Source: Prescottella subtropica | GTDB lineage: Bacteria; Actinomycetota; Actinomycetes; Mycobacteriales; Mycobacteriaceae | Direction of reading: 5' to 3' | Length of the DNA: 57,756 nucleotides | Assembly (NCBI RefSeq): GCF_005434945.1 | Contig: NZ_SKCH01000023.1 | Location: 1 to 57,756, forward strand | Part shown: positions 1-57,756 of the stretch, one piece after another | Layout: every line of letters begins with the position of its first letter | How positions within the stretch are numbered: the stretch's first letter is position 1 | The notes under the pieces: model-generated | Seen by the model: only the letters and a program-made list of their open reading frames with translations | Told to the model about the DNA's origin: nothing | Databases searched by the model: none | Position numbers and translations under genes: made by a program

Positions 1-32
1 AGCTCGGATAGGGCAGACTGGTCCAGGGCCAT
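1..32 (-). mobile_element. IS256-family transposase, N-terminal fragment cut by window edge
   Basis: Ten codons are visible, from an ATG at 32 running off the left edge, reading MALDQSALSE. From memory this matches the opening of mutator-type (IS256 family) transposases common in actinobacteria. An AAGGAG ribosome binding site lies just upstream at about 43-48. Only the extreme N terminus is present, so neither the DDE residues nor the element's completeness can be judged. It points left, away from the window. The terminal repeat should lie between about 40 and 100, but I could not define it. Confidence 0.55.
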
Positions 33-79
33 CGCGTGGTCTCCTTGTCGTGAGTTCCTTGGTCGGTACTCACAGAGCT

Positions 80-481
80 TCACGCGGTGGCTCTTCCGCT
101 TCCGGGACCGACACGGTCACGGAAGCGGGGATCCCGGTTTACACCACCCCAGGGGACTCTCCCGTCCACCCGTCCGGTCAGCGGCCGGAACCCGCGCCAC
201 GACGCGGTCCAGCCGTCACCGTGCAACAGCCCCGACCACTCCCACCGGCGCGGCGTGTCGTCGCCGGTGCGCTGCAGGACCGGTGGGCGCCCGCTCGGTT
301 CGAGCAGGCCGCGCACGGTGACGGTGTCGCCGTCGTCCGCCGGGTATTCGACGAACCGCAGCGGGAACGCGAGCACCTCCCCGACCCGGGGCGGCGGAAT
401 CTCCCCGTCCTCGATCGCCAGTTCCTCGACCAGGACGGTGAGAACACGACGGTCACGACCTGATGCACCCGCAGGAGTCAT
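80..481 (-). CDS. hypothetical protein, possibly truncated at its C terminus
   Basis: A 133-residue soluble protein that I do not recognise. It starts at ATG 481 and has no signal peptide or membrane segment. The body is rich in short beta-like stretches (VLTVLVEELAIEDGEI, VGEVLAFPLRFVEY) and ends in a glycine/arginine-rich tail. The last codons and the TGA at 80-82 lie about 50 bp from the IS256-type transposase start, where the element's terminal repeat would be expected. The stop may therefore be supplied by the insertion and the native C terminus may be lost; that is inference. Good coding character for most of its length supports a real gene. Confidence 0.55.
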   Translation of the reverse strand: MTPAGASGRDRRVLTVLVEELAIEDGEIPPPRVGEVLAFPLRFVEYPADDGDTVTVRGLLEPSGRPPVLQRTGDDTPRRWEWSGLLHGDGWTASWRGFRPLTGRVDGRVPWGGVNRDPRFRDRVGPGSGRATA

Positions 482-548
482 GCGCCCGAGCGTATCCGCG
501 GGCCAGAGAGAGCAGGCTCATCGAGATCGGCGTGGGGAGTCGCACGTC

Positions 549-604
549 GTCGCAGGGCTTGTCGCCCCGCCGCAGGCCGATTCGAGGTCGACAACCCCTG
601 CGAC
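549..604. repeat. 56-bp intergenic repeat, copy 1
   Basis: The first of three gapless 56-bp copies in this window (others at 1731-1786 and 8465-8520). The family begins GTCGCAGGGGTT and ends AACCCCTGCGAC, which are reverse complements, and carries a second GTCGCAGG-like block near position 21 and ATTCG near position 32. This copy matches copy 2 at 42 of 56 positions and copy 3 at 43 of 56. It lies between divergent genes. Confidence 0.75.
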
Positions 605-714
605 CACGCGACTCGGCCTGCGACAACAATCCGAAGGCCGGCGACCCTGTACCGGCACGACGAAACCCGCATACGTGGGTACGGTCGACGCAACAGATGC
701 GGACGGGGGAGTTC

Positions 715-954
715 ATGTTGATCGGGATCGGCGCAGCACTGCTGGGCGCAGTGTGTCACCTGTTCGGTGCGGTTCGTGGTGCCCACACGGCCGGCTGGAT
801 ACTGAGCATCGTCGGCGCGCTGGCGCTGGGCGGCACGCTGTGGAATACGCATCCGGGCGTCGGTATCGCTGTCGCGGTCGGTGTTCTCGTCCTGGTCGAC
901 GGGGTGCCCGGCCTGATCTCGGGGTTCCGCCCCGGGCGCGCCACGTATCCCTGA
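715..954 (+). CDS. small membrane protein
   Basis: A 79-residue hydrophobic protein with about three transmembrane segments: roughly residues 3-22, 26-44 and 50-68. It ends with a short basic tail (FRPGRATYP). I chose ATG 715 because a GGGGGA ribosome binding site sits 6 bp upstream; an ATG 18 bp earlier would place that site inside the gene. No family is recognised. It is followed 40 bp later by the Mut7-C gene on the same strand. Confidence 0.65.
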   Translation: MLIGIGAALLGAVCHLFGAVRGAHTAGWILSIVGALALGGTLWNTHPGVGIAVAVGVLVLVDGVPGLISGFRPGRATYP

Positions 955-993
955 CACTCGCGTCGGTCGGTACCGTGGTGGACAGGTGCCACC

Positions 994-1725
994 ATGTCCC
1001 GTCACCACTGCGAGTTCCGTTTCTACGGTGAGCTGAACGATTTCCTGCGCCCGCTGTTGCGTCGGCGGACGGTCGTGCACGTGTTCGACGGCACCCCGTC
1101 GGTGAAGGATCGGATCGAGGCGTTCGGGGTGCCGCACACCGAGGTCGATCTGATCCTGGTCGACGGGGGAGTGGTCGGCTTCGGGCGCCGACTGTGCGGC
1201 GGGGAACGGGTTGCCGTCTATCCGACGTTCCAGGCGTTCGACGGCCTGCCGCGGCTGCGGCCCCCGCCGCCGGAGCGGTTCGTCCTCGACGTGCATCTCG
1301 GCGCGCTCGCCCGCTACCTGAGACTGCTCGGTATCGACTGCGCCTACACGAACGACGCCCCGGACGACGTGCTGGTGGCGCTGTCACGCACCGAATACCG
1401 CGTCCTGCTCACCCGTGACGTGGGACTGCTGCGGCGGTCGGCCGTCGTCCACGGCGGCTTCGTCCACGAGACCGATCCGCGCCGCCAACTCCGCGAGGTG
1501 CTCGACCGGTTCCGTCTGGCCGACCGGCTCGCCCCGCTCACCCGCTGCGCCCGCTGCAACGGGATCCTCGAGGCCGCCACCCCGGCGCGCGGGGACGTCC
1601 CGGAGTCGGTGCGGGGCGAACAGGTCCGGTTCCGCCGGTGCCCCGACTGCGACCGTTTCTACTGGCCGGGCGGGCACGTCACCCGACTGCGGGGACGGCT
1701 CGCCGAGGTCGGCGTCTGGATCTGA
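994..1725 (+). CDS. Mut7-C RNase domain protein with N-terminal ubiquitin-like domain
   Basis: A 243-residue protein with two known parts. Residues 1-85 fit the Mut7-C ubiquitin-like domain (FRFYGELNDFL, then LILVDGGVVGF). Residues about 90-240 fit the Mut7-C/PIN-like RNase domain: FVLDVHLGALARYLRLLGID, acidic DDVLVALS, and VLLTRD. A zinc ribbon follows (CARCNG and CPDCDRFYWPG). The family is predicted to act on RNA; no substrate is known to me. The start at ATG 994 has only a weak Shine-Dalgarno. The downstream 128 bp holds copy 2 of the 56-bp repeat, separating this gene from the 1854 operon. Confidence 0.85.
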   Translation: MSRHHCEFRFYGELNDFLRPLLRRRTVVHVFDGTPSVKDRIEAFGVPHTEVDLILVDGGVVGFGRRLCGGERVAVYPTFQAFDGLPRLRPPPPERFVLDVHLGALARYLRLLGIDCAYTNDAPDDVLVALSRTEYRVLLTRDVGLLRRSAVVHGGFVHETDPRRQLREVLDRFRLADRLAPLTRCARCNGILEAATPARGDVPESVRGEQVRFRRCPDCDRFYWPGGHVTRLRGRLAEVGVWI

Positions 1726-1730
1726 TCGCC

Positions 1731-1786
1731 GCCGCAGGGGCTGTCGGACGGTCGCAGACCCATTCGGTGCGGAGAACCCCTGCGAC
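1731..1786. repeat. 56-bp intergenic repeat, copy 2, with partial tandem extension
   Basis: Second copy of the repeat family, starting 6 bp after the Mut7-C stop codon; it matches copy 3 at 47 of 56 positions. Its 3' end is partly duplicated: GGAGAACCCCTGCGAC at 1771-1786 recurs at 1791-1806. The complementary ends could form a stem in RNA with a loop of about 30 nt, so it might act as a terminator or processing site for the upstream gene. No T-run follows it. Confidence 0.75.
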
Positions 1787-1817
1787 CGGTGGAGAACCCC
1801 TGCGACTCCGTGACGTC

Positions 1818-1848
1818 TTGCAATCTCCACTTGTAGTCATTTAGACTA
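1818..1848 (+). promoter_or_regulatory. promoter with palindromic operator for the 1854-5834 operon; leaderless start
   Basis: A TTGCAA -35 (1818-1823) and a TAGACT -10 (1842-1847) are separated by 18 bp. The -10 lies inside a perfect palindrome, TAGTC-ATTTA-GACTA (1834-1848). The ATG at 1854 follows 6 bp after the -10 and has no Shine-Dalgarno, so the mRNA is probably leaderless. The AT-rich stretch contrasts with its G+C-rich surroundings. The palindrome is placed to block RNA polymerase and is a natural target for the NrtR-like protein encoded at the end of the operon; that link is inference. Confidence 0.6.
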
Positions 1849-1853
1849 AAACC

Positions 1854-2894
1854 ATGACCACGACCACTGCAGGTTTCACGGCCGTCGAGTCGGCCACCGC
1901 GCCGGCCGACCTGTTCGGTCCTCCCGCAACGGATTCCGCGGCCCGTCGCGCCGCGCGCCGCGAGTTCCACCGGCTGTCGATGCTCGTGCACCCGGATCGG
2001 GTCGCTCCGGCCGATGCCGCCCGGGCGGCCGCGGCGTTCGCCACCGTGACGGAGCTGTACCGCAGCTGGTGCGGGGAACCGGTGGCCGCGGTGACGCTGA
2101 CCGGGACGGCGGGTACCTACACCCTCGGTGGTCGGCATGCGTGCGGATCGGTCGCCGACCTGTTCCGTGCCACGGACACCGACGGCACGCCGGTGACGGT
2201 CAAGATTCCGCGCGCGGTGGCGTCGAACGTCCTGCTCGACGCGGAACGGGCCGCGCTCACCGACATCGCGGCCTCGGCCGAGCGCGGACACGACTGGCTG
2301 CGCGCCTACTTCCCGACGCTCGTCGACCGGGTCACCCACGTCGATGCCGCGTCCGGGGCCCGGCGGTCGGTGAACGTCCTCGACGCGCTCGCCGACGGCT
2401 TCGTCACCCTCGCCGACGTCCGGGCCGCGCACCCCGACGGGATCGATCCGCGGGATTGGGCGTGGATGCACCGACGGCTGCTGCGGGCCGTGGCGGCCGC
2501 GCACCGGGCCGGCTGGGTGCACACCGCGATCACCGCCGACAACGTGCTGATCCATCCGGACCGGCACGGGGTGGTGCTCGCCGGATGGTCGTTCGCGACC
2601 CGGCCCGGCGACACTCCGGCCGCGCGGATCGGGTCGCAGCGACAGTTCTATCCGCCGGACACCGCGGCGACCCCGGCGTGGGACGTGTACATGACGCACG
2701 CGCTGATGCGGCACATGCTCGCAGGCCGTGCCCCGACGGCGATGCGCCGCTTCGTGTCCGGCTGCATGCAGGACGCGCCGCGCCGGCGCCCCGACGCCGC
2801 GGACCTGCTCACCGAGTTCGACGACCTCCTCGACCGACTGTACGGGCGACGACGCTTCCGCCCGTTCGCATTCCGCACCTCGAAAGGACAGTGA
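1854..2894 (+). CDS. J-domain/pseudokinase fusion protein
   Basis: A 346-residue protein. Residues about 20-75 resemble a J domain, with the HPD motif at 46-48 (VHPDRV). Residues about 85-340 resemble a protein kinase fold: VTVK with the ATP-binding Lys at 117, and an Asn at 230 in TADNVLI. The catalytic HRD is replaced by HTA (223-225) and DFG by AGW (243-245), so the catalytic and metal-binding aspartates are missing and it is probably a pseudokinase. It may recruit Hsp70 or bind the next proteins; that is inference. It is the first gene of a four-gene operon and its stop lies 5 bp before the VWA start. Confidence 0.8.
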   Translation: MTTTTAGFTAVESATAPADLFGPPATDSAARRAARREFHRLSMLVHPDRVAPADAARAAAAFATVTELYRSWCGEPVAAVTLTGTAGTYTLGGRHACGSVADLFRATDTDGTPVTVKIPRAVASNVLLDAERAALTDIAASAERGHDWLRAYFPTLVDRVTHVDAASGARRSVNVLDALADGFVTLADVRAAHPDGIDPRDWAWMHRRLLRAVAAAHRAGWVHTAITADNVLIHPDRHGVVLAGWSFATRPGDTPAARIGSQRQFYPPDTAATPAWDVYMTHALMRHMLAGRAPTAMRRFVSGCMQDAPRRRPDAADLLTEFDDLLDRLYGRRRFRPFAFRTSKGQ

Positions 2895-2899
2895 TCATC

Positions 2900-3886
2900 A
2901 TGGGTTACGGCAAGTGGGACGACGACACGTTCGCTGCGGCCAAGACGTTCCGGGCCGCCCGCGGACTCGACGACTTCGGCTACACCGCCACGATGCGGTC
3001 GCGGCCGTACACCGAGTGGAAGGTGGACCCGAGCCTCGACCCGTACGGGGTGACGGCGCGGGAGTCGCGGGACTCGGACGGCCACCCGGGGTCGCTGCCG
3101 ATCGCGGTGCTGTTCGACGTCACCGGCTCGATGGGCGTGGTGCCGCGGATCATGCAGGACAAGCTCGGCAAGCTGCACGGGCTGCTGCAACGCAAGGGGT
3201 ACGCGGACGATCCGCAGATCCTGTTCGGTGGCATCGGCGACGCCGACAGCGATCGGGTGCCGTTGCAGGTCGGGCAGTTCGAGTCGGACAACGCGATGGA
3301 CGACCAGTTGCGCACCATCTTCCTCGAGGGCGGTGGCGGCGGGCAGAAGTCGGAGAGCTACGAGCTGGCCGCCTATTTCATGGCCCGGCACATCACCACC
3401 GACGCGTGGGACCGGCGGGGCCGCAAGGGCTATCTGTTCGTCATCGGCGACGAGCTGAACAAGCCGCGGCTGTCGGCCCGGCAGGTGCGGGCCGTGATCG
3501 GTGACGATCTACGTCAGGACGTGAGCGTCGAATCGGTGTACCGGGAACTCGAGCAGCGCTGGAACGTGTACTTCGTGCTGCCGAACCAGTCGGCGTACTA
3601 CACCGACCCGCAGATCGCCGAGCACTGGACGCGGCTGCTGGGCGAGCGGTTCCTCAAGCTCGACGATCCGGCGGCGGTGTGCGAACTGATAGCCCTGACC
3701 GTCGGCATCGGCGAGGACCGCATCGACCTCGGGAAGGGGCTCGCCGACCTGCGCGACATCGGCTCGGTCGACGAGGCCGCCGCGGTCGGCACCGCACTCG
3801 CCACGCTCGGCGCCACCCGCGCCCCGGTGTCGACGGCGACACTGCCGCTCGGTGATCCGGGCACCGACGACGTCACGTTCCGATGA
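2900..3886 (+). CDS. VWA domain protein
   Basis: A 328-residue protein with a von Willebrand A domain from about residue 65 to 270. The metal-binding MIDAS motif is intact as DVTGS (73-77), and a glycine-rich EGGGGGQKSES stretch is present near 140. There is no signal peptide, so it probably acts in the cytoplasm as a metal-dependent scaffold. Start ATG 2900 is preceded by AAAGGA. Its TGA overlaps the ATG of the adenylosuccinate synthetase-like gene (ATGA at 3883-3886), indicating translational coupling. VWA proteins of this type also occur in large phages, as I recall, but nothing phage-like surrounds it here. Confidence 0.85.
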   Translation: MGYGKWDDDTFAAAKTFRAARGLDDFGYTATMRSRPYTEWKVDPSLDPYGVTARESRDSDGHPGSLPIAVLFDVTGSMGVVPRIMQDKLGKLHGLLQRKGYADDPQILFGGIGDADSDRVPLQVGQFESDNAMDDQLRTIFLEGGGGGQKSESYELAAYFMARHITTDAWDRRGRKGYLFVIGDELNKPRLSARQVRAVIGDDLRQDVSVESVYRELEQRWNVYFVLPNQSAYYTDPQIAEHWTRLLGERFLKLDDPAAVCELIALTVGIGEDRIDLGKGLADLRDIGSVDEAAAVGTALATLGATRAPVSTATLPLGDPGTDDVTFR

Positions 3887-5184
3887 CCGGCGACATCGGG
3901 GGCCGGGACATCGGGGGCCGGGACATCGTCGTCGTCGATCTCGGGTTCGGTGACGCCGGCAAGGGCGCGACCGTCGACTGGCTGTGCTCACCCGACGCGG
4001 GCCTGGACGTGGCCGCCGTCGTCCGCTTCAACGGCGGCGCGCAGGCCGCACACAACGTGGTCGCCGACGGCCGGCACCACACCTTCTCCCAGTTCGGGGC
4101 CGGTACGTTCTCGGGTGTGCCGACGGTGCTGTCGCGGCACGTGCTCGTCGAACCGATGGCCCTGGCCGCCGAGGCGCGGGAACTCGCGACGCTGGGGGTG
4201 CCGAACCCGTTGGGGCTGTTGCACCTCGACCCGGACGCACTGCTCACCACCCCGATCCATGTGGCCGCCAACCGGACCCGTGAGGACGCTCGCGGGGACG
4301 GTCGGCACGGGTCGTGCGGCAAGGGCATCGGGGAGACGGCGGCGTATGCGCTCGCGCACCCGGACGCGCCGACCGTCGGCGACTGCCGGACACCGGACCG
4401 GTTGCGCGCCAAGCTCACCCGGATGCGTCACGTGTACGGTCCGCTGCTGGACGGCGGCCGGCACCGCCTTCCCGACCTCGACGACCTGGTTGCGATGTAC
4501 ACCGAGTTCGCGGCCGCGGTCCGCATCGTCGACGGCGGCGGTCTCGCCGACCTCGCCGCGCGGGGACGGTTGGTGTTCGAGGGTGCGCAGGGCGTTCTGC
4601 TCGACGAGTGGCGCGGCTTCCACCCGCACACCACGTGGTCCACCGTCGAACCGTCGAACGCGCACGTGCTGCTCGACGAGATCGGCCGCGACGGCTACGT
4701 GCTCGGTGTGACCCGCACCTACACGACGCGGCACGGTGCCGGACCGCACCCCACCGAGGATCCGTCACTCGCCGCGGCCCTGCCGGAGATACACAACGGG
4801 ACCGGCCGCTACCAGGGTGCGTTCCGGGTGGGGCACCTCGACGAGGTGCTGTTGCGGTACGCCGTCGACGTGTGCGGTCGCGTCGACGGGCTCGCGGTCA
4901 CCCACCTCGACGCCGTCGCCCGCGCGGCGGCGGCCGGTGTCCCGCTCCGGACGGGACGGTTCTACCCCGGATTCGGGGACCGGATCGCGCCCGGGCCGTG
5001 GCGCGACCTCGACCACCAGCAGCGGCTCACCGACGCCCTCGACGCGGTCTCCGTCGACTACGCGCCGCTCGACCCGGCCGGGGTGCTCGACCGGATCGCG
5101 GACGTCACCGGCGTCCCCGTCGTGCTCACCGCGCACGGACCGGACCGGGCCGACCGCCGGGTCGCCGCACCCGTTGCCGCATGA
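3883..5184 (+). CDS. divergent adenylosuccinate synthetase homologue
   Basis: A 433-residue PurA-fold protein. Family landmarks kept: GDAGKG (23-28) for GDEGKG, NGGAQAAH for NGGxNAGH with its His (57), FEGAQG (232-237), and YTTRHGAGPHPTE. Landmarks changed: E to A in the P-loop, the arginine-rich loop (usually RRRCGW) reads RYQGAFRVGH, and the GTP-base motif TKLD reads THLD. In PurA those regions bind aspartate/IMP and guanine, so the substrates probably differ. A 15-bp direct repeat at the start gives DIGGRDIGGRDI. Housekeeping purA should lie elsewhere. It overlaps both neighbours by four bases. A GTP/IMP ligase role is not demonstrated. Confidence 0.8.
   Translation: MTGDIGGRDIGGRDIVVVDLGFGDAGKGATVDWLCSPDAGLDVAAVVRFNGGAQAAHNVVADGRHHTFSQFGAGTFSGVPTVLSRHVLVEPMALAAEARELATLGVPNPLGLLHLDPDALLTTPIHVAANRTREDARGDGRHGSCGKGIGETAAYALAHPDAPTVGDCRTPDRLRAKLTRMRHVYGPLLDGGRHRLPDLDDLVAMYTEFAAAVRIVDGGGLADLAARGRLVFEGAQGVLLDEWRGFHPHTTWSTVEPSNAHVLLDEIGRDGYVLGVTRTYTTRHGAGPHPTEDPSLAAALPEIHNGTGRYQGAFRVGHLDEVLLRYAVDVCGRVDGLAVTHLDAVARAAAAGVPLRTGRFYPGFGDRIAPGPWRDLDHQQRLTDALDAVSVDYAPLDPAGVLDRIADVTGVPVVLTAHGPDRADRRVAAPVAA
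3892..3928 (+). repeat. 15-bp tandem repeat, about 2.5 units, inside the PurA-like gene
   Basis: The unit gacatcgggggccgg occurs at 3892-3906 and 3907-3921, with a partial third unit to 3928. It encodes the repeated DIGGR at the N terminus of the PurA-like protein, before the first beta strand (DIVVVDLGFG). Unit length is a multiple of three, so copy-number change would keep the frame. Confidence 0.85.
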
Positions 5185-5834
5185 TCGACGGCATGGATCA
5201 GTCCGCCGTCTCCGTTGACGTGCTCGCCCTCCGGTTCGGTGACCCCGAGCCGGGCCGGTTGCGGTACGCGGTCGCCCCACGCAGCTGGGAGCCGTACACC
5301 GGGCAACTCGCACTGCCCGGTGTGCTGCTCGGGGCGGGGGAGCGGCTGCGGGACGCCGCCCGCCGCGCCGTCACCACGAAACTCGGTGTCCCCGACGGAT
5401 CCGTCGCCGCCACCGGTCAGCTCGCGGTGTTCGACGAGCCGCACCGCGACCCGCGCGGCCCGACCCTGTCGGTGACGATGTGGGCCGTCGTCACCGACGG
5501 TGGCGCTCCGGACACGCGTTGGCTGGGCTTCGGCGAGCCCGCCGAGCCCGCCGATCTCGCATTCGACCACGACCGGATCGTCGCCGACGGCCGGGCGATC
5601 GCCGGCGATCGGCTCCTGTGGCACGACCGGGTGTTCACGCGCGCCTTGCTCGGCCCCGAGTTCCCGGCCACCTACGCCGTCGAGGTCACCACCGCGCTCA
5701 CCGGCGCCCGGCCCGACGCCGGCAACCTCAACCGCACCCTGAAGAACCTGCCCGGCCTCGAACGTACCGACGAACGGGTGCGAGTCCAGGCGACGGGCCG
5801 GCCGGCGGTCGTGTGGCGGTGGACCGAGCGGTGA
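5181..5834 (+). CDS. NrtR-like Nudix-winged-helix regulator
   Basis: A 217-residue protein. Residues about 1-145 form a Nudix domain whose catalytic box is degenerate: the expected REUxEExGU reads RRAVTTKLG, so hydrolysis is unlikely. Residues about 150-217 fit the winged-helix domain of NrtR-type regulators (FTRALLGPEFPATYAVEV to GRPAVVWRWTE). The same two-part architecture is seen in NrtR at 8622-9323. This suggests a nucleotide-sensing repressor that controls its own operon through the palindrome at 1834-1848. ATG 5181 overlaps the previous stop (ATGA). Convergent with the TetR gene, only 6 bp away. Confidence 0.75.
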   Translation: MIDGMDQSAVSVDVLALRFGDPEPGRLRYAVAPRSWEPYTGQLALPGVLLGAGERLRDAARRAVTTKLGVPDGSVAATGQLAVFDEPHRDPRGPTLSVTMWAVVTDGGAPDTRWLGFGEPAEPADLAFDHDRIVADGRAIAGDRLLWHDRVFTRALLGPEFPATYAVEVTTALTGARPDAGNLNRTLKNLPGLERTDERVRVQATGRPAVVWRWTER

Positions 5835-5840
5835 CGCGGC

Positions 5841-6509
5841 TCAGGGCCGCGGCGCCGCTTCGGTGAGCCGCGCCCGCACCCCGTCGACGAACAGGGCGAG
5901 ACCGAAGTCGAACCGCACCTGTGGATCACCGTCGAGCAGTTCGTCGTCGGAGCCGAGGTCGGCGCCCGTCTCGGTGTCCGGGGAGGCCGGGGTGCGGGTG
6001 AGGGCGCCCATCTCCGCCAGTTGGGCGCGGGACTGTTCGTCGACGGTGTGCCCGAGCACGAAGTACAGCAGCGTGTACGCCGCGAGTTCGGCGTAGGGGC
6101 GGGGCAGGCCGGCCCGGACCCCGGCGCCCACGAAACTTTCCCGCGCCAGATTCGACGTCATCCGCGACGCGTACGTCGCCGCCACCAGTTCGGCGCCGTC
6201 GCGGTGCGCGAGCAGGGCGCCACGGAGCCGGTGTGCGAGTTCGGCGATGCCGTCGTCCCACCGCTCCGACGTCACCGGGGCGTCGACGCCCTCGAGGATG
6301 CGGTCGGCCATCGCGCCCAGCAGCGTCTGCTTGTTGGGGAAATGCCAGTACAGGGCGCCCGGCTGCACGCCGAGCGAGGTCGCGAGTCGTCGCATCGTCA
6401 GGTCGGCGAGACCGTACTCGTCGAGGATCGCCATCGCGCCGTCGAGGACGTCGCCGCGTCGTAGCTGCACCGATCTGCTCCTGCCGATTACCGGGTGGTC
6501 CTTTGACAC
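5841..6509 (-). CDS. bioQ: TetR-family regulator, probable BioQ
   Basis: A 222-residue TetR protein. The helix-turn-helix lies at about residues 25-65 ([29 protein letters not shown], then [13 protein letters not shown]). The C-terminal ligand domain contains [14 protein letters not shown], typical of the TetR_C group. It is divergent from bioB, with a perfect TGAAC-N3-GTTCA palindrome between them. BioQ, a TetR repressor of biotin genes in Mycobacterium and Corynebacterium, recognises such sequences. I rely on position and site for the name. Start is GTG 6509; no better start is visible. Confidence 0.7.
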
Positions 6510-6530
6510 TAATCGACCGCCGCTCTAACG

Positions 6531-6543
6531 TGAACGCCGTTCA
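6531..6543. promoter_or_regulatory. BioQ-type operator before bioB
   Basis: Perfect 13-bp palindrome TGAACGCCGTTCA, 37 bp upstream of the bioB GTG. A second, imperfect half-site (GTTCAA at 6555-6560) follows within ACTTG...CAAGT arms. The arrangement fits repression of bioB and possibly of the divergent regulator. Confidence 0.65.
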
Positions 6544-6580
6544 ACTTGTACGGTGTTCAAGTCTTCTTCAGGAGCGTGCA

Positions 6581-7585
6581 GTGACCCAGGCCCCCGACAT
6601 TCTCGAGATCGCCCGCGACCAGGTCCTGGGCCGCGGTGAAGGATTGACCCAGGAGCAGGTGCTCGCGGTCCTGACACTCGACGACGGCCGTCTCGAGGAC
6701 CTGCTCGCCCTCGCTCACGACGTGCGGATGCAGTGGTGCGGCCCGGAAGTGGAGGTCGAGGGCATCATCAGCCTCAAGACCGGCGGCTGCCCCGAGGACT
6801 GCCACTTCTGTTCACAGTCCGGGCTGTTCGCGTCCCCGGTCCGGTCGGCGTGGCTGGACATCCCCAGCCTCGTCGAGGCCGCGAAGCAGACCGCGAAGAC
6901 CGGCGCCACCGAGTTCTGCATCGTCGCCGCGGTCCGCGGCCCGGACGCCAAACTGCTCGCGCAGGTCGCCGCCGGGATCGAGGCGATCCGCAGCGAGGTC
7001 GACATCCAGATCGCGTGTTCGCTCGGCATGCTCACCCAGGAGCAGGTGGAGCACCTCGCGGCGATGGGTGTGCACCGCTACAACCACAACCTCGAGACCG
7101 CGGAGTCGTACTTCCCGAACGTCGTCACCACCCACACGTGGGAGGAACGCTGGGACACACTGCGCATGGTGCGCGAGGCCGGCATGGAGGTGTGCTGCGG
7201 CGGCATCCTCGGCATGGGGGAGACGCTCGAGCAGCGCGCCGAGTTCGCCGCGAACCTCGCCGCCCTCGACCCCGACGAGGTGCCGCTGAACTTCTTCAAC
7301 CCGCGTCCGGGCACCCCGTTCGGGGACCTCGACGTGCTGCCGGCATCCGAGGCCCTCAAGGCCGTCGCCGCGTTCCGGCTGGCGCTGCCGCGCACGATCC
7401 TGCGGTTCGCGGGCGGACGCGAGATCACCCTCGGTGACCTCGGCGCCAAGCAGGGCATCCTCGGTGGCATCAACGCCGTCATCGTCGGCAACTACCTCAC
7501 CACCCTCGGCCGGCCCGCCGAATCCGACCTGGACCTGCTCGTCGACCTCGAAATGCCGATCAAGGCGCTCAATGCCACGATCTGA
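6581..7585 (+). CDS. bioB: biotin synthase
   Basis: A 334-residue radical SAM enzyme that inserts sulfur into dethiobiotin. The SAM-cluster motif [11 protein letters not shown] is present near residue 70. Further BioB landmarks are [34 protein letters not shown] and [12 protein letters not shown]. Length fits the family. GTG 6581 is chosen because AGGAG lies at 6570-6574; upstream in-frame codons would run through the operator. Its last bases overlap bsaP. The only biotin genes in the window are this one and bsaP. Confidence 0.97.
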
Positions 7586-7787
7586 CGCCCCACGCTTCGA
7601 CCCGTTCACCGGCCGCCCCGCCGGCACCGACGACGTCGTATCGATGTCCGCGCGACTGGGTCTCGAACCGCCCCGGTTCTGTGCGGAGTGCGGCCGGCGC
7701 ATGGTCGTGCAGATCAGCCCCGACGGATGGTGGGCCGAGTGTTCCCGTCACGGTGTCCTCGATTCGGCCACGCTCGGACGCAGGTAA
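7572..7787 (+). CDS. bsaP: biotin synthase auxiliary protein
   Basis: A 71-residue protein overlapping the end of bioB by 14 bp. It shows [19 protein letters not shown] and [11 protein letters not shown]: three cysteines in a CxxC...C pattern, the signature of the actinobacterial protein encoded beside bioB (Rv1590 in M. tuberculosis). In mycobacteria this protein was reported to be needed for BioB activity, perhaps through an iron-sulfur cluster. The start ATG 7572 is internal to bioB, consistent with coupled translation. Confidence 0.88.
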
Positions 7788-7797
7788 CGTCGCGCGG

Positions 7798-8352
7798 GTG
7801 ACGACATCTCCGCATTCGCCCCGGCGCACCCTCGCGCGGATCACCGGCCTGCTCACGGTGGTCGGCGCGCTCGCCGGGGTCGTGTGGGCGCTGCTCGCGC
7901 CGGGCGTGCGGATGCTCGTCGTCGAGCAGGACCGGGGTGTCCTGCTGACCTCCGAATCGCAGCACCATTTCGTGGCGACCGCGATGTTCTGCGGCATCGG
8001 CCTGGTGGTCGGGGTGCTGTCGGCGGTCGTGGTGTGGGGGGTGCGGCGGGTGCGTGGGCCGGCTGCGGTGGCCGTGCTGGTCGTCGGGTCCGGTCTGAGC
8101 GCGGGGGCCGCGATCCTCGCCGGAGCCGGGGTGGCGTCGCTGCGCTTCCCGGACGTGGATTCGCCGGCCGTGGGATCCATCATTGCGGTCGCGCCCGGTA
8201 TCGGGACACCGACGGTGCTGATCGTGCAGCCGCTCTTCGCGGCCCTGACCTATCTGCTGCTCGCCGGCATGAGCCCGCACGACGACCTCGACACCGGGGC
8301 GGTCACGGAACCGGCCGATCCCGCTGCAGTGCCTTCGCCGCTCGCGCCGTGA
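7798..8352 (+). CDS. DUF2567 family membrane protein
   Basis: A 184-residue protein with about four transmembrane segments: near residues 12-35, 60-85, 90-115 and 135-160. A conserved-looking loop lies between the first two (EQDRGVLLTSESQHHFVATAMF). Same position as Rv1591 (DUF2567) after bioB and bsaP in mycobacteria. Function is unknown. GTG 7798 is the first plausible start after bsaP, 10 bp downstream of its stop, so co-transcription with bioB is possible. Confidence 0.8.
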   Translation: MTTSPHSPRRTLARITGLLTVVGALAGVVWALLAPGVRMLVVEQDRGVLLTSESQHHFVATAMFCGIGLVVGVLSAVVVWGVRRVRGPAAVAVLVVGSGLSAGAAILAGAGVASLRFPDVDSPAVGSIIAVAPGIGTPTVLIVQPLFAALTYLLLAGMSPHDDLDTGAVTEPADPAAVPSPLAP

Positions 8353-8464
8353 ACGTCGTGAACGCGGTGGCGTCGACGATCCTGCCGGAACAGGTGGTGG
8401 GTGACACCACTCGGACTGGGGACGATATCGAGATGGAACCGGTCGTGCAGGTTGCCGGGGAACT

Positions 8465-8520
8465 GTCGCAGGGGTTGTCCGACTGTCGCAGGCCCATTCG
8501 CCGGGGAGAAACCCTGCGAC
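8465..8520. repeat. 56-bp intergenic repeat, copy 3
   Basis: Third copy, in the 269-bp gap between the convergent DUF2567 and nrtR genes. It has the ends GTCGCAGGGGTT and AAACCCTGCGAC, 47 of 56 positions identical to copy 2. Position between convergent genes would suit a bidirectional terminator, but no T-run is present on either side. Confidence 0.75.
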
Positions 8521-8621
8521 GATGGGACACCCCCTGAGACAGTGTCGCTCGCCGTTCGTCGTCGGGGAACGGGCGCCTTCCGGCGGGATGCCCCACACGT
8601 CACTGCCGGCCCGCCGCGCAC

Positions 8622-9323
8622 TCACCCCGGCGGGCGCAGTGCCGCGAATTCGTCGGTGACGCGTAGGCGGGCGTCGGTGAAGCGGTAGAGGGCGGCGGGG
8701 CGGCCGCCGGCGCGACCGGAGCGGGCGGTGTTGCCGGTGGCGGTGATGACGCGGCGGCGGGTGAGGACGCGTTGCAGATTGGTGGTGTCCACCTGGTATC
8801 CGAGTGCGGCGCAATAGATGTCGCGCAGGGTGGAGAGGGTGAATTCGTCGGGGGCGAGGGCGAACGCGATGTTGGTGTACGACAGTTTCGCGGCGAGACG
8901 GGTGCGGGCGTGGTCGACGACGGTGCCGTGGTCGAACGACATCGGTGGCAGCGCGGACACGGGATGCCATGCGGTGTCGGGGGGGAGCCGGGGATCGGCG
9001 GGCAGTGGGACGAGGCCCAGGTAGGTGGAGGCGATACGCCGGTCGCCGGGAACCCGGTGTGGGTCGCTGAACACCGACAACTGTTCGAGGTGGGCGACGT
9101 CGCGGACGTCGACCTTCTCGGCGAGCTGACGTCGGGCGGAGGTGGCGAGGTCCTCGTCGTCGCCGAGGGTGCCGCCGGGCAGGGACCACGTGCCGGACTG
9201 GGGGTCGAGGGCGCGCTGCCACAGCAGCACCATGAGCTCGTCACCTGCGGCGACACCGTCCGGTCCGGGGCGAACCTGGAACACCGCGGTGAGGACTTCG
9301 TGGACGGTGCTACCATGTGGCAT
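8622..9323 (-). CDS. nrtR: NrtR, Nudix-winged-helix repressor of NAD synthesis genes
   Basis: A 233-residue protein. The N-terminal Nudix domain (residues about 8-150) has a degenerate box (ARRQLAEKV instead of REUxEExGU) and so probably only binds ligand. The C-terminal winged helix ends in [16 protein letters not shown]. NrtR represses NAD genes and responds to ADP-ribose in other bacteria; in Mycobacterium smegmatis it lies beside nadABC as here. ATG 9323 abuts the palindromic site at 9324-9346, so it should repress itself and nadA. A longer in-frame extension upstream exists but would read through the operator. Confidence 0.88.
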
Positions 9324-9346
9324 GTTTTCGATCCTAAGTCGAAAAC
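9324..9346. promoter_or_regulatory. NrtR operator
   Basis: Perfect inverted repeat GTTTTCGA-N7-TCGAAAAC immediately upstream of the nrtR start codon and 80 bp upstream of nadA. It matches the kind of site expected for mycobacterial NrtR from its position and symmetry. Because it touches the nrtR ATG, any nrtR transcript starting here would have little or no leader. Confidence 0.75.
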
Positions 9347-9426
9347 CTCGATTTCGGAAATTCGGGCCGGCCCGCCCGAGTTGGAGTGACGGGGTTGCCG
9401 AGCGGTCCCGTGAAGAAGGAGTGGCC

Positions 9427-10461
9427 ATGACGTCAACGGTGTGGGCGGGTGCTGCCGGACAGATCCAGGACGGTCCCGGTGGATACACCGGCATCGAGGC
9501 CGGGCCCGAGTGGGCGGCCGAGGTGCGTCGTCTGGCGAAGGAACGGAACGCCACGATCCTGGCGCACAACTATCAGCTGCCCGAGATCCAGGACGTCGCC
9601 GACCATGTCGGTGACTCGCTGGCGCTCTCGCGGATCGCTGCGGAGGCCGAAGAGGGCACCATCGTGTTCTGCGGTGTGCACTTCATGGCCGAGACCGCGA
9701 AGATCCTCAGCCCGGAGAAGACGGTGCTGATCCCGGACGAGCGGGCCGGCTGCTCGCTCGCCGACTCGATTACCGCCGACCAGTTGCGGGAGTGGAAGGC
9801 CGAGCGCCCCGACGCGCTGGTGGTGTCGTACGTCAACACCACCGCCGAGGTGAAGGGTCTGACGGACATCTGCTGCACGTCGTCGAACGCGGTCGACGTC
9901 GTCGCCTCGATCGACGCCGACCGGGAGGTGCTGTTCCTGCCGGACCAGTTCCTCGGTGCCCACGTCAAGCGCGTCACCGGACGGACGAACATGCACATCT
10001 GGGCCGGCGAATGCCACGTCCACGCGGGCATCAACGGCGACGAGCTCACCGCGAAGGCGAAGAGCCACCCGGACGCCGAACTGTTCGTGCACCCCGAATG
10101 TGGTTGCGCCACCTCGGCGCTCTACCTCGCCGGCGAGGGTTTCGTGCCGGAGGACAAGGTCAAGATCCTCTCGACGGGCGGCATGCTCGACGCGGCCCGG
10201 GAGACCGGTGCCACGCAGGTGCTCGTCGCCACCGAGGTCGGCATGCTGCACCAGCTGCGCAAGGCGGCGCCGGGCGTCGACTTCCAGGCAGTCAACGATC
10301 GCGCGTCGTGCCCGTACATGAAGATGATCACCCCGGCCGCGCTGCTGCGCTGCCTCGCCGAGGGCAAGGACGAGGTCCACGTCGCCGCCGACGTCGCGGA
10401 GCGGGCCCGCAAGTCGGTGCAGCGCATGATCGAGATCGGCAACCCGGGCGGCGGCGAGTAA
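9427..10461 (+). CDS. nadA: quinolinate synthase
   Basis: A 344-residue enzyme that condenses iminoaspartate with dihydroxyacetone phosphate to make quinolinate, using a [4Fe-4S] cluster. Landmarks are [51 protein letters not shown] and [11 protein letters not shown], which supply the cluster cysteines. ATG 9427 follows AAGGAG. First gene of nadABC; its stop shares an adenine with the nadB ATG (TAATG). Confidence 0.97.
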
Positions 10462-12047
10462 TGCCCGCCGCGGCCGGGAACGAGGGGGTGCAGTGGGAGG
10501 CCCGTGCGGACCTGGTCGTCGTCGGTGGTGGGGTCGCGGGTCTGACCGCGGCCCGCACCGCCGCACAGCGGGGCCTGACGGTGCTCGTGCTGAGCAAGGG
10601 TGGCCCCACCGACACCGCCACCCAGTACGCGCAGGGCGGCATCGCGGTGGTGGGGGATCCGCGGACCGACTCGGTGGATTCGCACACCGGTGACACGTGC
10701 GTCGCCGGGGTCGGACTGTGCGACGGGGTCGCGGTCCGGTCGATCGTGTCGGCCGGGCGGGAGGCGTTCGCCGCGCTCACCGCGCTCGGGGCGGTGTTCG
10801 ACGTCGGCTCCGACGGGCACATCTCCCGGACCCGTGAGGGCGGGCACAGCACCCGCCGCATCGTGCACGCCGGCGGTGACGCGACCGGCGCCGAGGTGCA
10901 ACGGGCGCTCAATGCGGCCGGGATGCCGGTGATCTTCGGGGCCGCCGCGGCCCGCGTCACCACCGACGCCCGCGGCGTCACCGGTGTGATCGTGGTGTCC
11001 GACAAAGGACTCGGTGTCGTCCACGCCCCGACGGTGGCGCTCGCGACGGGCGGCCTGGGACAGCTGTACTCGTGCAGCACCAACCCGGCGGGCGCGACCG
11101 GCGACGGTATCGCGCTCGCCCTCGAGGCGGGTGCGACGGTCGCCGACCTCGAGTTCGTCCAGTTCCATCCCACCGTGCTGTTCGCGCCGGGCGGGACCGG
11201 ACGCCGGCCCCTGGTCAGCGAGGCGGTGCGCGGCGAGGGTGCCCGCCTGGTCGACGCCGACGGCCGTTCGGTCACCGACGGTGTGCACCCGCAGGGGGAT
11301 CTGGCGCCGCGGGACGTCGTCTCCCGGGCGATCGCCCGCCGGTTGCGCGAGACCGGAACCGACCACGTGTACCTCGACGCCCGGCACCTGACCGGGTTCG
11401 CCGCCCGGTTCCCGACCGTCACGGCGTCGTGCCTGGCCGCGGGTATCGACCCGGCCCACCAACTGATTCCGGTCGCCCCGGCCGCGCACTACTCGTGCGG
11501 CGGCGTCGTCACCGACGTGCACGGGCGCACCGGGGTGCCGGGCCTGTTCGCGGTCGGCGAGGTCGCCCGCACCGGACTGCACGGCGCGAACCGGTTGGCG
11601 TCCAACAGTCTCCTCGAGGGTCTGGTCGTCGGGGAACGCGTCGGACACGCCGCGATCGAGCGGGCGGGACTGCCCGTGGAGGCCGACGATCTGCTGCTGC
11701 CGTTCCGGCGCCGGACGCCCCGCGACCGGGTGCAGGCACTGATGACCGCGCACGCATCCGTCGTCCGTGACGGTGCCGGACTCGATACGGCGGCAACTGA
11801 ACTGCGCACCGGCGCAGTCGTGGTCGCCGGCCACGGCCGCGCCCTCGAGGACACCGCGCTCGCGGTCGCGGCGTCGGCGCTGGTGCTGGCGGCGTCGCAG
11901 CGGCGGGAGAGTCGCGGCTGTCACACTCGCGTCGACCATCCGGACACGTCCGACGCCTTCCGGCGCAGCATCCCCGTGCGGATCGGCCGCGACGGCGAAC
12001 TCGAGTCGGCGGATGCCGACGTATTGCTATCGATAGGAGCACAGTGA
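10461..12047 (+). CDS. nadB: L-aspartate oxidase
   Basis: A 528-residue FAD enzyme that oxidises aspartate to iminoaspartate, feeding NadA. The FAD fingerprint is VVVGGGVAGLTAARTA near residues 15-30. Also seen are YAQGGIAVV, GGHSTRRIVHAGGDATG, EFVQFHPT, HYSCGGVVTDVHGRT and HGANRLASNSLLEGLV, all typical of NadB. The C-terminal helical domain is present and length is normal. Start ATG 10461 overlaps nadA; its end overlaps nadC by four bases. Confidence 0.96.
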   Translation: MPAAAGNEGVQWEARADLVVVGGGVAGLTAARTAAQRGLTVLVLSKGGPTDTATQYAQGGIAVVGDPRTDSVDSHTGDTCVAGVGLCDGVAVRSIVSAGREAFAALTALGAVFDVGSDGHISRTREGGHSTRRIVHAGGDATGAEVQRALNAAGMPVIFGAAAARVTTDARGVTGVIVVSDKGLGVVHAPTVALATGGLGQLYSCSTNPAGATGDGIALALEAGATVADLEFVQFHPTVLFAPGGTGRRPLVSEAVRGEGARLVDADGRSVTDGVHPQGDLAPRDVVSRAIARRLRETGTDHVYLDARHLTGFAARFPTVTASCLAAGIDPAHQLIPVAPAAHYSCGGVVTDVHGRTGVPGLFAVGEVARTGLHGANRLASNSLLEGLVVGERVGHAAIERAGLPVEADDLLLPFRRRTPRDRVQALMTAHASVVRDGAGLDTAATELRTGAVVVAGHGRALEDTALAVAASALVLAASQRRESRGCHTRVDHPDTSDAFRRSIPVRIGRDGELESADADVLLSIGAQ

Positions 12048-12907
12048 GCACCACGCAGGACCGACTCGATCCGCAGGAGACGCTCGCCCTGGTGCGCACC
12101 GCACTGGACGAGGACCTCCGCTACGGCCCGGACGTCACGTCGGTGGCCACCGTGCCCGCCGACGCCGTCGCCGAGGCGTCCGTGGTCAGCCGCGCGGTCG
12201 GCACCGTCGCCGGTGTCGACGTCGGCCTGGTGGTGCTCGACGAGGTGATCGGTGCCGGCAACTACGAGGTGATCCACCGGGTCGCCGACGGCACCCGCGT
12301 CGTGCCGGGCGACGCCGTCCTCACGGTGAAGGCGCCGACGCTGGCACTGCTCACCGCCGAACGCACGATGCTCAACCTGATGTGCCACCTGTCCGGGATC
12401 GCGACCGCGACGGCGGCATGGGTCGACGCCGTCGACGGTACCGACTGCAAGATCCGGGACAGTCGTAAGACGCTGCCCGGGCTGCGCGGCCTGCAGAAGT
12501 ACGCGGTCCGCGCCGGGGGCGGCGTCAACCACCGGATGGGACTCGGTGACGCGGCGCTCATCAAGGACAACCACGTCGTCGCGGCCGGGTCGGTCGTCGC
12601 CGCGCTGCGCGCGGTGAAGGCGGTCGCCCCCGACATCGAGTGCGAGGTGGAGGTCGACACCCTCGAGCAGTTGGATGCGGTCCTCGCCGAGGGTGCGGAA
12701 CTTGTTCTGCTGGACAACTTTCCGCTGTGGCAGACGCAGACTGCGGTGCAGCGCCGCGACACGGTCTCGCCGTCCACCCGGCTCGAGTCGTCCGGCGGGC
12801 TGACCCTCGACGTGGCCGCCGACTACGCCGCGACCGGTGTCGACTACCTCGCCGTCGGCGCGCTCACCCACTCGGTGACGGTCCTCGACCTCGGCCTGGA
12901 CATGTGA
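12044..12907 (+). CDS. nadC: nicotinate-nucleotide pyrophosphorylase (carboxylating)
   Basis: A 287-residue quinolinate phosphoribosyltransferase that makes nicotinate mononucleotide. Typical motifs are DEDLRYGPDVTS, RTMLNLMCHLSGIAT, DSRKTLPGLRGLQKYAVRAGGGVNHR, LIKDNHV and LESSGGL. GTG 12044 overlaps the nadB TGA and has AGGAG 6 bp upstream. With nadA and nadB it completes de novo NAD synthesis, all downstream of the NrtR site. Confidence 0.97.
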   Translation: MSTTQDRLDPQETLALVRTALDEDLRYGPDVTSVATVPADAVAEASVVSRAVGTVAGVDVGLVVLDEVIGAGNYEVIHRVADGTRVVPGDAVLTVKAPTLALLTAERTMLNLMCHLSGIATATAAWVDAVDGTDCKIRDSRKTLPGLRGLQKYAVRAGGGVNHRMGLGDAALIKDNHVVAAGSVVAALRAVKAVAPDIECEVEVDTLEQLDAVLAEGAELVLLDNFPLWQTQTAVQRRDTVSPSTRLESSGGLTLDVAADYAATGVDYLAVGALTHSVTVLDLGLDM

Positions 12908-12923
12908 CGCGTAGCGTGGAGGC

Positions 12924-13394
12924 ATGAGCGACTCGAACGTTGTCGCAGTCGATCGAGGTCCACGCCGGATAGCCCGCCGGGTCACGGTGGCGGCGGCGCC
13001 GTCGACGGTGTTCGCCCTGATCGCCGATCCACGTCGGCATCACGAACTGGACGGTTCGGGGACGGTGCGCGGCGCCGTGTCCGGGCCGGACCGACTCGGC
13101 CCCGACTCTGCGTTCACCGTGTCGATGACGATGTTCGGGGTGCCGTACCGGATCACGAGCCGAGTGGTCGATTTCGACGACGGACGTGTCGTCGAGTGGA
13201 GACACCCGCTCGGTCATCACTGGCGCTGGGAACTCGAGGAGACCGCGCCGGGACGCACGTCGGTGACCGAGGTGTTCGACTATTCGATGGTGCGGTTCCC
13301 CCAGTGGGTGCAGTGGATGGGGTTCCGGGCGAGGAACGAGCAGGGCATCACGGCCACGCTCGCCCGTCTGCGCGAGCGTTACCCCGACGCGTGA
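12924..13394 (+). CDS. SRPBCC family protein
   Basis: A 156-residue protein of the START/polyketide-cyclase-like fold. It opens with ARRVTVAAAPSTVFALIADPRRHHELDGSGTVRG and later reads DFDDGRVVEWRHPLGHHWRWELEE, both usual for SRPBCC proteins that bind small hydrophobic ligands. No partner enzyme identifies the ligand. It begins 16 bp after nadC with a GTGGAGG ribosome binding site and may be co-transcribed with it. Confidence 0.8.
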   Translation: MSDSNVVAVDRGPRRIARRVTVAAAPSTVFALIADPRRHHELDGSGTVRGAVSGPDRLGPDSAFTVSMTMFGVPYRITSRVVDFDDGRVVEWRHPLGHHWRWELEETAPGRTSVTEVFDYSMVRFPQWVQWMGFRARNEQGITATLARLRERYPDA

Positions 13395-13547
13395 CCGATC
13401 TGCGGCGCAGTGGCGGGGTGTGGTGATTCCCCACCCTGGGGTCTCTTTCCCGGGTGTCCGCCCAGGTCGAAAATGGTATGTGTCCGGATCGGTGCGGCCG
13501 TGGACACATCGCGGCCCTCCGGCATCACATCCACAGGTGGAGGAGCC

Positions 13548-13676
13548 ATGCTCGGAATCGCATTGGGATTGGGCGCCGCGGCATTCTCGATCGGACTCAG
13601 CGCGATAGGGCTGGGGATCGGTCTCATGCTCAGTGACGCGTCGGTCAAGCACGATGTCCGTCGACTCACCCGTTGA
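13548..13676 (+). CDS. small membrane protein with S74-like tail
   Basis: A 42-residue protein, mostly one long hydrophobic, glycine-rich segment (residues 2-29), ending LSDASVKHDVRRLTR. A strong GGAGGAG ribosome binding site precedes ATG 13548. The last 14 residues resemble the opening motif of peptidase S74 chaperone domains (SDxxLKxDIRxL). The next gene, in another frame, has the rest of an S74-like domain. It may be a real small protein or the first part of a frameshifted gene. Confidence 0.5.
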   Translation: MLGIALGLGAAAFSIGLSAIGLGIGLMLSDASVKHDVRRLTR

Positions 13677-14046
13677 ACAGTGGGTCGACACCACGCAGGG
13701 ACGGGTGCGGGCCCAGGTCCGCGCACGTACCCGGCATCCGGTGGCGTGGCTGCGTTCGGCGGTCACCCACCGGCGTGGTGTCGGGACGCGGCCCGCGTCG
13801 GCCGGTGCCGACGAGGTCCTCGACCGGCTCACCGACCTGCCGGTGAGTGTGTGGACCTACGGGTTCGATCATCCGTCGGTCCGGCATCTGGGTCCGATGT
13901 CGCAGGACTTCGCGACCGCGTTCGGTCTCGGCGCATCCACCCACCGGATCGACCCGGTCGACGCGATCGGCGTGTGCATGGCGAGCATCCAGGCCCTGCA
14001 GCGGCGGGTCGCCGCACTGGAGGCGGAACTGGAACGCCGGGAGTGA
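13654..14046 (+). CDS. peptidase S74 (intramolecular chaperone)-like domain protein
   Basis: A 130-residue protein whose C-terminal 75 residues resemble the S74 chaperone domain of phage tail fibres and some cell-surface proteins: LPVSVWTYGFDHPSVRHLGPMSQDFATAFGL, VDAIGVCMASIQALQRRVAALEAELERR. The final coiled-coil helix is typical. The opening SDxxLK motif is missing here but is present in another frame at the end of the preceding ORF, which it overlaps by 23 bp. GTG 13633 is an alternative start. No phage genes are nearby. Confidence 0.6.
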   Translation: MSVDSPVEQWVDTTQGRVRAQVRARTRHPVAWLRSAVTHRRGVGTRPASAGADEVLDRLTDLPVSVWTYGFDHPSVRHLGPMSQDFATAFGLGASTHRIDPVDAIGVCMASIQALQRRVAALEAELERRE

Positions 14047-14049
14047 CGC

Positions 14050-14667
14050 TCACACCGCGGCCGCGAGTGCGGCCGCGGCCACGAAGAACAGTGCCGCGAA
14101 CACCCTGCTCGTGGCGAGCTGCTGACGGGGCGACCGCAGTGCCCGCAGCAGTCGTGCGGCGAGGCCCGTGTACCCGGTCATGACGGCCGTGTCGACGGCC
14201 ACCATCGTCGCGGCCATGAGCGCGTACTGCGGCAGCAGCGGGGCGGACGGGTCCAGGAACTGCGGCAGCACCGCGAGCATGAACACGATCGCCTTCGGAT
14301 TGCTCGCATTGACGAGGAACGCCCGCGTCACCAGCGCCGCCGCCGACCCCCGTCCGTCGCCGTCCGTCACCTCGATCTCGACGGGCGTCGAACGCCACTG
14401 CCGCACACCGAGATACGCGAGATAGGCGACGCCGAACCATTTCACGGTCAGGAACGCGGTCGTCGAACCGGCCAGTAGTGCGCCCACCCCGGCCGCGACG
14501 ATCGCGATCTGCAGCAGCAGCGCCAGTTGCAACCCGAGGATGTTCCAGTATCCGCGCCGGAACCCGTGCTGCAGGCCCGTCGACATCGACGCGATCGCGC
14601 CGGCCCCCGGCGACAGACTGATCACCCAGGCAGCGCCGAAGAACGCCGACCAGAGCTGCCACGACAC
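14050..14667 (-). CDS. LysE/RhtB family exporter
   Basis: A 205-residue integral membrane protein with about six transmembrane segments. The family signature near the start reads WVISLSPGAGAIASMSTGLQHGFRRGYWNILGLQL, and FLVNASNPKAIVFMLAVLPQFL lies in the middle, as usual in amino-acid exporters of this family. Substrate cannot be told. Start is GTG 14667. Convergent with the S74-like gene, 3 bp apart, and just downstream of the glycosidase gene on the same strand. Confidence 0.88.
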   Translation of the reverse strand: MSWQLWSAFFGAAWVISLSPGAGAIASMSTGLQHGFRRGYWNILGLQLALLLQIAIVAAGVGALLAGSTTAFLTVKWFGVAYLAYLGVRQWRSTPVEIEVTDGDGRGSAAALVTRAFLVNASNPKAIVFMLAVLPQFLDPSAPLLPQYALMAATMVAVDTAVMTGYTGLAARLLRALRSPRQQLATSRVFAALFFVAAAALAAAV

Positions 14668-14684
14668 GGGGTCGAAGTGTAGGC

Positions 14685-15989
14685 CTAGCTGCCGCTGCTG
14701 CCGCTACCGAGGCAACTGAACAGCGGGTCGACGAGTGAGCAGAACGCGGCCGGCCGCACCGGGTGGTAGTCGTCGGGCACGCCGTCGGCCGCAACGACGT
14801 CCCGATACGTGGTCACCGCATCGGTGGGCCGTCGGGTCAGCGCAGGGTCGGTGACGGCGTCGACCGTGTACAGGCCGAAACGCGGCCGGTACGAACCCCA
14901 TTCGTAGTTGTCGGTGATCGACCAGTAGTTGTAGCCGATCACGTCGGCGCCGTCCGCCCGCGCCCGCTCGATCCAGTAGACGTGATCGCGCAGGTGATCC
15001 GACCGGGTGTAGCCGTCCGGGCGGGGCTGCCCGTCGTCGGTGGCCATCCCGTTCTCGACGACGTACAGCGGCATGCCGGGCAGCTTCCGGTGGTACGCCG
15101 TCAGGGCGTGGTAGATCCCGTCCGGTTGCGGGACGACATCGTAGAACCGGTCGGTTGCGGCCGCGATCGCCGTGACGTTGTCGAGCGAGGCGCCGTAGTA
15201 GTAGTCGATGCCCAGGAAATCGAGCTTGTCGGTGACCCGGTCGACGAACAGCGGATCGAGCGCCCCGAACACCGCCGGGACGAACGCCAGGTTGCTGCCG
15301 ACGCGGGCGGTCGGATCGAGGGCGTGGATGCGGTCGTAGATCTCCCGGTGGGCGCGGGTCATGCCGTCGAACATCCGGGGAACGTCGGTGAGCGAGATCC
15401 CGCCGTAGGTGAGTTCGCGCTGCGCGTACGTCGTCGGCTCGTTGAACGTGATCCAGATCGCCCCGACGTCCCGGTAGCGGTCGACGACCTTCCCGGCGTT
15501 GACGAGCCAGTCGTCGACGGTCCGCGGGTCGGCCCAGCCGCCCCGGTCGGCGATCCAGCCCGGGTACACCCAGTGGTCGAGGGTGATCATCGGCGTCATG
15601 CCGTGGTCGCGGATCCGCCGGACGACGTCGTCGTAGTAGGCGAACTCGGTCTCGTCCCACCGGCCCGGTTCGGGCTGCACCCGTGCCCACTCGACACCGA
15701 ACCGGAACACGTCGACTCCGAGGCCCGCCGCGTTGTCGATGTCCTCGGCGTAGCGGTGCCGGAAGTCGACGGCATTCCCGACCGGGTCGTCGGTGCGGCC
15801 CGCCGCCGAGTAGCGCACCCAGTTGCTGTCCGGGGCCGAGCCTTCCGACTGGAATCCGGACGTCGCGACACCCCACAGGAAGTCGTCCCCCAGTGGTCCG
15901 GCCACGGCGGTCGAGGGTGCGGCGATCGGAACGGTGGCCAGTGCGACGGCCAGCGCGGTGGCGGCCAGTGCGGCAGCGAGGTCGGCCAT
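14685..15989 (-). CDS. secreted family 1 glycoside hydrolase
   Basis: A 434-residue GH1 enzyme, shorter than many at about 450-480. A signal peptide covers residues 1 to about 30 ([24 protein letters not shown]). The barrel follows with [14 protein letters not shown], the acid/base ITFNEP, the nucleophile in YVVENGMA, and the glycone-binding WSITDNYEW. Both catalytic glutamates are present, so it should be an active beta-glycosidase. The C terminus is a short Gly/Ser run after two cysteines ([10 protein letters not shown]). It has no neighbouring sugar uptake genes. Confidence 0.9.
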
Positions 15990-16144
15990 GCCGGAACTCT
16001 AGAACGATCGATTGTCCGGACAGGTGTCTTTTCGGAAAGCGGCAGTTCACGGGCCGCGCCGTGTGCGCGTGGGACCGGAGGGCGACCGTGTTGCACCGAT
16101 CACGGATAATCGAGGCGAACCCCGTTCTCCAGAGAGGACCTCTC

Positions 16145-18599
<2,455 letters not shown>

Positions 18600-18600
<1 letters not shown>

Positions 18601-19214
18601 TGAGCGACCGGATCGCGCGCGTCGAACGGACGACGAGGGAGTCGAGCATCGTCGTCGAGTTGAACCTCGACGGCACCGGGAAGACCGATATCTCCACGGG
18701 CATCCCGTTCTTCGACCACATGCTCACCGCCCTCGGTGCGCACGCCAGTTTCGACCTGACGGTGCACGCGAAGGGTGACGTCGAGATCGACGCCCACCAC
18801 ACCGTCGAGGACACCGCGATCGTCCTCGGGCAGGCCCTCGGCCAGGCGCTCGGCGACAAGAAGGGCATCCGACGCTTCGGCGACGCGTTCATCCCGATGG
18901 ACGAAACCCTCGCGCACGCCTCCGTCGACGTGTCCGGACGCCCGTACTGCGTGCACACCGGGGAGCCGGAACACATGCTGCACAGTGTGATCGGCGGCTA
19001 CCCGGGTGTCCCGTACTCGACCGTCATCAACCGGCACGTGTTCGAGTCCATCGCGTCCAACGCCCGCATCGCCCTGCACGTGCGGGTGCTGTACGGACGC
19101 GACCAGCACCACATCACCGAGGCCGAGTTCAAGGCCGTCGCCCGCGCGCTGCGCGAAGCCGTCGAACCCGATCCGCGGGTGTCCGGGGTGCCGTCCACGA
19201 AGGGTGCTCTGTAG
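18600..19214 (+). CDS. hisB: imidazoleglycerol-phosphate dehydratase
   Basis: A 204-residue manganese enzyme. The metal-binding histidine motifs are [36 protein letters not shown], and [25 protein letters not shown]. It is the monofunctional form, without a phosphatase domain. ATG 18600 overlaps the hisC stop. Confidence 0.97.
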
Positions 19215-19218
19215 ACCC

Positions 19219-19371
19219 GTGAGCACGATTTTCATGTACATCCTGTTCCTCGGCGCCGGGTTCGCACTCGGCGGCGCCTACTCGATGTGGAAGGTCAACA
19301 AGCTCGCCTCCGGTGTGCTCGTGGCGTTGGCGATCCTCGCGGCGGCGTCGGGACTCCTGCGGTTGATCTGA
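19219..19371 (+). CDS. small membrane protein between hisB and the MFS gene
   Basis: A 50-residue protein with two hydrophobic segments (about residues 3-19 and 28-48) linked by [13 protein letters not shown] 19219 lies 4 bp after the hisB stop, and its TGA overlaps the ATG of the transporter gene (TGATG), so it is embedded in the operon. No known family; probably a membrane-associated protein of unknown role. Confidence 0.6.
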
Positions 19372-20537
19372 TGCGCGAACTCCTGCGGACCCGCGGGATC
19401 CTCATCGCGTTCCTGATGGGCACGACCACGTTCGGTGGCTGGTCGCTGCTGCTGCCGGTGGTGCCGTTGGCGATCGCCGACGGCGGCGGTGGTGCCGCGG
19501 CCGCGGGCGGGTCGACGGCGATCTTCATGGCGACGACGGTGGCCACACAGTTGCGGGTGCCGGCATTGCTGCGGCGGCACGGCTACCGGACGGTGCTGGG
19601 AGTCGGCTGCGTGCTGCTCGGCCCGCCGTCGCTGGCGTTCGTGTGGAGCGTCGACATCGTGCCGGCACTGGCGGTGTCCGCGCTCCGCGGTGTCGGCTTC
19701 GGTCTGGTGACCGTCGCCGGGATCGGCCTGCTCGCCGAACTCGCGCCCCGGAACCTGCTCGGCCGGGTCACCGGCGCGAACGGGGTCGCGATCGCCTCTG
19801 CCCAGATGATCGTGCTGCCGCTGGGTCTGGCGCTGTACAAGACGGGTCAGTCGTCGCTGGTGTTCGTGCTCGGCGCGCTGATCCCGACACTGTCGCTGCT
19901 GTCGATCTCCCGGCTGCCGGCCGTCCCGAAGCCGGGGCTCCCGGCGGGCCGCAAGGGGCTGCCGCTCGGGGTGCTGCTGGTTCCGTGCGTCGCGATGCTC
20001 GCCGTGTCCGCGGCGTACGGGGGCATGTCGTCGCTGCTGTCGATCGCGGTCGCGGACCGGGCGGCCGTGGTCGGGGCGGCGTTGGCGGCGTCGGCCGGTG
20101 CCATGCTCGTGGGCCGCTATGGGGCCGGTGTGATCGCGGACCGGTTCGGCGTCGGGCGCACGCTCGTCCCGGCGCTGCTGCTCGGCGCCGCCGGCACGGC
20201 TGCCTTGGCCGGGGCAGTGGCGGGTGTGGGCGGCGACATCGGACTGATCGGCGGGGCGACGGCGTTCGGTGCCGCGTTCGGTGCCGTCCAGAACGAGGCG
20301 CTGCTGGCACTGTTGGCCTCTGCGGGCCCCGAGCGGGTCGGCGCGGCCAGTGCCGCTTGGAACATCGCGTACGACGGCGGCACCGGCATCGGGTCGATCG
20401 CGCTCGGTGTCGTCGCGGGGGCGGCAGGATATCCGGCGGTGTTCTGGCTCGCCGCGATCGTGATCGTGGCCGTCACACCCGTCGCGGTGTGGCCGCGGGC
20501 CGTTGCTGCGACATCGGTCGAGAGTCGCCCGCAGTAA
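19371..20537 (+). CDS. MFS transporter
   Basis: A 388-residue protein with about 12 transmembrane segments and a basic middle loop (RKG near residue 200). It begins [31 protein letters not shown], and [23 protein letters not shown] is an MFS-like helix. The second half repeats with [18 protein letters not shown], the MFS motif-A position. No substrate can be assigned. It sits between hisB and hisH. Confidence 0.85.
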
Positions 20538-20593
20538 CCGCCCGCAGAAGCCGTCAGCAGGGGCCGACGCACCCGACCGCTAGAGTCACGGCC

Positions 20594-21229
20594 ATGACCG
20601 CACGCAAGGTTGCTCTCCTCGATTACGGCTCCGGAAATCTGCACTCGGCGCAGCGCGCCCTCGCCCGCACCGGGGCCGAGATCGAGGTGACGAACGACCC
20701 GTACGTCGCCCTGAACGCGGACGGTCTCGTCGTCCCCGGTGTCGGCGCGTTCGCGGCGTGCATGGAGGGGCTGCGGGAGGTTCGGGGCGAACGGATCATC
20801 GGGCAGCGGCTCGCCGGTGGCCGCCCGGTCCTCGGTATCTGTGTCGGCATGCAGATCCTGTTCGAGCGCGGCGTCGAGCACGGGGTGGAGGCCGACGGCT
20901 GCGGTGAATGGCCCGGCACCGTCGAACGGCTCGAGGCGGACGTGCTGCCGCACATGGGCTGGAACACCGTCGACGCCCCCGCCGACAGCGTCCTGTTCGC
21001 GGGCATGGACGCCGACACCCGCTTCTACTTCGTGCACTCGTACGGCGTCCGCCGCTGGGAGCTGCCCGAACCGGAGGTGCTCGCCCCGCCGAAGCTGACG
21101 TGGGCGCAGCACGGCGACCGGTTCCTCGCTGCCGTCGAGAACGGCGCCCTGTCGGCCACCCAGTTCCATCCCGAGAAGTCCGGTGACGCCGGCGCCCAAC
21201 TGCTGGAGAACTGGGTCCGCGGCCTGTGA
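20594..21229 (+). CDS. hisH: imidazole glycerol phosphate synthase, glutamine amidotransferase subunit
   Basis: A 211-residue class I amidotransferase that supplies ammonia to HisF. The catalytic Cys lies in [13 protein letters not shown]; the His and Glu lie in TQFHPEKSG. Start ATG 20594. Separated from the MFS gene by 56 bp, so an internal promoter may exist. Overlaps the following small gene by four bases. Confidence 0.96.
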
Positions 21230-21477
21230 CCGGCGGCCCCGGCCCGGACGGCGACGGCGACGGCGACCTGTCGCTCGCGAAGCTCGCGCTGGCGACGATG
21301 GGCACCGGGGCCACGATCCTGATCGTCGCGGCGGTCCTCGTCGTGGCGTTGCGGCCGGGGCCGATCCCGGGGCTCGTCATCGCCCTCGCCGGGATCGTCG
21401 CGGCGATCGCGGCGATGGGTGCGGTGTCGAAACGCATGACCCGCCGTGCGTTCGGCGATCGGGGACGTGACGGGTGA
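21226..21477 (+). CDS. small membrane protein between hisH and priA
   Basis: An 83-residue protein with an acidic, glycine-rich start ([12 protein letters not shown]) and two transmembrane segments (about residues 22-42 and 47-68), ending in a basic tail ([15 protein letters not shown]). GTG 21226 overlaps the hisH stop. Same spot in related genomes holds a small membrane gene, as I recall, but its function is unknown. Confidence 0.65.
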
Positions 21478-21523
21478 CGACCCGGGGCCCGGGTGTGGCC
21501 GGGGACCCATTAGGATCGGCGCG

Positions 21524-22258
21524 GTGAGCCTGGTCCTTTTGCCTGCTGTAGATGTCGCCAACGGTGAAGCTGTTCGCCTCGTTCAGGGAGAGGCGGGAAG
21601 CGAGACCAACTACGGTGCGCCCCGCGACGCCGCCCTGGCGTGGCAGAACGACGGTGCCGAGTGGGTGCATCTGGTCGATCTCGATGCCGCGTTCGGTCGC
21701 GGCTCCAACCGTGAACTGCTCGCCTCGGTCGTCGGCGAACTCGACGTCAAGGTCGAACTGTCCGGCGGAATCCGCGACGACGCCTCCCTCGAGGCGGCCC
21801 TCGCGACCGGTTGCGCCCGCGTCAACCTGGGCACCGCCGCCGTCGAGAACCCCGACTGGTGCGCCCGCGCCATCGCCAAGCACGGCGAGCGTATCGCCGT
21901 CGGTCTCGACGTCAAGCTGATCGACGGCGACTACCGGCTGCGCGGCCGCGGCTGGGTGTCCGACGGCGGCGACCTGTGGGAGGTCCTCGAGCGGCTGAAC
22001 CGGGACGGCTGCTCGCGGTACGTCGTCACCGACGTCAGCAAGGACGGCACGCTGACCGGCCCGAACCTGGAACTGCTCAGCGCCGTGTGCGCCGCCACCG
22101 ATGCACCGGTCGTCGCGTCCGGCGGTGTCTCGACCATCGCCGACCTCGAGGCCATCGCCGGTCTCGTCGGGGAGGGTGTCGAGGGGTCGATCGTCGGAAA
22201 GGCGCTCTACGCAGGACGATTCACGCTGCCCGAGGCACTCGCCGCGGTGTCGCGCTAG
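21524..22258 (+). CDS. priA: phosphoribosyl isomerase, bifunctional HisA/TrpF
   Basis: A 244-residue (beta/alpha)8 barrel. The N-terminal catalytic Asp is in [19 protein letters not shown]; the second catalytic Asp is in [12 protein letters not shown]. In actinobacteria this protein (PriA) serves both histidine and tryptophan synthesis because trpF is absent. No trpF lies beside the trp genes in this window, which fits. Start is GTG 21524, 46 bp after the small membrane gene. Confidence 0.93.
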
Positions 22259-22271
22259 GACGGAGCCCGCG

Positions 22272-23087
22272 ATGAACCGCACCTCGGACCCGCAGACGTT
22301 GCTGGCGATCGCCGGCGACGTGCTCGACGGTGCCGCGGGACGGTTCGTCGCGGGACTCGGCGCGCCGAGCGCGGTCCACAAGGGCCCCAAGGACTTCGCG
22401 ACCGAGGTCGATCTGGAACTCGAACGGACGATCACCGCGGAACTCGAACGCCGCACCGGCATCGAGGTCCACGGCGAGGAGTACGGGGGACCGGCGACGC
22501 ACTCCGGTGACGTGTGGATCCTCGACCCGATCGACGGCACGTTCAACTACTCGTCGGGTCTGCCGACGGCGGGGATGCTGCTGGCGCTGCTGCGGGACGG
22601 TGTTCCGATCCTGGGCCTGACGTGGCTGCCGCTCACCGCGGAGACCTTCGCGGCCGTCGCCGGTGGGCCGCTCCACCGCAACGGGATTCCGTTGCCGCGG
22701 CTCGAGAAGCGGACACTCGCCGACTCGATGATCAGCTTCGGCGCGTTCAACCTCGACAGCGGCGGCCGTTTCCCCGGCCCGTACCGGTTCGCGCTGCTCG
22801 GCGAGCTGAGCCGGGTGTCGTCGCGGATCCGGATCCGCGGCTCCACCGGCGCCGACCTCGCCTACACGGCGTCCGGAAGTTTCGGTGGCGCAGTCGTGTT
22901 CGGCCACCACGTGTGGGACAACGCGGCCGGGGTCGCGCTGGTGCGGGCGGCCGGCGGCATCGTCACCGACCTGCACGGCGACGACTGGCACATCGGCTCG
23001 AAGTCGGTGCTCGCGGCCGCACCCGGCGTCCACGCCGAACTTCTCGACATACTTCACGCTCTGGGTGATCCCGGAGACGCGGCCTGA
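22272..23087 (+). CDS. impA: inositol monophosphatase family protein
   Basis: A 271-residue magnesium-dependent phosphatase of the IMPase group. Metal motifs are KDFATEVDLELE, HGEEYGG, WILDPIDGTFNYSSG and VWDNAAGVALVRAAGG. It sits between priA and hisF, exactly as impA in mycobacteria. Substrate may be inositol phosphate or histidinol phosphate; a histidinol-phosphatase role is attractive because the local HisB lacks that domain, but this is inference. ATG 22272 follows GGAGCC. Confidence 0.85.
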   Translation: MNRTSDPQTLLAIAGDVLDGAAGRFVAGLGAPSAVHKGPKDFATEVDLELERTITAELERRTGIEVHGEEYGGPATHSGDVWILDPIDGTFNYSSGLPTAGMLLALLRDGVPILGLTWLPLTAETFAAVAGGPLHRNGIPLPRLEKRTLADSMISFGAFNLDSGGRFPGPYRFALLGELSRVSSRIRIRGSTGADLAYTASGSFGGAVVFGHHVWDNAAGVALVRAAGGIVTDLHGDDWHIGSKSVLAAAPGVHAELLDILHALGDPGDAA

Positions 23088-23102
23088 AGGAGGGCCACAA
23101 CG

Positions 23103-23876
23103 ATGACTCTGGCTGTTCGGGTGATACCGTGCCTCGACGTCGACGCGGGACGCGTCGTCAAGGGCGTCAACTTCGAGAATCTGCGGGACGCGGGCGATCC
23201 CGTGGAACTCGCCGCCACCTACGACGCGCAGGGCGCCGACGAGCTCACGTTCCTGGACGTCACCGCGTCCAGCGGTGACCGCGGCACCATGCTCGACGTC
23301 GTCACCCGCACCGCCGAACAGGTGTTCATTCCGCTCACGGTCGGCGGCGGTGTCCGCACCGTCGACGATGTCGACCGACTGCTGCGCGCCGGCGCCGACA
23401 AGGTCAGCGTCAACACCGCGGCCATCGCCCGCCCCGAGGTGCTGCGAGAGATGTCGCAGCGCTTCGGGTCGCAGTGCATCGTGCTGTCCGTCGACGCCCG
23501 CACCGTGCCCGCCGGTCAGGAGCCGACCCCGTCCGGGTGGGAGGTCACCACGCACGGCGGTAAGCGGAGCGCCGGCATCGACGCCGTCGAGTGGGCCACC
23601 CGCGGCGCCGAACTGGGGGTGGGGGAGATCTTGCTCAACTCGATGGACGCCGACGGCACCAAGGCCGGTTTCGACCTGGCCATGATCCGCGCGGTCCGCG
23701 CCGCCGTCGACGTCCCGGTCATCGCGAGCGGCGGCGCCGGTGCCGTCGAGCATTTCGTGCCGGCCGTCGCGGCCGGGGCCGACGCGGTCCTCGCGGCGAG
23801 TGTCTTCCACTTCGGGGAGATGACGATCGGCGACGTGAAGAACGCGATGCGCGCGGAAGGGATCACCGTCCGATGA
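23103..23876 (+). CDS. hisF: imidazole glycerol phosphate synthase, cyclase subunit
   Basis: A 257-residue barrel enzyme that works with HisH. The catalytic aspartates are in [15 protein letters not shown] and in CIVLSVDAR. Other motifs are [30 protein letters not shown] and [22 protein letters not shown] precedes ATG 23103. Overlaps hisI by four bases. Confidence 0.97.
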
Positions 23877-24220
23877 GTCTCGACCCCACGATCGCCGCGA
23901 AACTCGAGCGCAACGACGCCGGACTGTTCAGCGCCGTCGCCCAGGAGAAGTCGACCGGCGCAGTCCTCATGGTCGCCTGGATGGACGACGAGGCCCTCGC
24001 CCGCACCCTCGCGACGCGGAAGGGCACCTACTATTCGCGGTCCCGGCAGCAGTACTGGGTCAAGGGCGAAACCAGCGGCCACACCCAGTACGTGCACGAG
24101 GTGCGCCTCGACTGCGACGGCGACAGCATTCTGCTGATCGTCGACCAGGAGGGCGCCGCCTGCCACACCGGCACGCACACGTGCTTCGACACCGAGGTGC
24201 TCCTGAGCCCGGAGGACTGA
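23873..24220 (+). CDS. hisI: phosphoribosyl-AMP cyclohydrolase
   Basis: A 115-residue zinc enzyme. Motifs are [38 protein letters not shown], and the metal-binding CDGD and CHTGTHTCF. It is the monofunctional cyclohydrolase without a HisE domain; hisE is not in the window. ATG 23873 overlaps the hisF stop. Confidence 0.96.
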
Positions 24221-24301
24221 TCCGGCCGGCCGTGCATCTTTCGCGCGCCACCGGGTACCCGGACGGCACAGGTGTCGTGCGACGGAAGGTGGTGCGCGGT
24301 C

Positions 24302-24976
24302 ATGCGTGTCGAACCCGGAACGGTGGTGGTGTACACCGATGTGGCGTGCGGATGGTCGACGCTCGCGCTGCACCGGTTCTATCGGGAGCGGGAACGAGCG
24401 CACCTGACCGACGCGGTGCGGGTCGATCACCGACTGTTCGCGCTCGAGGACCTCAACCGGGTGCCGACCCCGAAACGGGTCGTGGACGCCGAGATCCCGG
24501 TGCTGGGGGCACTCGAACCCGGGCTCGGGTGGAGCCTGTGGCAGCGGGATCCGGCGCAGTGGCCGGGCACGTCGCTGCCGGCGAACGAGGCGGTGCACGC
24601 CGCGAAGCTGCAGTCGCTGCGGGCCGCGGAGGAACTCGACATGGCGATCCGGCTCGCGTTCTTCCGTGACAGCCGCCCCGTCCACCTGACGTGCGAACTG
24701 TGCGAGATCGCCGCGGCGTGCCCACACGTGGACGTCGACGTGCTCGCCGAGAACCTCGACGAGGGCACGGCCCGGGCCGCGATGATGCGGGACTACCGCA
24801 CCCGCGGCGACCGGGTGCAGGGCAGCCCGCACTTCTTCCTCGCGGACGGCTCCGACACCCCCAACCCGGGCATCGTGCTGCACTGGGTGGGGGCGCCCGG
24901 CGTCGGATTCCCGGTCGTCGACTCGGACGATCCGACCGCCATGGCGGACCTGGTCCGCCGCGCCGCGGAGCGGTGA
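24302..24976 (+). CDS. DsbA-like thioredoxin-fold protein
   Basis: A 224-residue cytoplasmic protein of the DsbA/FrnE type. After the first strand (VVVYTDVACGWSTLALHRFY) the active-site CxxC reads CGWS, so only one redox cysteine remains. The cis-proline loop reads QGSPHFFL. Other cysteines (CELCEIAAAC) lie near residue 130-140. It may be a glutathione-transferase-like or isomerase member rather than a disulfide oxidase. Start ATG 24302. Convergent with the STAS gene, 14 bp apart. Confidence 0.8.
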   Translation: MRVEPGTVVVYTDVACGWSTLALHRFYRERERAHLTDAVRVDHRLFALEDLNRVPTPKRVVDAEIPVLGALEPGLGWSLWQRDPAQWPGTSLPANEAVHAAKLQSLRAAEELDMAIRLAFFRDSRPVHLTCELCEIAAACPHVDVDVLAENLDEGTARAAMMRDYRTRGDRVQGSPHFFLADGSDTPNPGIVLHWVGAPGVGFPVVDSDDPTAMADLVRRAAER

Positions 24977-24990
24977 CACGGACCCGAGGT

Positions 24991-25437
24991 TTACCCGTCT
25001 GCGGTGTGGAACGCGCCCTCCGTGCGTTCGTAGACGAGCGCGGCCTCGACGGTGGGCCGGCACGTGAGCTGCCGGCGTGTCCCGGTCGCGTCGAGTGCGC
25101 GGTAGACCCCGCGGGTGGCGGTGACGAGGGCGAAGTCGATGCCGTGGCTTTCGGTGAGATCCTTCGCCTCCACCAGGGCCGCGGTCGCGTCGACGCTCAC
25201 GAAGTCGGTGTGTGAGAGGTCGAGGACGATGAGGTCGCCGGCCTCGATGCCGCTCGCGGTGAGTTCGTGCAGGGCACCGCGGTACGCGCAGCGGAAATCG
25301 TCGACGGTGCGCATGTCGAGGCTGTCCGGGTATGCGACGACCACGGCCGACGCCGGGGTGTGGGACAGCAGCAGTCCGGTCTCGGGAACGGCGTCGAAAC
25401 GCGGCATCGTGGTGGTGGACAGGGCAGACTCGGGCAC
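24991..25437 (-). CDS. STAS domain protein, probable anti-sigma factor antagonist
   Basis: A 148-residue SpoIIAA/RsbV-like protein. The STAS core is at about residues 30-115. The phospho-acceptor loop, normally DSSG, reads VDATAAL, so the usual phosphorylated Ser is Ala and a Thr follows. It lies 57 bp downstream of the sigF-like gene in the same direction, forming an anti-sigma/sigma/antagonist set. It may bind the anti-sigma factor without phosphorylation control, or use the Thr; both are inference. Start ATG 25437 follows a GGAGG site. Confidence 0.8.
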   Translation of the reverse strand: MPESALSTTTMPRFDAVPETGLLLSHTPASAVVVAYPDSLDMRTVDDFRCAYRGALHELTASGIEAGDLIVLDLSHTDFVSVDATAALVEAKDLTESHGIDFALVTATRGVYRALDATGTRRQLTCRPTVEAALVYERTEGAFHTADG

Positions 25438-25494
25438 GGTGTACCTCCGTCCCGTCGGGTGAGGTGCCTTCCGGGTGTTCGGTCTCCCTCGTTT

Positions 25495-26283
25495 CTAACA
25501 CCGACCCGGGTCGCTGTACAGGTCACGAAGCTTGCCGAGCGTGTCCGCGAGGATGCGGGAGACGTGCATCTGGGAGACGCCGATGCGTTCGGCGATCTGG
25601 GTCTGGGTCTGGTCGCCGAAGAACCGGAGCAGCAGTACCGTCCGTTCGCGATCGGACAGACCCTCGAGAAGGACACGAATCGTTTCGTGGTCCTCGACGC
25701 CGGCCAGGTCGGAGTCGTCGTCGCCGAGGACGTCCGCGATGGTCGACCCGGGCCCAGGCCCGGCAGGCGTCGCATCGACGGACAGCGCCTGATAGCCGCT
25801 CGCCGCCTGCAGTCCCTGTACGACGTCCTCCTCGGAGACACCCAGTTCACCGGCCATCTCGCGGGGGGTCGGGGCCCGGCCCAGCCGCTGCGACATCGCC
25901 GTCGCGGTCCGGGTCATCTCGAGATGCAACTCCTTGAGGCGGCGCGGCACCCGGACCGCCCACCCGGCGTCGCGGAAGTGCCGGCGCACCTCGCCCATGA
26001 TGGTGGGGACCGCGAACGCCAGGAAGTCGCACCCCCGGTCGACGTCGAACCGGTCGACGGCGTTCACCAGGCCCAGGCTCGCCACCTGGAGGAGATCGTC
26101 GTACGGTTCGCCACGGCGGTCGAACCGGTGCGCGATGTGCTCGGCGAGGGGGAGGCAGCGGGTGATGATGGACCGGCGGACCTCGTCGCGCGCCGGATCG
26201 TCGGGTGTGAGTGACGCCAACTCCGTGAACATCGGTTTCACGTCGCGGTACTCGTCGGAGCGTTCGACGGCCCGTCGGGTCAC
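25495..26283 (-). CDS. sigF: SigB/SigF/SigG-type RNA polymerase sigma factor
   Basis: A 262-residue sigma-70 family protein of the general-stress group. Region 2 reads HRFDRRGEPYDDLLQVASLGLVNAVDRFDVDRGCDFLAFAVPTIMGEVRRHFRD. Region 3 starts PRRLKELHLEMTRT. Region 4 has ERTVLLLRFFGDQTQTQIAERIGVSQMHVSRILADTLGKLR. GTG 26283 overlaps the stop of the upstream anti-sigma gene by four bases. The name sigF is by analogy; several paralogues exist in such genomes. Confidence 0.88.
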   Translation of the reverse strand: MTRRAVERSDEYRDVKPMFTELASLTPDDPARDEVRRSIITRCLPLAEHIAHRFDRRGEPYDDLLQVASLGLVNAVDRFDVDRGCDFLAFAVPTIMGEVRRHFRDAGWAVRVPRRLKELHLEMTRTATAMSQRLGRAPTPREMAGELGVSEEDVVQGLQAASGYQALSVDATPAGPGPGSTIADVLGDDDSDLAGVEDHETIRVLLEGLSDRERTVLLLRFFGDQTQTQIAERIGVSQMHVSRILADTLGKLRDLYSDPGRC

Positions 26284-26720
26284 GTCGCGTCCCCGCTGCA
26301 CATCGTGAACGAGATCGTCACCGACACGTACTCGCCGCCGTCGTGGTCGTGGTCGCGGTCGACGGAGAGGGTGTCGGTCAGGGTGCGCAGCACGTGCCAG
26401 CCGAAGCGACTCTCGATCGGGGTGTCCGCCCCCGCCGCGGTCGCGGTGACCGCGGCGGAGAAACGGAACGTGTCGGGGGACAGCCGGAACCGGCAGACGA
26501 TCACGGTGTCGGGAACCGCGATACGCAGCAGCGTGCTGCATGCTTCGTCGACGGCGAGACGCAGATCGGCGAGCTGGTCGAGATCCATGTTGCACTGCCC
26601 GGCCAGGGCCGTGGACACGCCGCGCAGCGGCCCCAACTGGGCGGACTCGGCCGGGGCCCGCAGTTCGAGGGTGGGGGCGGATCCGTCCGGCTGTGCCGTG
26701 GTTGCGCAGGTGTGCGTCAT
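26280..26720 (-). CDS. anti-sigma factor, HATPase (RsbW-like)
   Basis: A 146-residue GHKL-type serine kinase/anti-sigma factor. The N-box region reads LADLRLAVDEACSTLLRIA; the usual Asn is a Ser or Thr here. The later ESRFGWHVLRTLTDTLSV region is the G-box area. It is expected to sequester the sigma factor encoded directly downstream, with which it overlaps. ATG 26720 follows GCGAGGAG. A SigF-type promoter lies 62-87 bp upstream, implying autoregulation. Confidence 0.82.
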   Translation of the reverse strand: MTHTCATTAQPDGSAPTLELRAPAESAQLGPLRGVSTALAGQCNMDLDQLADLRLAVDEACSTLLRIAVPDTVIVCRFRLSPDTFRFSAAVTATAAGADTPIESRFGWHVLRTLTDTLSVDRDHDHDGGEYVSVTISFTMCSGDAT

Positions 26721-26781
26721 GACTCCTCGCTGCGGGTTCCGGTCTCGGCGGCGCGGCGTGCTGGTCGCCCGTGTCGCAGAG

Positions 26782-26807
26782 ATTCCCGAGTGGTGCGAGT
26801 TCCAAAC
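26782..26807 (-). promoter_or_regulatory. SigF/SigB-type promoter for the anti-sigma/sigF operon
   Basis: On the minus strand GTTTGG and GGGAAT are separated by 14 bp, close to the GTTT-N-GGGTAT pattern of SigB/SigF promoters. It lies 62 bp upstream of the anti-sigma start, suggesting that the sigma factor activates its own operon. Confidence 0.5.
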
Positions 26808-26927
26808 GTGTCGGCGCACCCAGCCTCCCACGGATACGGGTCGACCGTTCGGGCCCGACGTGGTTACGGTGGCATCGGGGGCGCACGAGGGTCGCCATCC
26901 TCGGTAGCCGACGATCCGGAGGACGTC

Positions 26928-27197
26928 ATGACCGAAACACTCCAGAATCTCAGCCCGCGCCACAATCCCGATCCCGAACCCGGTCACATCCCCGACCTCG
27001 AACCCGGGGGTGGCGTCCCGGCCGGTTCGACGCCACCCGAGTCCGAGGGCATATCGGACCTCGCCGGCCACGAACCGGACACCCGGAACCGTTTCCCGGT
27101 GACGGGGATCGCGACCGTCGTCGTGGTCGCGGCGATCGCCGTCACGTTCGTCGTGGTCGCGATCGGGTTGCTCCTGATGGTCGCCGGAGGTGGGTGA
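26928..27197 (+). CDS. DUF6480 family membrane protein
   Basis: An 89-residue protein with a proline-rich start (NPDPEPGHIPDLEPGGGVPAGSTPPESEG) and one C-terminal transmembrane helix (about residues 60-86). This arrangement matches what I recall of DUF6480 proteins in actinobacteria, whose function is unknown. GGAGGACGTC precedes ATG 26928. It is divergent from the anti-sigma gene. Confidence 0.75.
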   Translation: MTETLQNLSPRHNPDPEPGHIPDLEPGGGVPAGSTPPESEGISDLAGHEPDTRNRFPVTGIATVVVVAAIAVTFVVVAIGLLLMVAGGG

Positions 27198-27203
27198 CGT
27201 CGG

Positions 27204-27359
27204 TCAGTACCAGTGGCGTCGGCCGCCCACCGCCCGGCCGGTGGCACCGATCAGGGCGAGGATCACGCCGATGACGAGCAGTACGATGCCGATCGTCCAG
27301 ATGATCGAGATCCCGGTGAGGAAACCGATCAGCAAGAGGATCAAACCCAGGACAATCAT
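27204..27359 (-). CDS. DUF6131 family small membrane protein
   Basis: A 51-residue protein with two transmembrane helices (MIVLGLILLLIGFLTGIS and TIGIVLLVIGVILALIGATGRAVG) ending GGRRHWY. This closely resembles the actinobacterial DUF6131 family. ATG 27359 follows GGAGACG. It has a SigF-type promoter just upstream, so it is probably a stress-induced envelope protein. Convergent with the DUF6480 gene. Confidence 0.75.
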   Translation of the reverse strand: MIVLGLILLLIGFLTGISIIWTIGIVLLVIGVILALIGATGRAVGGRRHWY

Positions 27360-27392
27360 CGCTTCGTCTCCTTCTGTGGGACCGATGACCGG

Positions 27393-27417
27393 ATACCCCG
27401 TCGGCGCCGGCGGAAAC
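27393..27417 (-). promoter_or_regulatory. SigF/SigB-type promoter for the DUF6131 gene
   Basis: On the minus strand GTTTCC and GGGTAT are separated by 13 bp, a very good match to SigB/SigF promoters. It ends 34 bp before the DUF6131 ATG, a normal leader length. Confidence 0.6.
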
Positions 27418-27461
27418 ATCCCGGGCGCGCCGCCGTCGGGTGAGTTGGCACAATCTCCGCC

Positions 27462-27641
27462 ATGCCTCTCATCCAGATCAGTCAGACCCCCGGCCTGACC
27501 GCCGACCAGAAGCGCGATGTCATCGCCGCCGTCACCGCCGCGTACGCGGAGGCGGCGGGCAAGAACGCGTCGTCGGTGTGGGTCACCCTCACCGACGTAC
27601 CCCGCGAGAACTGGGGTGTCGGCGGCGTGCCGCTGGGCTGA
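27462..27641 (+). CDS. 4-oxalocrotonate tautomerase family protein
   Basis: A 59-residue tautomerase. The catalytic proline is in place directly after the initiator Met (MPLIQISQTPGLT), followed by the usual helix (ADQKRDVIAAVTAAYAEAAG) and VWVTLTDVPRENWGVGG. Physiological substrate is unknown. ATG 27462 is 12 bp from the MarR gene's convergent end at its other side. Confidence 0.9.
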   Translation: MPLIQISQTPGLTADQKRDVIAAVTAAYAEAAGKNASSVWVTLTDVPRENWGVGGVPLG

Positions 27642-27652
27642 GTCCCGCCGGG

Positions 27653-28147
27653 TCAGGCCTTGCCGGTGCCGGCGGCGATACCGCGGTCGAGTTGATCGAT
27701 CAGGGCGTCGCCGAGCACCGACAACTGTGCCACCTGAGTGGCGTCGAGACCTGCGAACACGAGCGCCTGGACGGTCCGCACATGTCCGGGGGCGGCCTCC
27801 GCGACCGTGGTCAGGCCGTCGTCGGTGAGGACGGCGAACGCGCCGCGGACACCGGGAACCGTGTCGCGGCGCACCCAGTCGCGTTTCTCCATCCGGGTCA
27901 CCACGTGCGACAGCCGGGACAGCGACGCGTTGGCGTGCGCCGCCAACTCGGACAGCCGCAACCGCCGCTCGTCGGCCTCGGACAGGGCCGCGAGAACGAA
28001 GTACTCGAAATGGGTGAGTCCCGAATCGCGCTGCAACTGGGTGTCGAGCGCCGCCGGTAGCCGGGTGACGAGGGCGACGAGGGTCTGCCACGCGTCCTGC
28101 TGTTCGGGCGTGAGCCACGGGATGTCGGTGCTGTCGGGCGTGCTCAT
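27653..28147 (-). CDS. MarR-family regulator
   Basis: A 164-residue winged-helix protein: [52 protein letters not shown] is the DNA-binding core. No ligand is evident. ATG 28147 follows a GGGAG site; an in-frame GTG at 28168 is less likely. It is divergent from trpE and shares a 142-bp intergenic region holding a large inverted repeat that could be its operator. Confidence 0.85.
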
Positions 28148-28208
28148 GGCTCCCAGGGTGTCAAACACCGGAACGGCACCGATCGACCGGGGAACGGACG
28201 CCGCCGCT

Positions 28209-28248
28209 GTGCGCCTTTTCGGTGGTACCCACTACCAAAAAGGCGCAC
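28209..28248. promoter_or_regulatory. large inverted repeat between the MarR gene and trpE
   Basis: Perfect 11-bp arms, GTGCGCCTTTT (28209-28219) and AAAAGGCGCAC (28238-28248), enclose an 18-base loop (28220-28237) containing a second, imperfect repeat (GGTGGTACC/CACTACC). As DNA it could be an operator for MarR; as RNA it would be a long hairpin in the trpE leader. No T-run follows it. Confidence 0.6.
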
Positions 28249-28289
28249 GGGGCGCGCAGCGCCACCGCGGCGCCTGGGATGATGGGGGC

Positions 28290-29828
28290 ATGCGCGACGA
28301 TTCGACCACCACCCGCGAACAGTTCCGTGCTCTTGCCGCCGAGCATCGGGTCGTCCCGGTGATCCGAAAGGTGCTGGCGGACGCGGAGACTCCGCTGTCG
28401 GCGTACACCAAGTTGGCGGGCAGTCGGCCCGGCACGTTCCTGCTGGAGTCGGCGGAGAACGGCCGGTCGTGGTCGCGCTGGTCGTTCATCGGCGCGGGCA
28501 GTCCGGCGGCACTGACGGTGCGCGACGGGGAGGCCGCGTGGTTCGGCAACGTCCCGGCCGGTGCCCCGTCCGGCGGCGACCCGATCGTCGCGCTCGGCCG
28601 CACCCTGGAGTTGCTGCGCAGCGAACGGTTGCCGGACCTGCCGCCGCTCACCGGTGGCATGGTCGGTTTTCTCGGGTACGACGCGGTCCGCCGGCTCGAG
28701 CGTCTCCCGGAGCATGCCGTCGACGACCTGCAGATCCCGGAGATGGTGATGCTGCTGGCCACCGATCTCGCGGCGGTCGACCACCACGAGGGCGCGATCA
28801 CGCTCATCGCGAACGCCGTCAACTGGGATGGTTCCGACGAGCGGGTCGACGAGGCCTACGACGACGCCGTCACCCGACTGGACCGGATGACCGCGGCGCT
28901 GTCCGCGCCCGCCCCGTCGACGGTGTCCACGTTCACGCGGCCGGCCCCGGCGTACCGGCGGCAGCGCACCACCGAGAGTTTCGGGGCGGACGTGCACCGG
29001 CTGATCGGGGAGATCGAGGCCGGTGAAGCGTTCCAGGTGGTGCTGTCGCAGCGTTTCGAAATGGACTGCGCGGCAGAGCCGATCGACGTCTACCGGATGC
29101 TGCGGGCGTCGAATCCGAGCCCGTACATGTATCTCGTGCAGGTCCCGGACGGGGACGGCGGCACCGCGTTCTCGATCGTCGGATCCAGCCCGGAGGCGCT
29201 GGTGACCGTCAAGGAGGGGGTCGCGACGACGCATCCCATCGCCGGCACCCGGTGGCGCGGCGCCACCGAGGAGGACGACATCCTGCTCGAGAAGGATCTC
29301 CTCGCGGACGAGAAGGAGAACTCCGAGCACCTCATGCTCGTCGACCTGGGCCGCAACGACCTGGGCCGGGTGTGCGAGCCGGGGACGGTGAAGGTCCACG
29401 ACTACCGGCACATCGAGCGCTACAGCCACGTCATGCACCTCGTCTCCACCGTGACCGGACGCCTCACCGACGGCAAGCACGCCCTCGACGCCGTCACCGC
29501 GTGCTTCCCGGCCGGCACCCTGTCCGGGGCGCCGAAGGTGCGGGCGATGGAGCTGATCGACGAACTCGAGCCCACCCGGCGCGGCATCTACGGCGGCATC
29601 GTCGGCTACCTCGACTTCACGGGGGACGCGGACACCGCGATCGCGATCCGCACCGCCCTGATCAAGGACGGGACCGCCTACGTGCAGGCCGGTGCCGGGG
29701 TGGTCGCCGACTCCGATCCGGTGTACGAGGACACCGAGGCCCGCAACAAGGCGATGGCGGTGCTCAGCGCCATCGCCGCCGCCCAGACACTGCGGCCCTT
29801 CGCCGGGCCGCACGGAGGTGACCGCTGA
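28290..29828 (+). CDS. trpE: anthranilate synthase component I
   Basis: A 512-residue chorismate-using enzyme. Motifs are [11 protein letters not shown] and [18 protein letters not shown] (tryptophan-binding region), then [50 protein letters not shown] and [19 protein letters not shown]. TrpG is not next to it. ATG 28290 follows GATGGGGG. First gene of the trp set; its end overlaps the next ATG by one base (TGATG). Confidence 0.96.
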
Positions 29829-30517
29829 TGGGCACGACCACGACCGGACGACGCGCCACCGGGATCGCGGCACTGCTGCTCGCACTCGCGGCACTGTGCC
29901 TGTGGGGGTCGTCGCGCATGACGTGGGTGACCGTCACCTCGTCCGACGGACTGGGCCAGGACCGGGTGACGGACCTGGACGGCGGCACCTGGGCGGCCGC
30001 GACCACCCCGCTCGCGCTCGTGCTGGTCGCGGCGATCGCGGCCGCGTTCGCGGTGCGCGGGTGGGTGGTGCGTGTCGTCGGCGGTCTCGTGGCGGTGGTC
30101 GCGGTGCTCGCCGCGGTGCCCGCGGTCGGTCTGCTCGTCGGCGGCGCGTCGAACGAACAGGCGTCGGACATCGCGGGATTCGGTCGGGTCGGGACGCAGG
30201 TGACCGCCGCCGACGTGGCGACCCTGCCGGCGCTGCTGGTGCTGTTCGGGGCGGTCGCGGCCCTCGCCGCCGCGGTGGTGTTGATTCGCAAACCTGCTGC
30301 GGCGGGCGGGCTTTCGGGTAAGTACGACAGCCCTGCCGCGCGCCGTGAGGCGGCCGGGCGGGTCGGAACCGGGTCGTCCGACGAGCCGAAGTCGCAGCGG
30401 ATGCTGTGGGACGCGCTCGACGCCGGTGAGGACCCGACGGTCGGGGACACGGATCCGGGCGACACCGATGTGAGCAAGGGCACGCCGCCTTCGGGTACCC
30501 GCCCGGAGGACGACTGA
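29828..30517 (+). CDS. TrpE-linked membrane protein (TIGR02234 family)
   Basis: A 229-residue protein with four transmembrane segments (about residues 12-30, 58-78, 83-108 and 133-155) and an acidic hydrophilic tail. The extracellular loop [13 protein letters not shown] and the location between trpE and trpC match the trp-operon-associated membrane family (Rv1610 position). Role unknown. ATG 29828 overlaps the trpE stop. Confidence 0.85.
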
Positions 30518-30541
30518 CCCCGGCCTCTACCCTGAAGCATG

Positions 30542-30569
30542 AACCGATGAGTTTCTCCTCACATCGGTT
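30542..30569. promoter_or_regulatory. hairpin in the trpC leader with a minimal upstream ORF
   Basis: AACCGATG (30542-30549) and CATCGGTT (30562-30569) are perfect complements 12 bases apart, 29 bp before trpC. The left arm also contains ATG AAC CGA TGA (30539-30550), a three-codon upstream reading frame. Could be a transcript-processing or attenuation element. No Trp codons occur, so classical trp attenuation is not supported. Confidence 0.45.
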
Positions 30570-30597
30570 GACATGCCGGAAAGGACTCGGGGCCTCG

Positions 30598-31407
30598 ATG
30601 ACTGTTCTCGACTCGATTCTCGACGGGGTGCGCGCCGATGTCGCTGCCCGTGAAGCGGTTCTGGACCTCGCTGCCGTGAAGGCAGCGGCGGCCGCCGCAC
30701 CCCCCGCACTCGATGCCGCGGCCGCGTTGCGCGCCCCCGGTGTCGGGGTGATCGCCGAGGTCAAGCGGGCCAGCCCCTCCAAGGGTGCGCTCGCCGACAT
30801 CCCGGACCCCGCGGTCCTCGCCGCCGCCTACGAGGCCGGTGGCGCCCGGGTGATCAGCGTCCTCACCGAGGAGCGCCGGTTCCACGGCAGCCTCGCCGAC
30901 CTCGACGCCGTCCGGCGGGCGGTGAGCATCCCGATCCTGCGCAAGGACTTCATCGTCGGGCCGTACCAGATCCACGAGGCTCGCGCGCACGGCGCGGATG
31001 TCGTCCTGCTGATCGTCGCGGCCCTCGACCAGAACACCCTCACGTCGCTGCTCGACCGCACCGAATCGCTCGGTATGACCGCGCTCGTCGAGGTCCACAC
31101 CGAGGAGGAGGCGGACCGTGCGCTCGAGGCCGGCGCGAGCGTCATCGGCGTCAACGCCCGCAACCTCAAGACCCTCGAGGTCGACATGAGCACGTTCGGG
31201 CAGATCGCCCCGGGCCTGCCCAGCAACATCGTGAAGATCGCCGAGTCCGGTGTGCGTGGTCCGGCGGACCTGCTCGCGTACGCGGGTGCCGGGGCGGACG
31301 CCGTCCTCGTCGGTGAGGGCCTGGTGACCAGCGGAGACCCGCGGCACGCGTGCGCGGAACTGGCGACGGCGGGTGCGCATCCGTCGTGCCCGAAGCCGTC
31401 GCGCTGA
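30598..31407 (+). CDS. trpC: indole-3-glycerol phosphate synthase
   Basis: A 269-residue barrel enzyme. Motifs are [87 protein letters not shown] and [15 protein letters not shown]. Monofunctional: no TrpF domain. Start ATG 30598. Confidence 0.97.
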
Positions 31408-31468
31408 GACAGTCCGCACAGCAGGACCCGACCATTCGTTCTCGTCACGGTTGGGGCAGACTGGGGGA

Positions 31469-32755
31469 GTGAGTTCACGCAACGACGCCCTCGTCTCGAA
31501 GGGTGGGAGCCTGCCCACCGCCAGCGCCGGCCTGACCGAGCGTTCCGGTCACGATCCCGATCCCGGTGGTCACTGGGGCATCTTCGGTGGGCGGCACGTC
31601 CCCGAGGCGCTCATGGCGGTCATCGAGGATGTCACCGCGGAGTACGACAAGGCGCGCGGGGACGACGAGTTCCTGCACGAACTCGACCGTCTGCAGCGGG
31701 ACTACACCGGACGGCCGTCGCCGGTGTTCGAGGCGACCCGGCTGCGTGATCACGCCGGCGGGGCCCGCATCCTGCTCAAGCGGGAAGACCTGAACCACAC
31801 CGGATCCCACAAGATCAACAATGTGCTGGGTCAGGTGCTGCTCGCCAAGCGGATGGGCAAGACCCGCATCATCGCCGAGACCGGTGCCGGCCAGCACGGT
31901 GTCGCGACCGCGACCGCGTGCGCGCTGCTCGGACTCGAATGCGTCATCTACATGGGCGCCGTCGACACCGCCCGGCAGGCGCTCAACGTCGCCCGCATGC
32001 GCCTGCTCGGTGCGGCGGTCGTGTCCGTCGACACCGGGTCAGCCACGCTCAAGGACGCGATCAACGAGGCGCTGCGCGACTGGGTCACCAACGCCGACCG
32101 CACCTACTACTGCTTCGGCACTGCCGCGGGCCCGCACCCGTTCCCGATGATCGTGCGCGACTTCCAGCGTGTCGTCGGCCTCGAGGCGCGCGCCCAGGTG
32201 CAGGACATGACCGGACGCCTGCCCGACGCCGTCGTCGCGTGCGTCGGCGGCGGCTCCAACGCGATCGGCATCTTCCACGCGTTCCTCGACGACCCGTCGG
32301 TCAAGCTGGTCGGCTACGAGGCGGCGGGCGACGGCGTCGACACCGGCCGGCACGCGGCCACGTTCACCGGCGGCAGCCACGGCGCGTTCCAGGGTGCGTT
32401 CTCGTACCTGCTGCAGGACGAGGACGGTCAGACCATCGAGTCGCACTCGATCTCGGCGGGCCTGGACTACCCGGGTGTCGGCCCCGAGCACGCGTACCTC
32501 AAGGAGGCCGGCCGGGCGTCGTACGAGCCGATCACCGACACCGAGGCGATGGACGCGCTGCTGCTGCTCTCGCGCACCGAGGGCATCATCCCGGCCGTCG
32601 AGTCCGCGCACGCGGTCGCCGGTGCTCTGAAGCTGGGCCGGGAACTCGGCGAGGGCGCGATCATCGTCGTGAGCCTGTCCGGCCGCGGCGACAAGGACAT
32701 GGACACCGCCGGCAAGTGGTTCGGCCTGTTCGACGAGGAAGGTACATCCAAGTGA
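31469..32755 (+). CDS. trpB: tryptophan synthase, beta subunit
   Basis: A 428-residue PLP enzyme. The PLP Lys is in HTGSHKINN; other motifs are [38 protein letters not shown] and [13 protein letters not shown]. The N-terminal 40 residues are a species-variable extension. GTG 31469 follows GGGGGA. Overlaps trpA by four bases. Confidence 0.97.
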
Positions 32756-33555
32756 GCCAACGAGTTTCGCGCCTGGCACCGACGTTCGCGCAGTGCCGTG
32801 AAGAGAAGCGCGCCGCGCTCGTGGGATACCTGCCCGCCGGCTACCCGGACGTGCCGACGTCGATCGACATGTTCAAGACGATGGTCGATGCGGGCTGCGA
32901 CATCATCGAGGTCGGCGTCGCCTACTCCGATCCCGTGATGGACGGCCCCACCATCCAGAAGGCGGCGGAAACCGCGCTGGCCAACGGGGTTCGGCTGCGG
33001 GACGTGTTCACCGTCGTCGAGCAGATCGCGTCGGTCGGCGGTAACGCCGTCGTCATGACGTACTGGAATCCGGTCCTCAAGTACGGCGTCGACGCCTTCT
33101 CCCGGGACCTGGCGTCCGCCGGCGGTCTCGGCATGATCACGCCGAACCTCATCCCCGAGGAGGCCGGGGACTGGATGGCCGCGTCCGAGGAACATCACCT
33201 CGACCGGATCTTCCTCGTCGCACCGTCGTCGACCGAGGAACGCCTCGCGATGACGCTCGAGGCCAGCAGCGGATTCATCTACGCCGCCTCGACGATGGGC
33301 GTCACCGGCGCCCGCGACGCGGTGTCGTCGATGGCCCCCGAACTGACCGCCCGCATCCGCACGCACTCCGACATCCCCGTCGGTGTCGGCCTCGGGGTGC
33401 GCTCCGGTGCGCAGGCCGCGGAGATCGCGTCGTACGCGGACGCCGTCATCGTCGGCTCCGCGATCGTCTCCGCCGTCGAACAGGGGGCGGGCGCGGTGCG
33501 CACGCTCACCGAGGAACTCGCGAAGGGTGTGCGCTCGGCTACCGTGGCCCCGTGA
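32752..33555 (+). CDS. trpA: tryptophan synthase, alpha subunit
   Basis: A 267-residue barrel. Catalytic residues lie in [21 protein letters not shown] (Glu and Asp); [15 protein letters not shown] and [13 protein letters not shown] complete the phosphate site. Usual form is DIIEVGVPYSDP, so a Pro is Ala here (VAYSDP). GTG 32752 overlaps trpB; its end overlaps lgt by four bases. Confidence 0.96.
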
Positions 33556-34463
33556 CTTCGATGGTGACTTCGACCGAACTACTCGCCTACATTCCGAGCC
33601 CACCGCAGGGTGTGTGGCACCTGGGGCCGTTGGCCCTGCGGGCCTACGCGCTGTGCATCATCGCCGGCATCGTCGTCGCCATCGTGTGGGGCGACCGCCG
33701 GTGGGTGGCCCGGGGCGGCGAGAAGGGCACCGTCCTCGACATCGCGATCTGGGCGGTCCCGTTCGGTCTGATCGGTGGCCGGCTCTACCACGTGATCACC
33801 GACTGGTCGACGTACTTCGGTCCCGGCGGCAGCCCGGTCGACGCCCTGAAGATCTGGCAGGGTGGCCTCGGCATCTGGGGGGCGGTGGCGCTCGGCGCCG
33901 TCGGCGCCTGGATCGGCTGCCGGCGCCGCGGCATTCCGCTGCCCGCGCTCGGGGACGCCGTCGCGCCGGGCGTCGTCCTCGCGCAGGCCATCGGACGGCT
34001 CGGCAACTGGTTCAACCAGGAACTGTACGGCCGGGAGACCACGGTGCCGTGGGGACTCGAGATCTACGAACGCGTGAACGACGCGGGCCGCCTCGACACC
34101 CTCAACGGCGTCTCGAACGGCGTCGTGCAGCAGGTCGTCCACCCGACGTTCCTGTACGAACTGGTGTGGAACCTGCTCGTCGTGGTCCTGCTCGTCGTGG
34201 TGGACCGCCGTTTCGCGATCGGGCACGGCCGCCTGTTCGCCCTGTACGTCGCCGGGTACTGCGGCGGCCGGTTCTGGATCGAACTGATGCGCTCCGACCA
34301 CGCCACCGAGATCCTCGGCATCCGCGTCAACTCGTTCACGTCGGCGATCGTGTTCGCCTGTGCGGTCGCCTACTTCGTGCTCGCGAAGAAAGGCCGGGAG
34401 GCGCCGCAGGACCTGCAACCGCACCGCCCGGACGTCGTTTCCGTGAAGGGGGACCACGCATGA
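33552..34463 (+). CDS. lgt: prolipoprotein diacylglyceryl transferase
   Basis: A 303-residue membrane enzyme that attaches diacylglycerol to the lipobox Cys of lipoproteins. Seven transmembrane segments are expected. The Lgt signature reads GRLGNWFNQELYGRETTVPWGLEI; the early YALCIIAGIVVAIVWGDRRW and the final GRFWIELMRSDHA also fit. GTG 33552 overlaps trpA and its stop overlaps the TM2 gene by four bases. A local lipoprotein client is the fasciclin protein at 36993-37649. Confidence 0.96.
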   Translation: MTSMVTSTELLAYIPSPPQGVWHLGPLALRAYALCIIAGIVVAIVWGDRRWVARGGEKGTVLDIAIWAVPFGLIGGRLYHVITDWSTYFGPGGSPVDALKIWQGGLGIWGAVALGAVGAWIGCRRRGIPLPALGDAVAPGVVLAQAIGRLGNWFNQELYGRETTVPWGLEIYERVNDAGRLDTLNGVSNGVVQQVVHPTFLYELVWNLLVVVLLVVVDRRFAIGHGRLFALYVAGYCGGRFWIELMRSDHATEILGIRVNSFTSAIVFACAVAYFVLAKKGREAPQDLQPHRPDVVSVKGDHA

Positions 34464-35113
34464 TCGACCTCGGCAAGCCCGGTGACGGCGACCCCGACGA
34501 GACGGGGAAACAGCCGTCCACGCCGGAGTTCGGGTCCCCGTTCGACTACGACCCGACGGCCGACGCCTCCCTGACCGAGTCGACGACCGGCACGTCGTCG
34601 GTGCCGCCGTCCGGCGGGCAGAGCGCGGGCCCCGGCTGGGACACCTACTCGGGGACCGGCAACGGCCCCGGCTGGGGTTCGGGCCCGAGCTATCCGCCGC
34701 CGACCGGTCCGGTCGGTGGGATACCGACCGGGCCGGTGTTCGGGACGCCCCAACCGGAGTACTCGCAGTCCGGGTACTCGCAGCAGCCGCCGCCGTACCC
34801 GGCGGCCCCGCAGTATCCGGCCGGCTATCCGGTCGGGTACGGGTTCGCCGACCCGATGGCCCCGTTCGGTCGGGACCCGATCACCGGTGAGCCGTACTCG
34901 GACAAGACGAAGGTCGCGGCCGGTCTGCTGCAGATCCTCCTCGGCGCGTTCGGTGCGGGCCGCTTCTACACCGGGCACACCGGTATCGCGATCGCCCAGA
35001 TCCTCGTCACGTGGCTCACGTGCGGCCTCGGTGTCGTGTGGCCGGTCATCGACGGCATCGTGATGCTCGCCGGCACCGTCCGTGACGCGCAGGGGCGCAA
35101 GCTGCGGCCGTGA
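34460..35113 (+). CDS. TM2 domain protein with Pro/Gly-rich N terminus
   Basis: A 217-residue protein. Residues 1 to about 145 are disordered and rich in Pro, Gly, Ser and Tyr (for example PQPEYSQSGYSQQPPPYP). Residues about 155-212 form the TM2 domain with two helices: SDKTKVAAGLLQILLGAFGAGRFYTGHTGIAIAQIL, then WLTCGLGVVWPVIDGIVML. Function unknown. ATG 34460 overlaps lgt. It stops directly before the decayed photolyase. Confidence 0.88.
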   Translation: MIDLGKPGDGDPDETGKQPSTPEFGSPFDYDPTADASLTESTTGTSSVPPSGGQSAGPGWDTYSGTGNGPGWGSGPSYPPPTGPVGGIPTGPVFGTPQPEYSQSGYSQQPPPYPAAPQYPAGYPVGYGFADPMAPFGRDPITGEPYSDKTKVAAGLLQILLGAFGAGRFYTGHTGIAIAQILVTWLTCGLGVVWPVIDGIVMLAGTVRDAQGRKLRP

Positions 35114-36161
35114 CCCGAGGGCAGGGGCGTCGCGCACGGAGATCCGGTGACGGTGATCCCGGCCCTGGCCCGGGAGACCGGGGCCGGTGCGGTGCACGTG
35201 TCCGTGGATTTCGCGCCGTACGGCAAGCGGCGGGACGCGGCCGTCGAGACTGCGCTCGGCGGGGTTCCGTTGGTGCGGACCGGGTCACCCTACGTGGTCG
35301 CCCCCCGGGCGGGTCCGCAAAGCGGACGGGGATCTTTACCGGGTGTTCACCCCGTTCCGTCGCGCATGGCTCGATCACGGCTGGCGGGCGCCGGCCCGAA
35401 CCGGCCCGTCGACGGTGTCGTGGATCGATCCGGACGGGCTGGCGTTGCGGTGCGAGATTCCCGACGACTCCGATGGGTCGGCGGCACTTCCACCGGCCGG
35501 TGAGTCCGCCGCACGCGGGCGGTGGCAGGAGTTTCTCGGTGACGAACTCGACCGGTACCGCGTCGACCGGGACCGCCCCGATCTCGACGCCACCAGTCGG
35601 ATGTCGCCGTACCTGAAGTTCGGGTGCGTGCATCCGCGTACGTTGCTGCACGATCTGGTGGGCCGGTCGGACGAGGGCGCGGTCACGTTCCGCAGTGAAC
35701 TGTGTTGGCGAGACTGCTACGCAGACGTTCTGCATCACCGTCCCGACACGGTGCGGGCCGCCTACAACCACCGCTTCGACGCGATGCGTCACGACACCGG
35801 CCCGGACGCGGAACGGGCGTTCGCCGCGTGGGCCGCGGGCCGGACCGGGTTCCCGATCGTCGACGGTGGCATCACCTCCAACCGACACGGATGGCAGTGG
35901 ACGGCCGGATGCGGCATCGGTGCCGCACCGTACTTCCGGGTGTTCAACCCGACCGTGCAGGGGGAGAAGTTCGACCCGTCGGGTGACTACGTGCGCCGCT
36001 GGGTACCCGAGTGGCGCGGGATCGCCGGCAGGCAGGTACATCGACTACCCGGCGGATCACCGGACGGGTATCCGGCGCCACTCGTCGACCATGCCGACGA
36101 GCGTCGGGAGGCGCTGGCACGGTACACGGAGCTCACTGCTTCCCATCCGCGGCGGCCGTAG
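35114..36161 (+). pseudogene. deoxyribodipyrimidine photolyase, decayed
   Basis: Photolyase homology begins in mid-domain (GDPVTVIPALARE) right after the TM2 stop; roughly the first hundred residues are missing. A run of six C at 35301-35306 shifts the frame: five C would restore SPYVVAPGRVRKADGDLYRVFTPF. A second loss near 35858-35872 joins GRTGFPIVD to SNRHGWQWTAGCG, skipping the FAD-binding stretch (normally about 50 residues with WMHNRVRM). The C-terminal part to 36161 is intact in reading frame. Three independent lesions make a functional protein very unlikely. Confidence 0.85.
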
Positions 36162-36202
36162 CGTCGAATCCCCGTCGACCGTCGGAATCGTGGAGGTGGA
36201 TT

Positions 36203-36388
36203 GTGGGCATCCGATTCGGCAGCGTCGTCGAGGCGCCGCGAGACGAGGTGTTCGCCCGGCATGAGCGGCCTGGGGCCCTGCAACGGCTGTTGCCGCCGTG
36301 GCAGCCGCTCACCGCGATCTCGGAGGCGGCGTCACTGGCGGAGGATTGCCTGCGCCACCAGCTCGGACACCAGGCGGCGTTGCCGTGA
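36203..36388 (+). pseudogene. truncated SRPBCC/TIGR01777-type protein fragment
   Basis: A 61-codon frame from GTG 36203, with a GGAGG ribosome binding site. The first 45 residues (VGIRFGSVVEAPRDEVFARHERPGALQRLLPPWQP) match the N-terminal SRPBCC domain of long epimerase-like proteins, then the homology stops. The end (RHQLGHQAALP) looks like another gene's C terminus joined by deletion. Its TGA overlaps the next GTG. Confidence 0.65.
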
Positions 36389-36931
36389 CCGCGCACTGCC
36401 GAAACGAGCAGCCCCTGCGGATCCTCGTCACCGGTGCCACAGGGTGCATCGGGGGTCGGCTCGCACCACGACTGGTCGCCGCCGGCTACCGGGTGCGGAC
36501 CCTGGCCCGCAACCCCGACAAGATCAGCGATGTCCCGTGGGCAGCGGACGTCGAGGTCGTGCAGGGGGATCTGGCCGACCCGGCGTCGCTCGACGACGCG
36601 TGCCGTGGCATCGACGTCGTGTATTACCTGGTTCACTCGGAGGTGTTCGCGTACCTGGCCGACTTCCGGACCACCGAACCGTGGGATCCGGCCACTCTCC
36701 GGACCTTCCGGTTGGGCGGTGACGGCGGAGTCGGGACGCCCTACGCGACCACGGCCCGTTTCCCAGGTCTGATCAGCGACCTCGTCTACGAGGTCGTCGC
36801 GATGACCCGGTTCGTCGATCGAGCTGTGCGGGTCGAACACGTCGGTGATCGTGCACGACACGCTCGCTGTCGTCCAGCACCCGAGCGGTCGGAACTCGGT
36901 CTGCTATCGGGCACGGTTCGCCTTCGGGTAA
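36385..36931 (+). pseudogene. chimera of NAD(P)-binding protein start and SRPBCC domain, decayed
   Basis: From GTG 36385 the frame encodes a Rossmann start (RILVTGATGCIGGRLAPRLVAAGYRVRTLARNP to GIDVVYYLVHS, ending at about 36639), as in DUF2867-type NAD(P)H-binding proteins. It then switches without a stop to the middle of a SRPBCC domain (VFAYLADFRTTEPWDPATLRTFRLGGDGGVGT). Near 36810 the SRPBCC homology moves to another frame (IELCGSNTSVIVHDTLAVVQHPSGRNS) and ends at TAA 36929-36931, incomplete. Deletion fusion plus a frameshift; the open frame actually continues to 37032 with no recognisable content. Confidence 0.75.
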
Positions 36932-36992
36932 CGGCGGGAGGCGGTCCCGGTGGCACGCACCGAGACCGCCCCGTCGGTCGAGGACGCCGGTG

Positions 36993-37649
36993 TTACTGCG
37001 CCGGCGGCATGAGGACCGAATCGATCAGGTAGACGGTCGCGTTCGCGGTCTGCACGCCACCGCACACGACGTTGGCGCCGTCCACCTTCAGGGCGTCACC
37101 GGAGCCGGTGACGGTCAGGGATGCACCCTCGGCGGTCGCGTGCGTTCCGTCGACGTCGGCGGGTGCCAGCCGGCCCGGAACCACGTGGTACGTCAGGATC
37201 TTCGTCAGTGCGGCCGAATCCGTTTTCAGGGAGTCGATCGTGGCCGGATCGATCTTCGCGAAGGCCGCGTCGACGGGTGCGAAGACGGTGAACTCGCCGC
37301 CGTTGAGGGTGTCGACCAGGTTCACGTCCGGGTTGAGCTTCCCCGACACGGCCTGCGTCAGGGTGGTCAGCATGGGATTGTTCGACGCCGCGACGGCGAC
37401 CGGGTCCTGCGCCATGCCCTCGACCGAGCCGGCACCGGTGGGCACCTGCTGCGCGTACGCGGCGCATCCGGGGCCGACCAGGTCCGCGGCGGGGCCGGCC
37501 GCCATCGCGGACGTCGTCGACTGCATGGACTGGGAGGACGCCGGCGTGCCGGTCCCGGCGGAGTCGTCGCTGTCGGACGAGCAGGCGGACAGTCCGAGGA
37601 CCGCCACTGCGGTGAGGCCGACGGCGGCTGCGGTGCGGTAGGTCTTCAT
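36993..37649 (-). CDS. fasciclin domain lipoprotein
   Basis: A 218-residue secreted lipoprotein. The signal peptide ends in the lipobox LSAC (Cys about residue 23), so it should be a substrate of Lgt. The fasciclin (FAS1) domain covers about residues 75-216: [38 protein letters not shown] and [11 protein letters not shown]. It resembles the Mpt83/Mpt70 group of mycobacteria, which are SigK-controlled. ATG 37649 is chosen because it gives a proper signal peptide. A SigK-type promoter lies about 67 bp upstream. Confidence 0.92.
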
Positions 37650-37715
37650 CGTGATTCCCACTTTCGATGTGGTCGGGTGGGGTCAGCGGTGCGCTGATGT
37701 CCCGGTGTCATCAGG

Positions 37716-37743
37716 CTTTCGGCGCCGGGGGCAGTGCGGATGG
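37716..37743 (-). promoter_or_regulatory. SigK-type promoter for the fasciclin gene
   Basis: On the minus strand CCATCC and CCGAAAG are separated by 15 bp. SigK promoters in M. tuberculosis have CCATCC and CCGAAT-like boxes with slightly longer spacing. The gene driven (fasciclin lipoprotein) and the nearby sigK-rskA pair support the call. Confidence 0.55.
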
Positions 37744-37791
37744 GTCGGATGTGGAAGAATTTTTCCGGTATCCCGATCGTGGGTCGGAGAC

Positions 37792-37818
37792 CCATCCGAT
37801 CCGCTTGTCGCGGCGAAC
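37792..37818 (+). promoter_or_regulatory. SigK-type promoter for the molybdopterin oxidoreductase; probably leaderless
   Basis: CCATCC (37792-37797) and GCGAAC (37813-37818) are separated by 15 bp, the same spacing as in the divergent fasciclin promoter. The ATG at 37826 lies 7 bp after the -10-like box, so transcription would start at or next to the start codon. No Shine-Dalgarno is present, in agreement. Confidence 0.5.
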
Positions 37819-37825
37819 GTTTCGT

Positions 37826-39391
37826 ATGACGACACAGAAGCAGCGAGACCCGGCCGGTCGGGTCCGGACCCTCCCCGGCCGGGTGCTGGCGGGCGTACTG
37901 GCCGCCGGCGCGGTGCTGGGCGTGGGGGAGTTGGTCGCGGTGCCGATCGGTTCCGCCTCGTCCCCGTTCTTCGCGGTCGGGGCCACGACGGTGGACCGGA
38001 GCCCGGCGTGGGCGCGGGAGTTCGCGATCACCACGTTCGGCACCGACGACAAACCCGCCCTGTTCCTGGGCATGACCGCCCTGATCGTGGTGCTCGCGGC
38101 CGTCGCGGGTGTCGTCGAGCGAACCCGGCGCCCGTACGGCAGCGCGATCCTGCTCGCACTCGGTGGGGTCGGGGTCTACGCCGCCGCGACGCGCCCCGGC
38201 GCCACGGCCGCGTCGGTGCTGCCGACCGTCGTCGGGGTCGCCGTCGGGATCGCGGCGCTGCGTCTGCTCACCGTCCGATCTCGCGGACTTGACGAACCGG
38301 ACGCGACCGGCGACAGCATGTCGCGGCGCCGGTTCCTGGTCCTCGCCGCGACGGTCGCGGCGGGAGCCGCGGCCGCCGGAGCGGCCGGGCGGCGTCTCAC
38401 CGCGACGCTGGCGGGGGCGATCCGGGATCGGGCCGCGTTCCTGATCCCGTCGGTGGCGGCCGCGGACCGGGCCCGGCCCGTCCCGCCGGGCACCGATGTC
38501 GCGGTCCCCGGCGGCACCCCGTTCGTCACCGGGAACGACGACTTCTACCGCATCGACACGGCACTGCAGGTCCCCATGCTCACCACCGCCGACTGGAGTC
38601 TGCGCATCCACGGCATGGTGGATCGCGAGAGAACGCTGCACTGGGACGATCTCGTGGCGCGGACACCGATCGAACGCACCGTGACGCTCACGTGCGTGTC
38701 CAACGAGGTGGGCGGCAACCTGGCCGGTAACGCCACCTGGACCGGTTATCCGATCGCCGACCTGCTCGACGAGGTCGGTGTGTCGTCGGACGCGGACATG
38801 CTGCTGTCCACGAGCGTCGACGGATTCACGATCGGCACCCCGATCGCGGCCCTGCGGGACGGCCGTGACGCGATCCTCGCGGTGACGATGAACGGGCAGC
38901 CGCTGCCCTTCGAGCACGGCTACCCGGTGCGCCAGGTGGTGCCCGGCCTGTACGGTTTCGTCTCCGCCACCAAATGGGTCGTGGACTGGGAGATCACCCG
39001 TTTCGATCGGGCTCAGGCCTACTGGACGCGGCGCGGATGGGCGGCGCAGGCGCCGATCAAGACGGCGTCCCGGATCGACGTACCGGCGTCGTTCGCGCGG
39101 ATCGCGGCGGGGGAGACGATTGTCGCGGGCACCGCGTGGGCGCAGCACCGTGGCATCGCCCGGGTCGAGGTCCGCGTCGACGGCGGACCGTGGCAGGACG
39201 CGATCCTCGCACCCGAATACTCGACCGACACGTGGCGGCAGTGGAAGTGGCGGTGGCAGGCGGCACCGGGAACCCACACCTTGCAGGTGCGGGCAACGGA
39301 CCGCGACGGCGCAGTGCAGACCGAGGAGCGTGCCGCACCGGTGCCGGACGGCTCCAGCGGCTGGCACACCCGCTCGGTGACCGTCATGTGA
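37826..39391 (+). CDS. membrane-anchored molybdopterin-dependent oxidoreductase
   Basis: A 521-residue protein. Residues about 20-155 hold four transmembrane segments. A twin-arginine-like motif follows internally (SMSRRRFLVLAATVAAGAAAAG, about residue 160-180) and would insert the last helix. The external part has a sulfite-oxidase-like molybdopterin domain with the Mo-ligand Cys in TLTCVSNEVGGNLAGNATWTGYPI, and a C-terminal Mo-co dimerisation/Ig-like domain (GIARVEVRVDGGPWQDA, WRWQAAPGTHTLQVRATD). Electron donor or acceptor is not evident. Probably SigK-controlled. Its 3' end overlaps rskA by 8 bp, convergently. Confidence 0.9.
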   Translation: MTTQKQRDPAGRVRTLPGRVLAGVLAAGAVLGVGELVAVPIGSASSPFFAVGATTVDRSPAWAREFAITTFGTDDKPALFLGMTALIVVLAAVAGVVERTRRPYGSAILLALGGVGVYAAATRPGATAASVLPTVVGVAVGIAALRLLTVRSRGLDEPDATGDSMSRRRFLVLAATVAAGAAAAGAAGRRLTATLAGAIRDRAAFLIPSVAAADRARPVPPGTDVAVPGGTPFVTGNDDFYRIDTALQVPMLTTADWSLRIHGMVDRERTLHWDDLVARTPIERTVTLTCVSNEVGGNLAGNATWTGYPIADLLDEVGVSSDADMLLSTSVDGFTIGTPIAALRDGRDAILAVTMNGQPLPFEHGYPVRQVVPGLYGFVSATKWVVDWEITRFDRAQAYWTRRGWAAQAPIKTASRIDVPASFARIAAGETIVAGTAWAQHRGIARVEVRVDGGPWQDAILAPEYSTDTWRQWKWRWQAAPGTHTLQVRATDRDGAVQTEERAAPVPDGSSGWHTRSVTVM

Positions 39392-40136
39392 GTGTGACCA
39401 CGACGATCGGATTCCCGGTCGGCAGGGCCGATCCGCTGCCCGGTTCGACAGTGACCGCGAGGGAGATGGCCGTGTCCAGGTCCGGCACCACCTCACCGCC
39501 GGGCGGCGGCATCGTGTCGGCGCTCATCGTCCCGGCCGAGCGCGGTTCGCCGGCCGCGGACAGGAACCACATCTGGTAGACGTGGCCCGCCGGGGGCGGC
39601 GGCACGTTCGACATCGACACGACGACGGCATCGGACCGGGCAGAGGAACTGAGCGTGATGGTGCCGCCGGCGACGTCCGTGGTGACCGTCCGGGCGTCGG
39701 GGTCGGCGAGGACCTGCTCGACGGTCGGCGCCGACGGGGTGTGCTCGAGTTGGCGTACGGCGATCCCGGCGCCCACCCCGACCACGACGACGGCCGCGGC
39801 TGCGGCGACGGCGCGGCCCAGTCGCCGCCGACGACGCGCACGCCGGTCCGCGAGGTCGTCGCGGGGGGCGCCTGCCGGTGCCGGCGCGGCCTCGATCGCC
39901 CGCAGCAGCCGGCCCCGGAGCTCGGGGGGTGGTGCGTCGGCGTCCCGGGACGTCACCCGCGCCATCGTCTCGTGGACGCCGGACACGATCCGGGCGAACT
40001 CCTCGGCCGTGGCGGCGCTCGCCGCGTCTAGGCGCCCGGTGATCGTGGCCCGTTCGGTATCGGAGACGGCGTCGAGCGCGAACGGGTAGGCGAGGTCGAT
40101 CAGGTCCTGCTCGTCGTCGCTGCGGTGGTCAGGCAT
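39384..40136 (-). CDS. rskA: anti-sigma-K factor RskA
   Basis: A 250-residue single-pass membrane protein. The N-terminal cytoplasmic anti-sigma domain (YPFALDAVSDTERATITGRL and following) should bind SigK; a basic RRARRRRRLG stretch precedes the transmembrane helix (about residues 108-127). The outer RskA domain contains PPPPAGHVYQMWFLSAAGEPRSAG. Control is expected through regulated proteolysis. Start overlaps the sigK stop by 8 bp. Confidence 0.92.
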   Translation of the reverse strand: MPDHRSDDEQDLIDLAYPFALDAVSDTERATITGRLDAASAATAEEFARIVSGVHETMARVTSRDADAPPPELRGRLLRAIEAAPAPAGAPRDDLADRRARRRRRLGRAVAAAAAVVVVGVGAGIAVRQLEHTPSAPTVEQVLADPDARTVTTDVAGGTITLSSSARSDAVVVSMSNVPPPPAGHVYQMWFLSAAGEPRSAGTMSADTMPPPGGEVVPDLDTAISLAVTVEPGSGSALPTGNPIVVVTLT

Positions 40137-40734
40137 CGGTGTTCACCCCCAGACAGTTCTTCAGTCGGATCAGGCCGTCGCGGATGCGGGACTTGACGGT
40201 GGGCAGGGCCACCTCGAGATGGTCGGCGACCTCGCGGTAGGTGCGGCCGCCGTAGTACGCGAGACCGATCGCCTCGCGTTGCGTGTCGGTGAGCGTCCCC
40301 AGGCAGTCGGCGACCTGCTGTTCGTCGAGGCGCTGTTCGACCTCCTCGGACACCGTGTCGTGATCGCGTCCGAGGTGGGTCGCGCCGTATACGTGGTTGC
40401 GGTCCGTCGCCGACTGTTCGGCACGCACCCGGTCCACGCTGCGGTGATGGGTCAGAGTCATCAGCCATCCGATCGGGCTTCCCAGGGCGGGGTCGTACTG
40501 CTGCGCCGCCGCCGTCCACACCTGCAGATACACCTCCTGGGTGATCTCCTCGGCCAGCGCCGGGTTCCTCAGGACGCGGGCCGCGAGACCGAACACCCGG
40601 GCACTCGTGTGGTCGTAGAACTCGGCGAACGCGTCACGGTCTCCGCCGGCGACCGCACCGAGCAGCTCGGCGAGCACCGCGGGAGAGGGAGCCCGGTGCC
40701 CGGTGCCGGTGCCGAGCCGGTGGGGACCGTCCAT
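40129..40734 (-). CDS. sigK: ECF sigma factor SigK
   Basis: A 201-residue ECF sigma factor. Region 2 reads FAEFYDHTSARVFGLAARVLRNPALAEEITQEVYLQVWTAA; region 4 reads LGTLTDTQREAIGLAYYGGRTYREVADHLEVALPTVKSRIRDGLIRLK. Gene order sigK-rskA matches mycobacteria, and two candidate SigK promoters lie 2.9-3 kb away between the fasciclin and oxidoreductase genes. ATG 40734 is the first start consistent with the family length. Confidence 0.92.
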   Translation of the reverse strand: MDGPHRLGTGTGHRAPSPAVLAELLGAVAGGDRDAFAEFYDHTSARVFGLAARVLRNPALAEEITQEVYLQVWTAAAQQYDPALGSPIGWLMTLTHHRSVDRVRAEQSATDRNHVYGATHLGRDHDTVSEEVEQRLDEQQVADCLGTLTDTQREAIGLAYYGGRTYREVADHLEVALPTVKSRIRDGLIRLKNCLGVNTDA

Positions 40735-40821
40735 GCTCGAATCGTTTCATACTCCTGATTCGGAGCTGCGGGCGTCGTGGATCGGTGCCCGGACGGCGGC
40801 CCGGCCGCGGCCGTTTCGTCA

Positions 40822-40875
40822 TCGATTCCGGTGACCGGGGCGCGGTAAACTGGCCCGGCCGGGTGTAAGCCCGGC
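40822..40875 (+). promoter_or_regulatory. possible gltB promoter and leader hairpin
   Basis: A TAAACT -10 (40846-40851) has a weak TCGATT -35 18 bp upstream. The expected transcript start falls at a perfect 6-bp hairpin GCCGGG-TGTAAG-CCCGGC (40858-40875), 24 bp before the gltB GTG. The -35 is poor, so confidence is limited. Confidence 0.35.
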
Positions 40876-40899
40876 GACCTTCCGGTGTGGAGGTGTTCG

Positions 40900-43800
40900 G
40901 TGCTTTTTTCCCGGCAACCCGATTCCCGTGCCGCTGCCGCGGGGCTCTACACCCGCGATACCGAATCGGATTCGTGCGGTGTGGCGATGGTCGCGGACGT
41001 CCACGGCCGCCGTTCGCATGCGATCGTCGAGGACGCCCTGCTGGCGCTCGAGAATCTCGAGCATCGCGGTGCCGCCGGCGCGGAACCCAACAGTGGTGAC
41101 GGTGCGGGCATCCTGATCCAGCTGCCGGGCGAGTTCCTGCGCGGGCTCGCCGACGCGGAGTCCGGCATCGACCTGCCCGCACCGCTGCCCGACGGCCGCG
41201 AGACGTTCGCGGCCGGCATCTGCTTTCTGCCGCAGGACCCCGCCGACCGGGAGTCCGCGCGGGCCCGGGTCCGGGACATCGCCGGCCGGGAGGGCATCGA
41301 GATCCTCGGCTGGCACGCCGTCCGGGTCGACCCGGACGGCGCCGACGTCGGCGCGTCGGCCCGCTCGTGCATGCCGCACATGAGCTACCTGTTCGTGACC
41401 GCGGCCGGGGCGCCGTGCGGCGGAATCGACCTGGACCGGCGGGTGTACGGGCTCCGCAAGCGGGTCGAGCAGACCCCCGACGGCGGTCCCGCAACGGGTG
41501 TCTATCTGCCGTCGCTGTCGAGTCGGACGCTGGTGTTCAAGGGCATGCTCACCACCGAACAGTTGCCCCGGTTCTTCCCGGAACTACGCGACCCGCGGAT
41601 GTCGAGTGCCATCGCGCTCGTCCACAGCCGGTTCTCCACCAACACGTTCCCGTCGTGGCCGCTGGCGCACCCGTTCCGGTACGTCGCCCACAACGGGGAG
41701 ATCAACACGGTGTGCGGCAACCGGAACCGGATGCGGTCGCGGGAAGCACTGCTCGGGTCGGCGCTCCTCCCCGGGGAGCTCGAGCGGCTGTTCCCGGTCT
41801 GCACCCCGGACGCGTCGGATTCGGCGTCGTTCGACGAGGTGCTCGAGTTGCTGCATCTCGGGGGCCGGTCGCTGCCGCACGCGGTGCTCATGATGATCCC
41901 CGAATCGTGGGAGAACCATGCGGCGATGTCCGACGAGCTGCGCGCCTTCTACCAGTTCCATGCGTCGGTGATGGAGCCGTGGGACGGTCCGGCGTGTGTG
42001 ACGTTCACCGACGGCACCGTCGTCGGCGCGGTCCTGGACCGCAACGGGCTGCGTCCGGGACGGTGGTGGCACACCTCCGGTGGGCGGGTCGTGCTGGCGT
42101 CGGAGGCGGGGGTGCTGCCGATCCCGCAGTCCGAGGTGATCGAGAAGGGCCGGCTCGAGCCGGGGCAGATGTTCCTCGTCGACACCGCGGCCGGGCGGAT
42201 CGTGCCCGACGGTGAGGTCAAGGCGGCGCTGGCCGCTCAGCACCCGTACCGGGAGTGGCTGCATGCGGGGCTGCTCGATCTGCGGTCGGTGCCGTGCCGG
42301 GGCCGGGTACCGCACGACCACGAGTCGGTGGTGCGCCGGCAGCAGGTGTTCGGCTACACCGAGGAGGAGCAGCGGGTGCTGCTCGCGCCGATGGCCACCG
42401 CCGCGGTCGAACCGATCGGTTCGATGGGCACGGACACCCCGATCGCCGTCCTCTCGCAGCGGCCGCGGCTGCTGTTCGACTACTTCGTGCAACAGTTCGC
42501 GCAGGTGACGAACCCGCCGCTGGATGCGATCCGGGAGGAGATCGTCACCTCGCTGCGCCGGGTGATGGGGCCGGAACAGAATCTGCTCGAGCCGACCGCG
42601 GCGTCGTGCCGGCAGATCGTCCTGTCGTGGCCGGTCCTCGACAACGTCGAACTCGGCAAGATCATCGACGTGAACGCGGACGGCGACTGTCCCGGGTTCG
42701 CGACCGCGGTGCTTCGGGCCCTGTACTACGCGGACAGTGGCGGCGACGGCATGGCCGAGGCGCTCGAGGAGTTGCGGGAGGCGGCGAGCGCCGCGATCGG
42801 GAACGGCTACCGGACGCTGGTGATCTCGGACCGGGACTGCGACCATCTGCGGGCGCCGATCCCGTCGCTGCTGGCGGTGTCCGCCGTCCACCACCACCTG
42901 GTGCGGACCAAGGAACGCACCAGGGTGGCGCTCGTCGTCGAGTCCGGGGACGCCCGCGAGGTGCACCACATCGCGATGCTCATCGGGTGCGGCGCGGCCG
43001 CCGTCAACCCGTACCTGGCGATGGAGTCGATCGAGGACCTCGTCGACGAGGGGGAGCTGACCGGGATCGAGTCGCCCGTCGCGGTCCGCAACTATCTGAC
43101 CGCGCTCGGCAAAGGCGTGCTCAAGGTGATGTCCAAGATGGGGATCTCGACCGTCGGATCCTATACGGCAGCACAGGTTTTCGAGGCCGTCGGGCTGTCC
43201 CCGGAGGTGGTCGGCGAGTACTTCACCGGCACCGTGAGCCGGCTCGGCGGCGTCGGACTCGACGTGCTGGCCGACGAGGTGGCCCGCCGGCACCGGGTCG
43301 CCTATCCGGAGAATCCGACGTCGACGGTGCACCGGCGGCTCGACGTCGGCGGCATCTACCAGTACCGCCGGGGCGGCGAGCTGCATCTGTTCACTCCCGA
43401 GACGGTGTTCCTGCTCCAGCACGCCACCCGCACCGGCCGCGACGACGTGTTCGACCGGTACTGCGCCGAGGTGGACCGGCTGTCCGCCGAGGGCGGCACA
43501 CTGCGCGGATTGTTCGAGGTGCGTCGCGGTGTGCGCGACCCGGTGCCACTCGACGAGGTGGAGCCCGTCGAGGCGATCTTCCCGCGGTTCAACACCGGCG
43601 CGATGAGCTACGGGTCGATCTCCGCGGAGGCGCACGAGACGATCGCGGTCGCGATGAACCGGATCGGCGGTCGCTCCAATTCGGGGGAGGGCGGCGAGGA
43701 CGTCGACCGGTTGTACGACCCGTCGCGGCGCAGCGCCGTCAAACAGGTCGCGAGCGGACGGTTCGGGGTGACCAGCGACTACCTGGTCAACGCGTCCGAC

Positions 43801-45492
43801 ATCCAGATCAAGATGGCGCAGGGCGCCAAGCCCGGGGAGGGCGGGCAGCTGCCCGCGTTCAAGGTGTATCCGTGGATCGCGAAGACCCGGCACTCGACAC
43901 CCGGGGTGGGGTTGATCTCCCCGCCGCCGCACCACGACATCTACTCGATCGAGGATCTGGCGCAGCTGATCCACGATCTCAAGAACGCCAACGAGCGGGC
44001 CCGCGTGCACGTCAAGCTGGTCAGTTCGGTGGGGGTGGGCACGGTCGCGGCGGGCGTGAGCAAGGCGCACGCCGACGTGGTCCTCATCTCGGGGCACGAC
44101 GGGGGCACCGGGGCGTCGCCGCTGACGTCGCTCGAACACGCAGGCCTGCCGTGGGAGATCGGGCTCGCCGACGCGCAGCAGACCCTCGTCCTGGGCGGGC
44201 TGCGGGACCGGATCACGATGCAGTGCGACGGCGGTCTGCGCACCGCCCGCGACGTCGTCGTGGCGATGCTGCTCGGGGCCGAGGAGTTCGGCTTCTCCAC
44301 CGCCCCGCTCATCGTGGCCGGCTGCATCATGATGCGGGTGTGCCACCTCGACACCTGCCCGGTGGGGGTCGCCACCCAGAACCCGGAACTGCGGAAACGG
44401 TTCACCGGGAAACCCGAGTTCGTCGAGGAGTTCTTCCGGTTCGTCGCAGAGGGGGTGCGCCGGTATCTCGCCGACCTCGGGTTCCGCAGCGTCGACGACG
44501 CCGTCGGGCACCCGGAACTGCTCGGGACGGCGGCCGGGGTGGCGCACTGGAAGAGCCGCGGCCTGGACCTGGGACCGATCTTCGCGGCGACCGCACCGGT
44601 GTCCGGGGACGGCGTCGTGCAACGGCGGCGGGTCCGCGACCAGGACCATGGCCTCGACGTCGCGCTGGACCGCACCCTGATCCAGTTGGCCGAGGGGGCG
44701 CTCGAGGACGCGTTGCCGGTGCGGCTCGACCTTCCGGTCCGCAACGTCAACCGGACCGTCGGCACCCTGCTCGGCTCGGAGGTGACCCGCCGTTACGGCG
44801 CCGCCGGACTGCCCGACGACACCATCCGCGTCCGTCTCGAGGGCACCGCCGGGCAGTCGCTGGGCGCGTTCCTGCCGCCCGGCATCACGATCGACCTCGT
44901 CGGTGACGCCAACGACTATGTGGGCAAGGGGCTTTCGGGTGGTCGGATCGTGGTCCGGCCCGCCGACGACGTCCTGTTCCTGCCCGAGACGCAGGTGATC
45001 GCCGGCAACACGCTGCTGTACGGGGCCACCGGCGGCGAGGCCTACTTCCGCGGCCGGGTCGGGGAACGGTTCTGTGTCCGCAACTCCGGTGCGCTCGCGG
45101 TCGCCGAGGGCGTCGGCGATCACGCCTGCGAGTACATGACCGGGGGACGGGTCGTCGTGCTCGGCCCGACCGGGCGGAACGTGGCGGCCGGCATGTCCGG
45201 TGGAATCGCGTTCGTCCTCGACGTCGACCCCGACAAGGTCAATGCGGCGATGGTGCGGTTGCAGACACCCGGCGCCGAGGACCTGCAGTGGCTGCGGACG
45301 GTGGTCGAGCAGCATCTGCGCTGGACGGGATCGACCGTCGCGGCGTCGGTGCTCGCCGACTGGCCGCGCCGCTCGGCCCTGTTCACCAAGATCATGCCGA
45401 TCGACTACGAGCGGGTCCTCGAGGCGACCCGCACGGCGCGGGCCGGTGGCCTCGACGTCGACACCGCGATCATGGAGGCGGCTCGTGGCTGA
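40900..45492 (+). CDS. gltB: glutamate synthase, large subunit
   Basis: A 1530-residue enzyme that transfers the amide of glutamine to 2-oxoglutarate. A 25-residue propeptide precedes the catalytic Cys26 ([10 protein letters not shown]), which becomes the N terminus. The glutaminase domain runs to about residue 430 ([22 protein letters not shown]), then a central domain, then the FMN/synthase domain ([26 protein letters not shown]) with the 3Fe-4S cysteines in [15 protein letters not shown], and a C-terminal beta-helix ([10 protein letters not shown]). GTG 40900 has GGAGG at 40889-40893. Overlaps gltD by 8 bp. Confidence 0.97.
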
Positions 45493-46990
45493 TCCGCACG
45501 GTTTCCTGCACGTGACCAAGAAGGAAGCCCGCAAACGCCCGGTCGCCGAACGCGTCCGGGACTGGCGGGAGGTGTACGCGCCGCAGTCCGCCGCCGGCCG
45601 CGCCCGCGAGGTGTCCGAGCAGGCGCGGCGCTGTATGGACTGCGGCATCCCGTTCTGCCATTCGTCGAGTGCAGGCTGCCCGCTCGGCAACCTCATCCCC
45701 GAATGGAACGACCTGGTCCGGCGCGGCCGCTGGGACGCGGCCGCCGAACGCCTGCACGCCACCAACAACTTCCCCGAGATCACCGGACGGATCTGCCCGG
45801 CACCGTGCGAGTCGGCGTGCGTGCTCGCCCTCGCCGACACCCACACCACCGGCAGCGTCACGATCAAACGGATCGAACAGACCATCGCGGACACTGCGTG
45901 GGAGAAGGGCGAGGTCGGCCCGGTGCTGCCGGCACTCAGTTCGGGACGGCACGTCGCCGTCGTCGGCTCCGGGCCGGCGGGTCTGGCGGCGGCGCAGCAG
46001 CTGACCCGGGCCGGGCACGACGTGACGGTGTACGAGCGCGACGACCGTCTCGGCGGGCTGCTGCGCTACGGGATCCCGGCGTTCAAACTCGAGAAGTCGG
46101 TGCTCGATCAGCGGCTGACCCAGATGCGGGTCGAGGGAACGCATTTCGTCCCCGAGGTGGAGGTCGGGGTGGAACTGCCGGTGCCGACGCTGATGTCCCG
46201 GTTCGACGCGGTGGTGCTCGCGACCGGCGCGCTGCGTGCCCGCGACAACCACGGTATCGAGGGCCGCGACCTCGACGGCGTGCATCTGGCGATGGAGCAT
46301 CTGGTCGCCTCCAACCGGGAATGCGAGGGGGACGGGCCGTCGACGATCACCGCCCGCGGCAAGCACGTCGTCATCATCGGCGGCGGCGACACCGGCGCCG
46401 ACTGCCTCGGCACCGCGCACCGGCAGGGCGCCCTGTCGGTGACGCAACTCGACTACCGGCCGCCGCTGCCCGCCGAACGCGACGAGGAGGCGTCGCCGTG
46501 GCCGTCGTGGCCGATGGTGCTGCGCACCACGCCCGCGCACGCCGAGGGTGGTGTACGGCGGTACGAGGTTGCGGTGCAACGCTTTCGGGGTGACATGGAC
46601 GGTCATGTCCGGTCGATGGTCCTCGCGGAGGTGCGGCCCGGACGGGACGACACCGGCCGGCGCACGTTCGAACCCGTCGGCGAGGAACTCGAATTGCCGT
46701 GCGACCTGGCGCTTTTCGCGATCGGATTCGAGGGGACCGACCGGGGGGCGCTGCTCGACGGTCTCGATCTCGACGTCAACCGGCGCGGGGTCCTGTCGTG
46801 CGGATCCGACTGGCAGACCGCCACTCCCGGCGTGTTCGTGTGTGGTGACGCACACCGCGGCGCGTCGCTGGTGGTGTGGGCGATCGCCGAGGGGCGCTCG
46901 GTGGCCCACGGCGTCGACGCGTATCTCATGGGCAATTCGGAACTTCCGGCTCCCGTGCACCCGCGGGCCCTGCCGCTGACCGTCCTCTGA
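45485..46990 (+). CDS. gltD: glutamate synthase, small subunit
   Basis: A 501-residue NADPH-dependent flavoprotein partner of GltB. N-terminal iron-sulfur cysteines lie in [20 protein letters not shown] and [13 protein letters not shown] binding is [22 protein letters not shown] binding is [18 protein letters not shown]. The C-terminal [23 protein letters not shown] completes the fold. GTG 45485 overlaps the end of gltB. Confidence 0.97.
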
Positions 46991-47063
46991 TGCTCACCTG
47001 CGCGTCACCGGCCGTTGCCGCGCCGAATAGAGTTCGTTTCCCGAGAGGACTAGGCTTTGCGTC

Positions 47064-48482
47064 GTGACCCGACGCACGAAGATTGTCTGCACTCTAGGCC
47101 CAGCGACCGCCACCGGCGACCGTGTCCGCGAGCTCGTCGAGAGCGGAATGGACGTCGCGCGACTGAACTTCAGCCACGGTGAACACGCCGACCACGAGGC
47201 GAACTACCGCCGCGTCCGGGACGCTGCCGAGGCCACCGGCCGGGCAGTGGGCGTCCTCGCCGACCTGCAGGGACCGAAGATCCGGCTCGGACGGTTCGCC
47301 GAGGACCGCACGATGTGGGAGACCGGTGAGCAGGTCCGCATCACCGTCGCCGACTGCGTCGGCACCCACGACCGGGTGTCGACCACCTACCGGCAGCTCG
47401 CCGAGGACGCGCAGCCCGGCGACCGCCTGCTGGTCGACGACGGCAAGGTCGGACTGGTCGTCGAGGCCGTCGACGGCGACGACGTGGTGTGCCGTGTCAC
47501 CGAGGGCGGCCCGGTCTCCAACAACAAGGGCGTCTCGCTGCCCGGCATGAACGTGTCGGTACCGGCCCTGTCCGAGAAGGACATCGCCGACCTCGAGTTC
47601 GCGCTGCGCCTCGGTGTCGACTTCATCGCCCTGTCGTTCGTGCGGTCGCCCGCCGACGTCGAACTCGTCCACGACGTGATGGACCGGGTCGGCCGCCGGG
47701 TTCCGGTGATCGCCAAGCTCGAGAAGCCCGAGGCGATCGAGAACCTCGAGGCCGTCGTCCTCGCGTTCGACGCGGTGATGGTCGCCCGCGGCGACCTGGG
47801 TGTCGAACTGCCGCTCGAGCAGGTGCCGCTGGTGCAGAAGCGGGCCATCCAGATCGCCCGCGAGAACGCCAAGCCGGTCATCGTCGCGACCCAGATGCTC
47901 GAGTCGATGATCGAGAACTCGCGTCCGACGCGGGCCGAGGCGTCCGACGTGGCGAACGCGGTCCTCGACGGCGCCGACGCGGTGATGCTGTCCGGTGAGA
48001 CGTCCGTCGGCAAGTACGTGATGGAGACCGTGCAGACCATGGCGCGGATCCTCGAGGCCGTCGAGACCGACCCGGCGCGGGTGCCGCCACTCACGCACGT
48101 CCCGCGCACCAAGCGCGGCGTCATCTCCTACGGTGCCCGCGACATCGGTGAGCGACTCGACGCGAAGGCCCTGGTCGCGTTCACCCAGTCCGGTGACACG
48201 GTGCGCCGACTCGCGCGACTGCACTCGCCGCTGCCGCTGCTGGCGTTCACGCCGCTCGAATCGGTGCGCAGCCAGCTGGCCCTGTCGTGGGGCACCGAGA
48301 CGTTCCTCGTCGACCCGGTGGCCTCCACGGACCAGATGTTCACGCAGGTCGATCACGCGCTGCTGTCCCTCGGCCGCTACAACCGCGGCGACATGGTGGT
48401 GATCGTGGCCGGTTCCCCGCCCGGCACCGTAGGCTCGACCAACCTGATCCACGTGCACCGGATCGGCGAGGAAGACCACTAG
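47064..48482 (+). CDS. pyk: pyruvate kinase
   Basis: A 472-residue glycolytic enzyme. Motifs are TKIVCTLGPATATGDRVRELVESGMDVARLNFSHG, AKLEKPEAIENLEAV, VMVARGDLGVELPLEQVP, ATQMLESMIENSRPTRAEASDVANAVLDGADAVMLSGETSVGKY. The C-terminal regulatory domain is complete. GTG 47064 has GAGAGGA 14-20 bp upstream. Not overlapping gltD, so it probably has its own promoter in the 73-bp gap. Confidence 0.97.
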   Translation: MTRRTKIVCTLGPATATGDRVRELVESGMDVARLNFSHGEHADHEANYRRVRDAAEATGRAVGVLADLQGPKIRLGRFAEDRTMWETGEQVRITVADCVGTHDRVSTTYRQLAEDAQPGDRLLVDDGKVGLVVEAVDGDDVVCRVTEGGPVSNNKGVSLPGMNVSVPALSEKDIADLEFALRLGVDFIALSFVRSPADVELVHDVMDRVGRRVPVIAKLEKPEAIENLEAVVLAFDAVMVARGDLGVELPLEQVPLVQKRAIQIARENAKPVIVATQMLESMIENSRPTRAEASDVANAVLDGADAVMLSGETSVGKYVMETVQTMARILEAVETDPARVPPLTHVPRTKRGVISYGARDIGERLDAKALVAFTQSGDTVRRLARLHSPLPLLAFTPLESVRSQLALSWGTETFLVDPVASTDQMFTQVDHALLSLGRYNRGDMVVIVAGSPPGTVGSTNLIHVHRIGEEDH

Positions 48483-48497
48483 AAGGGAAACACGCGG

Positions 48498-49385
48498 GTG
48501 AGCGATCCGGGGACAGTTGTGCGATCGGCCGATCTGGAGACACTGCTCTCGGTCCTGGATCTCGAGCAGATCGGCGACGACACCTACCTGGGTCGGCACC
48601 CCAACGAGGCCGGCAGCCGCACGTTCGGCGGTCAGTTGGTCGCGCAGGCGCTGGTGGCGGCGGATCGGACGGTCGACGGTGACCGTCCGATCCACGCGAT
48701 CAACGCCCATTTCATCCGCGGCGGCAACGTCAAGGCACCCCTCGAGTACCGGGTCGAGCGGCACCGGGACGGCCGGGCGTTCGCCAACCGTCAGGTCACC
48801 GCCTACCAGGACGGCAACGTCGTGTTCTCGATGTTCGCGGCGTTCCAGGACGGGGCGGGTGGCCTCGAACACGGTGTCGCGATGCCCGACGTGCCGGCGC
48901 CGGAGGACTGCCCGTCGTTCGACGACCACATCGTCGGCTACGAGGAGAAGCTGCCACACTTCGTCGAGGCGCTGCACCCCATGCAGATGCGGTACGCGAA
49001 CCCGCCGACGTGGGTGCTCAAGGACTCCGGGGAGCGGTTGCCCCACAACCGGGTGTGGATCCGCACCGACGGAGACCTGCCGGATGCGTCGTGGGTGCAC
49101 AGTGCCGCGCTCGCGTACGCGTCGGACACCACGGTCCTCGACTCGGTCCTCACCACGCACGGCCTGTCGTGGGGCCTCGACCGGATCGTCGCGGCCACCG
49201 TCAACCATTCGATCTGGTTCCACCGTCCGTTCCGATTCGACGAATGGGCCCTGTACGCAACGGAATCGCCGGTTGCGTCCGGTTCCCGCGGGCTGGGGCG
49301 CGGGCACTTCTTCGGCCGGGACGGCGAGGTCGTCGCCACGGTCGTCCAAGAAGGCGTGATTCGGCACTTCCCGTCGCGTCGATGA
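48498..49385 (+). CDS. tesB: acyl-CoA thioesterase II
   Basis: A 295-residue double-hotdog thioesterase. The first hotdog has GRHPNEAGSRTFGGQLVAQALVAA and IHAINAHFIRGGNVKAPLEYRVERHRDGRAF; the second has SAALAYASDTTVLDSVL (catalytic Asp) and NHSIWFHRPFRFDEWALYATES. Same position after pyk as in mycobacteria. GTG 48498 follows AGAAGGG. Confidence 0.95.
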   Translation: MSDPGTVVRSADLETLLSVLDLEQIGDDTYLGRHPNEAGSRTFGGQLVAQALVAADRTVDGDRPIHAINAHFIRGGNVKAPLEYRVERHRDGRAFANRQVTAYQDGNVVFSMFAAFQDGAGGLEHGVAMPDVPAPEDCPSFDDHIVGYEEKLPHFVEALHPMQMRYANPPTWVLKDSGERLPHNRVWIRTDGDLPDASWVHSAALAYASDTTVLDSVLTTHGLSWGLDRIVAATVNHSIWFHRPFRFDEWALYATESPVASGSRGLGRGHFFGRDGEVVATVVQEGVIRHFPSRR

Positions 49386-49479
49386 CGGTCGAACCGGTGA
49401 CCGCCGAACCGATGATACGGCGGCCCCGACGCTATTAGACTTCGAATTCTCCTGGACGGCACCGTCGATGGGGGAAGCG

Positions 49480-51333
49480 ATGCGCAGCGAATCGATCGAC
49501 TGGAACCACGAAGCGGTCACGAGCCTGTTGTGGACGGCGCGGGCGTTCGCGATCGCCGCGGTCTGCCTCGTGCTCGTCGGACTGCTGCTCACCCGCTGGA
49601 CCCGATGGGGTCGGCAGTTCCGGGCGATCTCGGGGGCGTTCTTCACCGGCCGCGACTCGTGGCGCACATGGGCCCTGGTGGCGGTGATGCTGGCGCTCGC
49701 GGTGACGGGCGTGCGGCTCACGATCCTGCTGTCGTATCAGGGCAACGAGATGTACACGGCGCTGCAGTACGCGGCGCAGGCGTACTCCGGCGGCGACGCG
49801 GCCGCACTCGATGCGGCCCGCTCGACGTTCTGGCGGTCGATCGTGGTGTTCTCCGTCCTCGCGACGATCCACGTGGTCCGCTCGCTGCTCGACTACTACG
49901 TGGGGCAGGCCTTCGTCATCCACTGGCGGGTGTGGCTCACCGACCGGATGGCCACGGACTGGCTCGGCGGCCGCGCCTACTATCGGAATCGGTTCATCGA
50001 CAAGGGAATCGACAATCCGGACCAGCGCATCGAAACCGACGTCACGACGATGACGGCGGTGTCGCAGACCCTCTCGATCGGACTGGTGACCGCGGTGACG
50101 TCCCTGGTGGCGTTCACCAAGATCCTGTGGGACCTGTCCGGCCCGCTGACCCTGGTCGGGGTGTCGGTGCCGCGGGCGATGGTCGTGGTGGTGTACGTCT
50201 ACATCCTGGTCGCGACGGTTCTCGCGTTCTGGATCGGGCATCCGCTGATCCGGTTGAACTTCCTCAACGAACGGTTGACCGCCAACTTCCGGTACGCGCT
50301 GGTGCGACTGCGGGACCGGGCCGAATCCGTCGCGTTCTACCGGGGCGAGACGGTGGAACGGTCCGGGCTGCTCGGACGGTTCGCGGCGGTCATCGGCAAC
50401 GCGTGGCGGATCGTGTACCGGACCCTGAAGTTCAACGGTTTCAACCTCGGGGTCAGCCAGATCGCGATCGTGTTCCCGATCGTGCTGCAGGCGCCGCGGT
50501 TCTTCGCCGGCACCATCACCCTCGGCGACATCACCCAGAGCGCCACCGCGTTCGGGCAGGTGTCGGATTCGCTGTCGTTCTTCCGGCAGTCGTACGACGC
50601 GTTCGCCGGGTACCGGGCCGCCCTCGTGCGTCTCAGCGGCCTGCTCGACGCCGACGAGAAGGCCCGCCGGCTACCGGCGGTCCGCACCGACCACGTCGAC
50701 GGGGAAGTCGAATTGACCGCGGTGCGGGTGGATCTGCCCGACGGCCACCCCCTGGTCGACGACCTGGACCTGCGGTTGACGCCGGGGGAGGCGCTGCTGG
50801 TCAGTGGGGCGTCGGGCAGCGGGAAGACGACGCTGCTGCGGACGCTCGCCCAGATGTGGCCGTATGCGGGTGGTGCGGTGCGACGCCCGACGGGGGAGCA
50901 GGCCCTGTTCCTGTCGCAGTTCCCGTATCTGCCGTTGGGGGATCTGCGGGACGCGGTGGCGTATCCCGGGCAGGCCGCCGACTTCGGTGACGACCGCATC
51001 CGGGACGTGCTGGGTCGGGTGGCGCTGGGGCATCTGACGGACCGTCTCGGTGAACCCGAGGACTGGTCGGCGATCCTCTCCCCGGGGGAGCAGCAGCGGG
51101 TGGCGTTCGCTCGGATCGTCCTGCTCCGGCCGCAGGTCGCGTTCCTCGACGAGGCGACGTCCGCGGTCGACGAGGGACTCGAATACCAGCTGTACACCTT
51201 GATCCGGGAGGACGTGCCCGACTGCATGCTGGTCAGCGTCAGCCACCGCAGCACCGTCGACCGCCACCACACGCGCCGGCTCGAACTGCTCGGAGACGGG
51301 GCATGGCAACTGTCGACGGTGCCGGTGGGCTGA
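49480..51333 (+). CDS. bacA: BacA/SbmA-type ABC transporter with fused ATPase
   Basis: A 617-residue fusion. Residues about 20-380 form the SbmA/BacA-like membrane domain (LSYQGNEMYTALQYAAQAY, WRVWLTDRMATDWLGGRAYYRNRFI, DNPDQRIETDV). Residues about 410-610 form the ATPase: Walker A SGASGSGKTT, signature LSPGEQQRVAF, Walker B AFLDEATSA, H-loop VSVSHR. It strongly resembles mycobacterial Rv1819c, which imports cobalamin and antimicrobial peptides; that substrate range is inferred. ATG 49480 is preferred over 49468 because GGGGGA lies 4 bp before it. Confidence 0.92.
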   Translation: MRSESIDWNHEAVTSLLWTARAFAIAAVCLVLVGLLLTRWTRWGRQFRAISGAFFTGRDSWRTWALVAVMLALAVTGVRLTILLSYQGNEMYTALQYAAQAYSGGDAAALDAARSTFWRSIVVFSVLATIHVVRSLLDYYVGQAFVIHWRVWLTDRMATDWLGGRAYYRNRFIDKGIDNPDQRIETDVTTMTAVSQTLSIGLVTAVTSLVAFTKILWDLSGPLTLVGVSVPRAMVVVVYVYILVATVLAFWIGHPLIRLNFLNERLTANFRYALVRLRDRAESVAFYRGETVERSGLLGRFAAVIGNAWRIVYRTLKFNGFNLGVSQIAIVFPIVLQAPRFFAGTITLGDITQSATAFGQVSDSLSFFRQSYDAFAGYRAALVRLSGLLDADEKARRLPAVRTDHVDGEVELTAVRVDLPDGHPLVDDLDLRLTPGEALLVSGASGSGKTTLLRTLAQMWPYAGGAVRRPTGEQALFLSQFPYLPLGDLRDAVAYPGQAADFGDDRIRDVLGRVALGHLTDRLGEPEDWSAILSPGEQQRVAFARIVLLRPQVAFLDEATSAVDEGLEYQLYTLIREDVPDCMLVSVSHRSTVDRHHTRRLELLGDGAWQLSTVPVG

Positions 51334-51351
51334 CGCCCGGTCAGACGGCGG

Positions 51352-51693
51352 TTACAGGTACTGGCCGCACGTCGGCCAGGCCCCCGCGCCCTGGCTCGCG
51401 AGAATGGATTCCGCGACCTGGATCTGCGCGTCACGCGAATTGTCGTGGGGCAATCCCGCACCACCGTGGGCGTTCCAGGTGCTCGCGCTGATCTGCAGTC
51501 CGCCGTAGTAGCCGTTGCCGGTGTTCGCCCCCCAGTTGCCGCCGCTCTCGCACTGCGCGACCGCATCCCAGCCGCCGGAGGCGGCGTGGGCGGGTACGAC
51601 GGTGAGTGCGAGGGGTGCGACGGCCAGTGCGGCGGCCGCGGCGGTGGTGCCGAGAGTGCGGGTGACGGTGATCGTCGACAAGCGTGAAGACAT
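51352..51693 (-). CDS. small resuscitation-promoting factor (Rpf-domain transglycosylase)
   Basis: A 113-residue secreted protein: signal peptide to about residue 37 ([14 protein letters not shown]), then the Rpf domain ([39 protein letters not shown]) with catalytic Glu49 and paired cysteines (C48 and the Cys in PTCGQYL). It has no LysM or other wall-binding domain, like the short RpfD/RpfC forms. It should cut peptidoglycan during regrowth from dormancy. GAGAGGAACC precedes ATG 51693. Convergent with bacA. Confidence 0.93.
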
Positions 51694-51949
51694 GCGTGGT
51701 TCCTCTCCGTGGTCGGAGGCGAGGATGTCCGACGGTGCACGATTCGACGCGTGCAGCCGGTGCGCGGTGTGACCGGTGCGCTGGACGGCCGGGCCACCGG
51801 ACGGTGGTTCCCTCGCCGTGCCCCTGGAAGATGTGCCGTATCCGATCCCGCTGGGGCGGAAGAGCGTTGGCTGCGGGTCGGAGGTGCTCGGTGTGTCGAG
51901 CCGGTGACGACGCTAGGACGGATCGGGGGCGGCGTCACCAGTCGGGTTT

Positions 51950-51970
51950 GTCGTACGAGGGACGTACGAC
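51950..51970. promoter_or_regulatory. 21-bp palindrome upstream of rpf
   Basis: GTCGTACG (51950-51957) and CGTACGAC (51963-51970) are perfect complements around AGGGA. The arms are too short a loop for a stable leader hairpin to terminate transcription; an operator for an unidentified dimeric regulator is likelier. Confidence 0.5.
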
Positions 51971-52047
51971 CCTGGTGCTCGGGTGCTGCCGGTGCAGGTC
52001 GGCTCGGCGATTCCCGGAGTGTCGAGGAGATGAACAGGAGTCGAAAT

Positions 52048-52063
52048 TGTGATCGGCATCACT
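52048..52063. promoter_or_regulatory. CRP/GlxR-type site upstream of rpf
   Basis: TGTGATCGGCATCACT matches the TGTGA-N6-TCACA consensus at all but the last base. It lies about 355 bp upstream of rpf. M. tuberculosis CRP (Rv3676) activates rpfA from a similar site, so cyclic-AMP control of this rpf is plausible. Confidence 0.65.
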
Positions 52064-52081
52064 ATGTTTATGTGAACTGGA

Positions 52082-52735
52082 TCACTTCAGGCTGTCCGTG
52101 ATGTCCGCGACGGTCATCGTGACGACCCCGATGGACCGGGCATCCGCGAGCCGGTCCGGGGTCGCACCGGACGTCGCATCGGTGACCGATACGACCCGGA
52201 AATCGCGATTCGAGGCATCGAACATGGTGGCGCGCGGGCAGTTCGGGAAATTGCAGCCGGCCACGACGGCCGTGTCGACCCCGTCCCCGGTGAGGTACGC
52301 GGCCAGGTCGGTGCGGTGGAACGCACTCCACCGCGGCTTCCACACGATAGATTCCCCCGGGCCGACGATCTGACGGTCGCCGCGGAGCAGGAGATCGGTG
52401 TCCAATCGCGGTGCGCCGCCCGGAAACAGGCCGTCGACGATCTCCGCGCCGGCCGTACCGGGGCGGACGATCGACGCGTCGCCGCGGCCGATCGCCGTGC
52501 GGCGCACCCGATCCACGTCGTCGCCGGTGTACAGGCGCACCACGTGCACGACCGGTCGGCCCGCCCGGCGATAGGAGTCCAACAGAAGCCGCAGGCGGGG
52601 AACGATGTTCGCGGTCCCGGCCACCGGAAGCGTGCCCGTCTCGGTGAAATCGTTCTGCATGTCGACCACCAGCAGCGCCGACGAATTCAGGTGCGGGCGA
52701 ACGTGTTCGTCGAGGGACGCGATCGGATCGGGCAT
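52082..52735 (-). CDS. isochorismatase-family cysteine hydrolase
   Basis: A 217-residue hydrolase with the catalytic triad of the family: Asp in LLVVDMQNDFTETGTLPVAGT, Lys in IVWKPRWSAFHRTDL, Cys in VVAGCNFPNCPRATMFDASNRDFRVV. The NCPRAT stretch is usual for nicotinamidase-like or amidohydrolase members. Substrate unknown. ATG 52735 is the first in-frame start. Divergent from the membrane protein at 52801. Confidence 0.9.
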   Translation of the reverse strand: MPDPIASLDEHVRPHLNSSALLVVDMQNDFTETGTLPVAGTANIVPRLRLLLDSYRRAGRPVVHVVRLYTGDDVDRVRRTAIGRGDASIVRPGTAGAEIVDGLFPGGAPRLDTDLLLRGDRQIVGPGESIVWKPRWSAFHRTDLAAYLTGDGVDTAVVAGCNFPNCPRATMFDASNRDFRVVSVTDATSGATPDRLADARSIGVVTMTVADITDSLK

Positions 52736-52800
52736 GGGTGGAATGTAGTCGGGTACGTCGCCGGAAACAGCGGGATTCGCTGTTCTGCCATGATGTTTCG

Positions 52801-53361
52801 ATGAGTGAAGATATTCGGAAACGTGGCACCGCTGCGACCGGATGGATCAGTGCCGCGTTCTGGTGCCTGATCCTCGGGTGGCTGTACGCGGCGGTGGGGA
52901 TACCGCCCTGGTGGGCGTGGGTCCTGTTCGTCGGCCTCGGCGCCGCACTCACGGCGGCCTGGTGGCGGAGCCGGTACCGGAGCCGGTACCGACTCGTGTT
53001 CGGAGCCCTCTGCGGGCTCGGCGGGGCGGCCGCGGTGGCCGTTGCCGCCGCGGCCCTCGTCGTTCCGACGACGGTTGCGGTGGGCAGCGTCGGGGATGCC
53101 CGGATCGAATGCGGGTCCGTGCTGGTTCCGTTCTCCGGGGCGAGCATGCGGGTGACGTCGGCGGCCACCGGGGAACCCGTGGTGCTGCGCAACCCGATTC
53201 CCCGCGACGCGATGGAACAGCGCTGCGCGGACGACCACCGGCTCATGACCCGCAACGCGGCGTCCGTCGCCGTGGTGGCATTGCTCCTGATCGTGCGCTC
53301 GGCCGGACATCTGCGGCCCGCACCGTCCCGCGAACACGACAGCGCCCCGCCGCAACCGTGA
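52801..53361 (+). CDS. membrane protein of unknown function
   Basis: A 186-residue protein with three hydrophobic segments near the start (about residues 15-35, 37-54 and 67-92), then an outer region with two cysteines (IECGS, EQRCADD), and a last helix (about 150-167). A short direct repeat encodes RSRYRSRYR between helices. ATG 52801 has no strong Shine-Dalgarno. No known family. Convergent with the thiolase gene. Confidence 0.65.
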   Translation: MSEDIRKRGTAATGWISAAFWCLILGWLYAAVGIPPWWAWVLFVGLGAALTAAWWRSRYRSRYRLVFGALCGLGGAAAVAVAAAALVVPTTVAVGSVGDARIECGSVLVPFSGASMRVTSAATGEPVVLRNPIPRDAMEQRCADDHRLMTRNAASVAVVALLLIVRSAGHLRPAPSREHDSAPPQP

Positions 53362-53400
53362 ATCCGATTGCGGCAGGGCGCTGCTGGTGGCTGTACCCGA

Positions 53401-54594
53401 TCAGACGGAGACGATGACCGACGAACCGTGGCCGAACAGGCCCTGGTTCGCGGTGATGCCGACACGGGCACCCTCGACCTGGCGTCCCTCGGCCTGGCCG
53501 CGGAGCTGCCACGTCAGCTCGCACACCTGCGCCAGCGCCTGGGCGGGGACGGCCTCACCGAAGCAGGCTAGACCGCCGGACGGGTTGACCGGGATGCGGC
53601 CGCCGATGGTGGTGTCACCGGCACGCAGCAGGGCCTCGGCCTCGCCGCGCTTACACAGCCCCAGATCCTCGATCCAGTCGAGTTCGACGGACGTGGCGAG
53701 GTCGTACACCTCGGCGACGTCGACGTCCTCGGGGGAGATGCCGGCCTCCTCGTAGGCGGCGTCGCCGATCGACTCCTTGAACGTGCGCTCCGGGGCGGGG
53801 ACCGCGGACGCCGACTCGGTGGAGAAGTTCGGCATGTCCATGATCGTCTGCGGGAACGTCGGCGTGACCGTCGAGATCGCCTTGATCCGAACGGGACCGA
53901 CGATGCCCTTCTTGCGGGCGTACTCCATCGAGGTGAGGATGATCGCGGCGCCGCCGTCGGAGGTGGCGCAGATGTCGAGCAGGTGCAGCGGGTCGGCGAC
54001 CACCGGGGAGGCGAGCACGTCCGCCGCCGACACCTCCTTGCGGTAGCGCGCATACGGGTTGTTCAGGCCGTGGCGGGCGTTCTTCACCTTGACCGCGGCG
54101 AAGTCCTCGACCGTGGCCCCGTACAGGTCGATGCGGCGGCGCGCGTTGAGCGCGAAGTACGCCGGGTTCGTCATGCCCATCAGGCGGAACCGCAGCCAGT
54201 CCGGGTCGTCCCAGCGCTCACCGGCGACCGGGGCCAGGAAGCCCTTCGGGGTGGTGTCGGCGCCGACGACGAGCGCGACGTCCGACAGACCCGCGAGGAT
54301 GCGGGCACGGGCGGTGTCGAGGGCCTGCGCGCCCGTCGCGCACGCCGCGTACGACGTCGCGACGCGGGCACCGTTCCAGCCGAGGGCCTGCGCGAACGTG
54401 GCACCGGCGACGTAGCCGCCGTAGCCGTTGCGGACCGTCTCGCCACCGACGATCAGGTCGACGTCCTGCCAGTCGACACCCGAATCGGCCAGTGCGGCAC
54501 GGGCGGCGGCGACACCGTACTTGACGAACGACTGTCCCCACTTGCCCCAGGCGTGCATGCCGACGCCGAGGACGGCCACATCGTTGTTGCTCAT
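53401..54594 (-). CDS. thiolase-like lipid-transfer protein
   Basis: A 397-residue thiolase-fold protein. The nucleophilic Cys is at 85 (SYAACATGAQA). Other landmarks are CATSDGGAAIILTS, AEVYDLATSVELDWIEDLG, NPSGGLACFGEAVPAQ and a C-terminal GLFGHGSS. It is paired with a DUF35 protein, as in Rv1627c/Rv1628c and in steroid side-chain retro-aldolases (Ltp2 type). Cofactor and substrate are likely CoA-linked lipids; exact reaction unknown. ATG 54594 overlaps the DUF35 stop by four bases. Confidence 0.88.
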   Translation of the reverse strand: MSNNDVAVLGVGMHAWGKWGQSFVKYGVAAARAALADSGVDWQDVDLIVGGETVRNGYGGYVAGATFAQALGWNGARVATSYAACATGAQALDTARARILAGLSDVALVVGADTTPKGFLAPVAGERWDDPDWLRFRLMGMTNPAYFALNARRRIDLYGATVEDFAAVKVKNARHGLNNPYARYRKEVSAADVLASPVVADPLHLLDICATSDGGAAIILTSMEYARKKGIVGPVRIKAISTVTPTFPQTIMDMPNFSTESASAVPAPERTFKESIGDAAYEEAGISPEDVDVAEVYDLATSVELDWIEDLGLCKRGEAEALLRAGDTTIGGRIPVNPSGGLACFGEAVPAQALAQVCELTWQLRGQAEGRQVEGARVGITANQGLFGHGSSVIVSV

Positions 54595-55043
54595 GCCTGT
54601 GCCCCGTTCTCTGCAGCCGCGACCGGCTTCCAACGCCAGATGGTGCGGTCTCCGGTCTCGTCCGTGTACAGCGTCTCGACGACGAGTTCGACCGGGTTGC
54701 CCACCTTCAGATCTGCGACACCGAAGCCGTCGGCAACCTGGCCGAGCACGACGAGTCCCTCCGGCAGTTCGACGGCGGCGAGAGCGAACGGCACGTACGG
54801 ATCGGTGTTCGCGATGTACGGGGCCGGCGGCTTGTACTGCGCGTCGGTGTACGACCACACGGTGCCGCGACGCGACAGTTCGACGTCGTCGTATTCCTCG
54901 CCCGAGCACGCCGGGTTCTTGCAGAAGGTGGCCTCCCGGGGGAACGAGATGTTCCCGCAGGACCGGCACTTGGTGCCGATCAGGGCCGGCTCCGGCCCGG
55001 TGGTGAACCAGCCCTCGACGGCCGGTGTGGCGGTGTCGCTCAT
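54591..55043 (-). CDS. DUF35 OB-fold/zinc-ribbon protein
   Basis: A 150-residue acyl-CoA-associated protein. The zinc ribbon reads CRSCGNISFPREATFCKNPAC (cysteines at about 27, 30, 42 and 47), and the OB-fold follows (GTVWSYTDAQYKPPAP, VVLGQVADGF). DUF35 proteins bind the thiolase partner and CoA. Forms a coupled pair with the gene downstream. The 287 bp upstream, shared with the divergent hydrolase, holds no site I can name. Confidence 0.88.
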   Translation of the reverse strand: MSDTATPAVEGWFTTGPEPALIGTKCRSCGNISFPREATFCKNPACSGEEYDDVELSRRGTVWSYTDAQYKPPAPYIANTDPYVPFALAAVELPEGLVVLGQVADGFGVADLKVGNPVELVVETLYTDETGDRTIWRWKPVAAAENGAQA

Positions 55044-55330
55044 GCAAACCTCATCTGCTTGTCGAGCCTGAAAGACCGGACGCCTCGGCGGTCCGGCAGC
55101 GGAACGGGTTGCAGTATTGCATGGGTTGACTGATTCCAGATTCGTGGTCTCACCCACCGGTTCCCACCCCCGGTGAATCCGGTCAATCGGTAGAACCGGA
55201 AGAAATCGGGCGTTGACCTGCGGGGTGGCGTATTGGTCGATTGCCCAACACGCCGACCGTTCGGTGCGTGAACTCCGTCACTGTCGGTCGTTCGACCGCT
55301 ATCGTGATGGCGACTCGTCGGAGGTGCGTC

Positions 55331-56224
55331 GTGCGCAGTGAACCCAGTGAGGCCGTCGGAACCGTCATGCCGGAAGACCGGGTGATCGCGTTGCGGGACG
55401 GCCGGGCGATGGGATTCGCCGACTACGGACCCGCGGACGGGTTCGTCGTCGTCCACGCCCACCGCAGCATGTCCTGCCGGCACGACGTCCGGGCCTTCGC
55501 CCCGGTCGCCGAGGCCGCGGGAATCCGGCTGATCTCACCGGACCGGCCCGGCATCGGCCTGTCCGACCCCCGCCCCGGCCGCACCGTCCTGGACTGGGCG
55601 GCCGACGTCGAGGAACTCGTCGACCATCTCGGCGTCGACCGCATGGGCGTCGTCGGCTGGTCGATGGGCGGTCAGTACGCGGCGGCCCTCGGCTACGCGC
55701 TGGCCCCGCGGATCAGCCGCGTCGCGATCGTCGCGGGTGCCCTGCCACTCACCGAGGACGGTGTCGTACAGGACCTGTGCGGATTCGACCGCTGCTACAC
55801 GCGTCTGTCGCAGAACCATCCCCGGCTCGCGGCCGGATGGTTCCGGACGCTGTCACTCGCGGCCCGTGCCATGCCCCGGCGGTTCGTGAACGCGGCCGCC
55901 CGCGCGTTCGGACCCACCGACGCCGAAACCATCACCGGTGATCCCGACGACTTCGTGGCCGCCGCCGGGGAAAGCCTGCGCGACCCGGCCGGTGTCGTCG
56001 AGGAATACCGGGCGTGGGCGCGGCCGTGGGGATTCGCGCCCGAAGACCTCGCGGTACCCGTCGACGTGTGGTGGGGCGGCGCCGACCGACTCGTGCCGAA
56101 GGAATGGTCGTCCGAACTCGCCCACCGGATCCCCCAGTCCACCTTGAACATCGGCAGCGGCGGCCACTTCATGGCCCACCTGCACTACCGGGCGATCCTC
56201 GACTCCATCACCGAACGGACATAG
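55331..56224 (+). CDS. alpha/beta hydrolase
   Basis: A 297-residue alpha/beta hydrolase. The nucleophile Ser is in GWSMGGQYA; DRPGIGLSDPRPGRTVLDWAADVEELVDHLGVDRMGVV is a typical fold stretch; the catalytic Asp candidate is in VWWGGADRLVP and His in GSGGHFMA. HAHRSMSCRHD occupies the oxyanion-loop area. GTG 55331 is chosen for GGAGG at 55320-55324; ATG 55367 is an alternative. No partner enzymes are near to give a substrate. Confidence 0.88.
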   Translation: MRSEPSEAVGTVMPEDRVIALRDGRAMGFADYGPADGFVVVHAHRSMSCRHDVRAFAPVAEAAGIRLISPDRPGIGLSDPRPGRTVLDWAADVEELVDHLGVDRMGVVGWSMGGQYAAALGYALAPRISRVAIVAGALPLTEDGVVQDLCGFDRCYTRLSQNHPRLAAGWFRTLSLAARAMPRRFVNAAARAFGPTDAETITGDPDDFVAAAGESLRDPAGVVEEYRAWARPWGFAPEDLAVPVDVWWGGADRLVPKEWSSELAHRIPQSTLNIGSGGHFMAHLHYRAILDSITERT

Positions 56225-56295
56225 GGCGACAGTGCGCGCAGACGCCGACGTGTGGCACCCTGGGCGGTACTCCTTTTGGTAGGGGAGACGGGACG

Positions 56296-56323
56296 CCCCG
56301 AGGCCGCGAGGTCCCGGGGTTTT
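56296..56323 (+). terminator. intrinsic terminator between convergent genes
   Basis: Stem CCCCGAGGCC / GGTCCCGGGG (one A-C mismatch and one G-U pair) around a GCGA tetraloop, followed by TTTT. It lies 72 bp after the alpha/beta hydrolase stop and just before the convergent M20 gene end. Confidence 0.7.
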
Positions 56324-56334
56324 CTCGTGTGACG

Positions 56335-57630
56335 TCAGGTCGTGCCCGGCACGAGCGCCCCGGCCAGATGGTCGGCGGTGACGTGCAGGTGCAGTCGTAC
56401 CCCGGTGAGCAGGGCGGCGTCGTCCGCGTAGAAGGCGGGATGGTGGTTGGGGACGACGCCCCGCCCGCCCGGCACCGGCTCGATTCCCGTGCCCTCGGCG
56501 TTCAACCGGCTGTCCTGGCCGCCGAGCATGACGTACAGCCCGCCGTACCGGTTCACGAACTCCGAGACGTCGTCGTACCCAAGGGTGGGCGGGCACTCGA
56601 ACACCCGGTCCGCGCCGGCCACCCGCCGCAGAGTGCCGAGGGCCGCGTCCACCCACTCGGGTGCGTTGTGGACCGCCGGAACCGGTTGCCGGAACCGGGT
56701 GCCGGCCTCGGCGCCGTACGCGAGCGCGATGTGCCGGACCGTCCGCTCGATCGCCGCCTCGGCCCGCTCCATCGTGGCCTGGCTCAGACAGCGGACCGTC
56801 CCCAGCAACGTGATCCGTCCACCGATGATGTTGAACCGGCCCACGTCGGAGACGTGCCCGATGCTGATCGTCAGCGGATCCGTCGCCGGGACCTGCCGGT
56901 AGATCTGCCCCATCGCGGTGATGATCTCCGCAGCGACCGGCATCGGATCGATTCCCAGCCACGGCGTCGACCCGTGCACCTGCTCACCGGTCACCGTGAT
57001 CTCGAGTACCGACGACGCCGCATACTGCACACCCGCCCGGTATGCGACAGTATTCAGCGGGGTCGGTGCGATGTGCATACCGAACACCATCGACGGGGAC
57101 GGATCGTCCAGTGCGCCTTCGGTGATCATCGCCCGCGCCCCACCGTCCTCGCCGAGTGGCGGCCCCTCCTCGGCGGGCTGGAACACGAACAGCACCGTGC
57201 CGGGAAGATCGTCCCGGACCTGCGCGAGTACCTCGGCGGCCCCCATCAGCATCGCCGTGTGCGTGTCGTGCCCGCACGCGTGCGCCACCGGGAACGGCCC
57301 ACCCGGATAGTCGGCGTCGACGACGGTGGACACGAACTCCACCCCCGACGTCTCCCGCACCGGCAGCGCATCGATGTCTGCCCGCAGCGCCATCACCCGG
57401 CCCTCGCCCCGGCCGCCGCGCAGCACCCCCACCACACCGTGACCGGCGATCCCGGTCCGCACCCCGTCCAGGCCCAGACGCTCGAGACGGTCCGCGACGT
57501 ACCGGGCCGTGTTCACCTCACGGTTCGACAACTCCGGATGCGCGTGCAGATGATGCCGCCAGCCGATCACCTTGGCTTCGACCGCCTGTGCCAGCTCGTC
57601 GAGTCTGGCGTGGAGATCGTTTCCCTCCAC
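56335..57630 (-). CDS. M20-family amidohydrolase, with start abutting an ISAs1-type element
   Basis: A 431-residue metal hydrolase (from GTG 57630) of the amidohydrolase/hippurate hydrolase group. Metal motifs are ADIDALPVRE, HACGHDTHTAMLMGAAEVL and QPAEEGPP; a dimerisation domain follows (GEQVHGSTPWLGIDP). GTG 57630 lies just before sequence that appears to belong to the IS element; a TTG at 57648 would fall inside it. No Shine-Dalgarno precedes GTG. The native promoter may be lost and transcription may come from the element. Confidence 0.85.
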   Translation of the reverse strand: MEGNDLHARLDELAQAVEAKVIGWRHHLHAHPELSNREVNTARYVADRLERLGLDGVRTGIAGHGVVGVLRGGRGEGRVMALRADIDALPVRETSGVEFVSTVVDADYPGGPFPVAHACGHDTHTAMLMGAAEVLAQVRDDLPGTVLFVFQPAEEGPPLGEDGGARAMITEGALDDPSPSMVFGMHIAPTPLNTVAYRAGVQYAASSVLEITVTGEQVHGSTPWLGIDPMPVAAEIITAMGQIYRQVPATDPLTISIGHVSDVGRFNIIGGRITLLGTVRCLSQATMERAEAAIERTVRHIALAYGAEAGTRFRQPVPAVHNAPEWVDAALGTLRRVAGADRVFECPPTLGYDDVSEFVNRYGGLYVMLGGQDSRLNAEGTGIEPVPGGRGVVPNHHPAFYADDAALLTGVRLHLHVTADHLAGALVPGTT

Positions 57631-57665
57631 GGACCAGGGGCCCGGCAAAGTCGCATAACCCCATG

Positions 57666-57756
57666 TCAGGCGGCATGAAGTAGATCGATCGGCCGGTGTG
57701 GATCACGGCCGTGGTGGCGTAGCGCGCCGGCGATGTTGGTGTGGCCGGCGAGCCGC
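57666..57756 (-). mobile_element. ISAs1-family transposase, C-terminal fragment cut by window edge
   Basis: Twenty-nine codons and a TGA at 57666-57668, reading RLAGHTNIAGALRHHGRDPHRPIDLLHAA. The pattern HTNIAxALRHHxRDPxRPxxLL is, as I recall, the C terminus of ISAs1-type transposases. The element ends somewhere between 57636 and 57665; CAGGGGCCCGGCAAAGTC at 57635-57652 is a candidate terminal repeat but I cannot confirm it. Confidence 0.6.

Follow-up and report, generated by a model that had tools for sequence, protein, structure and literature searches.

A four-gene operon whose core pair, a VWA-like protein and a PurA-like ligase, is shared by bacteria and phages, and a possible purine-linked modification of the VWA N-terminus

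Four tandem open reading frames lie on the plus strand near the start of the window, the 57,756-nucleotide stretch of Prescottella subtropica contig NZ_SKCH01000023.1 that was analyzed. Their coordinates, 1854-2894, 2900-3886, 3883-5184 and 5181-5834, give a spacer of 5 bp at the first junction and overlaps of 4 bp at the next two, in agreement with the tight packing described in the original prediction. The gene content it assigned, in order a J-domain/pseudokinase protein, a VWA protein, a PurA-like enzyme and an NrtR-like regulator, is also supported by profile matches, several of them below cut-off, and by motifs. Upstream of the first gene, positions 1834..1848 of the plus strand carry an operator-like inverted repeat, TAGTC-ATTTA-GACTA. 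It overlaps a -10-like TAGACT (1842-1847), as had been stated, while the description of a perfect 15-bp palindrome does not hold, since the arms are only 5 bp long and the 5-bp spacer is not palindromic. As read from the sequence, with no promoter scan, the -10-like element ends 6 bases upstream of the ATG, which fits the proposed leaderless start. Searches of the open-access literature listed no paper recognizable as a description of this gene set.

The first gene (1854..2894, plus strand) encodes a protein of 346 amino acids with an HPD motif. Its Pfam matches to DnaJ (E 0.0066) and kinase (0.013) are both under the Pfam cut-offs; a profile built from five sequences matches DnaJ (1.4e-5) and kinases (5.9e-9) in PDB, and the protein matches phrog_3043 at 1.9e-28. 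The J-domain motif HPD is present in nearly all of 60 bacterial relatives (H in 60, P in 59, D in 59) and in most of 53 viral ones (H in 47, P in 45, D in 47). Of the two Asp residues that define a protein kinase, that of HRD is missing from 60/60 bacterial and 51/53 viral relatives, the remaining two viral proteins retaining it, and that of DFG persists in 20/60 and 22/53, so that the family does not qualify as protein kinases. Among viral loci without the J-domain/pseudokinase gene, three have a Met-rich protein in common; in the others nothing common was seen in its place.

The second gene (2900..3886, plus strand) encodes a VWA-like protein of 328 amino acids that begins Met-Gly and matches phrog_2971 at 5.2e-73. 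No VWA model matched this protein itself, and a PDB sequence-profile search gave no meaningful match. The VWA assignment rests on a DxTGS motif, all but invariant among 170 relatives, and on GDE, together with a single Pfam scan of 42 relatives, in which DUF444 (2e-4) and VWA_CoxE (0.006) were each matched in one sequence. DxTGS is the Thr variant of the DxSxS-type MIDAS motif, with D73 and G76 in 170 of the 170 relatives and T75 and S77 in 169. R54, E55, D73, G76, D114, Q126, E128, G146, E152, D184 and E185 occur in 170/170.

Glycine directly follows the called start, which was picked by script as the one closest to the profile start, in 164/170 VWA sequences, and is second in 101/104 of those whose start has no alternative. 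Three of the exceptions have Ile-Gly, the Ile codon being AUU, AUA or AUC, each of which can act as a start. Two more sequences depart from the rule: L130, whose glycine comes after seven residues, and L165, which is unclear. A count of 167/170 for the aligned glycine includes L130, where six residues separate Met from Gly. A second, partly overlapping set, in which rows with a profile match starting after position 3 were left out and some viral contigs of the first set recur under new identifiers, gave Gly in 141/142 sequences and in 116/116 with no alternative start. The background among neighboring ORFs is 37/629 in viral and 51/706 in bacterial stretches, and none of the other three module proteins has a fixed second residue. 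The nearly invariant Met-Gly start points to a protein as the amine acceptor.

The third gene (3883..5184, plus strand) encodes a PurA-like ligase of 433 amino acids that lacks the PurA aspartate site. Its match to the Adenylsucc_synt domain PF00709 (3.8e-57; 194.4 bits, cut-off 27) is clear, and its scores fall far below cut-off for both PurA equivalog models (NF002223, 151 against 402; TIGR00184, 110.7 against 395.55) and for the NCBIfam PurZ model (22.9 bits against 300). Residues were compared across 165 PurA-like proteins, E. coli PurA, 30 other canonical PurA sequences and phiVC8 PurZ. D13, K16, H41 and Q224 are kept in 165/165 PurA-like proteins, and D333 of the GTP site is kept as well; in the Rhodococcus PurA-like protein D24 and H57 correspond to D13 and H41. 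The R303 column, an arginine in 30/30 canonical PurA proteins, is a gap in 165/165; the V273 column is His in 165/165, the T301 column Gln in 162/165, and the R305 column F, L, W, I or M in 162/165, while the arginine of the R306 column is retained in 164/165. Positions changed in most or all members are R305, T300, T301, V273, N38, T129, K140 and R143. Thr300, Thr301 and Arg305 of PurA bind aspartate with Arg303. T129 and R143 of PurA hold the 5'-phosphate of IMP, and because both are changed the nucleotide used here may not be IMP. Arg303 itself contacts the O2' of IMP and the free aspartate, as described in PMC8342488, and its loss from 165/165 sequences makes ordinary adenylosuccinate synthetase activity unlikely.

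The phage homologs of this enzyme are phage-borne PurA paralogs like PurZ of Z-DNA phages, and their RefSeq product name is that of phiVC8 PurZ. PMC12884076 gives Ser in PurZ where PurA has D13, and takes replacement of Asp13 by Ser or Gly as the mark of PurZ; the residue is Asp in 165/165 PurA-like proteins. Since PurZ replaces D13 and the PurA-like proteins keep it, hypoxanthine would be a likelier substrate than guanine. In a tree from a quick search over 89 of 197 rows, the PurA-like proteins group in a clade of their own, with phiVC8 PurZ apart from it on a branch too long for firm placement. The PF00709 score and the shared product name might suggest a second ordinary adenylosuccinate synthetase or else a PurZ, but either is highly improbable: the source genome already has a canonical PurA (591 bits), and we rejected both identities on residues, model scores and tree. 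By these comparisons the PurA-like proteins are neither ordinary PurA nor PurZ. They share with PurA the fold family, the P-loop, the catalytic pair D13/H41, Q224 and D333, but differ in the absent Arg at R303, the other altered site residues, the separate clade and a close VWA partner. The PurZ-type label on the phage homologs should not be taken as a sign of Z-DNA, whichever reading of the module is true.

Linkage of this enzyme to the VWA protein was surveyed from both sides. On the VWA side, the loci are the best 80 of at least 522 bacterial ones, all from Actinomycetota, and the best 80 of 265 confirmed viral stretches; being the top-scoring 80s, they are biased to close relatives. The original prediction had been staked on the four genes being conserved together elsewhere, and all four occur in 58 of the best 80 of at least 522 actinobacterial loci, with VWA and PurA-like genes both in 79; in the remaining one, L022, the PurA-like gene falls past the contig end. 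These loci confirm the operon and its conservation. An overlap of 1 or 4 bp joins the VWA and PurA-like genes in 29 of these 79 bacterial loci. In the best 80 of 265 viral loci, the pair occurs in 78 and the J-domain/pseudokinase gene in 53. On the PurA side, the search found 118 new loci, 105 of which encode the PurA-like protein; a VWA gene lies on the same strand in 78 of the 105, and in 23 of the other 27 the stretch extends less than 2.5 kb upstream. Over 284 unique pairs, distances in one family track those in the other with a correlation of 0.91, against a maximum of 0.05 after permutation. Coevolution analysis of the same 284 pairs, effectively 191, was noisy and revealed no interface, and invariant residues cannot register in it. 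The module core is the VWA/PurA-like pair, in phages and bacteria alike. Exceptions are the VWA genes of a Rhodovulum plasmid (L018), whose fetched stretch has J-domain/pseudokinase and Nudix genes and no PurA-like gene, of L146 (none within 3.3 kb downstream) and of L397 (none within about 5 kb on either side), and the PurA-like genes without VWA at L231, L245, L255 and L256.

The VWA family spans at least 522 bacterial stretches and 470 viral stretches, the latter from the larger of two scans. In Rhodococcus jostii RHA1 the VWA gene is plasmid-borne. GenBank Mycobacterium phage records matching the VWA protein number 189, as do those matching the PurA-like protein, with a phage present in both RefSeq and GenBank counting twice and the neighborhood taken from one record; the enzyme is labeled adenylosuccinate synthetase or with the PurZ product name, whereas its VWA partner is called hypothetical. 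PMC10892097 lists an adenylosuccinate synthase, together with a VWA-domain protein, in the same Vi01-like phages; the two are possible members of the module. The original prediction had foreseen neither carriage by phages as well as bacteria, nor the VWA/PurA-like pair as core, nor the nearly invariant Met-Gly start of the VWA protein.

The fourth gene (5181..5834, plus strand) encodes a probable regulator of 217 amino acids, with NUDIX (20.9 bits, cut-off 21.1) and NrtR_WHD (16.1, cut-off 27) matches that are both under cut-off. The Nudix box is degenerate: 86 relatives include 7 with a strict box, 10 with a partial one and 69 with none. Of the best 80 of at least 522 bacterial loci, 77 have a Nudix relative, placed either upstream or downstream of the other module genes or divergently, and in a few cases about 0.4-2 kb from them; of the best 80 of 265 viral loci, just 3 have one.

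TAGTC-N5-GACTA has one exact match in the window, at 1834-1848; at up to two mismatches there are 4, no excess over chance (mean 7.2). Within 250 bases 5' of the module's first gene, in 88 bacterial loci that are interrelated and include at least one duplicate (L009 repeats L026), the repeat is exact in 18 (0.05 expected from mononucleotide shuffles), has one mismatch in 16 (0.4 in shuffles) and two in 29 (5.55 in shuffles), and is absent from 25. Among 43 operons that start with the pseudokinase gene, five arm pairs are complementary in 30, four in 11 and three in 2. By sequence comparison, then, the repeat at the -10 box recurs across genomes beyond chance, with palindromic covariation. The arrangement resembles that of NrtR regulators of NAD genes in joining putative Nudix and winged-helix regions to a palindromic site, but model scores are weak, most relatives lack a Nudix box, and around the NrtR/nadA start in the window (9550-9680) there is no copy of the repeat at up to three mismatches. 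The idea of a self-contained module around a purine-type ligase is supported, and the module is probably self-regulated.

The reading we prefer is a tentative one, which may well prove wrong: the enzyme would couple the C6 of a hypoxanthine nucleotide to the amine of the glycine at the VWA N-terminus. From family knowledge and the conserved residues, the PurA-like protein would act as PurA does, spending GTP to phosphorylate a hypoxanthine nucleotide on its 6-oxygen. The amine donor would then be the free alpha-amine of the VWA glycine after Met removal, not free aspartate, so that the first residue of the VWA protein would carry an adenine-type nucleotide bonded via N6. With IMP as the nucleotide, the computed gain in mass is about 330.04 Da, IMP less water. 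The tagged protein may be the working form, binding metal at its MIDAS-like site and acting on some target, with Hsp70 handling it via the J-domain/pseudokinase partner where present. In bacteria the Nudix protein would bind the conserved repeat and repress the operon, and a nucleotide ligand, which might resemble ADP-ribose or be the module's own, would release it. The fuller proposal, in which such N-terminal purinylation through N6 serves phage-host biology, we hold with slightly less confidence. What the sequences show is gene linkage, residue patterns, the Met-Gly start and repeat conservation; the first three count in favor of VWA tagging. Against it, the arginine of the R306 column could replace the lost one by an alignment shift, and the VWA/PurA-like pairing is not absolute, as the exceptions above attest. 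If true, purinylation of the VWA N-terminus would be a new protein modification, a protein-bound adenine nucleotide; a purine-linked protein modification or a new purine nucleotide, if either is true, would mean new chemistry for a family of enzymes from central metabolism. The pair occurs in a laboratory phage of Mycobacterium smegmatis, so the question is directly testable by mass spectrometry.

The new nucleotide is the main rival and the one originally predicted, with the PurA-like protein combining a hypoxanthine nucleotide with a non-aspartate amine into a small modified purine nucleotide, and the VWA and J-domain/pseudokinase proteins as scaffold and chaperone. We consider it rather unlikely. 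It accounts for a remodeled amine site beside retained catalytic residues and for a regulator of nucleotide-sensing type, but leaves the Met-Gly start and the close VWA-enzyme pairing in phages unexplained. Certain phage neighbors would suit it: in a Rhizobium phage, PRTase_3 and HAD genes precede the pair by 3.6-5.1 kb, and in Vibrio phage Va1 a NADAR gene precedes it by 1.1 kb. Among the loci examined, however, PRTase_3 and HAD relatives occur in one and NADAR in two, Va1 and, by a weak match, L109. No constant phage neighbor was found across unrelated contigs, and we set aside a link to NAD or ADP-ribose through such neighbors as too thin.

The conserved N-terminal glycine could also have a non-covalent role, as a plug or MIDAS ligand that carries no tag and regulates by inserting into another VWA subunit or the active site of the PurA-like enzyme. 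The linkage and Gly2 data fit this as well, and aromatic residues and Gln occupy the old aspartate loop; by itself, though, a plug gives the conserved phosphorylation machinery no role, and we regard this reading as quite unlikely.

A final alternative, improbable in our estimate, is a defense or counter-defense module tied to ADP-ribose/NAD metabolism. PMC9503650 predicts Nudix-TF/vWA/ARG anti-ADP-ribosylation systems that likewise combine a Nudix-sensor repressor with a vWA partner; unlike these, the module has no ADP-ribosylglycohydrolase (ARG) or phosphatase among its four genes and has a PurA-like ligase and J-pseudokinase instead, and neither "adenylosuccinate" nor "PurA" occurs in the main text of that paper. 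Carriage by phages and megaplasmids and patchy presence (28/296 genomes of the class, 2/14 of the genus) would suit such a role, but the flanks give no clear defense-island signal, and the defense neighborhood once suggested is not supported. Comparison of 125 proteins flanking 33 bacterial loci with PADLOC gave 7 matches in 6 families at E 1e-10, a count that, with no control set, can be read only as no clear signal: two to subtilases and single ones to a TAP-like protein, an oxidoreductase, mad3, mad8 and AriA. The last three are matches to real defense proteins and count in favor of this alternative, which concerns role, not chemistry, and may be true alongside the other readings. Pfam assigned the flanks to 144 families, a mixed background among the first 25. 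Clustering of 706 flanking ORFs, filtered by codon-position GC with the loss of some genes, yielded no family beside the operon in more than five genera, and two in at least four, resembling an SDR and an MFS transporter.

The four genes lie in tandem on the forward strand of the window at 1854-5834 by ORF reading, and encode a J-domain/pseudokinase (1854-2894), a VWA-like protein (2900-3886), a PurA-like enzyme (3883-5184) and a Nudix/NrtR-like protein (5181-5834), with the close spacing read in the original prediction. The source genome (4.4 Mb, the window lying in contig 16), which by its closest matches appears related to Rhodococcus, also encodes a normal PurA (591 bits). All four proteins were searched against Pfam, NCBIfam, PADLOC and PHROGs, none of which has a name for the set. 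PHROGs gave the telling result, in that the first three genes each hit a phage family: gene 1 phrog_3043 (kinase, 1.9e-28), gene 2 phrog_2971 (function unknown, 5.2e-73) and gene 3 phrog_1211 ('2-aminooxy adenylosuccinate synthetase', 1.8e-72).

By tblastn, the VWA-like protein matches 208 of 50,697 phage records (189 Mycobacterium, 10 Rhizobium, 6 Vibrio and 3 others, RefSeq and GenBank copies of one phage counting twice) and 21 of 72,556 plasmids, 11 of them Rhodococcus. The PurA-like protein matches 219 phage records, and its counts for Mycobacterium, Rhizobium and Vibrio are identical to those of the VWA-like protein. Scanning genomes with an alignment of ten VWA sequences confirmed at least 522 bacterial stretches. 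Among the best 80 of these, VWA and PurA-like genes occur together in 79, a Nudix gene in 77 and a J/pseudokinase gene in 60; all four are present in 58, so the set that the original prediction proposed to look for does recur in other genomes. Among the best 80 of 265 viral contigs the corresponding counts are 78 for VWA plus PurA-like and 53 for J/pseudokinase, and these neighbourhoods have little else in common. The module was found in 2 of 14 genomes of the genus, 28 of 296 of the class and 8 of 61 relatives, with one of these last matches weak and partial (4e-4).

A reverse search from the PurA side, using a DNA pattern for the motif YxTRHGxGP, returned 118 new loci, of which 105 encode a PurA-like protein and 78 of those a VWA protein on the same strand; 23 of the remaining 27 have less than 2.5 kb of sequence upstream. 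Three loci (L018, L146 and L397) have VWA without PurA-like despite some kilobases of flank. L018, one of seven plasmids inspected, is from Rhodovulum and encodes Nudix, J/pseudokinase-like and VWA proteins at 5101-8029, whereas the 14.7 kb examined contain no gene for a PurA-like protein; it is possibly a broken or reduced copy. In annotated neighbourhoods the full set of four is present on plasmids of Rhodococcus opacus and Tsukamurella. Mycobacterium phage Bigswole has a kinase gene together with VWA and PurA-like genes, Acetobacter a kinase-like gene with the same two partners, and in Agrobacterium vitis the Nudix gene is divergent. On a Variovorax plasmid (L017, 5684-6886), an N-terminal CxxC/CxxC zinc-ribbon-like stretch replaces the J domain of the pseudokinase-like protein.

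In a quick tree search of 89 rows chosen from 197, in which many forks are weak, the PurA-like proteins form a single clade (SH-aLRT 98), E. coli PurA and 12 other canonical PurA group separately (SH-aLRT 96), and phiVC8 PurZ lies apart on a branch too long for firm placement. Alphaproteobacterial copies are nested in a phage group and actinobacterial copies in another, mixed set, a pattern that makes exchange of the module between phages and bacteria likely. The correlation between pairwise VWA and PurA-like distances is 0.91 for 284 unique pairs (permuted maximum 0.05) and 0.82 for divergent pairs: the two genes move as one unit.

The PurA-like proteins were examined by aligning 165 module members with canonical PurA (that of E. 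coli plus 30 others) and with phiVC8 PurZ. For PurA residues other than R303 and Asp13, the customary active-site roles are presumed. D13 and H41 (D24 and H57 in the window protein), K16, G17, Q224 and R272 are invariant in the 165, and D333 is kept in 164. V273 is replaced by His in 165/165, N38 and T301 by Gln in 162 each, T300 by Y, W or F in 158, and R305 by F, L, W, I or M in 162. The T129 column holds Cys (128), Val (28) or Thr (9), and the K140 and R143 positions show no conservation. R303, described as touching both the IMP ribose O2' and free aspartate (PMC8342488), is a gap in all 165. The R306 column is arginine in 164, and if the alignment is shifted this residue could stand in for a lost arginine. 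Taken together, the residues kept and changed make GTP-dependent phosphorylation of the 6-oxygen of a hypoxanthine plausible, and indicate an aspartate site that is rebuilt and a 5'-phosphate site that is altered. RefSeq gives the product name of phiVC8 PurZ, '2-aminooxy adenylosuccinate synthetase', to L003 5968-7296, other Mycobacterium phage records and L213 1082-2113. The available part of a 2026 survey, which identified 481 PF00709 proteins in phages and separated PurZ from the rest, reports 99% conservation of Asp13 among PurA and a Ser at this position in 147 phage PurZ, and does not describe the present gene set (PMC12884076). Because the phage PurA-like proteins keep Asp13, the label is, judged from the alignment, misleading.

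An alignment of 170 VWA-like proteins has 24 positions conserved in 167 or more sequences, including R54, E55, D73, T75, G76, S77, D114, Q126, E128, E152, D184 and E185. In 164 proteins the residue immediately after the called start is glycine, and in 167 a glycine occupies alignment position 2; where the start has no alternative, 101 of 104 have glycine second. A second, partly overlapping set gives 141/142, and 116/116 for such starts. Background among neighbouring ORFs is 37/629 and 51/706, and no fixed second residue was found in the other three module proteins. Exceptions L041 and L122 in the first set and L240 in the second read Ile-Gly at AUU, AUA and AUC; these genes seem to start at such rare codons, keeping the Met-Gly start. 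Of the other four of the six exceptions in the first set, L095 has an in-frame stop preceded by a Met-Gly start, L171 is truncated, L130 has Met and Gly separated by six residues, and L165 is unclear. Gly or Ser occupies position 4 in 159/170 and an aromatic residue position 6 in 167/170, with positions 3, 5, 8 and 9 variable, so that the N-terminus reads as a short motif.

Methionine ahead of glycine is cleaved off, and the amine used by PurA is the alpha-amine of aspartate. From the rebuilt aspartate site and the conserved glycine alpha-amine of the partner, we infer that the VWA N-terminus is the acceptor; it would enter the PurA-like site, where the glycine amine would form a bond with C6 of a purine nucleotide. 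Coevolution analysis of VWA and PurA-like proteins indicated no interface. Alternatively, the PurA-like product may be a small molecule, or the N-terminus a non-covalent plug. In the scheme with glycine as acceptor, the J/pseudokinase would bring in Hsp70. This protein keeps HPD; the HRD Asp is lost in 60/60 bacterial and 51/53 viral copies, and the DFG Asp is present in 20/60 and 22/53.

We searched the 250 bases preceding the module's first gene in 88 bacterial loci for TAGTC-N5-GACTA, which in the window (1834-1848) overlaps the -10-like TAGACT ahead of gene 1. Exact copies are present in 18 loci, copies with one mismatch in a further 16 and copies with two in a further 29 (expected 0.05, 0.4 and 5.55). 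In the 43 pseudokinase-first operons the repeat lies about 20 bases ahead of the start codon. Its arms are TAGTC/GACTA in 14, GAGTC/GACTC in 13, TACTC/GAGTA in 3 and variants in the others, with five complementary pairs in 30, four in 11 and three in 2; the spacer ends in T (41/43) followed by A (43/43), completing TAGACT. Nudix-first and VWA-first operons (20 each, as assigned) mostly lack the repeat at that position, and no operon among these 40 shows complementarity at all five pairs there. Several VWA-first loci have the repeat 35-70 bases upstream, and several Nudix-first loci a TTCTC/GAGAA-type repeat. The natural reading is putative autoregulation by the Nudix protein. Since the Nudix box is strict in only 7 and partial in 10 of 86 Nudix proteins, most are probably sensors. 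The window also holds a second, better-scoring NrtR-type regulator at 8622-9569 on the reverse strand (PF21906, 47.6 bits), divergent to an apparent nadA; no copy of the module repeat was found at 9550-9680, around this start.

The literature searched yielded no recognisable description of the gene set. PurA and PurZ are nearest in kind to the enzyme, which differs from each in its defining features, and the Nudix-TF/vWA/ARG systems are nearest in layout, with defining features, as given in the available part of PMC9503650, that are absent here. The novelty would lie in the module as a whole and in the subfamily of the enzyme, the individual domain types all being known already.

Some phage neighbourhoods carry further genes. 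Related Met-rich proteins of unknown function (L016 4777-5568, L015 5222-5935, L177 6717-7505) are encoded 0.1-0.5 kb upstream of VWA in phages without J/pseudokinase. Vibrio phage Va1 (L015) has a NADAR gene at 4203-4859 (PF08719, 9.9e-49), 1.1 kb upstream of VWA. In L139 (3910-4665) and eight other viral loci, the nine contigs being related to one another, the gene after that of the PurA-like enzyme encodes a conserved protein, a putative ATP-grasp protein by resemblance. In Rhizobium phage RHph_Y65 (L016, 909-2424), genes of the HAD and PRTase_3 types, which are known from Ter-linked nucleoside pathways, lie 3.6-5.1 kb upstream of VWA.
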